Shown in pieces: positions 1 through 37,428 of a DNA stretch of 37,428 nucleotides. The translations under genes and the position numbers were made by a program. Where the stretch lies: contig OMIN01000027.1 of NCBI GenBank assembly GCA_900299145.1, positions 1 to 37,428 on the forward strand. Direction: 5' to 3'. The notes below the pieces were generated by a model. That model was given only the letters and a program-made list of their open reading frames with translations. It made no database searches and was not told the origin of the DNA. The stretch is from Betaproteobacteria bacterium (GTDB lineage: Bacteria > Pseudomonadota > Gammaproteobacteria > Burkholderiales > SG8-41). Position 1 is the stretch's first letter. Each line of letters starts with the position of its first letter.

Positions 1-77
1 AACAGACGCAGCAGATACCGGAATTTAGCCTCACTGATTTTGGAACGGCGGAAATACCTGTTTTTACCAATCATTTC

Positions 78-114
78 AGGAAGTTAGCACATGCCTTGCA
101 TGTGTTTGCTTCCT
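78..114. repeat. Isolated hairpin with three stem segments
   Basis: Seen directly: AGGAAG pairs with CTTCCT and CACATGC with GCATGTG around a CTT loop; the short internal segments TTAG and TTTG are partly paired. Neither side carries a T-tract, so an intrinsic terminator is unlikely. It may be a small palindromic repeat or a transcript-end structure of a gene left of the window. No gene was recognised in 1-274. Confidence 0.4.
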
Positions 115-233
115 AAGACCCCTACAAGAAGTTGCTGCAAAGTGCGAAGCAATCCGAACGATTAGTATCACATTTGACAGTAGCAAGATTGCACGCATCA
201 AAATTGACTCGCCGAAATAGGTTGATTCCCACA

Positions 234-262
234 GGGCGAGAGGAGCATAGTGTATCTCGCCC
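234..262. other. Hairpin downstream of the truncated PrpD copy
   Basis: GGGCGAGA (234-241) and TCTCGCCC (255-262) form a perfect 8-bp stem with a 13-nt loop. It sits just past the stop codon of the minus-strand PrpD fragment. There is no clear U-run, so a terminator role is only possible. Confidence 0.35.
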
Positions 263-274
263 TAGTTACCAGAA

Positions 275-541
275 TTACTTCGCCCGCCCCACCCGTGCGA
301 TCTCCGCCACACTCTTCAACCGCCCGACGCCCCAACACAAACCAATCAATTTCTCCACCCGCGCCACGGGCAATATCCGCTTGCATTGCGCGCGAAACTT
401 GGCTTCGAGATCGGCGTCGCTCATCGGGGTGTCGACGCTGCCCAAGCAGTGTTCGACGTATTTTTCCAGCACGCGGCCGTCCTTGAGCTTCATGGTGATG
501 TGCACCTGATCTTCCTTGATGCCCTTGCCCACCGCAGCAAG
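275..541 (-). pseudogene. 3' fragment of a MmgE/PrpD-family gene
   Basis: The minus-strand reading frame encodes about 88 residues that match the C-terminus of the intact MmgE/PrpD protein at 2302-3639. Shared stretches include GKGIKEDQVHITMKLKDGR, DADLEAKFRAQCK and EKLIGLCWGVG. Similarity stops at about position 541, exactly where a palindromic REP-like element begins. The reading frame continues through that element, but the residues it adds are unrelated to the family. The N-terminal four fifths of the enzyme are absent, so the product cannot be active. Substitutions between the copies show that the duplication is not brand new. It forms a direct repeat with 2302-2568, flanking the beta-barrel gene. 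What is seen: the homology and the truncation. Inferred: a duplication followed by loss of the 5' part. Confidence 0.85.
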
Positions 542-542
542 C

Positions 543-616
543 GTAGCCCGTATGGAGGCCGCAGGCCGCAATACGGGAATCAATCCCCGTAATACGCTGC
601 GCTTCTTACGGGCTAC
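543..616. repeat. REP/REPIN-like palindromic element
   Basis: GTAGCCCGTA at 543-552 is an exact inverted repeat of TACGGGCTAC at 607-616. Between them lie further imperfect inverted parts (CAATACGGGAATC, CCCCGTAATACG). The overall form, two GC-rich hairpin arms of about 30 nt facing each other, is that of REPIN-type extragenic elements mobilised by RAYT transposases. No such transposase is in the window. It abuts the broken end of the PrpD fragment. Confidence 0.7.
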
Positions 617-811
617 TTCTTTGTTGCCTTGGCTTAGATTTGCAGGGGGCGTCGCCATCCGTGCAATCTCCCTCGGATTTTCCCATACGGAAAGTAGCCT
701 CCCTTAGAGCAGCAAAAGGCCGAATTACCAGAGTCTCTGTACGTAGCTTTGCAGCATGGTTGGCAATTGCTGTGGGCGCATCTGATTGGGAAAAGTCCAG
801 CGCAAACATTT

Positions 812-845
812 TCAGGAAATCCTGACAGCCATTTCAGGAATGTCC
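812..845. promoter_or_regulatory. Palindrome plus half-site upstream of the beta-barrel gene
   Basis: TCAGGAAATCCTGA (812-825) is a perfect interrupted palindrome, and a related TTTCAGGAATGTCC follows at about 832-845. They lie about 100 bp upstream of the start at 932 in an otherwise gene-free stretch. The pairing suggests an operator for a dimeric regulator, but no regulator family can be named. Confidence 0.3.
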
Positions 846-931
846 TACACCACTGGCCTGAAGGTTCCAGCAGAGAACGCATAGAATAATCGTGCCCGGC
901 GTAATGAGGCAGTTATTCTTCCGCGCCGGTA

Positions 932-2221
932 GTGATCACCATGACCCGTGTGCGCGACCTGTTTATTCTGTTGGTCCTTTGTCTTCTGGCATTCAGTGGC
1001 AGCGCCATTGCCCAATTGCGCGGCCACGACAGTCATGGTTTGCTGCCAAAAGCATTCACCTATGGCGGCTACCTCGAAACCAAGTATGCGCACTACCGCC
1101 TTAACCGTGACAGCGCCTTTTACAAGGTTGAGTTTGCCGGCCTGCCCCAACGTGATGATCTCGATTACACCAGCGCGGCGCTTCGGCTCAACGGTAACGC
1201 ACGATCCGCAGATTGGCAGTTGCGGTTCAGTACGTTCAGCAGACTTGAGCGCGATCAAACCAGCCGCGACACGATCAATCGCTTTGATGAACTTGCAGTG
1301 GCATGGAAGCCCCGTCCGGATTTTGCCCTGGACGCCGGCAAGATAGCCATGAAGTGGGGCCGGGGACATCCGTGGAATCCGGTTGCCTTCGTCGAAAAGC
1401 CCAAGGATGCGAGCGACCCAAGACTGTCACGTGAAGGGTACAGTCTGATCACCGCAAGGCTGAGCCATGATTTCCCCGGCCCGCTGCAAGCCATGACTTT
1501 TACGCCGGTCATTCTGCCGGTGACAAAACATGTCAACAGCGATTTCGGCAAAGCGGGACATACCAACGTTGCGGGACGCCTGCTTTTTGATTTCGGGACG
1601 ACGGAGACAGCGCTCTATTTTCTGAACAACGGCAGCCGCGCAGGCCGCTATGGGTTTGACTTCTCGCACGATTTTTCCAGCGCTCTGGAATTCTATGGTG
1701 AATGGGCTCGCATCAGCACTCAAGACGTCCGGCTTGCCACGCCTACAGGAGCCAACCTCACGCGTACCGGGCACGCGACCAACTACCTTGCCGGCCTGCG
1801 CTATCGCACAGAAAGCAGACAAAGCTTCCTGATGGAATTGCATCACAATGGTATTGGTTACACATCACAGGAATTTCAGGATTTCGTCACACTGATCGGC
1901 AATGCCACCCAGCCCGGAGCCGATCCCTCGTTGATGCAGCGAGCCACCCGCCTTTACGAGGGCAGCTTCGGACGACAAAAACCCATGCGCAATTATGTTT
2001 ATTTGCGTGCCAGCCAGGACGCCCTGCCCATCACGCCGTCAATCCGTGCCACCATCAATTTGCACGATGGCAGTTACACGGTCACGCCGGAACTGCTCTA
2101 CAACGAACGCCACTGGGGACTGAGCGCCCGGCTCTATCTGTATGGCGGAGGCACCGGCACGGAATATGGTGAGCGTTACTACACGCAACGCATGGAACTG
2201 AGACTGCATTATCATTTTTGA
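932..2221 (+). CDS. Outer-membrane beta-barrel protein, function unknown
   Basis: The 429-residue product starts with a clear signal peptide: Arg at position 6, a hydrophobic core LFILLVLCLLAFSG and a cleavage region around SAIA-Q. The rest alternates polar and aromatic residues in many short strands, is rich in Tyr, Arg and Gly, and ends HYHF with a terminal Phe, the usual recognition signal for BAM-mediated assembly. It is therefore likely an outer-membrane barrel. I do not recognise a named porin family, and the substrate is unknown. The ATG at 932 is followed by an in-frame ATG at 941; neither has a strong Shine-Dalgarno sequence. It is a lone plus-strand gene, convergent with the MmgE/PrpD gene, and flanked by the two PrpD 3' copies. 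An uptake role with the binding-protein genes is possible but unproven. Confidence 0.75.
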   Translation: MITMTRVRDLFILLVLCLLAFSGSAIAQLRGHDSHGLLPKAFTYGGYLETKYAHYRLNRDSAFYKVEFAGLPQRDDLDYTSAALRLNGNARSADWQLRFSTFSRLERDQTSRDTINRFDELAVAWKPRPDFALDAGKIAMKWGRGHPWNPVAFVEKPKDASDPRLSREGYSLITARLSHDFPGPLQAMTFTPVILPVTKHVNSDFGKAGHTNVAGRLLFDFGTTETALYFLNNGSRAGRYGFDFSHDFSSALEFYGEWARISTQDVRLATPTGANLTRTGHATNYLAGLRYRTESRQSFLMELHHNGIGYTSQEFQDFVTLIGNATQPGADPSLMQRATRLYEGSFGRQKPMRNYVYLRASQDALPITPSIRATINLHDGSYTVTPELLYNERHWGLSARLYLYGGGTGTEYGERYYTQRMELRLHYHF

Positions 2222-2301
2222 TCATGCGGCGCCGTGCTCACAGGGCAATCAGAGCGCCACCAATCCCTGTTTGCAGACTGAGTTCACAATCTACCCAACC
2301 C

Positions 2302-3639
2302 TCAGCCTGCCCGCCCCGTCCGCGCCATCTCCGCGGCACTTTTCACTTTACCCACGCCCCAACACAAGCCGATCAATTTCTCCACCCGTGCCGCTGGCAA
2401 TATCCCCTTGCACTGCGCGCGAAACTTGGCCTCGAGGTCGGCATCACGCATCGGGTTGTCGACGCTGCCCATGCAGTGTTCGACGAGCTTTTCCAGCACG
2501 CGGCCGTCCTTGAGCTTCATGGTGATGTGCACCTGATCTTCCTTGATGCCCTTGCCCACCACAGCGAAGGTGTTGTCGCGCACGCGCACCACCGCCGGGT
2601 TGCGCACGATGGTGTCGCTGTAAGCTGCCTCGCCGCCTTCGCCCAGCAGAATCGCCGCCGCGCTGGAATGGAAGATGCTGAATTTGCCCTCCAGCCCGGA
2701 TTTCGGATCGCGCCGGCTGCACAGCTCAATCACCAGCGGATGCACTTTCAGATCAATGCGCGCGATGTCGGCGAGCTTGAGTTTGTGTTCGTTGCGCAAC
2801 TGCACGCAGCCGTCAATGGCCGGATGGATCACCACGCCGCAGGCGTAGGGCTTGTAGCTGTTGTCCGACATCGCCCAGGCTTTGCCCAGCCCCCGCGTCA
2901 TTGCGTCCGCGTCGAATTTGGTGGACGCCACGCGCGCAAAGCCGCGGCGGCCGTCAATGCCCTGCTCCGGGCCGACGACATTTTTCTTCGCCATCAACGC
3001 CGCCATCAAACCATTCCGCGCGGCGATGCCGGGGTGCAGCGGCTTCGCCATGCTGCCAAAGGTTTCGCGCACGCCACACGCATGCGTGGCCGCGATGCCC
3101 AGCGCCCAAGTCATCTGCTGCTCGTTGAGCTTTAATAGCCGCCCCGCCGCTGCAGCAGCGCCAAACACGCCCGCCGTCGCGGTGATATGCCAGCCGGCGT
3201 CATAATGATTGGGCATAATCGACGCGCCGACGCGGCATTCGGCTTCCACGCCCAGCAAAAATGCGTGTAGAAAGTCGCGTCCACTAATGGGTTGGTGCTC
3301 CGCCAAGGCGAGTATCGCGGGCAACACTGGTGCGCTGGGGTGAATCACCGTCTGGATGTGCGTGTCGTCAAAATCGAATGTATGCGAGCTTGCGCCGTTG
3401 AGCAGCGCTGCCTGAAAAATATCCACACGCTCGCGGCGGCCCAAGATGGTTGCTTCGCGCGGGCCGGAGAATTCGCCAAGCGCCGCCAGCGTGCGCGTAA
3501 TGGTCGGGTGTTGCGATGCGCCGATGGCGCAGCCCACCCAGTTGAGCAAGGCGCGCGTGGCTTCGTGGCGTACAGCTTGCGGCACTGCCGTGCCTTTGTG
3601 GCTGACGAGGAATTTGGCGAGGGTGCGGGTGACGGACAT
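2302..3639 (-). CDS. MmgE/PrpD family protein (2-methylcitrate dehydratase-like)
   Basis: The 445-residue product has the length and features of the MmgE/PrpD superfamily, whose members include 2-methylcitrate dehydratase and cis-aconitate decarboxylase. Visible marks are ALLNWVGCAIGAS near residue 30, the acidic SSHTFDFDDTH stretch near residue 100, and the C-terminal lid region with KEDQVHITMKLKDGR. ATG at 3639 is preceded by GGAG at a suitable distance. In binding-protein-rich betaproteobacterial regions such paralogues often act on unidentified hydroxy- or tricarboxylates, so an exact substrate is not claimed. The gene is monocistronic and faces the beta-barrel gene; a damaged copy of its 3' end lies at 275-541. 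prpB, prpC and acnD are absent nearby, which argues against a standard methylcitrate cycle role. Confidence 0.85.
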   Translation of the reverse strand: MSVTRTLAKFLVSHKGTAVPQAVRHEATRALLNWVGCAIGASQHPTITRTLAALGEFSGPREATILGRRERVDIFQAALLNGASSHTFDFDDTHIQTVIHPSAPVLPAILALAEHQPISGRDFLHAFLLGVEAECRVGASIMPNHYDAGWHITATAGVFGAAAAAGRLLKLNEQQMTWALGIAATHACGVRETFGSMAKPLHPGIAARNGLMAALMAKKNVVGPEQGIDGRRGFARVASTKFDADAMTRGLGKAWAMSDNSYKPYACGVVIHPAIDGCVQLRNEHKLKLADIARIDLKVHPLVIELCSRRDPKSGLEGKFSIFHSSAAAILLGEGGEAAYSDTIVRNPAVVRVRDNTFAVVGKGIKEDQVHITMKLKDGRVLEKLVEHCMGSVDNPMRDADLEAKFRAQCKGILPAARVEKLIGLCWGVGKVKSAAEMARTGRAG

Positions 3640-3728
3640 GGCAACTCCGGTAAACTGAATTTGAATTTTTGGTGTGCGGTGGCGGCTATCGCAGCGTCAG
3701 CCTGTGGCGGCGTCAATTTGACCGAAGG

Positions 3729-4472
3729 CTATTTTGCCCCAATCTCCCGCCGAATCGCTGCCGCCAGCGGCGGATCGGTTCGATCCAGCGAACGGGCGAT
3801 GCTCTCGGCCTCGCCGAGTTGACCAAGGCGAATATAGGCCCGCGCGAGACCCGTCCATGCAGGGGATAGCCCGCCGTCGATATCCAACGCCTGCCGGTAG
3901 GGGCGCACGGCCTGGGCAAATTCACCGAGGTCGCTGTGGCTTTCGCCCAGCAGCAGTAGCGTCACCGCCGATTCGCGCAGTATGGTCAGCGATTGCGTTA
4001 GCACTGCCACCGCGCGGCGCGAGTCACCCGATTCGCGCAACGTTTGCGCCAGCAGGTTCCAGCCCGCCGCGGAATCAGGCTCCAGCCGGATCACTTCGCG
4101 ATAGCACTCGACGGCACGCGCGTAATTCGTAAGGCGCGAATGGGCGTAACCCGCCACCATCCACCAGCCAGTATTGACCTTGTCCTTCTCCAGGTTTTCA
4201 TCGGCGAATTTCGCCAGCCCTGCCCAATCGCCCGCACGTTCCAGTTCAGCGACGCGGCGGCGATTGGTGTCGCTTTCGCGCTCGAAGTTGCTCAACAACA
4301 CCGGCACAGTGCCGTCGGGTAACAATGAGAACAACACCTGACCGGCGGTGGTGCAGGCGGTAAGCGCGGTGCAGGCCAGCATTGCGGCAAAGGCTTTGAT
4401 CGCTGTGAGGCCGTGCTGGTGGTTTATCGCGTGTTGCAGAATGTTCACGAAATTGATCGAAAAAAATTCCAT
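3729..4472 (-). CDS. TPR-repeat lipoprotein
   Basis: The product (247 residues from the first ATG) contains a hydrophobic stretch AIKAFAAMLACTALTAC that ends in a lipobox, LTA-Cys40, so it is probably a lipid-anchored periplasmic protein. From about residue 95 it shows tetratricopeptide repeats with the W-LG-Y/A-A pattern (for example AVECYREVIRLEPDSAAGWN), which bind protein partners. The start is uncertain. The ATG at 4472 touches a copy of the dispersed AT-rich repeat and lacks a Shine-Dalgarno sequence; GTG at 4448 is an alternative that shortens the unusually long leader. It follows a Bug-type binding protein gene on the same strand by 45 bp and may be co-transcribed with it. Its role is unknown. 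Confidence 0.75.
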   Translation of the reverse strand: MEFFSINFVNILQHAINHQHGLTAIKAFAAMLACTALTACTTAGQVLFSLLPDGTVPVLLSNFERESDTNRRRVAELERAGDWAGLAKFADENLEKDKVNTGWWMVAGYAHSRLTNYARAVECYREVIRLEPDSAAGWNLLAQTLRESGDSRRAVAVLTQSLTILRESAVTLLLLGESHSDLGEFAQAVRPYRQALDIDGGLSPAWTGLARAYIRLGQLGEAESIARSLDRTDPPLAAAIRREIGAK

Positions 4473-4487
4473 TAAAACAAATACTTA
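4471..4487 (+). repeat. Dispersed AT-rich repeat, copy 1
   Basis: ATTAAAACAAATACTTA, followed by CAG. It lies in the short gap between a Bug gene and the TPR lipoprotein and touches the latter's first ATG. It is one of at least eight related copies in the window (near AATAAAAACAAATACTTA). Confidence 0.7.
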
Positions 4488-4517
4488 CAGAAACTTCTCG
4501 ATAAGGCATTCCACGGA

Positions 4518-5468
4518 TCAGATGCCCGCCTCACGCACCACGCGCCGCCACTTCGCCACTTCGGCCTTGATGTAGGCGTCATGCTCGGCGGGCGTGTTGC
4601 CTACCGGGTCAGCGCCATTGTCAATCATGCTTTTTCGCACCGCCGTATCCTGCAGCGTTTTCAACAACGCAGCGCTGAACACGTCTACAACGCTGCGCAC
4701 CATGCCACCGGGGCCAACATAGCCAAAGCCGCTGTTAACCACCAGCCCCGGCAGACCAGCCTCCGGCGCGGTGGGCGTGTCCTTCAACAATTGCGAACGC
4801 CTCGCGCCCGTTTGCGCCAGCAGCCGCAGACGCCCGCTCTTGACGTGCTGAATCGCGCCCGATACGGTGGGAAACGAAAATGCGATCTGCCCTGATATCA
4901 GATCCACCAGTGACGGCCCGCTGCTTTTATACGGCACGTGCACCGTATCGACTTTGGCCGTCAGATTGAACAGCACGCCGGCCAGATGCGACACCGCACC
5001 CTGCCCCGCGCTACCGAAATAGAGTTGCCCCGGCCGCGCTCTTGCGAGCGCGATTAATCCGCTGACATCGCGCGCGGGCAGCGATGGGTGCACCACAAGC
5101 CCGGCGGGCACGTCCGCCACCAGCCCCAGCGCGGTGAAGTCGCGCGCCGGATCAAACGGCAGCGTTTTGGTCAATGCCGGGTTGATCACAAAGCCGGCGG
5201 CCACCATAATCACTGTATATCCGTCAGGCGGCGTTTTCACCGTGTAGCCCGCGCCGATTGCACCACCCGCGCCGGGACGGTAATCCACCACCAGTTGCTG
5301 GCCGAGCAAACTGCCCATACGCCCGGCGGTGATGCGAAAAAAGATATCGGCATTGCTGCCCGGCGAGCCGCCGATGACCACGCGCATGGGTTTGACGGGA
5401 TAACCCTGTGCGCGCACGGCACTGCATGACAAGGCCAGCAAAATGGCCAGCGGTAGAAGACGTTTCAT
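4518..5468 (-). CDS. Bug/TctC family periplasmic substrate-binding protein
   Basis: The product (316 residues) is a tripartite tricarboxylate transporter receptor of the Bug family. It has an N-terminal signal peptide (MKRLLPLAILLALSCSAVRA-Q), the hallmark YPVKPMRVVIGGSPGSNAD segment with the ligand-contacting loop and Asp, the PPDGYTV segment near residue 80, and the HVPYKSSGPSLVDLISGQI segment of the second lobe. Such proteins bind carboxylates, often dicarboxylates, in the periplasm. ATG at 5468 was chosen over an upstream TTG because it gives a normal signal peptide. It is divergent from the TcuA-like gene with 69 bp between starts. No TctA/TctB partners lie in the window, so it is an orphan receptor that may share a membrane unit encoded elsewhere. 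The ligand is unknown. Confidence 0.9.
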   Translation of the reverse strand: MKRLLPLAILLALSCSAVRAQGYPVKPMRVVIGGSPGSNADIFFRITAGRMGSLLGQQLVVDYRPGAGGAIGAGYTVKTPPDGYTVIMVAAGFVINPALTKTLPFDPARDFTALGLVADVPAGLVVHPSLPARDVSGLIALARARPGQLYFGSAGQGAVSHLAGVLFNLTAKVDTVHVPYKSSGPSLVDLISGQIAFSFPTVSGAIQHVKSGRLRLLAQTGARRSQLLKDTPTAPEAGLPGLVVNSGFGYVGPGGMVRSVVDVFSAALLKTLQDTAVRKSMIDNGADPVGNTPAEHDAYIKAEVAKWRRVVREAGI

Positions 5469-5537
5469 GAGTTGCAATCATACCCTGCCGTCCCTAGAAT
5501 CGAATTTCAAATCTCTGATTTCAGGCAAGGATTTTTC

Positions 5538-7025
5538 GTGAAAACCTTTGATGTAGTTGTCGTCGGCAAGGGCAATGCCGCTAACTGCGCGGCGCTCGCC
5601 GCGCGCGACACCGGCGTCAGCGTGGCCATGCTGGAAGCCGCCGCACCTGACGAATCCGGCGGTAACAGCCGCTTCGCCGGCGGCGTGATGCGTTTTGTCT
5701 ATGACAACGTGAACGATTTGCGCAAGCTCATCGACATCACCGACGAAGAGGCGCGCACCACTGATTGGGAAAGCAACACGCGTGATCAGTTTTACGATGA
5801 TCTGTATCGCGTCACCAACTTTCGCACTGATCCTGAATTAAGCGAAGCGCTGATTACGCAAAGCCTCGACGCCATGGTGTGGCTGCGCAGCCAGGGTGTG
5901 CGCTTTGTGCCGAACTATCGCGCGCAGTCGGCGGTGGTCAACGGGCAGCGGCGTTTCTTCGGCCGCATGCCGCTGGAAATTTCTGGTGGCGGGCCGGGGT
6001 TGGTGCAAGCGGCCACCGAAACGGCCGTGAAAAAAGGTGTGGAAATTTTTTATGAAACGCGCGCCGTATCGCTGATTTACGACGGCCTGCGTGTCACCGG
6101 CGTACGCGCACAGCACAAAGGTCAACTGGTTGAATTTAAAGCAAAATCTGTAGTGCTCGCCTGCGGTGGCTTTGAGGCGAATCCGGAATGGCGCACGCGC
6201 TATCTAGGCCCCGGCTGGGAACTCGCCAAGGTGCGGGGCTCGCGCTTTAACATGGGGGATGGTCTGAAAATGGCGCTGGATATCGGCGCGCATCCGTACG
6301 GCAACTGGTCGGGCCGCCACGCGGTATCCTGGGAACGCCACGCGCCGGACGTCGGCAACCTCAATCTGCCGCACAGCTCGTATCGCCACAGCTATCCGCT
6401 GTCGATCATGATCAACGCCGACGGCAAACGCTTTGTCGACGAAGGCATTGAGTTCTACAACTACACCTACGCCAAATACGGCGCGGAGGTGTTGCGCCAG
6501 CCGCAGCAATTCGCCTATCAGGTATTCGACGCCAAGGTGAGGCCGCTGCTGCGCCCGGAATACGGCGACAAGGCCGTGACGCGCGTGGTGGCGAATTCAA
6601 TCGAAGAACTCGCCTCCAAGCTCGAGGGTGTCAACGCCAACGGCTTTTTGCGCACCGTGAAGGAATACAACGCGTCCATAAAGAAGGAGGTGCCCTTCGA
6701 TCACTCCGTGAAAGATGGCCGCTGCACCGAAGGCGTTGATCCGCCGAAGTCGAACTGGGCCAACACGCTCGACACGCCGCCGTTCGAGGCGTATCTCGTC
6801 ACCTGCGGCATTACGTTTACCTTCGGCGGGCTGCGCATTAATCATGAAACCGGGCAGGTGATGAACGTACATCGCCATCCGATTCCCGGCTTATACACGG
6901 CGGGCGAAATGGTGGGCGGGCTGTTTTACTTTAACTATCCGGCGGGTACCGGGCTGGTATCCGGCACGGTGTTTGGGCGCATTGCCGGACTGGGTGCGGC
7001 AGCGGCGGCGAAGGCTGCGGCATAG
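5538..7025 (+). CDS. tcuA: FAD-dependent dehydrogenase, TcuA-like (tricarballylate dehydrogenase family)
   Basis: The 495-residue flavoprotein belongs to the fumarate reductase/succinate dehydrogenase flavoprotein superfamily. It begins with a dinucleotide-binding fold (FDVVVVGKGNAANCAALAA) close to that of TcuA, which has GGGNAA here. A GGNSRFAGG stretch near residue 55 and the C-terminal LYTAGEMVGGLFYFNYPAG and TGLVSG motifs match the FAD/substrate-binding parts. TcuA oxidises tricarballylate to cis-aconitate. The adjacent Bug receptor and the MmgE/PrpD gene fit carboxylate catabolism, but TcuB, the usual electron-transfer partner, is absent, so another substrate is possible. GTG at 5538 was chosen because AAGGA lies seven bases upstream; an earlier in-frame start adds residues without family support. 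Its stop overlaps the GTG of the next gene, indicating translational coupling. Confidence 0.75.
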   Translation: MKTFDVVVVGKGNAANCAALAARDTGVSVAMLEAAAPDESGGNSRFAGGVMRFVYDNVNDLRKLIDITDEEARTTDWESNTRDQFYDDLYRVTNFRTDPELSEALITQSLDAMVWLRSQGVRFVPNYRAQSAVVNGQRRFFGRMPLEISGGGPGLVQAATETAVKKGVEIFYETRAVSLIYDGLRVTGVRAQHKGQLVEFKAKSVVLACGGFEANPEWRTRYLGPGWELAKVRGSRFNMGDGLKMALDIGAHPYGNWSGRHAVSWERHAPDVGNLNLPHSSYRHSYPLSIMINADGKRFVDEGIEFYNYTYAKYGAEVLRQPQQFAYQVFDAKVRPLLRPEYGDKAVTRVVANSIEELASKLEGVNANGFLRTVKEYNASIKKEVPFDHSVKDGRCTEGVDPPKSNWANTLDTPPFEAYLVTCGITFTFGGLRINHETGQVMNVHRHPIPGLYTAGEMVGGLFYFNYPAGTGLVSGTVFGRIAGLGAAAAAKAAA

Positions 7026-8011
7026 TGGTGAGAAATCCCGCGATACTGCAACTTGTGCCATGCGCGGCATTTTTGCTGACCGCTGCAACCACGTTGCCCG
7101 CTCTGGCGCAGGAAACCTACCCCGCCAAACCCGTGCGGTTGCTGGTTGGCTTTAGTCCCGGCGGCGGGCAGGATATCGCGGCGCGGCTGATCGGCAAGTT
7201 TCTCTCGGCATCGTGGAACCAGTCGATCGTGGTGGATAACCGCGCGGGGGCTAACGGCATCATTGCCGCCGAGGCTGTTGCCAACGCCGCGCCCGACGGC
7301 TACACCCTGCACATGTTCACCGCCAATGACACTGTGAACGCCGCCACGCGCGCAAAAATGCCCTACGACACGCTGCGTGATCTCGCACCGGTAACCTCTC
7401 TGGCCAGCGCGCCGTATTTGCTGGGCGTGCATCCATCGCTGCCCGCGAGCAATGTGCGTGAGCTGGTTACGCTGGCGAAGGCCCGGCCCGGCCAACTGAG
7501 CTATGCCTCGTCGGGCACGGGTAGCCCGATTCATCTTTCCACGGCGCTCTTCAACAAGATGGCGGGCATCAACCTGCTGCACGTTCCCTATAAAGGCGCC
7601 GGGCCTGCGCTGGTCGATCTGGTCAGCGGCCAGTTGCAGTTGTCGATGGCCTCGCTCGGATCGTTCGCGCAGCACGTCAACAGCGGGCGCATTCGCGTTT
7701 TGGCGGTGTCCGGCGCAGCGCGCATGGCACAACTGCCCGCCGTACCCACCATTGCGGAATCCGGCGTTCCCGGTTACGAAGCGTCCACGTGGAATGGCAT
7801 TGCCGCGCCCGCGAAAACACCGCCGGCAATTATCAGCGCGGTGAATCGCGAAATCACGCGGCTGCTCGCACTGCCTGAAGTGAAAGAGGCTTACGCGCGC
7901 GTTGGCGCGGAGCCGCGCACCAGCACGCCGGACGCTTTCGCCGCACAGATCAAATCAGAAATGAACAAATGGGCCGCGCTGGTGAAATCCATGGGATTGA
8001 AGCTGGAGTGA
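7025..8011 (+). CDS. Bug/TctC family periplasmic substrate-binding protein
   Basis: A 328-residue Bug receptor. The signal peptide ends in TLPALA-QETYP, followed by the family signature KPVRLLVGFSPGGGQDIAAR, the DNRAGANGIIAAE loop, APDGYTLHMF, and the second-lobe HVPYKGAGPALVDLVSGQL. The C-terminus (KSEMNKWAALVKSMGLKLE) is typical and complete. The GTG start shares its G with the TAG stop of the TcuA-like gene; a second GTG at 7028 is possible. The tight coupling suggests that this receptor supplies the substrate of that flavoprotein, probably a di- or tricarboxylate. No membrane components are encoded nearby. Confidence 0.9.
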   Translation: MVRNPAILQLVPCAAFLLTAATTLPALAQETYPAKPVRLLVGFSPGGGQDIAARLIGKFLSASWNQSIVVDNRAGANGIIAAEAVANAAPDGYTLHMFTANDTVNAATRAKMPYDTLRDLAPVTSLASAPYLLGVHPSLPASNVRELVTLAKARPGQLSYASSGTGSPIHLSTALFNKMAGINLLHVPYKGAGPALVDLVSGQLQLSMASLGSFAQHVNSGRIRVLAVSGAARMAQLPAVPTIAESGVPGYEASTWNGIAAPAKTPPAIISAVNREITRLLALPEVKEAYARVGAEPRTSTPDAFAAQIKSEMNKWAALVKSMGLKLE

Positions 8012-8029
8012 AGCCACGTTCCGCCGGGC

Positions 8030-8901
8030 AGCACACTAGCGCCTCTGCCGCCTGTGTTGCCGGGTAGGTCGCGGCAACCTGCAAGGTGATTTGCCAGGCC
8101 TCGACCTGCGCACGCAAGCTATCCAGCAAATCCGCGCGATGGTTGTAATCACGCACCGAGGTTTTGTGAAACGTAATGCCGCGCACGGAAACGAAGCTGC
8201 CGCCATCGCGCACCACGCCCGTCGCTACACTACTTTGAAACGAACCGTCAGCCAAACCATCCACGCCGCCGGGCACGGCCTTGCCTATCTGCTCGGCAGT
8301 ATCTTTACCACGCTGCACCACGATATCCGCGCCCAACCAGCGCAACAGCGCTTCGTCAGCGGGTGAAGCGTCCGCGACCACTTGCAACCCATCGGCCTTG
8401 GCCAGTTGCACCACATAGCCGCCATAACAGCCCGCAGCACCCGTAACTGCTAGCGACTGGCCGGGCTTTAACACCAGTTGATCCAGAAACTACCGCGCGG
8501 TCAGCCCGTTCATCGGCAACGTCGCCGCCTCTATCAACGTTTTGCCTGCGGGGATGCGTACCACTGCGTCGGCGGGCAGGACAACGCTTTCGCTATAGCC
8601 ACCATGGCTCGCGCGATTGACCACCATCGCCATCACCGAATCGCCCACCGCAAGCCCAGTCTGCGTGCCCGCACCGATTTCGCCGATCATGCCCGCGACA
8701 TCCATGCCCGGCACGTAGGGTGGCGGATCGCGCCGCACCAGCTCGGCACGAGCCCCCCCTGCGCAACGTGGTATCGGTCGGGTTCTCTGTCGATGCGTGC
8801 ACACGTATGCGCACTTCGCCTACGGCGGCATGGCGCTCGGGGAAATCTATTGACTGTAGATCTTCGGGGCCCCCGAAGTCGAATAGGCCAATAGCTCTGA
8901 T
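8030..8901 (-). pseudogene. Broken zinc-type alcohol/quinone dehydrogenase (MDR superfamily)
   Basis: Read in pieces on the minus strand, the region reconstructs an MDR-family NAD(P)H:quinone/zinc-type alcohol dehydrogenase. Pieces are RAIGLFDFGGPEDLQ at the N-terminus, PGMDVAGMIGEIG, then AVTGAAGCYGGYVVQLAK in the nucleotide-binding fold. Four defects are visible. The expected start codon reads ATC (8899-8901) behind a good AAAGGG ribosome site. A run of seven G on the coding strand (8753-8759) shifts the frame where six would keep it open. A TAG at 8490-8492 interrupts the frame after GLTAR. The C-terminus is lost after AATYPATQAAEA, where the frame runs into the 3' end of the neighbouring Bug gene. 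It is not expected to make a functional enzyme. Confidence 0.85.
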
Positions 8902-9032
8902 GGTGTTGTCCCTTTCTCTGTGATTCGTGAGCAAACAAATTCATCGGGCGCGGCTCTTGAAACGCGAGGCTGTCACGCGCAGTAACTCATAGGAAATGCA
9001 ATTAGGTAAAAATAGGTATCCAAAAATAACTC

Positions 9033-9050
9033 AATTAAAACAAATACTTA
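9033..9050 (+). repeat. Dispersed AT-rich repeat, copy 2
   Basis: AATTAAAACAAATACTTA in the gap between the broken dehydrogenase and the 3' end of the Sel1-like gene. It matches copy 1 at all 17 shared positions, which is hard to ascribe to base composition alone. Confidence 0.7.
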
Positions 9051-9062
9051 CGTCGAAATAGT

Positions 9063-9593
9063 TCAATTCTCCGCTGAATTCTTTTGTGTGCTGTTTAATT
9101 TTCGAGTGAGTGACTTAATTTTCCGAAGCGCCTCTGGATGGCCTCGTAGATGTGCTATCTCATACCATCGCTTGGCCTCAAACAAATTCGGTGGTGTTAC
9201 TTGATTTCCATATTGAAAGTGATTCGCCACCGCAAACGCGTCCAGCGCGTTATTTCCATTCTTCGCAACAACCAATAAGTGCTTGAATGCCAAATGAGGC
9301 TTTAACTCCGGCGAACATCCTCCTATGTACATTTCATATGCTCTATAAAGCTCCCGGTGCGCATCTACATCACTATCTTTCACTTCTCGTTCTGCATCGT
9401 CGATAATCCTATCAATCTCCGTATCGCTTAAACCAGCATCAGCGCCATACATTGTCGCTAACACTATCTTTGCCGCTAGCCTATTGTTCTTCGATATCTC
9501 TTGACGAAGTAGTGCAATTGCCTCGGATCGCTTTCCCGCAGATCGCAATAACCGTTCCCCTTCAATCCAAGAAATTTTTTTACTGATCGCCAT
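9063..9593 (-). CDS. Small Sel1/TPR-like alpha-helical protein
   Basis: The 176-residue product has no signal peptide and no membrane segment. Its second half shows Sel1-like helical repeats: AFAVANHFQYGN then LFEAKRWYEIAHLRGHPEA, the latter close to the Sel1 pattern of A..WY..AA..G...A. Sel1 repeats generally mediate protein contacts. ATG at 9593 was preferred to the TTG one codon upstream. Codon use is noticeably AT-richer and more lysine/asparagine-rich than the neighbours, and the gene is flanked by two pseudogenes, so horizontal acquisition is plausible. Its partner and function are unknown. Confidence 0.65.
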   Translation of the reverse strand: MAISKKISWIEGERLLRSAGKRSEAIALLRQEISKNNRLAAKIVLATMYGADAGLSDTEIDRIIDDAEREVKDSDVDAHRELYRAYEMYIGGCSPELKPHLAFKHLLVVAKNGNNALDAFAVANHFQYGNQVTPPNLFEAKRWYEIAHLRGHPEALRKIKSLTRKLNSTQKNSAEN

Positions 9594-9653
9594 CAAGAAA
9601 CTTTCAAATGAATCAATTGCGATTATTCCAGCTTGGGAGTCGCCACGTCACCC

Positions 9654-10634
9654 TCAATCCAGCCTCAAACTAAGCCTTCTCAAAATCTTCTCATTCCGCG
9701 CCATTTCATTGCGAATATAGGCGTCGAACTGCTCAGGGTTCATGGCGCCGACGTTCATGCCCTGCTTAGCGAGCAGGTCGTTTACATCGGGCAGTTGCAG
9801 TGCCTTGCCGATCTCGGATGACAGCCGTTCGATGATGGGCCGTGGTGTGCTGGTGCGCACAACCGTGCCGAACCAGTTCAGCAATTCAAAGCCCGGCCAG
9901 CCAGATTCATCGATGGTCGGCACTTGCGGCAGCGTGTTGTCGCGCTTTAGCGATGTGACAACAATGCCGCGCAGTTTGCCGGTGGGGATGTGTCGCACAC
10001 ACTCGAACACGTTGCCAACGAGCATGCTGGTGTGGCCGCCGATGGCGGCGATCACCGCCGGAGCACCACCACCGTAGGGCACGTTGACAATATCGATCTT
10101 GGCAACGTCCTTGAAGAGCTCCCCGGCGACACGTCCGCCGCCGATGACGCTGGACACCGCCCAGGTCAGTTGTCCCGGACGCGCCTACGCCAGCGCGACC
10201 AGTTCCTTCATAGTTTTCACCGGCAGCGACGGGTGGGTGCAGAAAATCATCGAGTTATGTATCAGCCGAGTGACACCGGTGAAATCCTTCAATGCGTCGT
10301 ACGGCAGCCGCGAGCGCGCGAACGGATTGACGGTGAAACTCGTCGCCATGAACAGCACTGTGTAACCGTCGGCAGGCGCGCGAAACACTTGCTCAGTGCC
10401 GATGACGGTGTTCGCACCCGTGCGATTTTCAATCACGATGTTTTGCCCCAGCGTTTTGGATAGTGGCGCCGCCAGCACGCGAGCGAGAGTGTCAATAAGC
10501 CCACTGGCGGGAAACGGCACTACAAAACGAATCACGCGATTGGGGCAATCCTGCGCCGGGGCCACTGCGGCGAAGAGCGCCGCGACGCTACCGAGGGAAA
10601 CTGTAAATATTTGTTTTTATTGACATTTTTCATG
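9654..10634 (-). pseudogene. Broken Bug/TctC family binding protein gene
   Basis: The minus strand encodes a full-length Bug receptor in two frames. A strong ribosome site (GGGGAG) and ATG at 10634 lead into MKNVNKNKYL, but this frame does not join the hydrophobic leader VSLGSVAALFAAVAPAQ, which is in another frame. A copy of the dispersed AT-rich repeat lies exactly between them, at 10604-10621. Further on, the frame is cut by TAG at about 10173-10175, where relatives usually read KARPGQL (here ALA-stop-ARPGQL). After it the protein continues normally (HTSMLVGNV, EMARNEKILRRL) to a stop at 9654. Two independent lesions make it a pseudogene, although the reading frame is otherwise well kept, so the damage is probably recent. 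Confidence 0.85.
10604..10621 (-). repeat. Dispersed AT-rich repeat, copy 3, inside a leader-coding region
   Basis: On the minus strand: AATAAAAACAAATATTTA followed by CAG. It lies between the ATG and the signal-peptide codons of the broken Bug gene. Removing 20 bp (the repeat plus CA) would restore the frame. Confidence 0.7.
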
Positions 10635-10639
10635 TTAAC

Positions 10640-10949
10640 TCCCCGGCGCTTTAATCGCCATCCCACCTCAACAGCCACTGTATCCAGGGCTCGCCACCCG
10701 GTCAATCAGGCATTGGCCGCCTGCGGTTGGCAAGAACCATCGACCCCGCCTGCGCCGTAGAGATGCTGACCCAGCGCCCCCGGTTTGATCAGCATCAACC
10801 CGCATTGACCGCATTTCCGTGCGCGGATACATTGCACGTCGGATGCTTGGAAGTGGATGGATAAAGTGCATTCAATAATTCCATGCTTATTAGGCCGTGC
10901 GAAACGCCGTTTCGCTTAATCCCCGCACCTGTTCAAAAAAGGCAATACG
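10640..10949. other. Intergenic stretch with no recognisable gene
   Basis: About 310 bp between the broken Bug gene and the next Bug gene. Open frames are short, with no family resemblance. The only structure seen is a perfect hairpin, GCGAAAC-GCC-GTTTCGC at 10899-10915, 34 bp upstream of the ATG at 10950. It could lie in the 5' leader of that transcript. Confidence 0.5.
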
Positions 10950-11945
10950 ATGAAATACTGGCCCTCCTGTCTGTTGCTGGTGCTCACTCTTCTGGCGCAG
11001 GAAGCCCCCGCGCAAAGTAACACCGGGAAAAGCGCCCAGGGCACCAAAGGCACACAATGGCCCCAACGCCCCGTGCGCGTGGTCGTGCCCTTCCCCGCCG
11101 GCGGCAGCACGGACATTATCGCGCGGCTGGTATCGCCGCATCTGACTGAAGAATTCGGCCAGCAATTCATCGTCGACAACCGCAGCGGCGCGGGCGGCAC
11201 TATCGGCGCGGAAATCGCCGCGCGTGCGACGCCCGACGGCTACACCGTCGCGGTGATTCCTTCGAGCTACGCTGGCGCAGCAGCGTTGTATCCGCTGTCG
11301 TTCGATCCAGTGAAGGGCATCGCCCCCATCAGCATGATCGGCACCGGATCGTTCATCCTTGGCGTGCATCCGTCAGTACCGGCGCAAAACTTCAAGGCGC
11401 TCATTGATTTGCTCAAAGCCAAACCCGGTGCGCTCAACTTTGCCTCTCCCGGCACTGGTAGCACACCACACCTGGCATCCGAGTTGCTGAAACAGATGGC
11501 CGGTGTCAATTTCGTACACGTGCCTTACAAGGGTGATACCCCTGCGCTCACTGACTTGCTCGCCGGCCAAATGCACATGCAGATTGCGTCGGGCCCCGTC
11601 TATGTGCCACATATCAAGGCGGGCAAAGTGCGTGCGGTCGCGGTGACGGCCTCAAAGCGCTATTTCCTGTTTCCGGAGCTGCCCTCCATTGCTGAAAGCT
11701 ATCCCGGCTTTCACGCCATCGGCTGGAACGGCATGATCGCGCCCGCTGGTACGCCGCGCGACATCATCAACCGGCTGAATCGCTCCGTCGCATCATTCCT
11801 GAAACGCCCTGATATTCAGGAGCGCCTGCGCAACGATGGCCGCGAAGGCATATCGACTACGCCCGAAGAAACCGCACAAATGCTGGCCTCCGAAATCGCC
11901 ACCTGGGTGAAGGTGGTGAAAGTGGCGAATATTCGGATCAACTGA
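10950..11945 (+). CDS. Bug/TctC family periplasmic substrate-binding protein
   Basis: A 331-residue Bug receptor with a signal peptide (MKYWPSCLLLVLTLLAQEAPA-Q), a short low-complexity linker, then the core signature RPVRVVVPFPAGGSTDIIAR, DNRSGAGGTIGAE, TPDGYTVAVIP and HVPYKGDTPALTDLLAGQM. The ATG has AAAGG upstream. It is followed after 98 bp by a ThDP-dependent enzyme and then another Bug gene, all on the plus strand. The three probably form one transcription unit for uptake and breakdown of an unidentified carboxylate. No TctA/TctB is nearby. Confidence 0.9.
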   Translation: MKYWPSCLLLVLTLLAQEAPAQSNTGKSAQGTKGTQWPQRPVRVVVPFPAGGSTDIIARLVSPHLTEEFGQQFIVDNRSGAGGTIGAEIAARATPDGYTVAVIPSSYAGAAALYPLSFDPVKGIAPISMIGTGSFILGVHPSVPAQNFKALIDLLKAKPGALNFASPGTGSTPHLASELLKQMAGVNFVHVPYKGDTPALTDLLAGQMHMQIASGPVYVPHIKAGKVRAVAVTASKRYFLFPELPSIAESYPGFHAIGWNGMIAPAGTPRDIINRLNRSVASFLKRPDIQERLRNDGREGISTTPEETAQMLASEIATWVKVVKVANIRIN

Positions 11946-12043
11946 CGGCACAGGGAGGCGGTGCGCCGCTTGAAGCGCCACGCCGCACCGGCGTAAAGTA
12001 GCCCCTGTCCCGTCCAACCCCACCCACCGAGCGAGGTGCCGCC

Positions 12044-13789
12044 ATGCCGCAGGACGCCCACCACAACGCATCCGAGACTGAGTTTTCCACTGCGTATTAT
12101 TTTCTCGAAGGGCTGAACGAAATCGGCATCGAGTATCTGTTTTCAAATCTCGGCACCGATCACGCGCCGATCATCGAGGAAATGGCGCGCATGAAAAACC
12201 TCGGCATGCCGCTGCCGAAGGTAATTCTGTGCCCGCACGAAAACACCGCCGCGCACATGGCGGGCGGCTACGCTTTCATGACAGGGCGCGGGCAGGGCGT
12301 GCTGGTGCATGTCGATGTAGGCACGGCAAACACCTCGAACGGCATGCACAATCTCTATCGCACGCGGCTACCGGTGCTGCTGATGGCGGGCAAGGCGCCG
12401 TACTCCACGGGCGACGCGCTGATCGGTTCGCGCGATACCTATGTGCATTTCGTACAGGAGCCGTTCGATCAGGCAAGTCTGGTGCGGCCCTATCTCAAAT
12501 GGGAATGGACGCTGCCTTCCGGCGTGGTGGTAAAGGAAGCGCTACGCCGCGCGCATTCCATCATGCACAGCGAACCGGCGGGGCCGGTGTATTTGATGAT
12601 GCAACGCGAAACTCTGACCCAGCGCTGGCATGCCGGCAAGGTGAGGAGCTTCGACGGCGCTCAATATGGCGCCACCAGCAGCGGGCAGGCTGACCCTGAC
12701 CTCATCAACCAACTGGCGGTACGCCTTATCGATGCCGCGCATCCGGTTCTGGTCACCGCCTACGCCGGGCGCAATCCGCGCACGGTGCGCGCGATCGCGG
12801 AACTGTCGGAGCTTGCGGGTATCGCAATCGTTGAATCCAATTCCAGCAGTAACATCCCCAACACGCTGCCGTGTTTTGTGGGCTACATGGCCGACCGCGA
12901 CGTGCCCAAGGCCGACGTCGGCCTGCTGGTCGATATCGACGTGCCGTGGTTTCCCACCGATGTGAAGCCCCGCGCCGATTCGTTCTGGGCACATATGGAT
13001 ATCGACGTACTGAAAATAGCCTCGCCGATGTGGAGCTTTCCCGGCAACCTGCGCATGCAGGGCGACAGCGGCCGCATGCTCTCGCAATTAATCGACGCCA
13101 TCAAACAAAAATCCACGCCGGCGTTCCGCGATAAGGCGGCGGCACGCCTCGCGCGAGTCAAAGCCGAACACGCGGCGTTCCTCGAACGCGCTGCCAAAAT
13201 GGCCACGGACAAGGGCAGGCCGGGTGAAATCAACCCGCATTACCTGATGGCCGAGTTGAACAAGGTGCTGGACGCCAATGACGTGGTATTCAATGAAGGC
13301 GTACGCAATGCGGGCGCGGCGGCCATGCAAGTTTGCCGGCCTGTTGCGAACACCATGATGCGTGCCGCGGGCGGCGGCCTGGGCTGGTCGGGGGGCTTTG
13401 CGCTGGGCGCCAAGCTCGCAGCGCCCCACCAAATGATGCTGCAGGTGGTGGGTGACGGCGGTTTTTATTTCGGCAACCCAAGCGCCACCTTCGCGGCATC
13501 GCGCCATTACAACTTGCCGATATTCATGCTGGTGATGGACAACAGCGGCTGGGGCGCAGTAAAGGCCGCCACCGCGCGCGTGTTTCCCAAGGGCGAGGCG
13601 GTGGCCACGGGCGAGTTTCAGGCGCACCTGCTGCCCGACGCTGATTTCACCAAGGTGGGCGAAGCGTTCGGCGCGCATGGCGAAAGTGTCAGCAATCCTG
13701 ATGACATATCGGCGGCTTTGGCGCGTTGCGTGGCAGCGGTGCGTGGCGGGCGCAGCGCGATCCTGCATGCGCGAGTGACGAAGATTTAG
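12044..13789 (+). CDS. Thiamine diphosphate-dependent enzyme (acetolactate synthase-like)
   Basis: A 581-residue member of the ThDP-dependent decarboxylase/acetolactate synthase superfamily. The N-terminal pyrimidine domain has the catalytic glutamate in CPHENTAAHMAGGYA (Glu66). The C-terminal diphosphate domain has the metal-binding motif starting at GDGGFYFGNPS (470-472 are GDG) and ending near MLVMDNSGW. The central domain is present (DADVGL-type LLVDIDVPWFP region). It therefore probably decarboxylates or ligates a 2-oxo acid. It is not a clear IlvB: the central FAD-site motifs of that enzyme are not obvious, and no small regulatory subunit follows. GAGG lies before the ATG. Its position between two Bug receptors suggests action on an imported oxo- or hydroxy-acid; this part is inference. 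Confidence 0.8.
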   Translation: MPQDAHHNASETEFSTAYYFLEGLNEIGIEYLFSNLGTDHAPIIEEMARMKNLGMPLPKVILCPHENTAAHMAGGYAFMTGRGQGVLVHVDVGTANTSNGMHNLYRTRLPVLLMAGKAPYSTGDALIGSRDTYVHFVQEPFDQASLVRPYLKWEWTLPSGVVVKEALRRAHSIMHSEPAGPVYLMMQRETLTQRWHAGKVRSFDGAQYGATSSGQADPDLINQLAVRLIDAAHPVLVTAYAGRNPRTVRAIAELSELAGIAIVESNSSSNIPNTLPCFVGYMADRDVPKADVGLLVDIDVPWFPTDVKPRADSFWAHMDIDVLKIASPMWSFPGNLRMQGDSGRMLSQLIDAIKQKSTPAFRDKAAARLARVKAEHAAFLERAAKMATDKGRPGEINPHYLMAELNKVLDANDVVFNEGVRNAGAAAMQVCRPVANTMMRAAGGGLGWSGGFALGAKLAAPHQMMLQVVGDGGFYFGNPSATFAASRHYNLPIFMLVMDNSGWGAVKAATARVFPKGEAVATGEFQAHLLPDADFTKVGEAFGAHGESVSNPDDISAALARCVAAVRGGRSAILHARVTKI

Positions 13790-13808
13790 GAACGGCAGGG
13801 AGCACCGA

Positions 13809-14807
13809 ATGACGCGCCTTCTTGCAGCATTTCCACTCCTGAAAGCGATGCGCCGGTTGGGGGGCGCATTGTTGTTGTCGCTCGCCGTCACCGCTGCCGC
13901 GCAGGACTACCCCAGCAAAGTCGTGCGCATTATCGTGCCCACCTCGACCAGTGGTTCTGTGGACATCTATGCGCGTCTGGTGGCGCGCGACTTGCAAACC
14001 GCCTTCGGCCAATCGTTTATCGTCGAAAACCGCCCCGGCGCGACCGGCATGATCGGCAGCGAGCTCGCCAGACGCGCCGCCCCCGATGGCTATACGCTGA
14101 TGTTCAGCTCCAACACCACGCACGTGCTGGGGCCGCTGCCGCGCGAGCCGCGGCCCTTCGATGCGGTGGCGGATTTCACCTCGATCACCAAGTTGCTGCG
14201 CTATCCATTGTATTTGCTGATTCACCCGTCCGTGCCGGTGCGCACGCTGAATGAGTTCATCGCCTTTGCGAAAGGGCGGCCAGGCGAGCTGGTCTACGCC
14301 AGCGCCGGGCTGGCGAGCATGAGCCATGTGGCGATTGAGCTTTTCACTCACGCCGCGGGCGTCAGGGCAATACACTCGCCCTATAAAGGCCCTACACCCG
14401 CGCTGCAGGCAGTGGCGGGCGGCGAAGCGCATTTTCTGTTTAATAACATTGGTACATCACAGGCGCTGGTTGCGGCGGGCAAGCTGCGCGGGCTGGCAAT
14501 CACCGGCGATAAGCGCTCGCCCGTGCTGCCACAAATGCCCACCATGGCCGAGCTGGGACTACGCGGGTTCGAGAACGTCAATACCTGGGTCGGCTCGTTC
14601 GCACCGGCCCATCTGCCGCAGCCGATACTCAACAAGCTGAGCGGCGAAATCACGCGCATCATGCGCACGCCGGAAATGGAAAAACGCGTGCTGAACGACG
14701 GCTACATCGCTGTGGTCAATACGCCATCGCAGTTCCGTAGCGAAATTCTGGCGGAAGTTGAAGTCTGGTCACGCGTGGTACGCGAGCGCGGGATCAAGGC
14801 GGAGTAA
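13809..14807 (+). CDS. Bug/TctC family periplasmic substrate-binding protein
   Basis: A 332-residue Bug receptor starting 19 bp after the ThDP enzyme, with GGGAG before the ATG. The leader is long; an internal ATG at 13851 would give a conventional signal peptide, MRRLGGALLLSLAVTAAA-QDYP. The core signature reads KVVRIIVPTSTSGSVDIYAR, with the usual proline/glycine loop partly replaced by Thr/Ser, followed by ENRPGATGMIGSE, APDGYTLMF and HSPYKGPTPALQAVAGGEA. The altered ligand loop suggests a substrate different from the other paralogues. It is convergent with the propeller gene. Confidence 0.9.
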   Translation: MTRLLAAFPLLKAMRRLGGALLLSLAVTAAAQDYPSKVVRIIVPTSTSGSVDIYARLVARDLQTAFGQSFIVENRPGATGMIGSELARRAAPDGYTLMFSSNTTHVLGPLPREPRPFDAVADFTSITKLLRYPLYLLIHPSVPVRTLNEFIAFAKGRPGELVYASAGLASMSHVAIELFTHAAGVRAIHSPYKGPTPALQAVAGGEAHFLFNNIGTSQALVAAGKLRGLAITGDKRSPVLPQMPTMAELGLRGFENVNTWVGSFAPAHLPQPILNKLSGEITRIMRTPEMEKRVLNDGYIAVVNTPSQFRSEILAEVEVWSRVVRERGIKAE

Positions 14808-14825
14808 GCTGGCCCTGTCACGCGC

Positions 14826-15896
14826 TTAAACACACGCCAGCGCACGCACGCGCTGCAGCACCCCCGGCGGGACGCGATACTCACGCCACGTCGCGCCCTC
14901 ATCTTCGGTGCCAAACACCTGCCCTACGCGCGACACGCAGTAAATTCGCTTCGGATCCGCGCGGCTCACGGTGACACACGTCATCGTCCCCTCGGCTTTG
15001 ATGCCATGATCGAAACGCCGCCAGGTTTCTCCCAGATCGTCGCTGCGATACAGCGTGCCGTCGTTGCTGCGTGCGGCCGTCGAAAGGCACGCGTAGAGCG
15101 TGCGCGGGTTGTGCGGCGACACGCACACGTCGCGCGCATAGGTCAGCGGCGAAAAGCGGCCCACTTTCATGTCATGCCACGACGCACCGCGATCCTGCGC
15201 ACGGAACAGCCCCATGCGCACCGCAAGTATGGGTTGTCCCGGCGATGCCGGGCTGACCGCGATGCAGTGTGAGTCAAGCATGCCTTCAGAATCCATACTG
15301 CTGCCGATTTTGCTTTTCAGATGCGGCTCTTTGGCAAGTTCAATTAGCGGACCGGAGACATCGGTAAACGTTTCGCCGCCGTCCGTGCTGCGGATCACAC
15401 CGTCAACTTCCAGCGCGAGATAAATATCATCAGGCCGGCTGGGGTCGATGGCCATACGGATAACGCGCACCGGAAAATCCATATCGCAATTCTTCGGCGC
15501 CCTGGCGGCAGGCATTTTCTTCCACGAATCTCCACCATCCTCGCTGCGATACAGCGCCACCGGTGCCGCGCCCGCGTACAGCACGTTGGGCCGCGTCGGG
15601 TGATAGGTCATGGCGTAGATATCGACATCGCGATCTGGAAAGTTTGGCCGCTCCCAGCTAGCGCCGGAATCAATGCTGCGATAAGGCCCGTCCTGAGTGC
15701 CGACATAGATTACGCGCGGGTCGTTTGGGTTGATTGCAATCGCGCGCGCAGCCACATTCTTCGGCAGGCCCCTGGTGATGGTTTCCCATCCGCCGTCGCC
15801 CGGCGTACGGCGAAACAACCCACCGTAATCGCGCGTGTCGTTCAAGCGGGCGTCGTGATCGCCTCCGGCGAAAATGTATTTTGTTGGGGCATTCAT
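14826..15896 (-). CDS. Asp-box (BNR) beta-propeller protein
   Basis: The 356-residue product is built from repeated blades, each with an Asp-box (S/T-x-D-x-G-x-x-W/F). Six are visible: SIDSGASW, SEDGGDSW, STDGGETF, AQDRGASW, SDDLGETW and TEDEGATW. This pattern is found in sialidases, sortilin-type and YCF48-like propellers. No signal peptide is seen and no sialidase catalytic residues were recognised, so a glycosidase activity is not claimed. Homologues are often annotated as exo-alpha-sialidase or WD40/YVTN/BNR-repeat protein. ATG at 15896 was chosen because AGGAG lies about ten bases upstream; longer in-frame starts lack support. It is divergent from the GDT1-type transporter gene. Confidence 0.8.
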   Translation of the reverse strand: MNAPTKYIFAGGDHDARLNDTRDYGGLFRRTPGDGGWETITRGLPKNVAARAIAINPNDPRVIYVGTQDGPYRSIDSGASWERPNFPDRDVDIYAMTYHPTRPNVLYAGAAPVALYRSEDGGDSWKKMPAARAPKNCDMDFPVRVIRMAIDPSRPDDIYLALEVDGVIRSTDGGETFTDVSGPLIELAKEPHLKSKIGSSMDSEGMLDSHCIAVSPASPGQPILAVRMGLFRAQDRGASWHDMKVGRFSPLTYARDVCVSPHNPRTLYACLSTAARSNDGTLYRSDDLGETWRRFDHGIKAEGTMTCVTVSRADPKRIYCVSRVGQVFGTEDEGATWREYRVPPGVLQRVRALACV

Positions 15897-16069
15897 GGCC
15901 GCTGCTCCTGGAAAATAGCTGGAATGTAACCGATGCGCCTTCAGGAATTCACGGCCCGCATACTCGCACAAAATCACGCGCCGCGGGGCGCTTCGCCTTC
16001 TTACGGCAAGCACTCGCTACGGGCGATAATCGGGTAAAGCCCCTCGGGGCCTGCCCCACGGAGTCTGTA

Positions 16070-16645
16070 TTGGAAGCCTTTTTAATTTCGACGGGTATCG
16101 TCACGCTTGCAGAAATTGGGGACAAGACGCAGTTGCTGTCTTTCGTCCTTGCGGCAAAATACCGCAAGCCGTGGCCTATCTGTTTCGGCATATTGCTGGC
16201 AACCTTGTTGAACCACGCGATGGCGGGCGCAGTGGGCACGTGGATCACGTCGCTGGTAGGCCCCGCCATCTTGCGCTGGATTCTGGGCATTTCCTTTCTT
16301 GCCATGGCCGTCTGGGTGCTCATTCCGGACAAGTTTGACGAGAGCGAAGCAAAATTCGCGAAGTCCGGCGTGTTTGTCATGACGCTCATTGCGTTTTTTC
16401 TGGCCGAGATGGGCGACAAGACACAGATCGCAACCATCGCGCTATCCGCGCAGTATCAGCAATTCCTGCCCGTGGTCCTTGGTACAACGCTCGGCATGAT
16501 GATCGCCAACGTGCCGGCCGTTTTACTTGGCGGCAAAATTGCGCATAAGTTGCCTGTCGCCATCGTGCATCGCGTCGTGTCCGGCATTTTCCTGATTCTG
16601 GGCGCTGCAACGCTGATGGGGGCGGGTGGATTTCTGGGCATATAA
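16070..16645 (+). CDS. GDT1/TMEM165 (UPF0016) family cation transporter
   Basis: The 191-residue membrane protein has two copies of the family signature E-x-G-D-K-T: EIGDKTQ at 15-21 and EMGDKTQ at 113-119. Each sits in one of two three-helix halves, the expected inverted duplication. Members export Mn2+ or Ca2+ in exchange for protons and protect against manganese excess; bacterial MneA/MnX-type proteins belong here. Start: TTG at 16070, with CGGAG upstream, begins the membrane protein directly at LEAFLISTGIV; longer starts add a polar leader overlapping the divergent gene. A hairpin (GCCCC-TC-GGGGC, about 16039-16050) lies just before the ribosome site. I looked for a yybP-ykoY manganese riboswitch and could not identify its conserved loops. 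Confidence 0.88.
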   Translation: MEAFLISTGIVTLAEIGDKTQLLSFVLAAKYRKPWPICFGILLATLLNHAMAGAVGTWITSLVGPAILRWILGISFLAMAVWVLIPDKFDESEAKFAKSGVFVMTLIAFFLAEMGDKTQIATIALSAQYQQFLPVVLGTTLGMMIANVPAVLLGGKIAHKLPVAIVHRVVSGIFLILGAATLMGAGGFLGI

Positions 16646-17049
16646 GCGGCATTCGGAAGTTGCGCTGCGACACACACAGTCATGGCGCTGTAACGACGTA
16701 ACGCCCGAAACTCAAATAGCATTATAAGTATATGATTTATATAATTTTTTCAATCCTCCTCTAAATACACTTAGCGACGTTCAGTTCGGCCTTCACAGCG
16801 CCGACACCCGCAGTGCCCCCTAACCATACGCAAGTCAATCAAGCGTTCCGGCACGCGCCTTTACGTGGATCGCTACTCGAATACCGCTCGAATCAAAATG
16901 GTCCGCGCAAGCCCCGTGGTGCCTTCAATCAGCCGTGCCTCAAGCCTTTGTCAATGGGTCATCGGGCAGCCTGCGAACAACAACCTTCGGCGATAATTCC
17001 GTCTGCAATGTCCGCAACTGCCCATTAGAGCCTCACTGGAAATCCCCCC
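16646..17049. other. Intergenic stretch upstream of mutS
   Basis: About 400 bp without a recognisable gene. It holds an AT-rich block at 16715-16765 that includes a degenerate copy of the dispersed repeat, and then GC-rich sequence. Short frames on both strands show no family resemblance. It probably contains the mutS promoter, but I cannot point to convincing -35/-10 boxes. Confidence 0.5.
16725..16742 (-). repeat. Dispersed AT-rich repeat, degenerate copy 4
   Basis: On the minus strand the sequence reads ATATAAATCATATACTTA, followed by TAATG. It resembles copy 8 (AATAAAATCAAATACTTA) with a few changes. It lies downstream of the GDT1-type gene, in the gap before mutS. Confidence 0.5.
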
Positions 17050-19632
17050 GTGAACGACCCCGGCCTCACGAATCACACCCCAATGATGCAGCAATACCTG
17101 CGTCTAAAGGCCGACCATCCGGACAAGTTGCTGTTTTACCGCATGGGGGATTTTTACGAGATGTTTTACGGCGACGCCGAGCGGGCGGCGAAGCTGCTGG
17201 ATATTACGCTGACGAGCCGCGGCGCTTCGGCGGGTGTGCCAATCAAGATGGCGGGGGTGCCGTATCACGCGGTGGAGCAGTATCTGGCACGGTTGGTGAA
17301 GCTGGGCGAATCGGTGGCGATTTGCGAGCAGATCGGCGATCCGGCGTTGTCAAAGGGGCCGGTCGAACGCAAGGTTGTTCGCGTGGTGACGCCGGGCACG
17401 TTGACCGATGCGGCGCTGCTCGACGACAAGCGGGACAACCTGTTGCTGGCGGTGAATCGCGTGCGCGATACGCTGGGCATTGCGTGGCTGTCGCTGGCGT
17501 CGGGCCGATTCGCCGTGATTGAAACCGCTTGGCGCAATCTGGATGCGGAGCTGGAGCGGCTGCGGCCAGCGGAAATTCTGGCATCGGAAGATCTGGCGCG
17601 GGCGCTGGAAGAGAATCTGACCGCGCTCAAAATTCCGCTGCGCCGCGTGCCGCCGTGGCAGTTTGAGCTGGATGCCGCACGGCGCAATCTGTGTGCGCAG
17701 TTCAGCACGCACGATTTAAGTGGCTTCGGCGCGGAGCAACTCACCGTCGCGCTTGGCGCGGCCAATGCACTGCTCGATTACGTGAAATCCACGCAGGGCG
17801 CGGCGGCTGCGCATGTGCTGTCGCTGACGGTCGAGCAATCCAGCGAATGGGTGCGCATGGATCCGGCCACGCGGCGCAATCTGGAACTCACCGAAACCCT
17901 GCGCGGCGAGCCGGCGCCCACGCTACTGTCGCTGCTCGACCATTGCGCCACCAGCATGGGCAGCCGCCTCATGCGCTATACGATTCACCATCCGCTGACC
18001 AACCGCGAGAGCGTACGCGCGCGCCATGCGGCCGTCGGCGAACTCATGCAAACGCGCCAGCATGAAGGGCTGCACAAACTGCTGCGCACGTTTGTCGATG
18101 TGGAACGCATCACGTCGCGGCTCGCGCTAAAAACAGCGCGACCCCGGGATCTGTCGGGCTTACGGGATACGCTGAAACAGTTACCCGCCGCACGAGCAAT
18201 CATTGCCGCCAGTGCCAGCCCGCGTACCGTGGCTATCGCACAGGCGCTTGACCTGCGCGGAGAAATTGCAGCCACGCTCGCCGAGGCGATCCAGCCGGAA
18301 CCCGCCAGCGTGCTGCGCGAAGGCGGCGTGATTGCCGACGGCTTTGACGCGGAACTTGACGAACTGCGCGGCATCCAGAACAACTGTGGTGAGTTTCTGC
18401 TGGCGCTGGAGCAACGCGAAAGGGCGCGCACTGGCATCACCACGCTAAAAGTCGAATACAACCGCGTGCACGGCTTTTACATTGAGGTGTCGCGCGCGCA
18501 AAGCGACAACGTGCCAGACGATTACCGCCGCCGCCAGACGCTGAAAAACGCCGAGCGCTATATCACGCCAGAATTGAAAACCTTCGAGGACAAGGCGCTA
18601 TCGGCGCAGGATCGCGCGCTGGCCCGCGAGAAGCTGTTGTATGAAAAGCTGCTGAATGATCTCGCGCCGCAAGTACCGGCCTTGCAGCAGGCTGCGGGGG
18701 CAATCGCCGAGCTGGATTTGCTCGCCACCTTTGCCGAACGCGCCACCGCGCTCGACTGGAACGCACCGGAATTTTGCGCAGACAACTGCATCGAAATCGA
18801 CGCCGGCCGCCATCCCGTGGTGCAGGCGCAGGTCGACCGCTACATCCCCAACGATGCGCGTATCACGCCGGCGCGGCAGATGCTGCTAATCACCGGCCCC
18901 AACATGGGCGGCAAATCCACGTACATGCGGCAGGTGGCAATTATTGTGTTGCTGGCGCACTGCGGCTCGTTCGTGCCGGCGGCGCGCGCGCGCATCGGCC
19001 CGGTGGATCAGATTTTTACCCGTATCGGCGCAGCGGACGATCTCGCGGGCGGGCGCTCGACTTTCATGGTGGAAATGACCGAAGCAGCGTACATACTCCA
19101 TCACGCCACGCCGAAAAGCCTGGTGCTGATGGATGAAATCGGCCGCGGCACGTCCACGTATGATGGCTTGGCCCTCGCCGGTGCGATTGCGCGGCATCTG
19201 GTGGAAAAAAGCCGCTGCTACACTTTGTTCGCCACGCACTATTTTGAGTTGACCGCTCTGGCGCTGCGTTTCAAAGAAGTCGCCAACGTGCACTTCGACG
19301 CGGTGGAGCACAAAGACCATATTGTTTTTCTGCACAGCGTCGAAGAAGGCCCCGCGAATCAGAGTTACGGCCTGCAGGTGGCGCAGCTTGCTGGCGTGCC
19401 CGCCACGGTGATCCGCGCAGCGCGTCGCAACCTGCTGGAGCTTGAGGAAAAAAGCGCCACGGCCAGCCCGCAGCGTGATTTGTTTTCTGTTGCCGCGCCC
19501 GTGCCCGCGGAACCTGAGCCGCAGGCGGAGCATCCAATACTCGGTGAGCTGCGCGCGGCCGACCCGGATGCACTGACGCCGCGTGATGCTTTGGATTTGC
19601 TGTATCGTTTGCACAAGCAACTCGACATTTAA
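17050..19632 (+). CDS. mutS: DNA mismatch repair protein MutS
   Basis: The 860-residue protein is a full-length MutS, the mismatch-recognition ATPase that recruits MutL. The N-terminal domain has the mismatch-reading motif GDFYEMF (Phe35, Glu37). The Walker A motif GPNMGGKST is at 616-624, the Walker B/signature region [16 protein letters not shown] starts near 691, and the switch histidine region ATHYFELT follows. The C-terminus with [18 protein letters not shown] is the dimer/tetramer-forming tail. GTG at 17050 is chosen; an ATG at 17083 is possible but would trim conserved N-terminal residues. The ribosome site is weak. The stop codon is followed within a few bases by a copy of the dispersed repeat and the next gene. 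Confidence 0.97.
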
Positions 19633-19638
19633 AATACC

Positions 19639-19656
19639 AATAAAAACAAATACTTA
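19639..19656 (+). repeat. Dispersed AT-rich repeat, copy 5
   Basis: AATAAAAACAAATACTTA, the sequence used here as the reference form, followed by TGAAATG. It fills the 28-bp gap between the mutS stop and the next ATG at 19661, leaving no room for a normal ribosome site. Confidence 0.75.
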
Positions 19657-19660
19657 TGAA

Positions 19661-20572
19661 ATGCCAACCTTAACGAAATTTTTGCTGGCCAGCGTGCTGT
19701 GGGCGTGCGCTGCCCTCAATGCAGTGCGCGCAGCGGATGCGGGGGACTTCACTTTCGTGGCGTTCGGCGACACGCCCTATACCGAAGAAGAGGAGCCTCG
19801 CTTCGTCAGCATGATCGCGGAAATCAACCGCGCGCAGCCGGTGTTTTCCATTCACGTCGGCGATTTCAAAAGCGGCTGGTCGCCGTGCACCGACGCGCTA
19901 TTCACGCAGCGCCGCGACTGGTTTAACCTGTTTCATCAGCCGCTGATATTTACGCCGGGCGACAACGAATGGACAGATTGTCATCGCGCGTTCGGTGCGG
20001 CGTTTGATCCGCTGGAGCGCCTGCAAAAACTGCGCGCGCTGTTTTTTGCCGATGCGGTTTCACTCGGCCAGCAAAAAATGGCGTTAACCCGGCAGACGCC
20101 GGATTTCCCGGAAAATGCGCGCTGGGAACATCAGGGCATCGTGTTCGCCACCATCAATGTGCCGGGTAGCCACAACAACAAGGCCATGCCGAAGGAAAAA
20201 GCCGCGCGAGATACCGCGAACGATGCCTGGATACGCGCTGCGTTCGATGGCGCACGCGCCAAGTCACAGCGCGCGGTGGTGATCGCGATGCAGGCCAATC
20301 CTTTCAGCAGCGACATCAAGCGCGGCCCTTACGCCGCCATCCTGCGCGCACTGACCCGGGAAACCGTCAATTTCAGCGGCGAGGTACTGCTGATTCACGG
20401 CGACACCCACCGCTATCGCATGGATCAGCCGCTGCCCGACCCGCGCGCGCGCGCGACGCTTCGCAACTTTACGCGGCTGGAGGTTTTCGGCTACCCGTTT
20501 CAGAACTGGGTGCGCGTGCGCGTGAGCGAACGCGACGGCAGAATCGTGTTTACGCCGTCGCTTGGCGGTTGA
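19661..20572 (+). CDS. Secreted calcineurin-like metallophosphoesterase
   Basis: The 303-residue product has a signal peptide (MPTLTKFLLASVLWACAALNAVRA-AD). It then shows the ordered metal-binding motifs of calcineurin-like phosphoesterases: FVAFGDTPY (36-40), IHVGDFK (67-70), PGDNEW (100-104) and LLIHGDTHR near residue 245. It probably acts in the periplasm on phosphomonoesters or diesters; the substrate is unknown. The gene follows mutS by 28 bp, with a dispersed repeat directly upstream of the ATG and no evident Shine-Dalgarno sequence, so translation may depend on mutS read-through. The frame continues upstream into the end of mutS, but those residues have no signal-peptide character. Confidence 0.8.
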   Translation: MPTLTKFLLASVLWACAALNAVRAADAGDFTFVAFGDTPYTEEEEPRFVSMIAEINRAQPVFSIHVGDFKSGWSPCTDALFTQRRDWFNLFHQPLIFTPGDNEWTDCHRAFGAAFDPLERLQKLRALFFADAVSLGQQKMALTRQTPDFPENARWEHQGIVFATINVPGSHNNKAMPKEKAARDTANDAWIRAAFDGARAKSQRAVVIAMQANPFSSDIKRGPYAAILRALTRETVNFSGEVLLIHGDTHRYRMDQPLPDPRARATLRNFTRLEVFGYPFQNWVRVRVSERDGRIVFTPSLGG

Positions 20573-20588
20573 TACAGGTCAGGCGAGG

Positions 20589-21065
20589 TTAGTGGTGATG
20601 GCCATGCGCGCCGTGCACGTGGCCGTGCGAGAGTTCTTCCCGGGTAGCCGCACGCACGTCGGCAATCGTGCATGAAAAGTTGAGCGTTTGCCCGGCCAGC
20701 GGGTGGTTGCCGTCGACCACCACCTTGCCGTCGGCGATGTCGGTGACGGTGTAGACAATGACTTCACCTTCCTTGTCCGTCTCGCCCTGAAACTGCATGC
20801 CCACCTTAACCTCGGCGGGAAATTTGTCGCGATCTTCCACGCGCACCAACTGCGCATCGTACTCGCCAAAAGCATCGGCCGGCGTCAGGCGAATCTTGCA
20901 CGCCTCGCCTACGGCCTTGCCTTCCAGCGCCTTTTCCACAGCGGGAAAAATGCCGGAATGGCCATGCAGATAAACCAGCGGATCTCTGGCTTTTTCAATC
21001 AGGCCGCCGTCAGCGTCGTAGAGTTCGTACGACAGTGAAACCACGGTGTCTTGCGCTACGTTCAT
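20589..21065 (-). CDS. slyD: FKBP-type peptidyl-prolyl isomerase SlyD
   Basis: The 158-residue product has the SlyD layout: an FKBP core split by an insert-in-flap chaperone domain, then a metal-binding histidine tail. Visible elements are PLVYLHGHSGIFPAVEKAL, the start of the FKBP flap, DAFGEYDAQLV, and NHPLAGQTLNF, which is highly conserved in SlyD. The tail HGHVHGAHGHHH binds nickel and other metals in relatives. It catalyses proline isomerisation and assists folding in the cytoplasm. ATG at 21065 is divergent from the ribosomal oxygenase gene with 113 bp between starts. Confidence 0.95.
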   Translation of the reverse strand: MNVAQDTVVSLSYELYDADGGLIEKARDPLVYLHGHSGIFPAVEKALEGKAVGEACKIRLTPADAFGEYDAQLVRVEDRDKFPAEVKVGMQFQGETDKEGEVIVYTVTDIADGKVVVDGNHPLAGQTLNFSCTIADVRAATREELSHGHVHGAHGHHH

Positions 21066-21178
21066 GTGCCGCTCCCGTTATGTCATGCACCAGCGCGGGC
21101 TGCGCGGCGATCATGGTGTGAGTAGCGAGATTGTACCGGATGTCCCCGCGCGCCAGCGGCTCGATTACAATTTGTGAC

Positions 21179-22330
21179 ATGACTCTGGCGAATCGCGGGA
21201 TACCAACTTCGGCGGGCTTGCTCGGAAAACTGAGCCGCGCCGGGTTTTTGAGCAAACACTGGCAAAAGCGCCCGCTGTTCGTGCCCGGCGCCATACCCGA
21301 TTGCGGCGCCTGGCTGCAGCCTGCCACGCTGTTCGAGCTGGCCGCGCGGGACGACGTCGCATCGCGTCTGGGGATGCGCGTGCGCAACCGCTGGACCGTG
21401 CACCATGGGCCGTTCAAACGCAGCGAGTTTCGAAAATTGCCGCGCGGCGGCTGGACGCTGCTGGTGCAGGGCGTGGAGCAATATATACCACAATCATCTG
21501 ATTTATTAGGATTTTTTTCATTCATCCCGCACGCCCGGCTGGACGATTTGATGGTGAGTTACGCACCGCCCGGCGGCGGTGTGGGGCCGCATTTCGACAG
21601 CTATGATGTGTTTCTGCTGCAAGGCTTGGGCACGCGGCGCTGGCAGATCAGCACGCAAAAAAATCTGCAACTCGTCGACGATGCGCCGCTACGCATCCTG
21701 AAAGATTTTCACTCCACACAGGAATGGGTCACGCAACGTGGCGATTTGCTGTATCTGCCGCCGCGCTGCGCGCATGACGGCGTGGCGCTTGAGGAATGCA
21801 TGACGCTGTCGGTCGGCTTTCGCGCGCCGCGTAAACTGGAGCTGGCGTCACGCTTCCTGGAATTCCTGCAGGATGAATTGCCTTCCGGCGGCGCGCTTGA
21901 TGGCCTGTATGAAGACCCTGATTTGCAGCTGCAAAAGCACCCGGCGGCGCTGCCGCCCGCGATGCTCGAAAAAATTTCACGCGCGCTGATGCATATACGC
22001 TGGAACGCGCGCGATGTGGCACAGTTCACCGGCCGCTACCTTTCGGAGCCCGCTCACGAAGCGGTATTTGATCGTCCGCGCCGCCCACTAGCATTGCCCA
22101 ATTTCGTGCGGCAAGTTTCTCGAAACGGCGCGCGCCTGACGCTGCGCACGCGCATGCTGTTTCATGGCGGTACGGTCTTTATCAACGGCGAAAGCCACCC
22201 GTTGCCGCCGCAGGATCGCACGGCGCTGATTCGACTGGCGGATCAGCGCGCGACACCCGCATTCATGCCGTCGCGCGCCGGCGCGGCGCTGTTGCACGCC
22301 TGGTACTGCGCGGGCTATATCGTGGTTTAG
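21179..22330 (+). CDS. roxA: Ribosomal oxygenase RoxA/YcfD (50S L16 arginine hydroxylase)
   Basis: A 383-residue JmjC-type cupin oxygenase. Iron ligands are visible as HxD...H: His138 and Asp140 in GPHFDSYDVFLLQ, and His199 in PPRCAHDG. The preceding LDDLMVSYAPPGGGVG and the following MTLSVGFRAP match YcfD, which hydroxylates an arginine of ribosomal protein L16 using 2-oxoglutarate and oxygen. The C-terminal part is the winged-helix dimer region. ATG at 21179 was chosen over an upstream in-frame ATG because it starts just before the conserved domain. Residues 101-117 are coded by an unusually AT-rich 45-bp island (21481-21525), although the protein aligns without gap there. The next gene follows after 13 bp. 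Confidence 0.9.
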   Translation: MTLANRGIPTSAGLLGKLSRAGFLSKHWQKRPLFVPGAIPDCGAWLQPATLFELAARDDVASRLGMRVRNRWTVHHGPFKRSEFRKLPRGGWTLLVQGVEQYIPQSSDLLGFFSFIPHARLDDLMVSYAPPGGGVGPHFDSYDVFLLQGLGTRRWQISTQKNLQLVDDAPLRILKDFHSTQEWVTQRGDLLYLPPRCAHDGVALEECMTLSVGFRAPRKLELASRFLEFLQDELPSGGALDGLYEDPDLQLQKHPAALPPAMLEKISRALMHIRWNARDVAQFTGRYLSEPAHEAVFDRPRRPLALPNFVRQVSRNGARLTLRTRMLFHGGTVFINGESHPLPPQDRTALIRLADQRATPAFMPSRAGAALLHAWYCAGYIVV

Positions 22331-22343
22331 GTCTGGTGACGCC

Positions 22344-22856
22344 ATGACAAATTCTGCAACCTCCACCGGCTCGCTGCCGCTGACCCAATACCGGCGCTTT
22401 GAAAGCTTCAAGGAATACGAAGCCCTGATCGACGATACGCTGCCGCACACCGAAGCGGTGGTTCGCGTGTTTGACAACGCGCTGCCGGCAAGCTGGAACA
22501 GCACGCAGCGCACGTCTCTGTTGCGGCATTTTTTGCGGCGCAATCCGGTCAATCGCGTTTACATCGTTTTGCACGAAACGGATTCCATCGAACGCAAGTT
22601 ACCGCGTCTGGCCGACCTGTGCCGCGATTTTGGCCATGCCTGCAAGATACGGCTTACACCGAAAATGGCACGGCATATTTATGATCCGTTTGTAATTTTT
22701 GACGCTAGCCACTACTTGCATCGGTTTCACCACGCCCATATGCGCGCCGCCCAAGGAATTCACGATGTGGAAGGCGCGCAGCAGTTGTTGGACCGGCATG
22801 CGGAACTGTGGGAAGTATCGGCGGCCATTTCAGTCGGCTCGCCGGGCGGGCTATAA
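22344..22856 (+). CDS. Conserved hypothetical protein, PLD-like/DUF7931-type
   Basis: The 170-residue product follows roxA by 13 bp and is likely co-transcribed with it. It contains YRRFESFKEYEALIDDTLPHTEAVVRVFDN, split here by description: a sheet-like segment, then LLRHFLRRNPVNRVYIVLHE, and a conserved ending with FDASHYLHRFHHAHMRAA. The general plan resembles small proteins with a phospholipase D-like fold assigned to DUF7931 in proteobacteria, but I cannot confirm the assignment from sequence alone. No signal peptide or membrane segment is seen. Function is unknown. Confidence 0.7.
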   Translation: MTNSATSTGSLPLTQYRRFESFKEYEALIDDTLPHTEAVVRVFDNALPASWNSTQRTSLLRHFLRRNPVNRVYIVLHETDSIERKLPRLADLCRDFGHACKIRLTPKMARHIYDPFVIFDASHYLHRFHHAHMRAAQGIHDVEGAQQLLDRHAELWEVSAAISVGSPGGL

Positions 22857-23171
22857 GAGGGATGTCACAGTGGGCGCATCTGTGCCGCCCGCTGAAAACT
22901 ACTGAAAAATCAGATAGAAACCAGCCAAATTCACGCTTCCCCGGTGGACAATGTCGCGCGCCACAGGTTAAAATTCCAACGCTTCAACCCACTGGCTCAC
23001 TGGCGGTAAACCGGTATCAAATTGCGTAGAGCAGTTACGTAGTTTTACAGCTTAGGGGGTCAGTAGCTTGAATAAAAGAATCAACGCAAACTAACAGCTG
23101 GACAAATCGCACCCTGATTTTTCGGCTGGCATTTTCCAAATCTTGTTCACCTAGGAAGGGAAACTACCAAA
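22857..23171. other. Intergenic region upstream of the Ala-rich lipoprotein
   Basis: About 315 bp with no recognisable gene. The last 20 bp carry the ribosome site (GGAAGGGAAAC) of the lipoprotein gene. A promoter must lie here, because the preceding gene ends 315 bp upstream, but no convincing -35/-10 pair could be assigned. Confidence 0.45.
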
Positions 23172-23660
23172 ATGAAACCTACTCTGATTGTTGCCGCCCT
23201 GATGGCGGTTGGCATTGCTGCTTGCGATAACAAGCCTGCTACGCCGCCCGCGCCGAAAGCCGCTGCTCCGGCAGCTGCGCCTGCTGCTGCGCCCGCCGCC
23301 ACGCCCGCACCGGCTGGCGATGCCGCCAAATCGGCTGATGCCCCCGCTGGCGGTGCTGCGCCTGCTGGTGGTGCTGCACCTGCGGGCGGTGCCGCTCCCG
23401 CCGCCGATGCCGCCAAGGCTGGCGATGCACCGAAAGGCGCTGTAGACGCCGCCAAGGATGCCGCCAAAGATAAAATGGGCGAAATGAAAGACAAGGCCAT
23501 GGATGCCGCCAAGGACAAAATGGGCGACGCCAAGGACAAAGCTGTTGAAGTTGCCAAGGGCGCTGCTGCTGGTGCAGTGGCTGGCGCGAAAGACGGTGGT
23601 GGCGTGGCAGGTGCTGCCGCCGGCGCAAAATCTGGCGCCATGGATGCAATGAAGAAGTAA
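23172..23660 (+). CDS. Ala/Pro-rich lipoprotein with LEA-like amphipathic repeats
   Basis: The 162-residue product begins with a lipoprotein signal (MKPTLIVAALMAVGIAAC-D), lipobox IAAC at Cys19. A proline/alanine-rich linker (about 22-90) contains three near-perfect GGAAPA units. The segment about 95-135 repeats DAAKDKMG/DKAMDAAKDKMG in an 11-residue rhythm with alternating Lys and Asp/Glu, typical of LEA-like helices or of YtxH/phasin-like coiled regions. Such segments are often disordered and helix-forming on drying or membrane contact. The function is unknown, perhaps envelope stress protection. A strong terminator follows, so it is a single-gene unit. The reverse strand is also open because of the repetitive GCC/GGC codons; that frame is an artefact. 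Confidence 0.8.
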   Translation: MKPTLIVAALMAVGIAACDNKPATPPAPKAAAPAAAPAAAPAATPAPAGDAAKSADAPAGGAAPAGGAAPAGGAAPAADAAKAGDAPKGAVDAAKDAAKDKMGEMKDKAMDAAKDKMGDAKDKAVEVAKGAAAGAVAGAKDGGGVAGAAAGAKSGAMDAMKK

Positions 23661-23683
23661 TCGCGCGTCAGTCAGCAAAATGG

Positions 23684-23718
23684 AAACGGCCCCTGAAAAT
23701 TCAGGGGCCGTTTTTTTT
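23684..23718 (+). terminator. Rho-independent terminator after the lipoprotein gene
   Basis: AAACGGCCCCTGAA pairs with TTCAGGGGCCGTTT around a minimal AA loop, followed by eight T in total. It is a textbook intrinsic terminator on the plus strand. The A-run on its left side may also let it serve the convergent MBL hydrolase gene on the minus strand. Confidence 0.93.
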
Positions 23719-23744
23719 CGACTGGCTTTGCCGCACAACCTAGA

Positions 23745-24521
23745 TCAACGGATATCACGCCACGCAAAACCTTCGTCCTGCGTTGCCACGCCTATCCATT
23801 CGTCGGCGCAATCCAGCGCCTGCGCAAGCGCCCGCCTCGCCAGCGCTGGCGTGTTATTCTGCTTCGAAAGGTGTGCGGCAATGACATGCTGCAACCGGCT
23901 CTTGTCATGCATCCGCAACGCGCGCAGCAAGCCCGAAGCAGCGTGATTGTCCAGATGGCCCAGACGTCCAGCGATGCGCTGCTTCAGCGCGTGCGGATAG
24001 TTGCCGTTCATCAGCATATCGCGGTCATGATTGCATTCGAGCACCAGCGCATCCGTCGTGGCCAGCATGGTTTCAATATGGCTGGTAGACACACCCGTGT
24101 CCGTCAACACCCCTAAAGACTTGCCACCATCGCTGAACACAAATTGCGCGGGCTCGCGCGCATCGTGCGGCACGGGAAATGGGTGCAAGTGGATATCGCC
24201 CACCGGCAGCGCGCAATGGCTATCGATAACATTCAACACGACGCCGTCGAACCGAGACACGCCAGTGGCCATCAGGGTGCCGTGCGTCAGGTAAACGGGG
24301 ATCTCATGCTTACGCGCGAATCGCGACACACCGCCAACATGGTCGTCGTGCTCGTGCGTAACCACGATGCCGTCGATATCCGCAGGCGCCAGATTCAACC
24401 GCCCCAAGCGCCGCACGGTTTCGGCAAGGCCGAATCCGCAATCCAGCATCAGGCTGGTTGCACCTGCCTGAACGATGAGCCCATTGCCTTCGCTGCCGCT
24501 GCCCAGTGACGCGAAGCGCAT
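23745..24521 (-). CDS. MBL-fold metallo-hydrolase, YycJ/WalJ-like
   Basis: The 258-residue product is a metallo-beta-lactamase-fold hydrolase. The metal motif THEHDDH lies at 55-61, after LGSGSEGNG at the N-terminus, which is typical of the YycJ/WalJ group of proposed exonucleases. Other metal-site parts are FPVPHDAREP, VLTDTG, LECNHD, and AAHLSKQNN near the C-terminus. No signal peptide is seen. It is the last gene of the block dapA-bamC-MBL, an order common in betaproteobacteria, with only ten bases after bamC. A nucleic-acid substrate is likely by family but not proven. Confidence 0.88.
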   Translation of the reverse strand: MRFASLGSGSEGNGLIVQAGATSLMLDCGFGLAETVRRLGRLNLAPADIDGIVVTHEHDDHVGGVSRFARKHEIPVYLTHGTLMATGVSRFDGVVLNVIDSHCALPVGDIHLHPFPVPHDAREPAQFVFSDGGKSLGVLTDTGVSTSHIETMLATTDALVLECNHDRDMLMNGNYPHALKQRIAGRLGHLDNHAASGLLRALRMHDKSRLQHVIAAHLSKQNNTPALARRALAQALDCADEWIGVATQDEGFAWRDIR

Positions 24522-24531
24522 GCCGCGAGCG

Positions 24532-25686
24532 TTATCGCAGTTGTTCGTAAAGAAGCGTCAGGATACGGCTGGCAGTGGCGGATTGCTCCTGCTTGCCATC
24601 CTTGCCTAGAACATTGACCTGGGCAGCGGCATCCATGTCACGCACGGCGATCTGGAATTGCTCGCTTTTCTTGGGGGCGCTATCCCCCCAGAACTTGAGC
24701 GCGCCGATCGTGCGGCCCACGATGCCTTCGCCGCCCTTCTTGGTCTGCACGTCGGTTTCAGGATCAATGTAACGAACAAAGTAAATGCCTTTGGAACGGT
24801 CACGATCTTCCACCGTGAATCCCACGCGATCCAAAGCTAAACCAACGCGACGCCACGCCCGGTCAAACTGTTCATTTACCGTCAGAATGCCACCACTTTG
24901 CGAAGCCATAGATGCGCGCGGCGCTTCCGTCGACGCGGCAATCTGCTGTTTGGCTCGCACTTCCTGAATGCCAAAACGCACCATGAGACGGCGCAGCATT
25001 TCCGCTTCCAGATCCGGATCCGGCTGACGTGGCTGCCAGCGCGTCTGGTCCCTGCCTTCGCTGATATATACTTCCTGCATGCCCCGGTGGCTGATGTAGA
25101 TCTCCGTCATACCAGCCTGTGCACTGCGTTCGAGGCGCGTGCGAAATTTATCACGTTCCGCCGTAGAGTACACTGAATCGAGCACCTTGCCCAACAGCCC
25201 ACGCAGCATACCATCGGGTACCTTGGCACGATTTTCATTCCAATCGGTTTCCATGACGCCCGCTTCCGGCGTTTCGACGTTTACGATGAAGCCCACTTCC
25301 TGCCAAAAATCCTTTACCACTGGCCACACCTGCGCGGGATCACCCTTGACAACCAGCCATCGCTGCGTGCCGGCGCGTTCCACTCGGGCATCGCTTTGCT
25401 CGGGCAATACACCCGAATTTGCCACACCACTGCTTTGCTGGCGCCATTCCTTGTCCATGGTGTAGTTGGAAAAAGTGGCAGATCCTTTACGTGCATCCGG
25501 AATCGCGTAACGGTCATCGGCGGTCGGCCGCGTCAGGTCGGGTGGCACCTCCAAGGAAGGCAACTTGCCAGCTGACTTGTAATCGACTTTCTTGGTGGGA
25601 ATTTCAAAGTCGAGTGAACTGCAGGCACCCAATAGTGTGCCCGCCACAAGACAGCACAGTAGCTGCAGACAATAAAAATATCGCAT
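24532..25686 (-). CDS. bamC: Outer membrane assembly lipoprotein BamC
   Basis: The 384-residue product is BamC (NlpB), a lipoprotein of the BAM complex that inserts beta-barrels in the outer membrane. A lipoprotein signal ends with LLGAC-SS. The long unstructured N-terminus contains KVDYKSA..LPSLEVPPDLT, the conserved BamD-binding segment. Two helix-grip domains follow, about 115-210 (WLVVKGDPAQVWPVVKDFW) and about 275-380 (DRAWRRVGLALDRVGFTVED). ATG at 25686 has GAGG seven bases upstream and gives a proper lipoprotein signal. It is downstream of dapA, as in E. coli and Burkholderia. Confidence 0.95.
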   Translation of the reverse strand: MRYFYCLQLLCCLVAGTLLGACSSLDFEIPTKKVDYKSAGKLPSLEVPPDLTRPTADDRYAIPDARKGSATFSNYTMDKEWRQQSSGVANSGVLPEQSDARVERAGTQRWLVVKGDPAQVWPVVKDFWQEVGFIVNVETPEAGVMETDWNENRAKVPDGMLRGLLGKVLDSVYSTAERDKFRTRLERSAQAGMTEIYISHRGMQEVYISEGRDQTRWQPRQPDPDLEAEMLRRLMVRFGIQEVRAKQQIAASTEAPRASMASQSGGILTVNEQFDRAWRRVGLALDRVGFTVEDRDRSKGIYFVRYIDPETDVQTKKGGEGIVGRTIGALKFWGDSAPKKSEQFQIAVRDMDAAAQVNVLGKDGKQEQSATASRILTLLYEQLR

Positions 25687-25726
25687 GGGCAACCTCACTT
25701 GCGCCGGCGGCACGGCCAATGGCACA

Positions 25727-26611
25727 TCAAGCGGCAATCCCCGCCTGACGCATGGCATTGCGCACGCGGTCATGAAATGCGGGCGATAACGGCGTCAACG
25801 GCAACCGGATGCCCGCCTTGATCAATCCCATTTGCTGGGCAGCCCATTTCACCGGGATCGGATTCGCTTCGCAGAAAAGATGCTGATGCAATCCCAGCAG
25901 TCGGTCATTGATCTCACGTGCCTTGGGGATATCGCTGTCCAACGCCGCCGCGCACAACTCGTGCATGGCTTTTGCGGCGACGTTCGCGGTCACGGAAATC
26001 ACACCATGCCCGCCCAACAGCATCAACGGCAGGCAGGTGGCATCGTCGCCGCTAAATACCAGAAACTCTGCCGGCTTGCGCCGAATCAGGTCTGAGTTAC
26101 GTTCCATGTTACCGGTGGCCTCCTTGATGCCGATGATATTGGGCACCTGCGCCAGCCTAAGCACCGTATCGTTTTGCATATCGGCAACGGTACGGCCTGG
26201 CACGTTGTAGAGAATCTGCGGAATATCCACCGCCTCGGCGATGGCCTTGAAGTGCAGATACAGGCCTTCCTGTGTTGGCCGGTTGTAATACGGCACCACG
26301 GTGAGGCTGTAGTCCGCGCCGAGTTGTTTGGCGTGACGCGAGTGTTCGATGGCTTCTCGCGTGGAGTTCGCACCCGTGCCCGCGATCACCGGCACGCGCT
26401 TGGCTACGTGATCGACCGCTGTTTTGATCAGCAGCCAATGCTCTTCGTTGTCCACCGTGGGCGATTCGCCGGTGGTGCCGACCACCACGATGCCGTCGGT
26501 GCCCTGTGCAATGTGCCAATCCAGCAACGCGCGGAAGGATTCCAGATCCAGCGCACCGTCTTCCTGCATCGGCGTCACGATTGCCACCAAACTGCCGCGC
26601 AATGTTGCCAT
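25727..26611 (-). CDS. dapA: 4-hydroxy-tetrahydrodipicolinate synthase
   Basis: The 294-residue enzyme condenses pyruvate with aspartate semialdehyde, the first committed step to lysine and diaminopimelate. The Schiff-base lysine is Lys163 in IGIKEATG. The pyruvate-binding GTTGES loop (45-50), the catalytic tyrosines at PYYN (about 109) and ILYNVPGRT (135) are all present. Length and motifs match active DapA. AGGA lies upstream of the ATG. bamC follows after 40 bp. A possible -10 box, TACAAT, lies about 55 bp upstream on the minus strand (26665-26670), without a clear -35. Confidence 0.97.
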
Positions 26612-26715
26612 GTTATTGATTTTCCTGAACTTTTTATCTATCCATGGTCCGACTTCGACCCCACTTGCTATTGTACCTGAAGTCGAATGGAATCGGTTAC
26701 CGCGGTGTGACCAGC

Positions 26716-27288
26716 CTAAACCGCATTGGTTGCATGCACCGCGCAGATACGTTGCACGCGTGCCGGACGCGGCAAATCGACCGTCAAATCTTCGTATGCT
26801 TGCACAAACAGCCGGCCACGCACCAGTTCGAGCAATTCGCCGGGCCGTAACAGAAAATGGGGATTGGATGGACGGCCGAATCGCTCATTACCCAACGCGA
26901 ATGTCTCATATATCAGCATGCCAGCAGGGGCAAGCGCATCCAGCAATCGCGGGAAAAGCGGCCGGTGCAAATAATTGGTTACCACAACGCACGCGTAGGC
27001 CCCGTTCGAATCTGGGTACGGCCATACTGATTTATCACCTTCCAGATCCGCGCACAACGGGCGGACATTGGCCACGCCAGTCAGCGCTGCCAGCGCATCC
27101 GCATTGCGATCCACCGCATCGACGCTGTGCCCACGCAATGCAAACCAGCGCGCATGCCGGCCTGTGCCACAGGCCAAATCCAGCACGCGGCCACCCGCGG
27201 GCGCCGCCATGCCCCAACGCGTTATCCACGGCGAAGGCTGCGCGACGGGGGAATTCGGCGACTCACTCCTGATATCCAGGCTATTCAT
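26716..27288 (-). CDS. SAM-dependent class I methyltransferase
   Basis: The 190-residue product has the Rossmann-fold SAM motif [16 protein letters not shown] (35-50), the acidic second-strand residue in [11 protein letters not shown], and CADLEGD (motif III region). It resembles small TehB-like methyltransferases. The substrate is not predictable. It lies 104 bp upstream of dapA on the same strand and could share a transcript, but the gap leaves room for a separate dapA promoter. No signal peptide. Confidence 0.85.
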
Positions 27289-27359
27289 GAACTCCTATTA
27301 TAGCCTCACTGCAACGCGGTCCATGGCATTTCTAGCCACCGCAAACCGGTTGCCCAAAA

Positions 27360-27388
27360 TAAAAAAACTCCCCGCGGATACGGGGAGC
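27360..27388 (-). terminator. Rho-independent terminator of the PEP-CTERM operon
   Basis: On the minus strand CTCCCCG (27387-27381) pairs with CGGGGAG (27374-27368) and is followed by seven T. It lies 60 bp after the stop of the last PEP-CTERM gene and closes the unit. The right side has a shorter T-run, so some activity in the other direction is possible. Confidence 0.9.
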
Positions 27389-27447
27389 TTTTCTACGCGG
27401 GAAGGCAGAATTTACAACTGCTAGTCCTGCCCTGGTCACGCTTCAGG

Positions 27448-28332
27448 TCACGCGAGAGCCAGCTTGCGTTTCCTGCGGCGTTCTGCAAAACCCAACAATC
27501 CCAATCCGGCAAGCATCAGAGCATAGGTCTCCGGCTCGGGCACTGGCGTAAACACAATAACATCCTGCTTGTTAGGGCTGGCGTAGCCGTTCACCGTATA
27601 TTTGGTGCCCGAATAAGCCATCAGGTAGTTCAACCACTCCTGCGCCTGTGCAACCACCTCTTGCGAATTCACGGTGGTGTTGCCGACCGAATAAAAGTCA
27701 CCGCTGTTCAGGTAGTAGTGCCCCCCGTTGGCGTTGTATTTATCCGTGTCGTAGACAATCTCCCAGATTGCCAGTTGCAACGCGGCAGACCCCACCGCAG
27801 AATTGAACGCGGTATTCGGGTTGCTGGTGGTGAATGGTGCAGTGTTCACCAGATGCCCGCCACTATGCGCTTCGTCATACAACCGGCTGAGATTCTGCAA
27901 GACTTGCGTATTGATCAGATCCACGCCCGGACTGCCAGATTTGGGGGTGTAGCCGATCAACGTCGGAAGCTTTGTGTAATCTTTACCAGTTTGATAGGGA
28001 CTAGGCGCGGTAGGAGTAGACCCCAAGCTATATGTCGTGTTGAAAGACAGGCTTTGCCACACGTCGATACAGAAGGATTCAAACGTTGCCCCGTAGGTTG
28101 TTCCACCGTTATTGCTGATCTGGGTATTGTAGGCGCCGATGCTGGCGTGCGTGATAGGCGCAGCCGGTACCGCCGCTATTTTCACGTCCACCGAGCCGTA
28201 CTCAAAACCGGTGAACTTGAGCGTCGAAGCAGCATCCGCAGGCTGGACAACCACCGTCAGCAGGGCAGTTGCTGCCACTGCAAGCATTCCGCTTGAGGGC
28301 TCCCTGTTGACGAGTTTCGTTTGGTTTGTCAT
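27448..28332 (-). CDS. PEP-CTERM protein with candidate Cys-Gln thioester domain (paralogue 1)
   Basis: A 294-residue secreted protein. It has an N-terminal signal peptide (hydrophobic core AVAATALLTVVVQPADA) and a C-terminal sorting signal: VPEPETYALMLAGLGLLGF then a basic ERRRKRK tail, the PEP-CTERM signature read by exosortase. Between them FESFCIDVWQ has Cys88 and AALQLAIWEIVYD has Gln186 and Trp190. This is the paired Cys / Q-x-A-[IV]-W arrangement of thioester domains, which cross-link covalently to host or matrix amines in Gram-positive adhesins. No other catalytic motif was found. ATG at 28332 was chosen by alignment with the paralogue (MTTMSK / MTNQTK); longer starts exist. It follows another PEP-CTERM gene by 57 bp and ends before a terminator. 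The thioester is inference; the sorting signal is seen. Confidence 0.85.
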   Translation of the reverse strand: MTNQTKLVNREPSSGMLAVAATALLTVVVQPADAASTLKFTGFEYGSVDVKIAAVPAAPITHASIGAYNTQISNNGGTTYGATFESFCIDVWQSLSFNTTYSLGSTPTAPSPYQTGKDYTKLPTLIGYTPKSGSPGVDLINTQVLQNLSRLYDEAHSGGHLVNTAPFTTSNPNTAFNSAVGSAALQLAIWEIVYDTDKYNANGGHYYLNSGDFYSVGNTTVNSQEVVAQAQEWLNYLMAYSGTKYTVNGYASPNKQDVIVFTPVPEPETYALMLAGLGLLGFAERRRKRKLALA

Positions 28333-28389
28333 GGCTGTTGGATGCCGCATGTCTTTGAGTGAGGTACCTGCATTCACTCGTGTAGAACT

Positions 28390-28995
28390 TTAAGCTGCTT
28401 CGCTTACGGCACGGCGGCGGCGGGCAACAAAGCCCATCAGGCCCAGACCAGAAAGCATCAACGCCCATTCGCTCGGCTCGGGGACGGCGGTAATCTGCGC
28501 CGATACGTCATAGCGAGTGAAGGTATTCGCCGGTGAGGCATTATATGTACCTTGAATTTCCAAGTAATAGTTCTGACCTGACGTCAGCACCGCTTCCGGA
28601 AACGCCACGGGACCAGCCAGCAGTGAAGTACCGATCAGCACATCTCCGCCGCCCGCTCCGACTGCGCCAAGATCATGGTAAAAGTTCACTTGGCTAAACA
28701 AGCCATCTGCGGTGTTCGCATTCAAGGGCAGAGGCCATGCCAGCGAAATGGTGGCAGTGGCTTCGCCAGCCGTAAGAGTAGTAGCCGGCACGAAGTCTCC
28801 AGCGTTGAAGGTAAACGTGTAAATATCACTAAAAGCCTGACCCGCAGCCACACTAGACGGCCGGAATTTCTGCGTAAACGCGCAGAGTCCGCCAGGAAAA
28901 CACGGGTTGAAAGACAACGCTTGAGTCGAAGTAAGCACCGCGTGAGCGCTGCCTACCGACGCCATCAACATCAAACCTGCCAAAATCTTTTTCAT
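28390..28995 (-). CDS. PEP-CTERM sorting-domain protein, small
   Basis: A 201-residue exported protein with a signal peptide (MKKILAGLMLMASVGSAHA) and a C-terminal PEP-CTERM signal: [17 protein letters not shown], then basic ARRRRA. The FSDIYTFTF segment matches the FxDxYxF pattern common in PEP-CTERM proteins of this type, whose role is unknown beyond surface or matrix location. ATG at 28995 has AAGG about eight bases upstream. Its last 49-bp tail-coding block is identical to the tail fused to manC at 31755-31803. Two CRP-type palindromes lie 115-155 bp upstream of the start. The thioester-type PEP-CTERM gene follows after 57 bp, so the two form an operon. Confidence 0.88.
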   Translation of the reverse strand: MKKILAGLMLMASVGSAHAVLTSTQALSFNPCFPGGLCAFTQKFRPSSVAAGQAFSDIYTFTFNAGDFVPATTLTAGEATATISLAWPLPLNANTADGLFSQVNFYHDLGAVGAGGGDVLIGTSLLAGPVAFPEAVLTSGQNYYLEIQGTYNASPANTFTRYDVSAQITAVPEPSEWALMLSGLGLMGFVARRRRAVSEAA

Positions 28996-29109
28996 TTTCT
29001 TACCTTTCAATTGAGTTTTGAAGAATCATTGACACTTAATCAAACCACACTTCCCGCGACTCAATAATGACAAATTCTGATTCCTCTTGCGCAGTTAAAA
29101 CTCAAGCAA

Positions 29110-29125
29110 TGTGATGTAAGTCACG
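29110..29125. promoter_or_regulatory. CRP-type palindrome, proximal site
   Basis: TGTGATGTAAGTCACG: half-sites TGTGA and TCACG with six bases between, one mismatch from the TGTGA-N6-TCACA consensus of CRP-family regulators. Its centre is about 122 bp before the ATG of the small PEP-CTERM gene. Confidence 0.6.
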
Positions 29126-29133
29126 GCACATTC

Positions 29134-29149
29134 TGTGACTTTTCTCACA
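29134..29149. promoter_or_regulatory. CRP-type palindrome, distal site
   Basis: TGTGACTTTTCTCACA: perfect TGTGA-N6-TCACA. Its centre is 24 bp from that of the proximal site, about two helical turns, which favours binding on one DNA face. Confidence 0.65.
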
Positions 29150-29523
29150 TTCATCAACAAGTAGTTTCAGTCGGAGTCGAGTGATCGATTCCGACACATT
29201 GAAATAATAAATTTTCGGCATTTCTGACGAATGCATCAGTGAATTGTATGGGGCAGAATCGCCGTGCGATGCGATTTCCACCCATGCGCTCATACCAATT
29301 GCCGGCCAGAGTCGGCAATCGGACAACACAACACCACACACTTGCCGAACATGCTTGCGATCATCAGTATTTTCATGAGATACACCAAATTACCATGACT
29401 AATGAAGCCTCGCGCCTGGCATAGATTGCTGTCGCAGCGCATTTTCAAGATCGAAGGTGGCGCGCACTCGCGCGATAAGCTCGCTGCCACACGGCAGCGA
29501 ATGCCTGCCGAAGATATCGTGAA
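29150..29523. other. Intergenic region between TIGR03790 and PEP-CTERM genes
   Basis: About 370 bp without a recognisable gene. It contains a hairpin ATTGCCG-CGGCAAT at 29298-29319 (7-bp stem, 8-nt loop). I searched it for a remnant of the missing manC cupin and for PEP-CTERM fragments and saw none. Confidence 0.5.
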
Positions 29524-30627
29524 CTATCGTACGGCGGCGCGCCGGAATGGTGCCGCCAGTGGCTCACCGATAAAGATGCCTTGCCCCGGCATTTGCACGC
29601 TCTTCCAGTACGCCTCTATCAGGGTCTCACCCTGCAAGTAGCGCCCCACCGCCACGGGGATCGCGGGAAATTTTGATGGCAAATTGCACGGCTCTACCAC
29701 GGTACCATAGCTTCCCGTCACCCCCGCCTCCAACCAGCGCATGGCGCTCATCTGGCTGCTGTCGACAAGTACGCCGCCAGTGGAAGTAAGATGATCAGCC
29801 ATGGCGCCAGGCAAGAATTTCAGCGTATCCAGTCCCTCAACTACGGCGAGACCCGTGAAGTAAAACATTATGTCATCGACAAACTTCACCGAGTTCTGAC
29901 GCATGGTGCGGCCAAATACGCGTCCCTTGATAAGTTCCTCGACCAACGGATACGTCGAACTGCGAACATTGCGCGCTTTGTCATTGGTCGAAAGAAGATA
30001 GGCGCTGCCTTCCGGCATTGTGCCGTCGGAAGCGACACCCCGGTCAATCAGCGCCTTGGCCTGGTCAAAGGTTGTCGCAGCGATAGCCATGGTAGGGCGC
30101 ATCTTCAGTTGGGTAAAAGGCTGCGTAACCGGCGAATTGAAATAGCGACTGACCTGCGTGCCATTGCAACCGCTTGCACAGAGCGCTGGGTCCGCGCCAA
30201 ATGCGAATGCGGAAGTGATGGACATGCACTCGACGCGATACGGCGCCGCCCACGTCAGCGCATACGCCTGCACGTGCTTCATGGAACGTTCGTCCACTAT
30301 GGCCTTGATGGAGTCGAATTCGTCACGAGTCAACGCCGCCTTGGCGGGCGGAAAATCCACCTTGATGACGTTTTGAAAAGAGATTTTCCGCCGCTCCACA
30401 TAGTATTCACCGATCTGAACACTCAAGGGGTCTGCAGTATTGATAATTACCGCCAGCTGCGTGTGGTCGATCGCATGGGCCTGGAACACCGAGAGCCCCA
30501 GCAAGCTCGTGACAATCGCCGCCAAGGCCGTTCTGACTGCCCCTTGCGCCATCTCCGGCAACTTCACTATCCGCAGATGGTTGCGGCAGAGTTCACTTTT
30601 TACAGATAGCACCATGGGGATTCTCAT
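29524..30627 (-). CDS. TIGR03790 family protein (PEP-CTERM-associated)
   Basis: The 367-residue product (from the ATG at 30627) matches the TIGR03790 family, which co-occurs with PEP-CTERM/exosortase systems in betaproteobacteria and others. Visible marks are LAVIINTADPLSVQIGEYYV at the start of the mature domain, AYALTWAAPYRVECMSITSAFAFG, and the C-terminal PGQGIFIGEPLAAPF. A hydrophobic segment (ALAAIVTSLLGLSVFQAHA) precedes the domain and is probably a signal peptide. The exact start is unclear: ATG at 30627, TTG at 30672 or ATG at 30552, none with a good ribosome site. The molecular function is unknown. It lies between two PEP-CTERM genes and after a terminator, so it has its own promoter. 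Confidence 0.85.
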   Translation of the reverse strand: MRIPMVLSVKSELCRNHLRIVKLPEMAQGAVRTALAAIVTSLLGLSVFQAHAIDHTQLAVIINTADPLSVQIGEYYVERRKISFQNVIKVDFPPAKAALTRDEFDSIKAIVDERSMKHVQAYALTWAAPYRVECMSITSAFAFGADPALCASGCNGTQVSRYFNSPVTQPFTQLKMRPTMAIAATTFDQAKALIDRGVASDGTMPEGSAYLLSTNDKARNVRSSTYPLVEELIKGRVFGRTMRQNSVKFVDDIMFYFTGLAVVEGLDTLKFLPGAMADHLTSTGGVLVDSSQMSAMRWLEAGVTGSYGTVVEPCNLPSKFPAIPVAVGRYLQGETLIEAYWKSVQMPGQGIFIGEPLAAPFRRAAVR

Positions 30628-30694
30628 TGGACCATTAGGCGGTAGGAGGAAATTACCATACGATGCATCCAAGCTAAAGTGACACCCCAGAACG

Positions 30695-30718
30695 CAAAAT
30701 CCCCGCCAAGGCGGGGAT
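30695..30718 (-). terminator. Rho-independent terminator after PEP-CTERM paralogue 2
   Basis: On the minus strand ATCCCCGCC pairs with GGCGGGGAT around a TT turn, followed by a short TTTT run. It lies about 28 bp after the stop of the gene at 30747. The T-run is short, so efficiency may be moderate. Confidence 0.8.
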
Positions 30719-30746
30719 AGTTCCTGAAACCGAACTCCGTTGAAGA

Positions 30747-31655
30747 CTATGCGGTAACTTTGCGCTGCTTGTCACGGCTTCGCACATAGCCCAGTAGCCC
30801 AAGGCCCGCCGCAAGCAAGGCATAAGTTCCAGGTTCGGGTATCGGCGTAAATACAATGACGTCCTGCTTTGTCGAACTTACATAGCCATATACCGCGTAT
30901 TTACTGGGGGAATAACTCAACAAATAATTCAACCACTCCTGTGCTTGAGCTACCGCTTCCTGCGCATTCACTGTTGTGTTGTTAATCGAATAGAAATCAC
31001 CGCTGTTCAAATAATAGTGCCCGCCATTGGCATTATATTTGTCCGTGTCGTAGACAATTTCCCAAACCGCCAATTGCAATGCGGCGGAACCTACCGCTGA
31101 ATTGAACGCGGTATTCGGGTTCGTCGTGGTAAATGGCGCGGCGTTCACCAAATGCCCGCCACTGTGCGCCTCATCGTAAAGCCGGCTGAGTTGCTGCACT
31201 ACTTGCGTGGTGATGGATTCGACCCCCGTCTTGGGCGAGTAACCAACCATCGACGCACGTTCAGTGTACACCGTCCCCGAATAATACGGACTCCCGTTTT
31301 GTGCAGGTGTATAGCCACGCTTTAACGTGTAATCAGGATTGGCGTTAAAAGACAGCGACTGCCATACATCTATACAAAACGATTCAAAGGTAGAACCATA
31401 ACTGTAACTAGTTCCGCCAGCAGGGTCGGTGCCAATTTTTGTGTTGTATGCCCCCACATTGGCATTGGTAAACGTAGTGGCGGGAACAGCGCCAAGATTT
31501 ACGTTCACCGAGCCATACTTAAATCCCGTGAACTCCAGTGAGTTGGAAGTCGCGGCAACCGCCGGCTGGGCAACAATAGTGACCAAGGCGCTGGCTACTG
31601 CAGCGAGCATGGTGCCCGCGCCACGTCTGTCAAGAATCTTGCTCATTGTTGTCAT
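30747..31655 (-). CDS. PEP-CTERM protein with candidate Cys-Gln thioester domain (paralogue 2)
   Basis: A 302-residue paralogue of the protein at 27448-28332, clearly similar along its whole length (for example RLYDEAHSGGHLVN and NANGGHYYLNSGDFYS shared). It has a signal peptide ending AQPAVA-AT and a PEP-CTERM signal IPEPGTYALLAAGLGLLGY with a basic RSRDKQRK end. Cys94 in FESFCIDVWQ and Gln194 in LQLAVWEIVYD keep the thioester-type spacing. Differences concentrate between these motifs: it has a YTPAQNGSPYYSG stretch absent from paralogue 1. ATG at 31655 follows the manC fusion stop by 59 bp, almost the same as the 57 bp separating paralogue 1 from its upstream PEP-CTERM gene, pointing to a shared two-gene ancestor. 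Confidence 0.85.
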   Translation of the reverse strand: MTTMSKILDRRGAGTMLAAVASALVTIVAQPAVAATSNSLEFTGFKYGSVNVNLGAVPATTFTNANVGAYNTKIGTDPAGGTSYSYGSTFESFCIDVWQSLSFNANPDYTLKRGYTPAQNGSPYYSGTVYTERASMVGYSPKTGVESITTQVVQQLSRLYDEAHSGGHLVNAAPFTTTNPNTAFNSAVGSAALQLAVWEIVYDTDKYNANGGHYYLNSGDFYSINNTTVNAQEAVAQAQEWLNYLLSYSPSKYAVYGYVSSTKQDVIVFTPIPEPGTYALLAAGLGLLGYVRSRDKQRKVTA

Positions 31656-31714
31656 GTACTTTGGCTGCCGCTTCTATCCAGTCTCAACTTAACGCCTTAT
31701 TTTTCTCGGCTCGA

Positions 31715-33019
31715 TTACGCTTGAGCCGCATTGCGGCGACGGCGAGCCATGAACCCCATCAGGCCCAGACCAGAAAGCATCAACGCCCATTCGCTCGGCT
31801 CGGCGCGGTGGTGATGCATCTGCAGCGACAGTGAGGCGCCCGGGTTCACCACCAGCCGCTTCACCTGAAAGCGTTCTCCGGCGTCGACACTGTCGTAGTA
31901 GCCCCAAGGCCGGTAAATTTTGCGATGCGCGTCGGCTTCAGTACGTTTCTCGTCTTTCAACCGCGCCACCACCGACTTCACCTGCTGAATGCGATTTTTG
32001 TCCGCCACCAGCACGGCATCGGGAGTTTCAACCACCACGATATCTTCCACGCCGACGCAGGCGACCATGCGCGACTGCGACATCATCAGTGAATTGCGTG
32101 TATCCACCGCGATCACGTCGCCACGCTGCACGTTGCCCTCGCCATCTTTGCTGCCAATATCCCACAGAGCATCCCACGCGCCGACATCAGACCAATCGCC
32201 CGCGTACGGCATGACCACGCCCATGCCAGCAGGCAGCTTTTCCATCACCGCGTAGTCAATGGAATCGGCCGGGCAAGCCGAGAATGCCTCGACACCCACA
32301 CGCAGAAAATCCCGGTCACGGCTGCGCGCATCGAACGCATCCTGACAAGCCTGTAGCATGTTCGGGCGCACCGCGCGCAGCCGCGCGATCCACACAGAGG
32401 CGCGCATCAGGAATATCCCCGCATTCCACAGATATTCACCGCTGGTAAGATATTTTTCAGCGGTTTGGGCATCCGGCTTTTCAACGAAAGACGCGATTTC
32501 ATTGCCCCCGCCCGCGAGTGCCGCGCCCGAACGAATGTAGCCATAGCCCGTTTCGGCACGCGTGGGGCGTATACCGAAGGTCACCAGTTTATCTGCCTCA
32601 GCATACGGCAGTGCACGCGTTACTTCCGCGCGAAACGCCGCCACGTCGCTGATAATGTGATCGGCTGGCATCACCAGCAGCGCCGGGTCATTGCCGTCAT
32701 CCAGTGCCAGCAGTGCCGCCAGCGTCAGAGCCGGCGCGGTGTTTCTGCCCTTGGGCTCCAGCACCACTACCGATTGCGTGTGTCCGGCCTGATGCAACTG
32801 TTCCGCAGTAATGAACCGGTAGCTGTCATTACTCACCACGATCGGCGGCAACACTGCACCGCGTGGCAACGTCAGCGAGGGATCAATCCGGCACGCGGTC
32901 GCCTGCAGCAGCGTTTGATCGCCGCTTAAAGCCAGCAACTGCTTGGGATATTGCTCACGTGACAGCGGCCACAGGCGGGTGCCGGAGCCGCCGCACAAAA
33001 TTACCGGTTGCAGGCTCAT
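31715..33019 (-). CDS. manC: Mannose-1-phosphate guanylyltransferase fused to a PEP-CTERM tail
   Basis: The 434-residue product starts as ManC, which makes GDP-mannose from mannose-1-phosphate and GTP. The nucleotidyltransferase signature [18 protein letters not shown] is at 10-27, with [22 protein letters not shown] and FVEKP. The type II cupin (phosphomannose isomerase-like) domain begins at about residue 380 ([18 protein letters not shown]) and reaches HHHRAE at 407. It then stops and continues as [16 protein letters not shown] plus [10 protein letters not shown], a PEP-CTERM sorting tail. Normal ManC continues for about 65-70 more cupin residues. The transferase domain looks intact; isomerase activity should be lost. 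ATGA overlap with the galU stop shows coupling. No signal peptide is present, so the tail should not direct export. See findings for the junction. Confidence 0.85.
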
Positions 33020-33906
33020 GCCTTCGGGCCACCATTACTTGAATTGCGCGACTCAAGATACTCACGAAACTCTGCCCCGACTTCCGGATGCGTAAGCCCA
33101 AACTCCACCATCGCCCGCAAGTAACCGATTTTCGAGCCGCAGTCGTAGCGCACGCCGTTGTAACGGCAGGCCAGCACCTGTTGCTCTGTTAGCAACGCCG
33201 CAATGCCGTCGGTCAATTGAATCTCGCCGCCGGAGCCGGGGGTGGCATTCTCAAGATGATGAAAAATTCGCGGCGTCAGAATGTAGCGCCCCACCACGCC
33301 GAGCGTTGATGGCGCATCTTCGGGTTCGGGCTTTTCGACAATACCGCTCACCTGCTCCAACCGATCAGCCATCGGCCGCGAAGCCACAATACCGTAGCTG
33401 GCCGTGTCTTCGCGTGCCACGTCCTGCACGCCGAGCAGCGAACAGTTGTAAAAATTATAGGCATCCACCATCTGCCGCATCACCGGCGGGTCCCCCGCCA
33501 GCAAGTCATCCGCCAGCAGCACCGCGAACGGTTCGTCGCCGATCACCGGCTTGGCACACAACACCGCGTGCCCAAGCCCCAGCGCCTCCGCCTGACGGAT
33601 GTAGATGCAATTAATGTTCTTCGGCAACACATTACGCAGTGTTTCGAGCAGCTGATTCTTGCCACGCAACTCCAGCTCGGTTTCCAGCTCATAGGCCTTG
33701 TCGAAATGATCCTCTATCGCCCGCTTGCTGCGGCCCGTAACGAATATCATATCCGTCACCCCTGCCGCCACGGCTTCTTCCACCGCAAACTGGATCAACG
33801 GTTTGTCGACCACCGGCATCATTTCCTTGGGACTGGCCTTGGTCGCCGGCAGGAATCGCGTGCCCATGCCAGCCACCGGGAACACGGCTTTGGTGATTTT
33901 TTGCAT
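33016..33906 (-). CDS. galU: UTP-glucose-1-phosphate uridylyltransferase
   Basis: The 296-residue enzyme makes UDP-glucose from UTP and glucose-1-phosphate. The nucleotidyltransferase signature [17 protein letters not shown] is at 13-29, with [25 protein letters not shown] and [13 protein letters not shown] following, all in family order. AAGGAG lies before the ATG. Its stop overlaps the manC ATG. Together with galE it supplies UDP-glucose and UDP-galactose for the exopolysaccharide. A likely sigma-70 promoter is seen at 33946-33975. Confidence 0.96.
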
Positions 33907-33945
33907 TTTTCTGTTGCTCCTTTTCTACTCCCCTATACCGCATCA

Positions 33946-33975
33946 ATTATATCCGTATTTACAAAAATAAATCAA
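33946..33975 (-). promoter_or_regulatory. Sigma-70-type promoter upstream of galU
   Basis: On the minus strand TTGATT (33975-33970) and TATAAT (33951-33946) are separated by 18 bp, 40 bp upstream of the galU ATG. The -10 box is perfect. The -35 box overlaps the end of a dispersed AT-rich repeat. Confidence 0.55.
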
Positions 33976-33991
33976 TAAAATCAGATACATA
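33974..33991 (+). repeat. Dispersed AT-rich repeat, copy 6
   Basis: AATAAAATCAGATACATA, in the galE-galU gap. It is opposite in direction to the flanking genes. Two to four positions differ from the best-matching copies. Confidence 0.55.
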
Positions 33992-34025
33992 TAGAGACAA
34001 CAAAAATGAAATTGGCAACATCTTC

Positions 34026-35048
34026 TCACGCCAACTCAGCCGCATTCGCCGCAGCCCATTGCTGCCAACGCCACGTATCCCCACACATGGCGTCGATGCC
34101 CAGCTGAGTACGCCAACCCAGTAACTGGTGCGCCAGCGAAGGATCGGCAAAGTATTCCGCCAGATCGCCGGGCCGCCGGCCCGCAATGCGATACGGTACC
34201 GGCTTGCCACAAGCCTCGCTAAACGCATTTACCATTTCCAGCACACTGTAACCACGTCCCGCGCCCAGATTCACCGTCAGCACGCCTGTCTGCTTGCCCA
34301 AGGCGCTAAGCGCAGCCAGATGTCCGCGCGCAAGATCGACCACGTGGATGTAATCACGCACGCCAGTGCCGTCGATGGTCGGATAGTCGTTGCCGAACAC
34401 TGACAACTCCTTCAGCTTGCCTGAAGCCACTTGCGCCATGTACGGCATCAGATTATTGAGAACGCCGTTGGGGTCTTCACCAATCAGGCCCGACGGGTGC
34501 GCCCCCACCGGATTAAAGTAGCGTAGCAACGCCACGCGCCATTCGGAATCGCCCTTTGCCACATCGCGCAGCACGTCTTCCACCATCAACTTCGAGCGGC
34601 CATAGGGATTCACCGGTGCGGTCGGAAAATCCTCGCGAAACTGCACCGAAGGTGGCTCGCCGTACACTGTCGCCGATGAAGAAAACACCACGGTCTTGAT
34701 GCCGGCTTCCTGCATGCACTCAAACAATGCAACGCTACCCGACACATTGTTATCGAAATACAGCAGCGGCTTTGCCACCGACTCACCCACCGCTTTCAAT
34801 CCCGCGAAATGAATCACTGCATCGAACGATTGCGCAGCGAAAAGTTTGCGCAGCGCGCCGCGATCACGAATGTCGATTTGCGCGAATTCAGGACGCCGAC
34901 CGGAAATGCGTGCGACGCGATCCAGCACCGACAGCTTGCTGTTGCAAAGATTATCCGCAACAAAAACGTCGTGTCCTGCCGCCATCAGCTCAACCACAGC
35001 ATGTGAACCGATGTAACCAGTGCCGCCGGTCACCAGAATACGCCGCAT
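34026..35048 (-). CDS. galE: UDP-glucose 4-epimerase
   Basis: The 340-residue enzyme interconverts UDP-glucose and UDP-galactose. It is a short-chain dehydrogenase-type extended-SDR enzyme: TGGTGYIGSH (7-16) binds NAD, the catalytic Ser is in VFSSSATVYG (124-125), and Tyr149-x3-Lys153 lies in NPYGRSKLMVE. Other GalE marks are HFAGLKAVGES and GVRDYIHVVDLA. The length is typical. It follows rfbD by 59 bp, with a dispersed repeat in the gap. Confidence 0.96.
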   Translation of the reverse strand: MRRILVTGGTGYIGSHAVVELMAAGHDVFVADNLCNSKLSVLDRVARISGRRPEFAQIDIRDRGALRKLFAAQSFDAVIHFAGLKAVGESVAKPLLYFDNNVSGSVALFECMQEAGIKTVVFSSSATVYGEPPSVQFREDFPTAPVNPYGRSKLMVEDVLRDVAKGDSEWRVALLRYFNPVGAHPSGLIGEDPNGVLNNLMPYMAQVASGKLKELSVFGNDYPTIDGTGVRDYIHVVDLARGHLAALSALGKQTGVLTVNLGAGRGYSVLEMVNAFSEACGKPVPYRIAGRRPGDLAEYFADPSLAHQLLGWRTQLGIDAMCGDTWRWQQWAAANAAELA

Positions 35049-35094
35049 CAGAAACGCCTCGGATCGCAGGGCCCAGCAAAACCCGAGTTAATCA

Positions 35095-35112
35095 TAACTA
35101 TTTGTTTTTATT
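35095..35112 (-). repeat. Dispersed AT-rich repeat, copy 7
   Basis: On the minus strand AATAAAAACAAATAGTTA, followed by TGATT. It overlaps the end of rfbD; its own TAA is the stop codon of that gene (FYQ-stop). Confidence 0.75.
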
Positions 35113-36004
35113 GATAAAATTCAGAAAGACACAAATGCATGCAAACTTCCCAATGCGGCATGCACAAGCCGTAATGCGCGGCGAACTTGCCGCCCGCAAG
35201 GCGCGAATTCGCAGGCCTTTGCGCCGGCAATGGATATTCGGCGGTCGTAATCGGCACAATACTCTTGCATTTCAAATCCGCACCACGCGCACGCGCACCC
35301 GCAATAATCGCGCTGGCAAACCCATGCCAACTGGTCTCGCCGGCGGCGGTCAGGTGATACGTTCCACTTTGAAAATCACCTTTTCCTCGCGAGGTCAGTT
35401 CGTGGCGCAAGGCAAATGCTGTGCTGTCCGCCAGCAGCCGCGCCCAAGTCGGCGCGCCAATTTGATCAGCGACGATGCGCAGCTCCTCGCGTTCGGCCGC
35501 AAGCCGCAGTATGGTCTTCAAGAAATTCTTGCCGCGTGACGCATAAACCCAGCTTGTGCGAAATATCAGGTGATCCGCGCCAGATGCTCGCACAGCTTCT
35601 TCGCCCGCAAGCTTGCTTCGGTCATACGCGCTGCGGGGCGCAGTGGCGTCAGCTTCGGTGTAAACACCGATTTTTGTACCGTCATACACATAGTCAGTCG
35701 AATAATGCACCAGTAGCGCACCATGGCGCTTTGCGGCGAGCGCCAGCGCTTCGGGCGCGCGGGCGTTGACCGCCATTGCCGTATCAATATCTTTCTCGGC
35801 CTGGTCAACGGCCGTATAGGCAGCGGCATTCACGATCACGTCCGGCTTGGTTGCGACCACCAGCGCCGCCAGTGCATCCACCCGCAACAAATCGCATTCA
35901 CCTCGGCCCGGCGCAAAAACCTGTCCCAAAGGCAACAACGTGCGCGCAAGCTCCCAACCCACCTGACCGCTGGCCCCTGTCAGCAGTATACGTAATGCAC
36001 TCAC
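35108..36004 (-). CDS. rfbD: dTDP-4-dehydrorhamnose reductase
   Basis: The 298-residue enzyme reduces dTDP-4-dehydrorhamnose to dTDP-L-rhamnose. The NAD(P)-binding TGASGQVG is at 9-16, STDYVYDG at 102-109, and Tyr127-x3-Lys131 in SAYDRSKLAGE is the SDR pair. RPANSRL near the C-terminus is typical of RmlD. The start is GTG at 36004. The stop codon lies inside a dispersed repeat, so the final residues FYQ come from repeat sequence. rfbC lies upstream by 22 bp; rfbA and rfbB are not in the window. Confidence 0.95.
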   Translation of the reverse strand: MSALRILLTGASGQVGWELARTLLPLGQVFAPGRGECDLLRVDALAALVVATKPDVIVNAAAYTAVDQAEKDIDTAMAVNARAPEALALAAKRHGALLVHYSTDYVYDGTKIGVYTEADATAPRSAYDRSKLAGEEAVRASGADHLIFRTSWVYASRGKNFLKTILRLAAEREELRIVADQIGAPTWARLLADSTAFALRHELTSRGKGDFQSGTYHLTAAGETSWHGFASAIIAGARARGADLKCKSIVPITTAEYPLPAQRPANSRLAGGKFAAHYGLCMPHWEVCMHLCLSEFYQ

Positions 36005-36026
36005 GGCTCAACCACTAACCAAAGCA

Positions 36027-36572
36027 TCACGGAAACATTTCCGCCGCGCTGAACGCTACGCCTTTCGCGTCTTTCCCCGACAGCGCTGGCGTGAAATCTA
36101 TCGGCCATTGAATGCCGATATCGGGATCATCCCAGCGAATACAGCGCTCGAATTCAGGTGCCCAATAATCCGTGGTCTTGTACAAAAATTCGGCACTCTC
36201 GGACAGCACCACGAAACCGTGCGCAAAACCCGGAGGTATCCACAACTGCCGCATGTTTTCAGCGGACAAAATAACTCCTTCCCATCTACCAAACGTCGGC
36301 GACGAACGGCGCAAATCCACGGCTACGTCGAACACCTCGCCCGCGCACACGCGCACCAGTTTGCCCTGCGCCTGTTTGATTTGATAATGCAAGCCGCGCA
36401 GCACGCCTTTGACCGAACGTGAATGATTGTCCTGCACAAACGGCGGAATGAAGCCGGTCAGTTCGGAAAAACGCTTGGCATTGAAGCTTTCAAAGAAAAA
36501 CCCGCGCGAGTCACCGAATACTTTGGGGTCGATCATCAGCACCCCATGCAGCGAGGTTTGCGTTACTTCCAT
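36027..36572 (-). CDS. rfbC: dTDP-4-dehydrorhamnose 3,5-epimerase
   Basis: The 181-residue cupin enzyme epimerises dTDP-4-keto-6-deoxyglucose at C3 and C5 in rhamnose synthesis. The catalytic base is His62 in RGLHYQ, Lys71 contacts substrate, and Tyr131 in FLYKTTDYW is the acid. The IPPGFAHGFVVLSE stretch (112-125) is the family hallmark. ATG at 36572. A dispersed repeat lies in the 65-bp gap between epsI and this gene. With rfbD it covers the last two steps of dTDP-rhamnose synthesis. Confidence 0.96.
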   Translation of the reverse strand: MEVTQTSLHGVLMIDPKVFGDSRGFFFESFNAKRFSELTGFIPPFVQDNHSRSVKGVLRGLHYQIKQAQGKLVRVCAGEVFDVAVDLRRSSPTFGRWEGVILSAENMRQLWIPPGFAHGFVVLSESAEFLYKTTDYWAPEFERCIRWDDPDIGIQWPIDFTPALSGKDAKGVAFSAAEMFP

Positions 36573-36615
36573 TAGCCGGTTTCCCCAAGCAGCAATCGAG
36601 CTGATATATAATTCA

Positions 36616-36633
36616 TAAGTATTTGATTTTATT
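36616..36633 (-). repeat. Dispersed AT-rich repeat, copy 8
   Basis: On the minus strand AATAAAATCAAATACTTA, followed by TGAAT. It begins a few bases after the epsI stop codon and fills the upstream part of the epsI-rfbC gap. Confidence 0.7.
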
Positions 36634-36637
36634 ATTT

Positions 36638-37330
36638 TTATTTGGCCGTCAACTGTGTATCCAACCCACTCAGCCGCTTTCGATCAGCCACCGGCACCGC
36701 TTCCAGCAACCGCTGCACAAAATCATCCTGGAGCTGATAGGCGCGCGCTTCATTTTCATCTATGGATGAAATACGAAACAGCATGCCGTCCGGGATGCGG
36801 CCGGTGAGGGCAAAGCGCAAATCGACAATGCGTTTCTCAGTGGTGCTCTTCACCGCCTTGTCACCAACAGTAAACCAGTAAGTCACCGGCTCAACGCGCG
36901 GCCCCATATGGCCATTCAGCCGCCGCACGGGAATTTCGCCAAACGGTGTGCCGAGCACGCCGGCATCGTTCTTCTTCAAGGTGAAGCCCTGTGCGGGATA
37001 GCACACTTCCGGCTTGTGTGCGCCTAATTCGCCGCGTTGATCGCTGCCATAGGCCAGCGACAACATGATCGCATAGCCTTTCGAATTCACATAGGTGCGG
37101 GTCAAAATCTGGCTGTACAACTTATCGAGCAACTGCTGAGTTTGAGGGTTCACTACCCCCACATTTCGATCCGGTAGTTCACGCCAGTCACCAAAGGATT
37201 TGGGCACCATTTTTTCGAGCGAAATGGGCACTTCATCCGCAACCTTTTTCGCGGGCTTTGCCACTACGGCGCCTATGCTCGCCGCGATCATCAACACGGC
37301 AATAATCAGTGACATCTTGTTCGAAAACAT
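36638..37330 (-). CDS. epsI: Exosortase-associated protein, EpsI family
   Basis: The 230-residue protein has an N-terminal membrane anchor (SLIIAVLMIAASIGAVVA, about 7-24) followed by a periplasmic domain with HKPEVCYPAQGF, the cysteine-containing signature of the EpsI family found next to exosortases. A WFTVGDKAV segment follows. EpsI is thought to act in exopolysaccharide export or in exosortase function; the molecular role is not settled. ATG at 37330 with AAAGG upstream is chosen, but the same frame stays open without a stop up to the window edge, so a fusion to an upstream exosortase cannot be excluded. It heads the minus-strand polysaccharide gene block. Confidence 0.85.
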   Translation of the reverse strand: MFSNKMSLIIAVLMIAASIGAVVAKPAKKVADEVPISLEKMVPKSFGDWRELPDRNVGVVNPQTQQLLDKLYSQILTRTYVNSKGYAIMLSLAYGSDQRGELGAHKPEVCYPAQGFTLKKNDAGVLGTPFGEIPVRRLNGHMGPRVEPVTYWFTVGDKAVKSTTEKRIVDLRFALTGRIPDGMLFRISSIDENEARAYQLQDDFVQRLLEAVPVADRKRLSGLDTQLTAK

Positions 37331-37428
37331 GTAAGCGCCTTTTACGGTATTCCGTAGAGACCGCATGGTAACAAAGAATGGCCGCCTCCGGCCACAGCCT
37401 ATGAGCACGGTTGCAGCAATGCAGTACA

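Follow-up and report, generated by a model that had tools for sequence, protein, structure and literature searches.

We found that manC, in the draft genome of a Betaproteobacteria bacterium, encodes a product that is normal as far as HHHRAE (residue 407) and then ends in a tail of 27 residues resembling a PEP-CTERM sorting signal. The comparison with related genomes suggests that the fusion is probably a private deletion in this lineage at the microhomology CCGAGC, which would have partly inactivated ManC, an outcome that we consider more probable than a new sorted protein. The gene lies in what we call the window, that is, the whole stretch of 37,428 nucleotides analysed here (contig OMIN01000027.1). 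The whole assembly of the source organism (G000) is a draft of 5.5 Mb in 158 contigs and is 99.69% complete. If real, the fusion would be a snapshot of a gene fusion born of a microhomology deletion, beside quickly turning-over PEP-CTERM genes. The coordinates are given in Table 1.

Table 1. Position of manC, the fused tail and the neighbouring genes in the window
Feature	Position	Strand	Basis or remark
manC open reading frame, 434 aa, ends in a stop	31715-33019	minus	sequence, frame and coordinates checked
manC residues 1-354, guanylyltransferase domain and left-handed beta-helix, complete	31958..33019	minus	above the cut-offs of PF00483 and PF22640
Cupin (type II isomerase) stub, residues 355-407	31799..31957	minus	PF01050 partial match
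PEP-CTERM-like tail, residues 408-434 and stop, putative remnant of a lost small PEP-CTERM gene	31715..31798	minus	profile matches, tail comparison
49-bp block identical to 28433-28481	31755..31803	minus	tail of the small PEP-CTERM gene
Junction, 6-bp microhomology CCGAGC common to manC and PEP-CTERM tail	31798..31803	minus	comparison of fusion, G007, G014 and small PEP-CTERM gene
galU-like uridylyltransferase gene, overlaps the manC start	33016..33906	minus	also the neighbour in G007 and G008
Large PEP-CTERM paralogue 1, immediately follows the fused tail	30747..31655	minus	
TIGR03790-family gene	29524..30672	minus	in G014 likewise downstream of manC and a PEP-CTERM gene
Small PEP-CTERM gene of the FxDxF family, to which the fused tail is most closely related within the assembly	28390..29010	minus	NF038126 73.7 bits, cut-off 50
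Large PEP-CTERM paralogue 2, immediately follows the small PEP-CTERM gene	27448..28377	minus	

Regarding the domains, the product matched the bifunctional ManC family TIGR01479 with 552 bits (cut-off 373) over profile positions 1-398 of 467, and the match ended at residue 407. This agrees with the preliminary description of this DNA, which had placed the change from a normal ManC to a PEP-CTERM-like tail at the same residue. A bifunctional ManC (GMP/PMI) should carry a complete nucleotidyltransferase with beta-helix as well as a complete type II isomerase cupin; the 434-aa protein has the former, and its match to the cupin (PF01050) was restricted to positions 2-53 of 116.

The solved GMP of Thermotoga maritima (2x5s, a chain of 336 residues that was covered almost to its end and so has no cupin) aligned to residues 4-354 of ManC, and the N-terminus of the fused protein is presumably a nucleotide-binding motif. 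In the AlphaFold model the pLDDT was mostly above 90 for residues 1-354, 57-64 over residues 361-400 and below 50 from residue 401, although nearly all rows of the input alignment stop near residue 407, so that the tail has little alignment support. The match to the T. maritima enzyme and the pLDDT pattern make it plausible that the fused ManC, if stable, retains guanylyltransferase activity and produces GDP-mannose from mannose-1-phosphate; in the same way they suggest that the mannose-6-phosphate isomerase activity was lost. Since 2x5s, which we take to be an active guanylyltransferase, matches residues 4-354 only, this enzyme appears to work without the cupin. The same outcome, one activity kept and the other lost, had been predicted beforehand, and the complete domains up to residue 354 together with the partial cupin support it.

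We also searched the source assembly for an enzyme that could take over the missing step, as had been advised for a second pmi or manC. There was no other isomerase of the three types searched (PF20511, PF10432 and PF01050); the only small cupin that came near, a 125-aa protein on contig C67, had 28% identity to the ManC cupin and was unlike a ManC end. Moreover, no match for a GDP-mannose 4,6-dehydratase was over the cut-off. Taken together, these two results suggest that the GDP-mannose supply may be blocked or mannose-dependent in this bacterium. If the fusion is real, the genome is predicted to charge mannose-1-phosphate and to be without a recognised isomerase for the step from fructose-6-phosphate to mannose-6-phosphate.

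In order to know how ManC ends in other organisms, we gathered 109 loci, 29 from the best matches in 100 related genomes (62 of which matched) and 80 kept from 585 in the genome collection. In 107 of them a single alignment ran from residue 10 or earlier to residue 460 or later of the 477-aa ManC of G007, and the remaining two loci were cut by contig ends. Not one of the 106 relatives' proteins with a visible stop bore a PEP-CTERM-like tail according to a simple pattern. In G007, which belongs to the same genus and is the closest usable relative, ManC is complete at 477 aa and its gene follows the same galU gene; the amino acid identity over the shared part is 90%. A full-length manC in related genomes, which the preliminary description had proposed to look for, is therefore what these loci show.

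Among the relatives we found no second genome carrying the fusion. G008 was considered as one; its manC contig breaks off at residue 396, which is eleven codons short of the junction, and the rest of that genome (62% complete) yielded neither the cupin end nor the fused tail. Furthermore, four genomes were inspected because their ManC matches looked broken. In G001, another member of the genus, the guanylyltransferase (residues 5-362) and the cupin (365-476) are in different frames (G001:C34:11284-12686, L186), and its ManC appears to be split at the domain linker. The second ManC copy of G040 is also in two frames, and in G037 and G042 the protein is broken at contig ends. These breaks show that ManC damage at other places does occur in relatives.

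As for selection, the pairwise dN/dS between G000 and G007 was 0.068 for residues 1-407, 0.073 for residues 1-298 and 0.027 for the stub (355-407), and between G000 and G008 it was 0.066 over 396 residues. These low values are averages over the whole branch and have little bearing on the period after the fusion. Compared with G007, G008 and G014, the changes private to G000 were 7 in residues 1-354 and none in the 42 residues of the stub common to all four genomes (355-396), where around 1 was expected from the rate in the rest of the protein. The absence of private stub changes would weakly fit a recent event, and equally an artefact.

The tail itself was compared with all the PEP-CTERM tails of the source assembly, 19 in a profile search. 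The longest exact DNA match among the 171 tail pairs was that between the fused tail and the small PEP-CTERM gene, 49 nt, followed by one of 32 nt, the median being 9; this bears out the 49-bp identity that had been noticed from the letters. Moreover, the word PSEWAL was present only in these two tails. The block sits inside a 70-nt repeat of 91% identity, and beyond the 49 nt the likeness falls sharply, so the fused tail would be either a mosaic or a copy of its own in which 49 nt were homogenised. Given the longest match of all pairs, the unique PSEWAL and the divergence past 49 bases, we infer that the two tails are related by descent and that these bases were homogenised or copied in a template switch.

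The fused tail scores only marginally as PEP-CTERM. With the Pfam model it obtained 20.4 bits in hmmscan, the cut-off being 20.7, and 24.1 bits, over the cut-off, in the genome search; TIGR02595 gave 16.1 (cut-off 16) and the PEPxxWA-CTERM model NF035944 gave 26.9 (cut-off 35). The matches start at model position 3 or 4 because the first proline of PEP is absent, the tail having AEP instead.

At the junction the fusion reads CACCGCGCCGAGCCGAGCG, manC of G014 reads CACCGCGCCGAGCACTGG and the small PEP-CTERM gene reads GTCCCCGAGCCGAGCG, and the word common to them is CCGAGC. The shared word had been given before as CCGAG; that there is a short shared word holds, and its length has to be corrected to 6 bp, with the last C deduced from the His codon in relatives. 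Of 200,000 random junctions between both kinds of gene end, with G007 used in place of the lost manC end, 0.2% reached at least 6 bp and 0.6% reached 5 bp. The comparison is thus in favour of an illegitimate recombination at a short shared word, as had been suggested.

Regarding the gene neighbourhood, the order in the source assembly is manC with its tail, large PEP-CTERM, TIGR03790, small PEP-CTERM and large PEP-CTERM. The two large paralogues have 65% amino acid identity, so they have diverged as the preliminary description stated, and their start regions, each preceded by a PSEWAL tail, are partly similar. This is what would be expected if the fused tail ends a duplicated small and large pair. 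In four of the eight loci (G007, G014, G025 and G045) manC is followed by a convergent lytic transglycosylase, which was not near manC in G021, G034 and G044; the contig of G008 ends before that point. Beyond the transglycosylase, two of these four have PEP-CTERM sequence related to that of the window, a fragment with an in-frame stop in G007 and a gene followed by TIGR03790 in G014. The exact arrangement before the deletion was found in no genome, and the relatives had no copy of the small PSEWAL gene downstream of manC.

We did not find the missing cupin end elsewhere in the source assembly, nor a close homologue of the transglycosylase of G007: the best one, on contig C65, has 62% amino acid identity, versus 90% for ManC. 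As C65 begins inside this lytic transglycosylase, we considered it as the true continuation of manC, in which case the fusion might be a misassembly. This is unlikely, because the identity is well below that of ManC, the neighbours of this gene look to us like methyltransferases and the contig starts with an adapter remnant, although 62% lies within the 61-67% between the transglycosylases of other genera.

Several other irregularities were seen in these contigs. C65 starts with an adapter remnant, presumably of the Nextera type (G000:C65:20-38, L152; AGATGTGTATAAGAGACAG), which indicates that the reads were not fully trimmed. In G007 the transglycosylase frame enters the middle of a large PEP-CTERM gene on the opposite strand (G007:C380, L055, around 3769-3791 and 3883-3885); this gene, joined from residue 203/210 of the window paralogues, carries the in-frame stop, so that this neighbourhood has another break that resembles a junction. 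A short inverted repeat (CTCCTTCCCCTTCAGGGGGAAGG-like) at 2741-2782 and 3178-3221 of L055 flanks an endonuclease-like open reading frame between manC and the transglycosylase of G007, and the repeat is also present at G000:C113:58809-58852.

The complete ManC of the relatives, the transglycosylase and PEP-CTERM genes downstream of it there, the 6-bp microhomology and the lack of both the cupin end and a close transglycosylase in the source assembly all point to a deletion. The ancestor would have had galU, a full manC, the convergent lytic transglycosylase, a small PEP-CTERM gene and a large PEP-CTERM gene. The simplest history would be an earlier duplication of the small and large PEP-CTERM pair and then a deletion reaching the upstream small gene. 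One break would have fallen in the manC cupin after HHHRAE and the other at the PEP motif of the small gene; their joining at CCGAGC would have removed around 70 manC codons, the front of the PEP-CTERM gene and the transglycosylase between them. The reading frame would have been kept open, leaving a guanylyltransferase with its beta-helix, followed by a useless remainder of the cupin and by a tail that is hydrophobic and basic. The deletion, its size and its recency are reconstructed from present-day sequences, and these speak only weakly for a recent event. Furthermore, the abrupt end of the 49-nt block counts against a simple deletion, and gene conversion or a template switch would also be needed.

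The preliminary description had instead proposed that a segment with the tail was brought into the 3'-end of manC. A duplicated unit of tail and large PEP-CTERM gene landing in manC would explain why 49 bp are identical in the small PEP-CTERM gene that still exists, and two such units are present. However, the units have diverged beyond the 49 nt, as their paralogues at 65% identity indicate, which makes the whole unit old, and the transglycosylase that adjoins manC in four relatives is missing here, as a deletion predicts. We therefore consider an insertion very improbable, and the relatives suggest that the tail is a remnant left by a deletion between manC and the downstream PEP-CTERM gene.

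As the fusion is known from a single draft genome, an artefact of the library or of the assembly is the main rival to the deletion. A chimeric read, a strain mixture or a misjoin would then have produced a junction absent from the organism; the preliminary description had already named an assembly chimera. The 158 contigs, the adapter remnant in another contig, the odd junction in the same neighbourhood of G007 and, weakly, the lack of decay in the stub are all compatible with this, and short k-mers leave some doubt about the phase of the tail because of the 49-bp repeat. Nevertheless, we reason that the 6 bp common at the junction are too short for a k-mer misjoin and that the 49-bp repeat, which begins at the junction, cannot create it; moreover, the missing cupin end is on no other contig of an assembly with such a high completeness. 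An artefact is on balance unlikely, although it deserves more weight than any other alternative to the deletion.

If the deletion is real, it should be asked whether the tail is used. According to PMC1569441, PEP-CTERM combines an almost invariant PEP with a hydrophobic stretch and a basic cluster, a signal peptide is present in 97% of the members after re-analysis of the start sites, the active site of exosortase is predicted to lie on the outer face, and PEP-CTERM is only rarely appended to an enzyme. The fused tail has the hydrophobic stretch followed by the basic cluster, and its 15-residue Kyte-Doolittle peak is 1.63, versus 1.61-1.78 in three PEP-CTERM neighbours. However, AEP takes the place of Pro-Glu-Pro, and by hydropathy there is no N-terminal signal peptide, the 15-residue peak being 0.81 versus 1.58-2.37 in the same neighbours. 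Owing to the lack of both an export signal and PEP, exosortase sorting of the fused ManC is unlikely. The source assembly has one exosortase gene and an EpsI gene; as the exosortase gene is present, the limit would be access and not machinery. After a deletion the tail would be a passenger that, without an N-terminal export signal, never reaches the periplasmic face, the predicted site of exosortase action.

A functional guanylyltransferase with a PEP-CTERM tail, held at the membrane or sorted by it beside the polysaccharide machinery, would be in line with the hydrophobicity of the tail, with the exosortase and EpsI genes and with the rare tailed enzymes mentioned above. Against it are the weakly hydrophobic N-terminus, the AEP and the absence of such a tail in all 106 relatives' proteins with a visible stop. 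Also, the enzyme needs GTP and a sugar phosphate, so no substrate is expected for it outside the cytoplasm, and we regard this reading as very improbable; the new PEP-CTERM fusion protein that had been offered as one of two outcomes is poorly supported, and the incomplete cupin and the lacking sorting features favour the other, a partial inactivation. There is a similarly slim chance that the deletion made, in one step, a membrane-associated GDP-mannose synthase, whose AEP tail would dock the guanylyltransferase on the inner membrane face beside the polysaccharide machinery, the missing isomerase step being covered by mannose uptake or an unrecognised enzyme. If this were true, it would show how cytoplasmic enzymes first gain PEP-CTERM-like tails. 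Among the papers searched, none treated PEP-CTERM together with ManC. The fusion is worth taking into account in annotation, since its tail may lead to automatic labelling as PEP-CTERM, for which there is no support in the rest of the protein.

Elsewhere in the window, on the minus strand, a 127-aa open reading frame (275-658) repeats the C-terminal 100 residues, approximately, of its neighbour at 2302-3639 with 77% identity; it looks like a partial duplicate of this gene, which we take to be MmgE/PrpD-like. Two successive open reading frames at 9654-10565, also on the minus strand, look like halves of one receptor gene, presumably of the tripartite-tricarboxylate type, of which there seem by eye to be more at 4518-5477, 7025-8011, 10950-11945 and 13809-14807.

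Finally, the fused protein can be compared with three known systems. It is like the bifunctional ManC/AlgA (TIGR01479) in residues 1-407, in the gene neighbours and in the family score of 552 bits, whereas around 70 residues at the end of the cupin are replaced here by the 27-aa tail. With the stand-alone GDP-mannose pyrophosphorylase of T. maritima (2x5s) it shares the catalytic domain and the beta-helix, and no working cupin is expected; nevertheless, it adds a cupin stub and a hydrophobic tail. The likeness to the PEP-CTERM/exosortase signal (TIGR02595, PF07589, NF035944) lies in the hydrophobic segment and the RRRR at the extreme C-terminus, and the nearest relative of the tail, at a distance of 3.3 kb, is a genuine PEP-CTERM gene. 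However, the fused protein has AEP, scores around or under the cut-offs and has no hydrophobic N-terminus.
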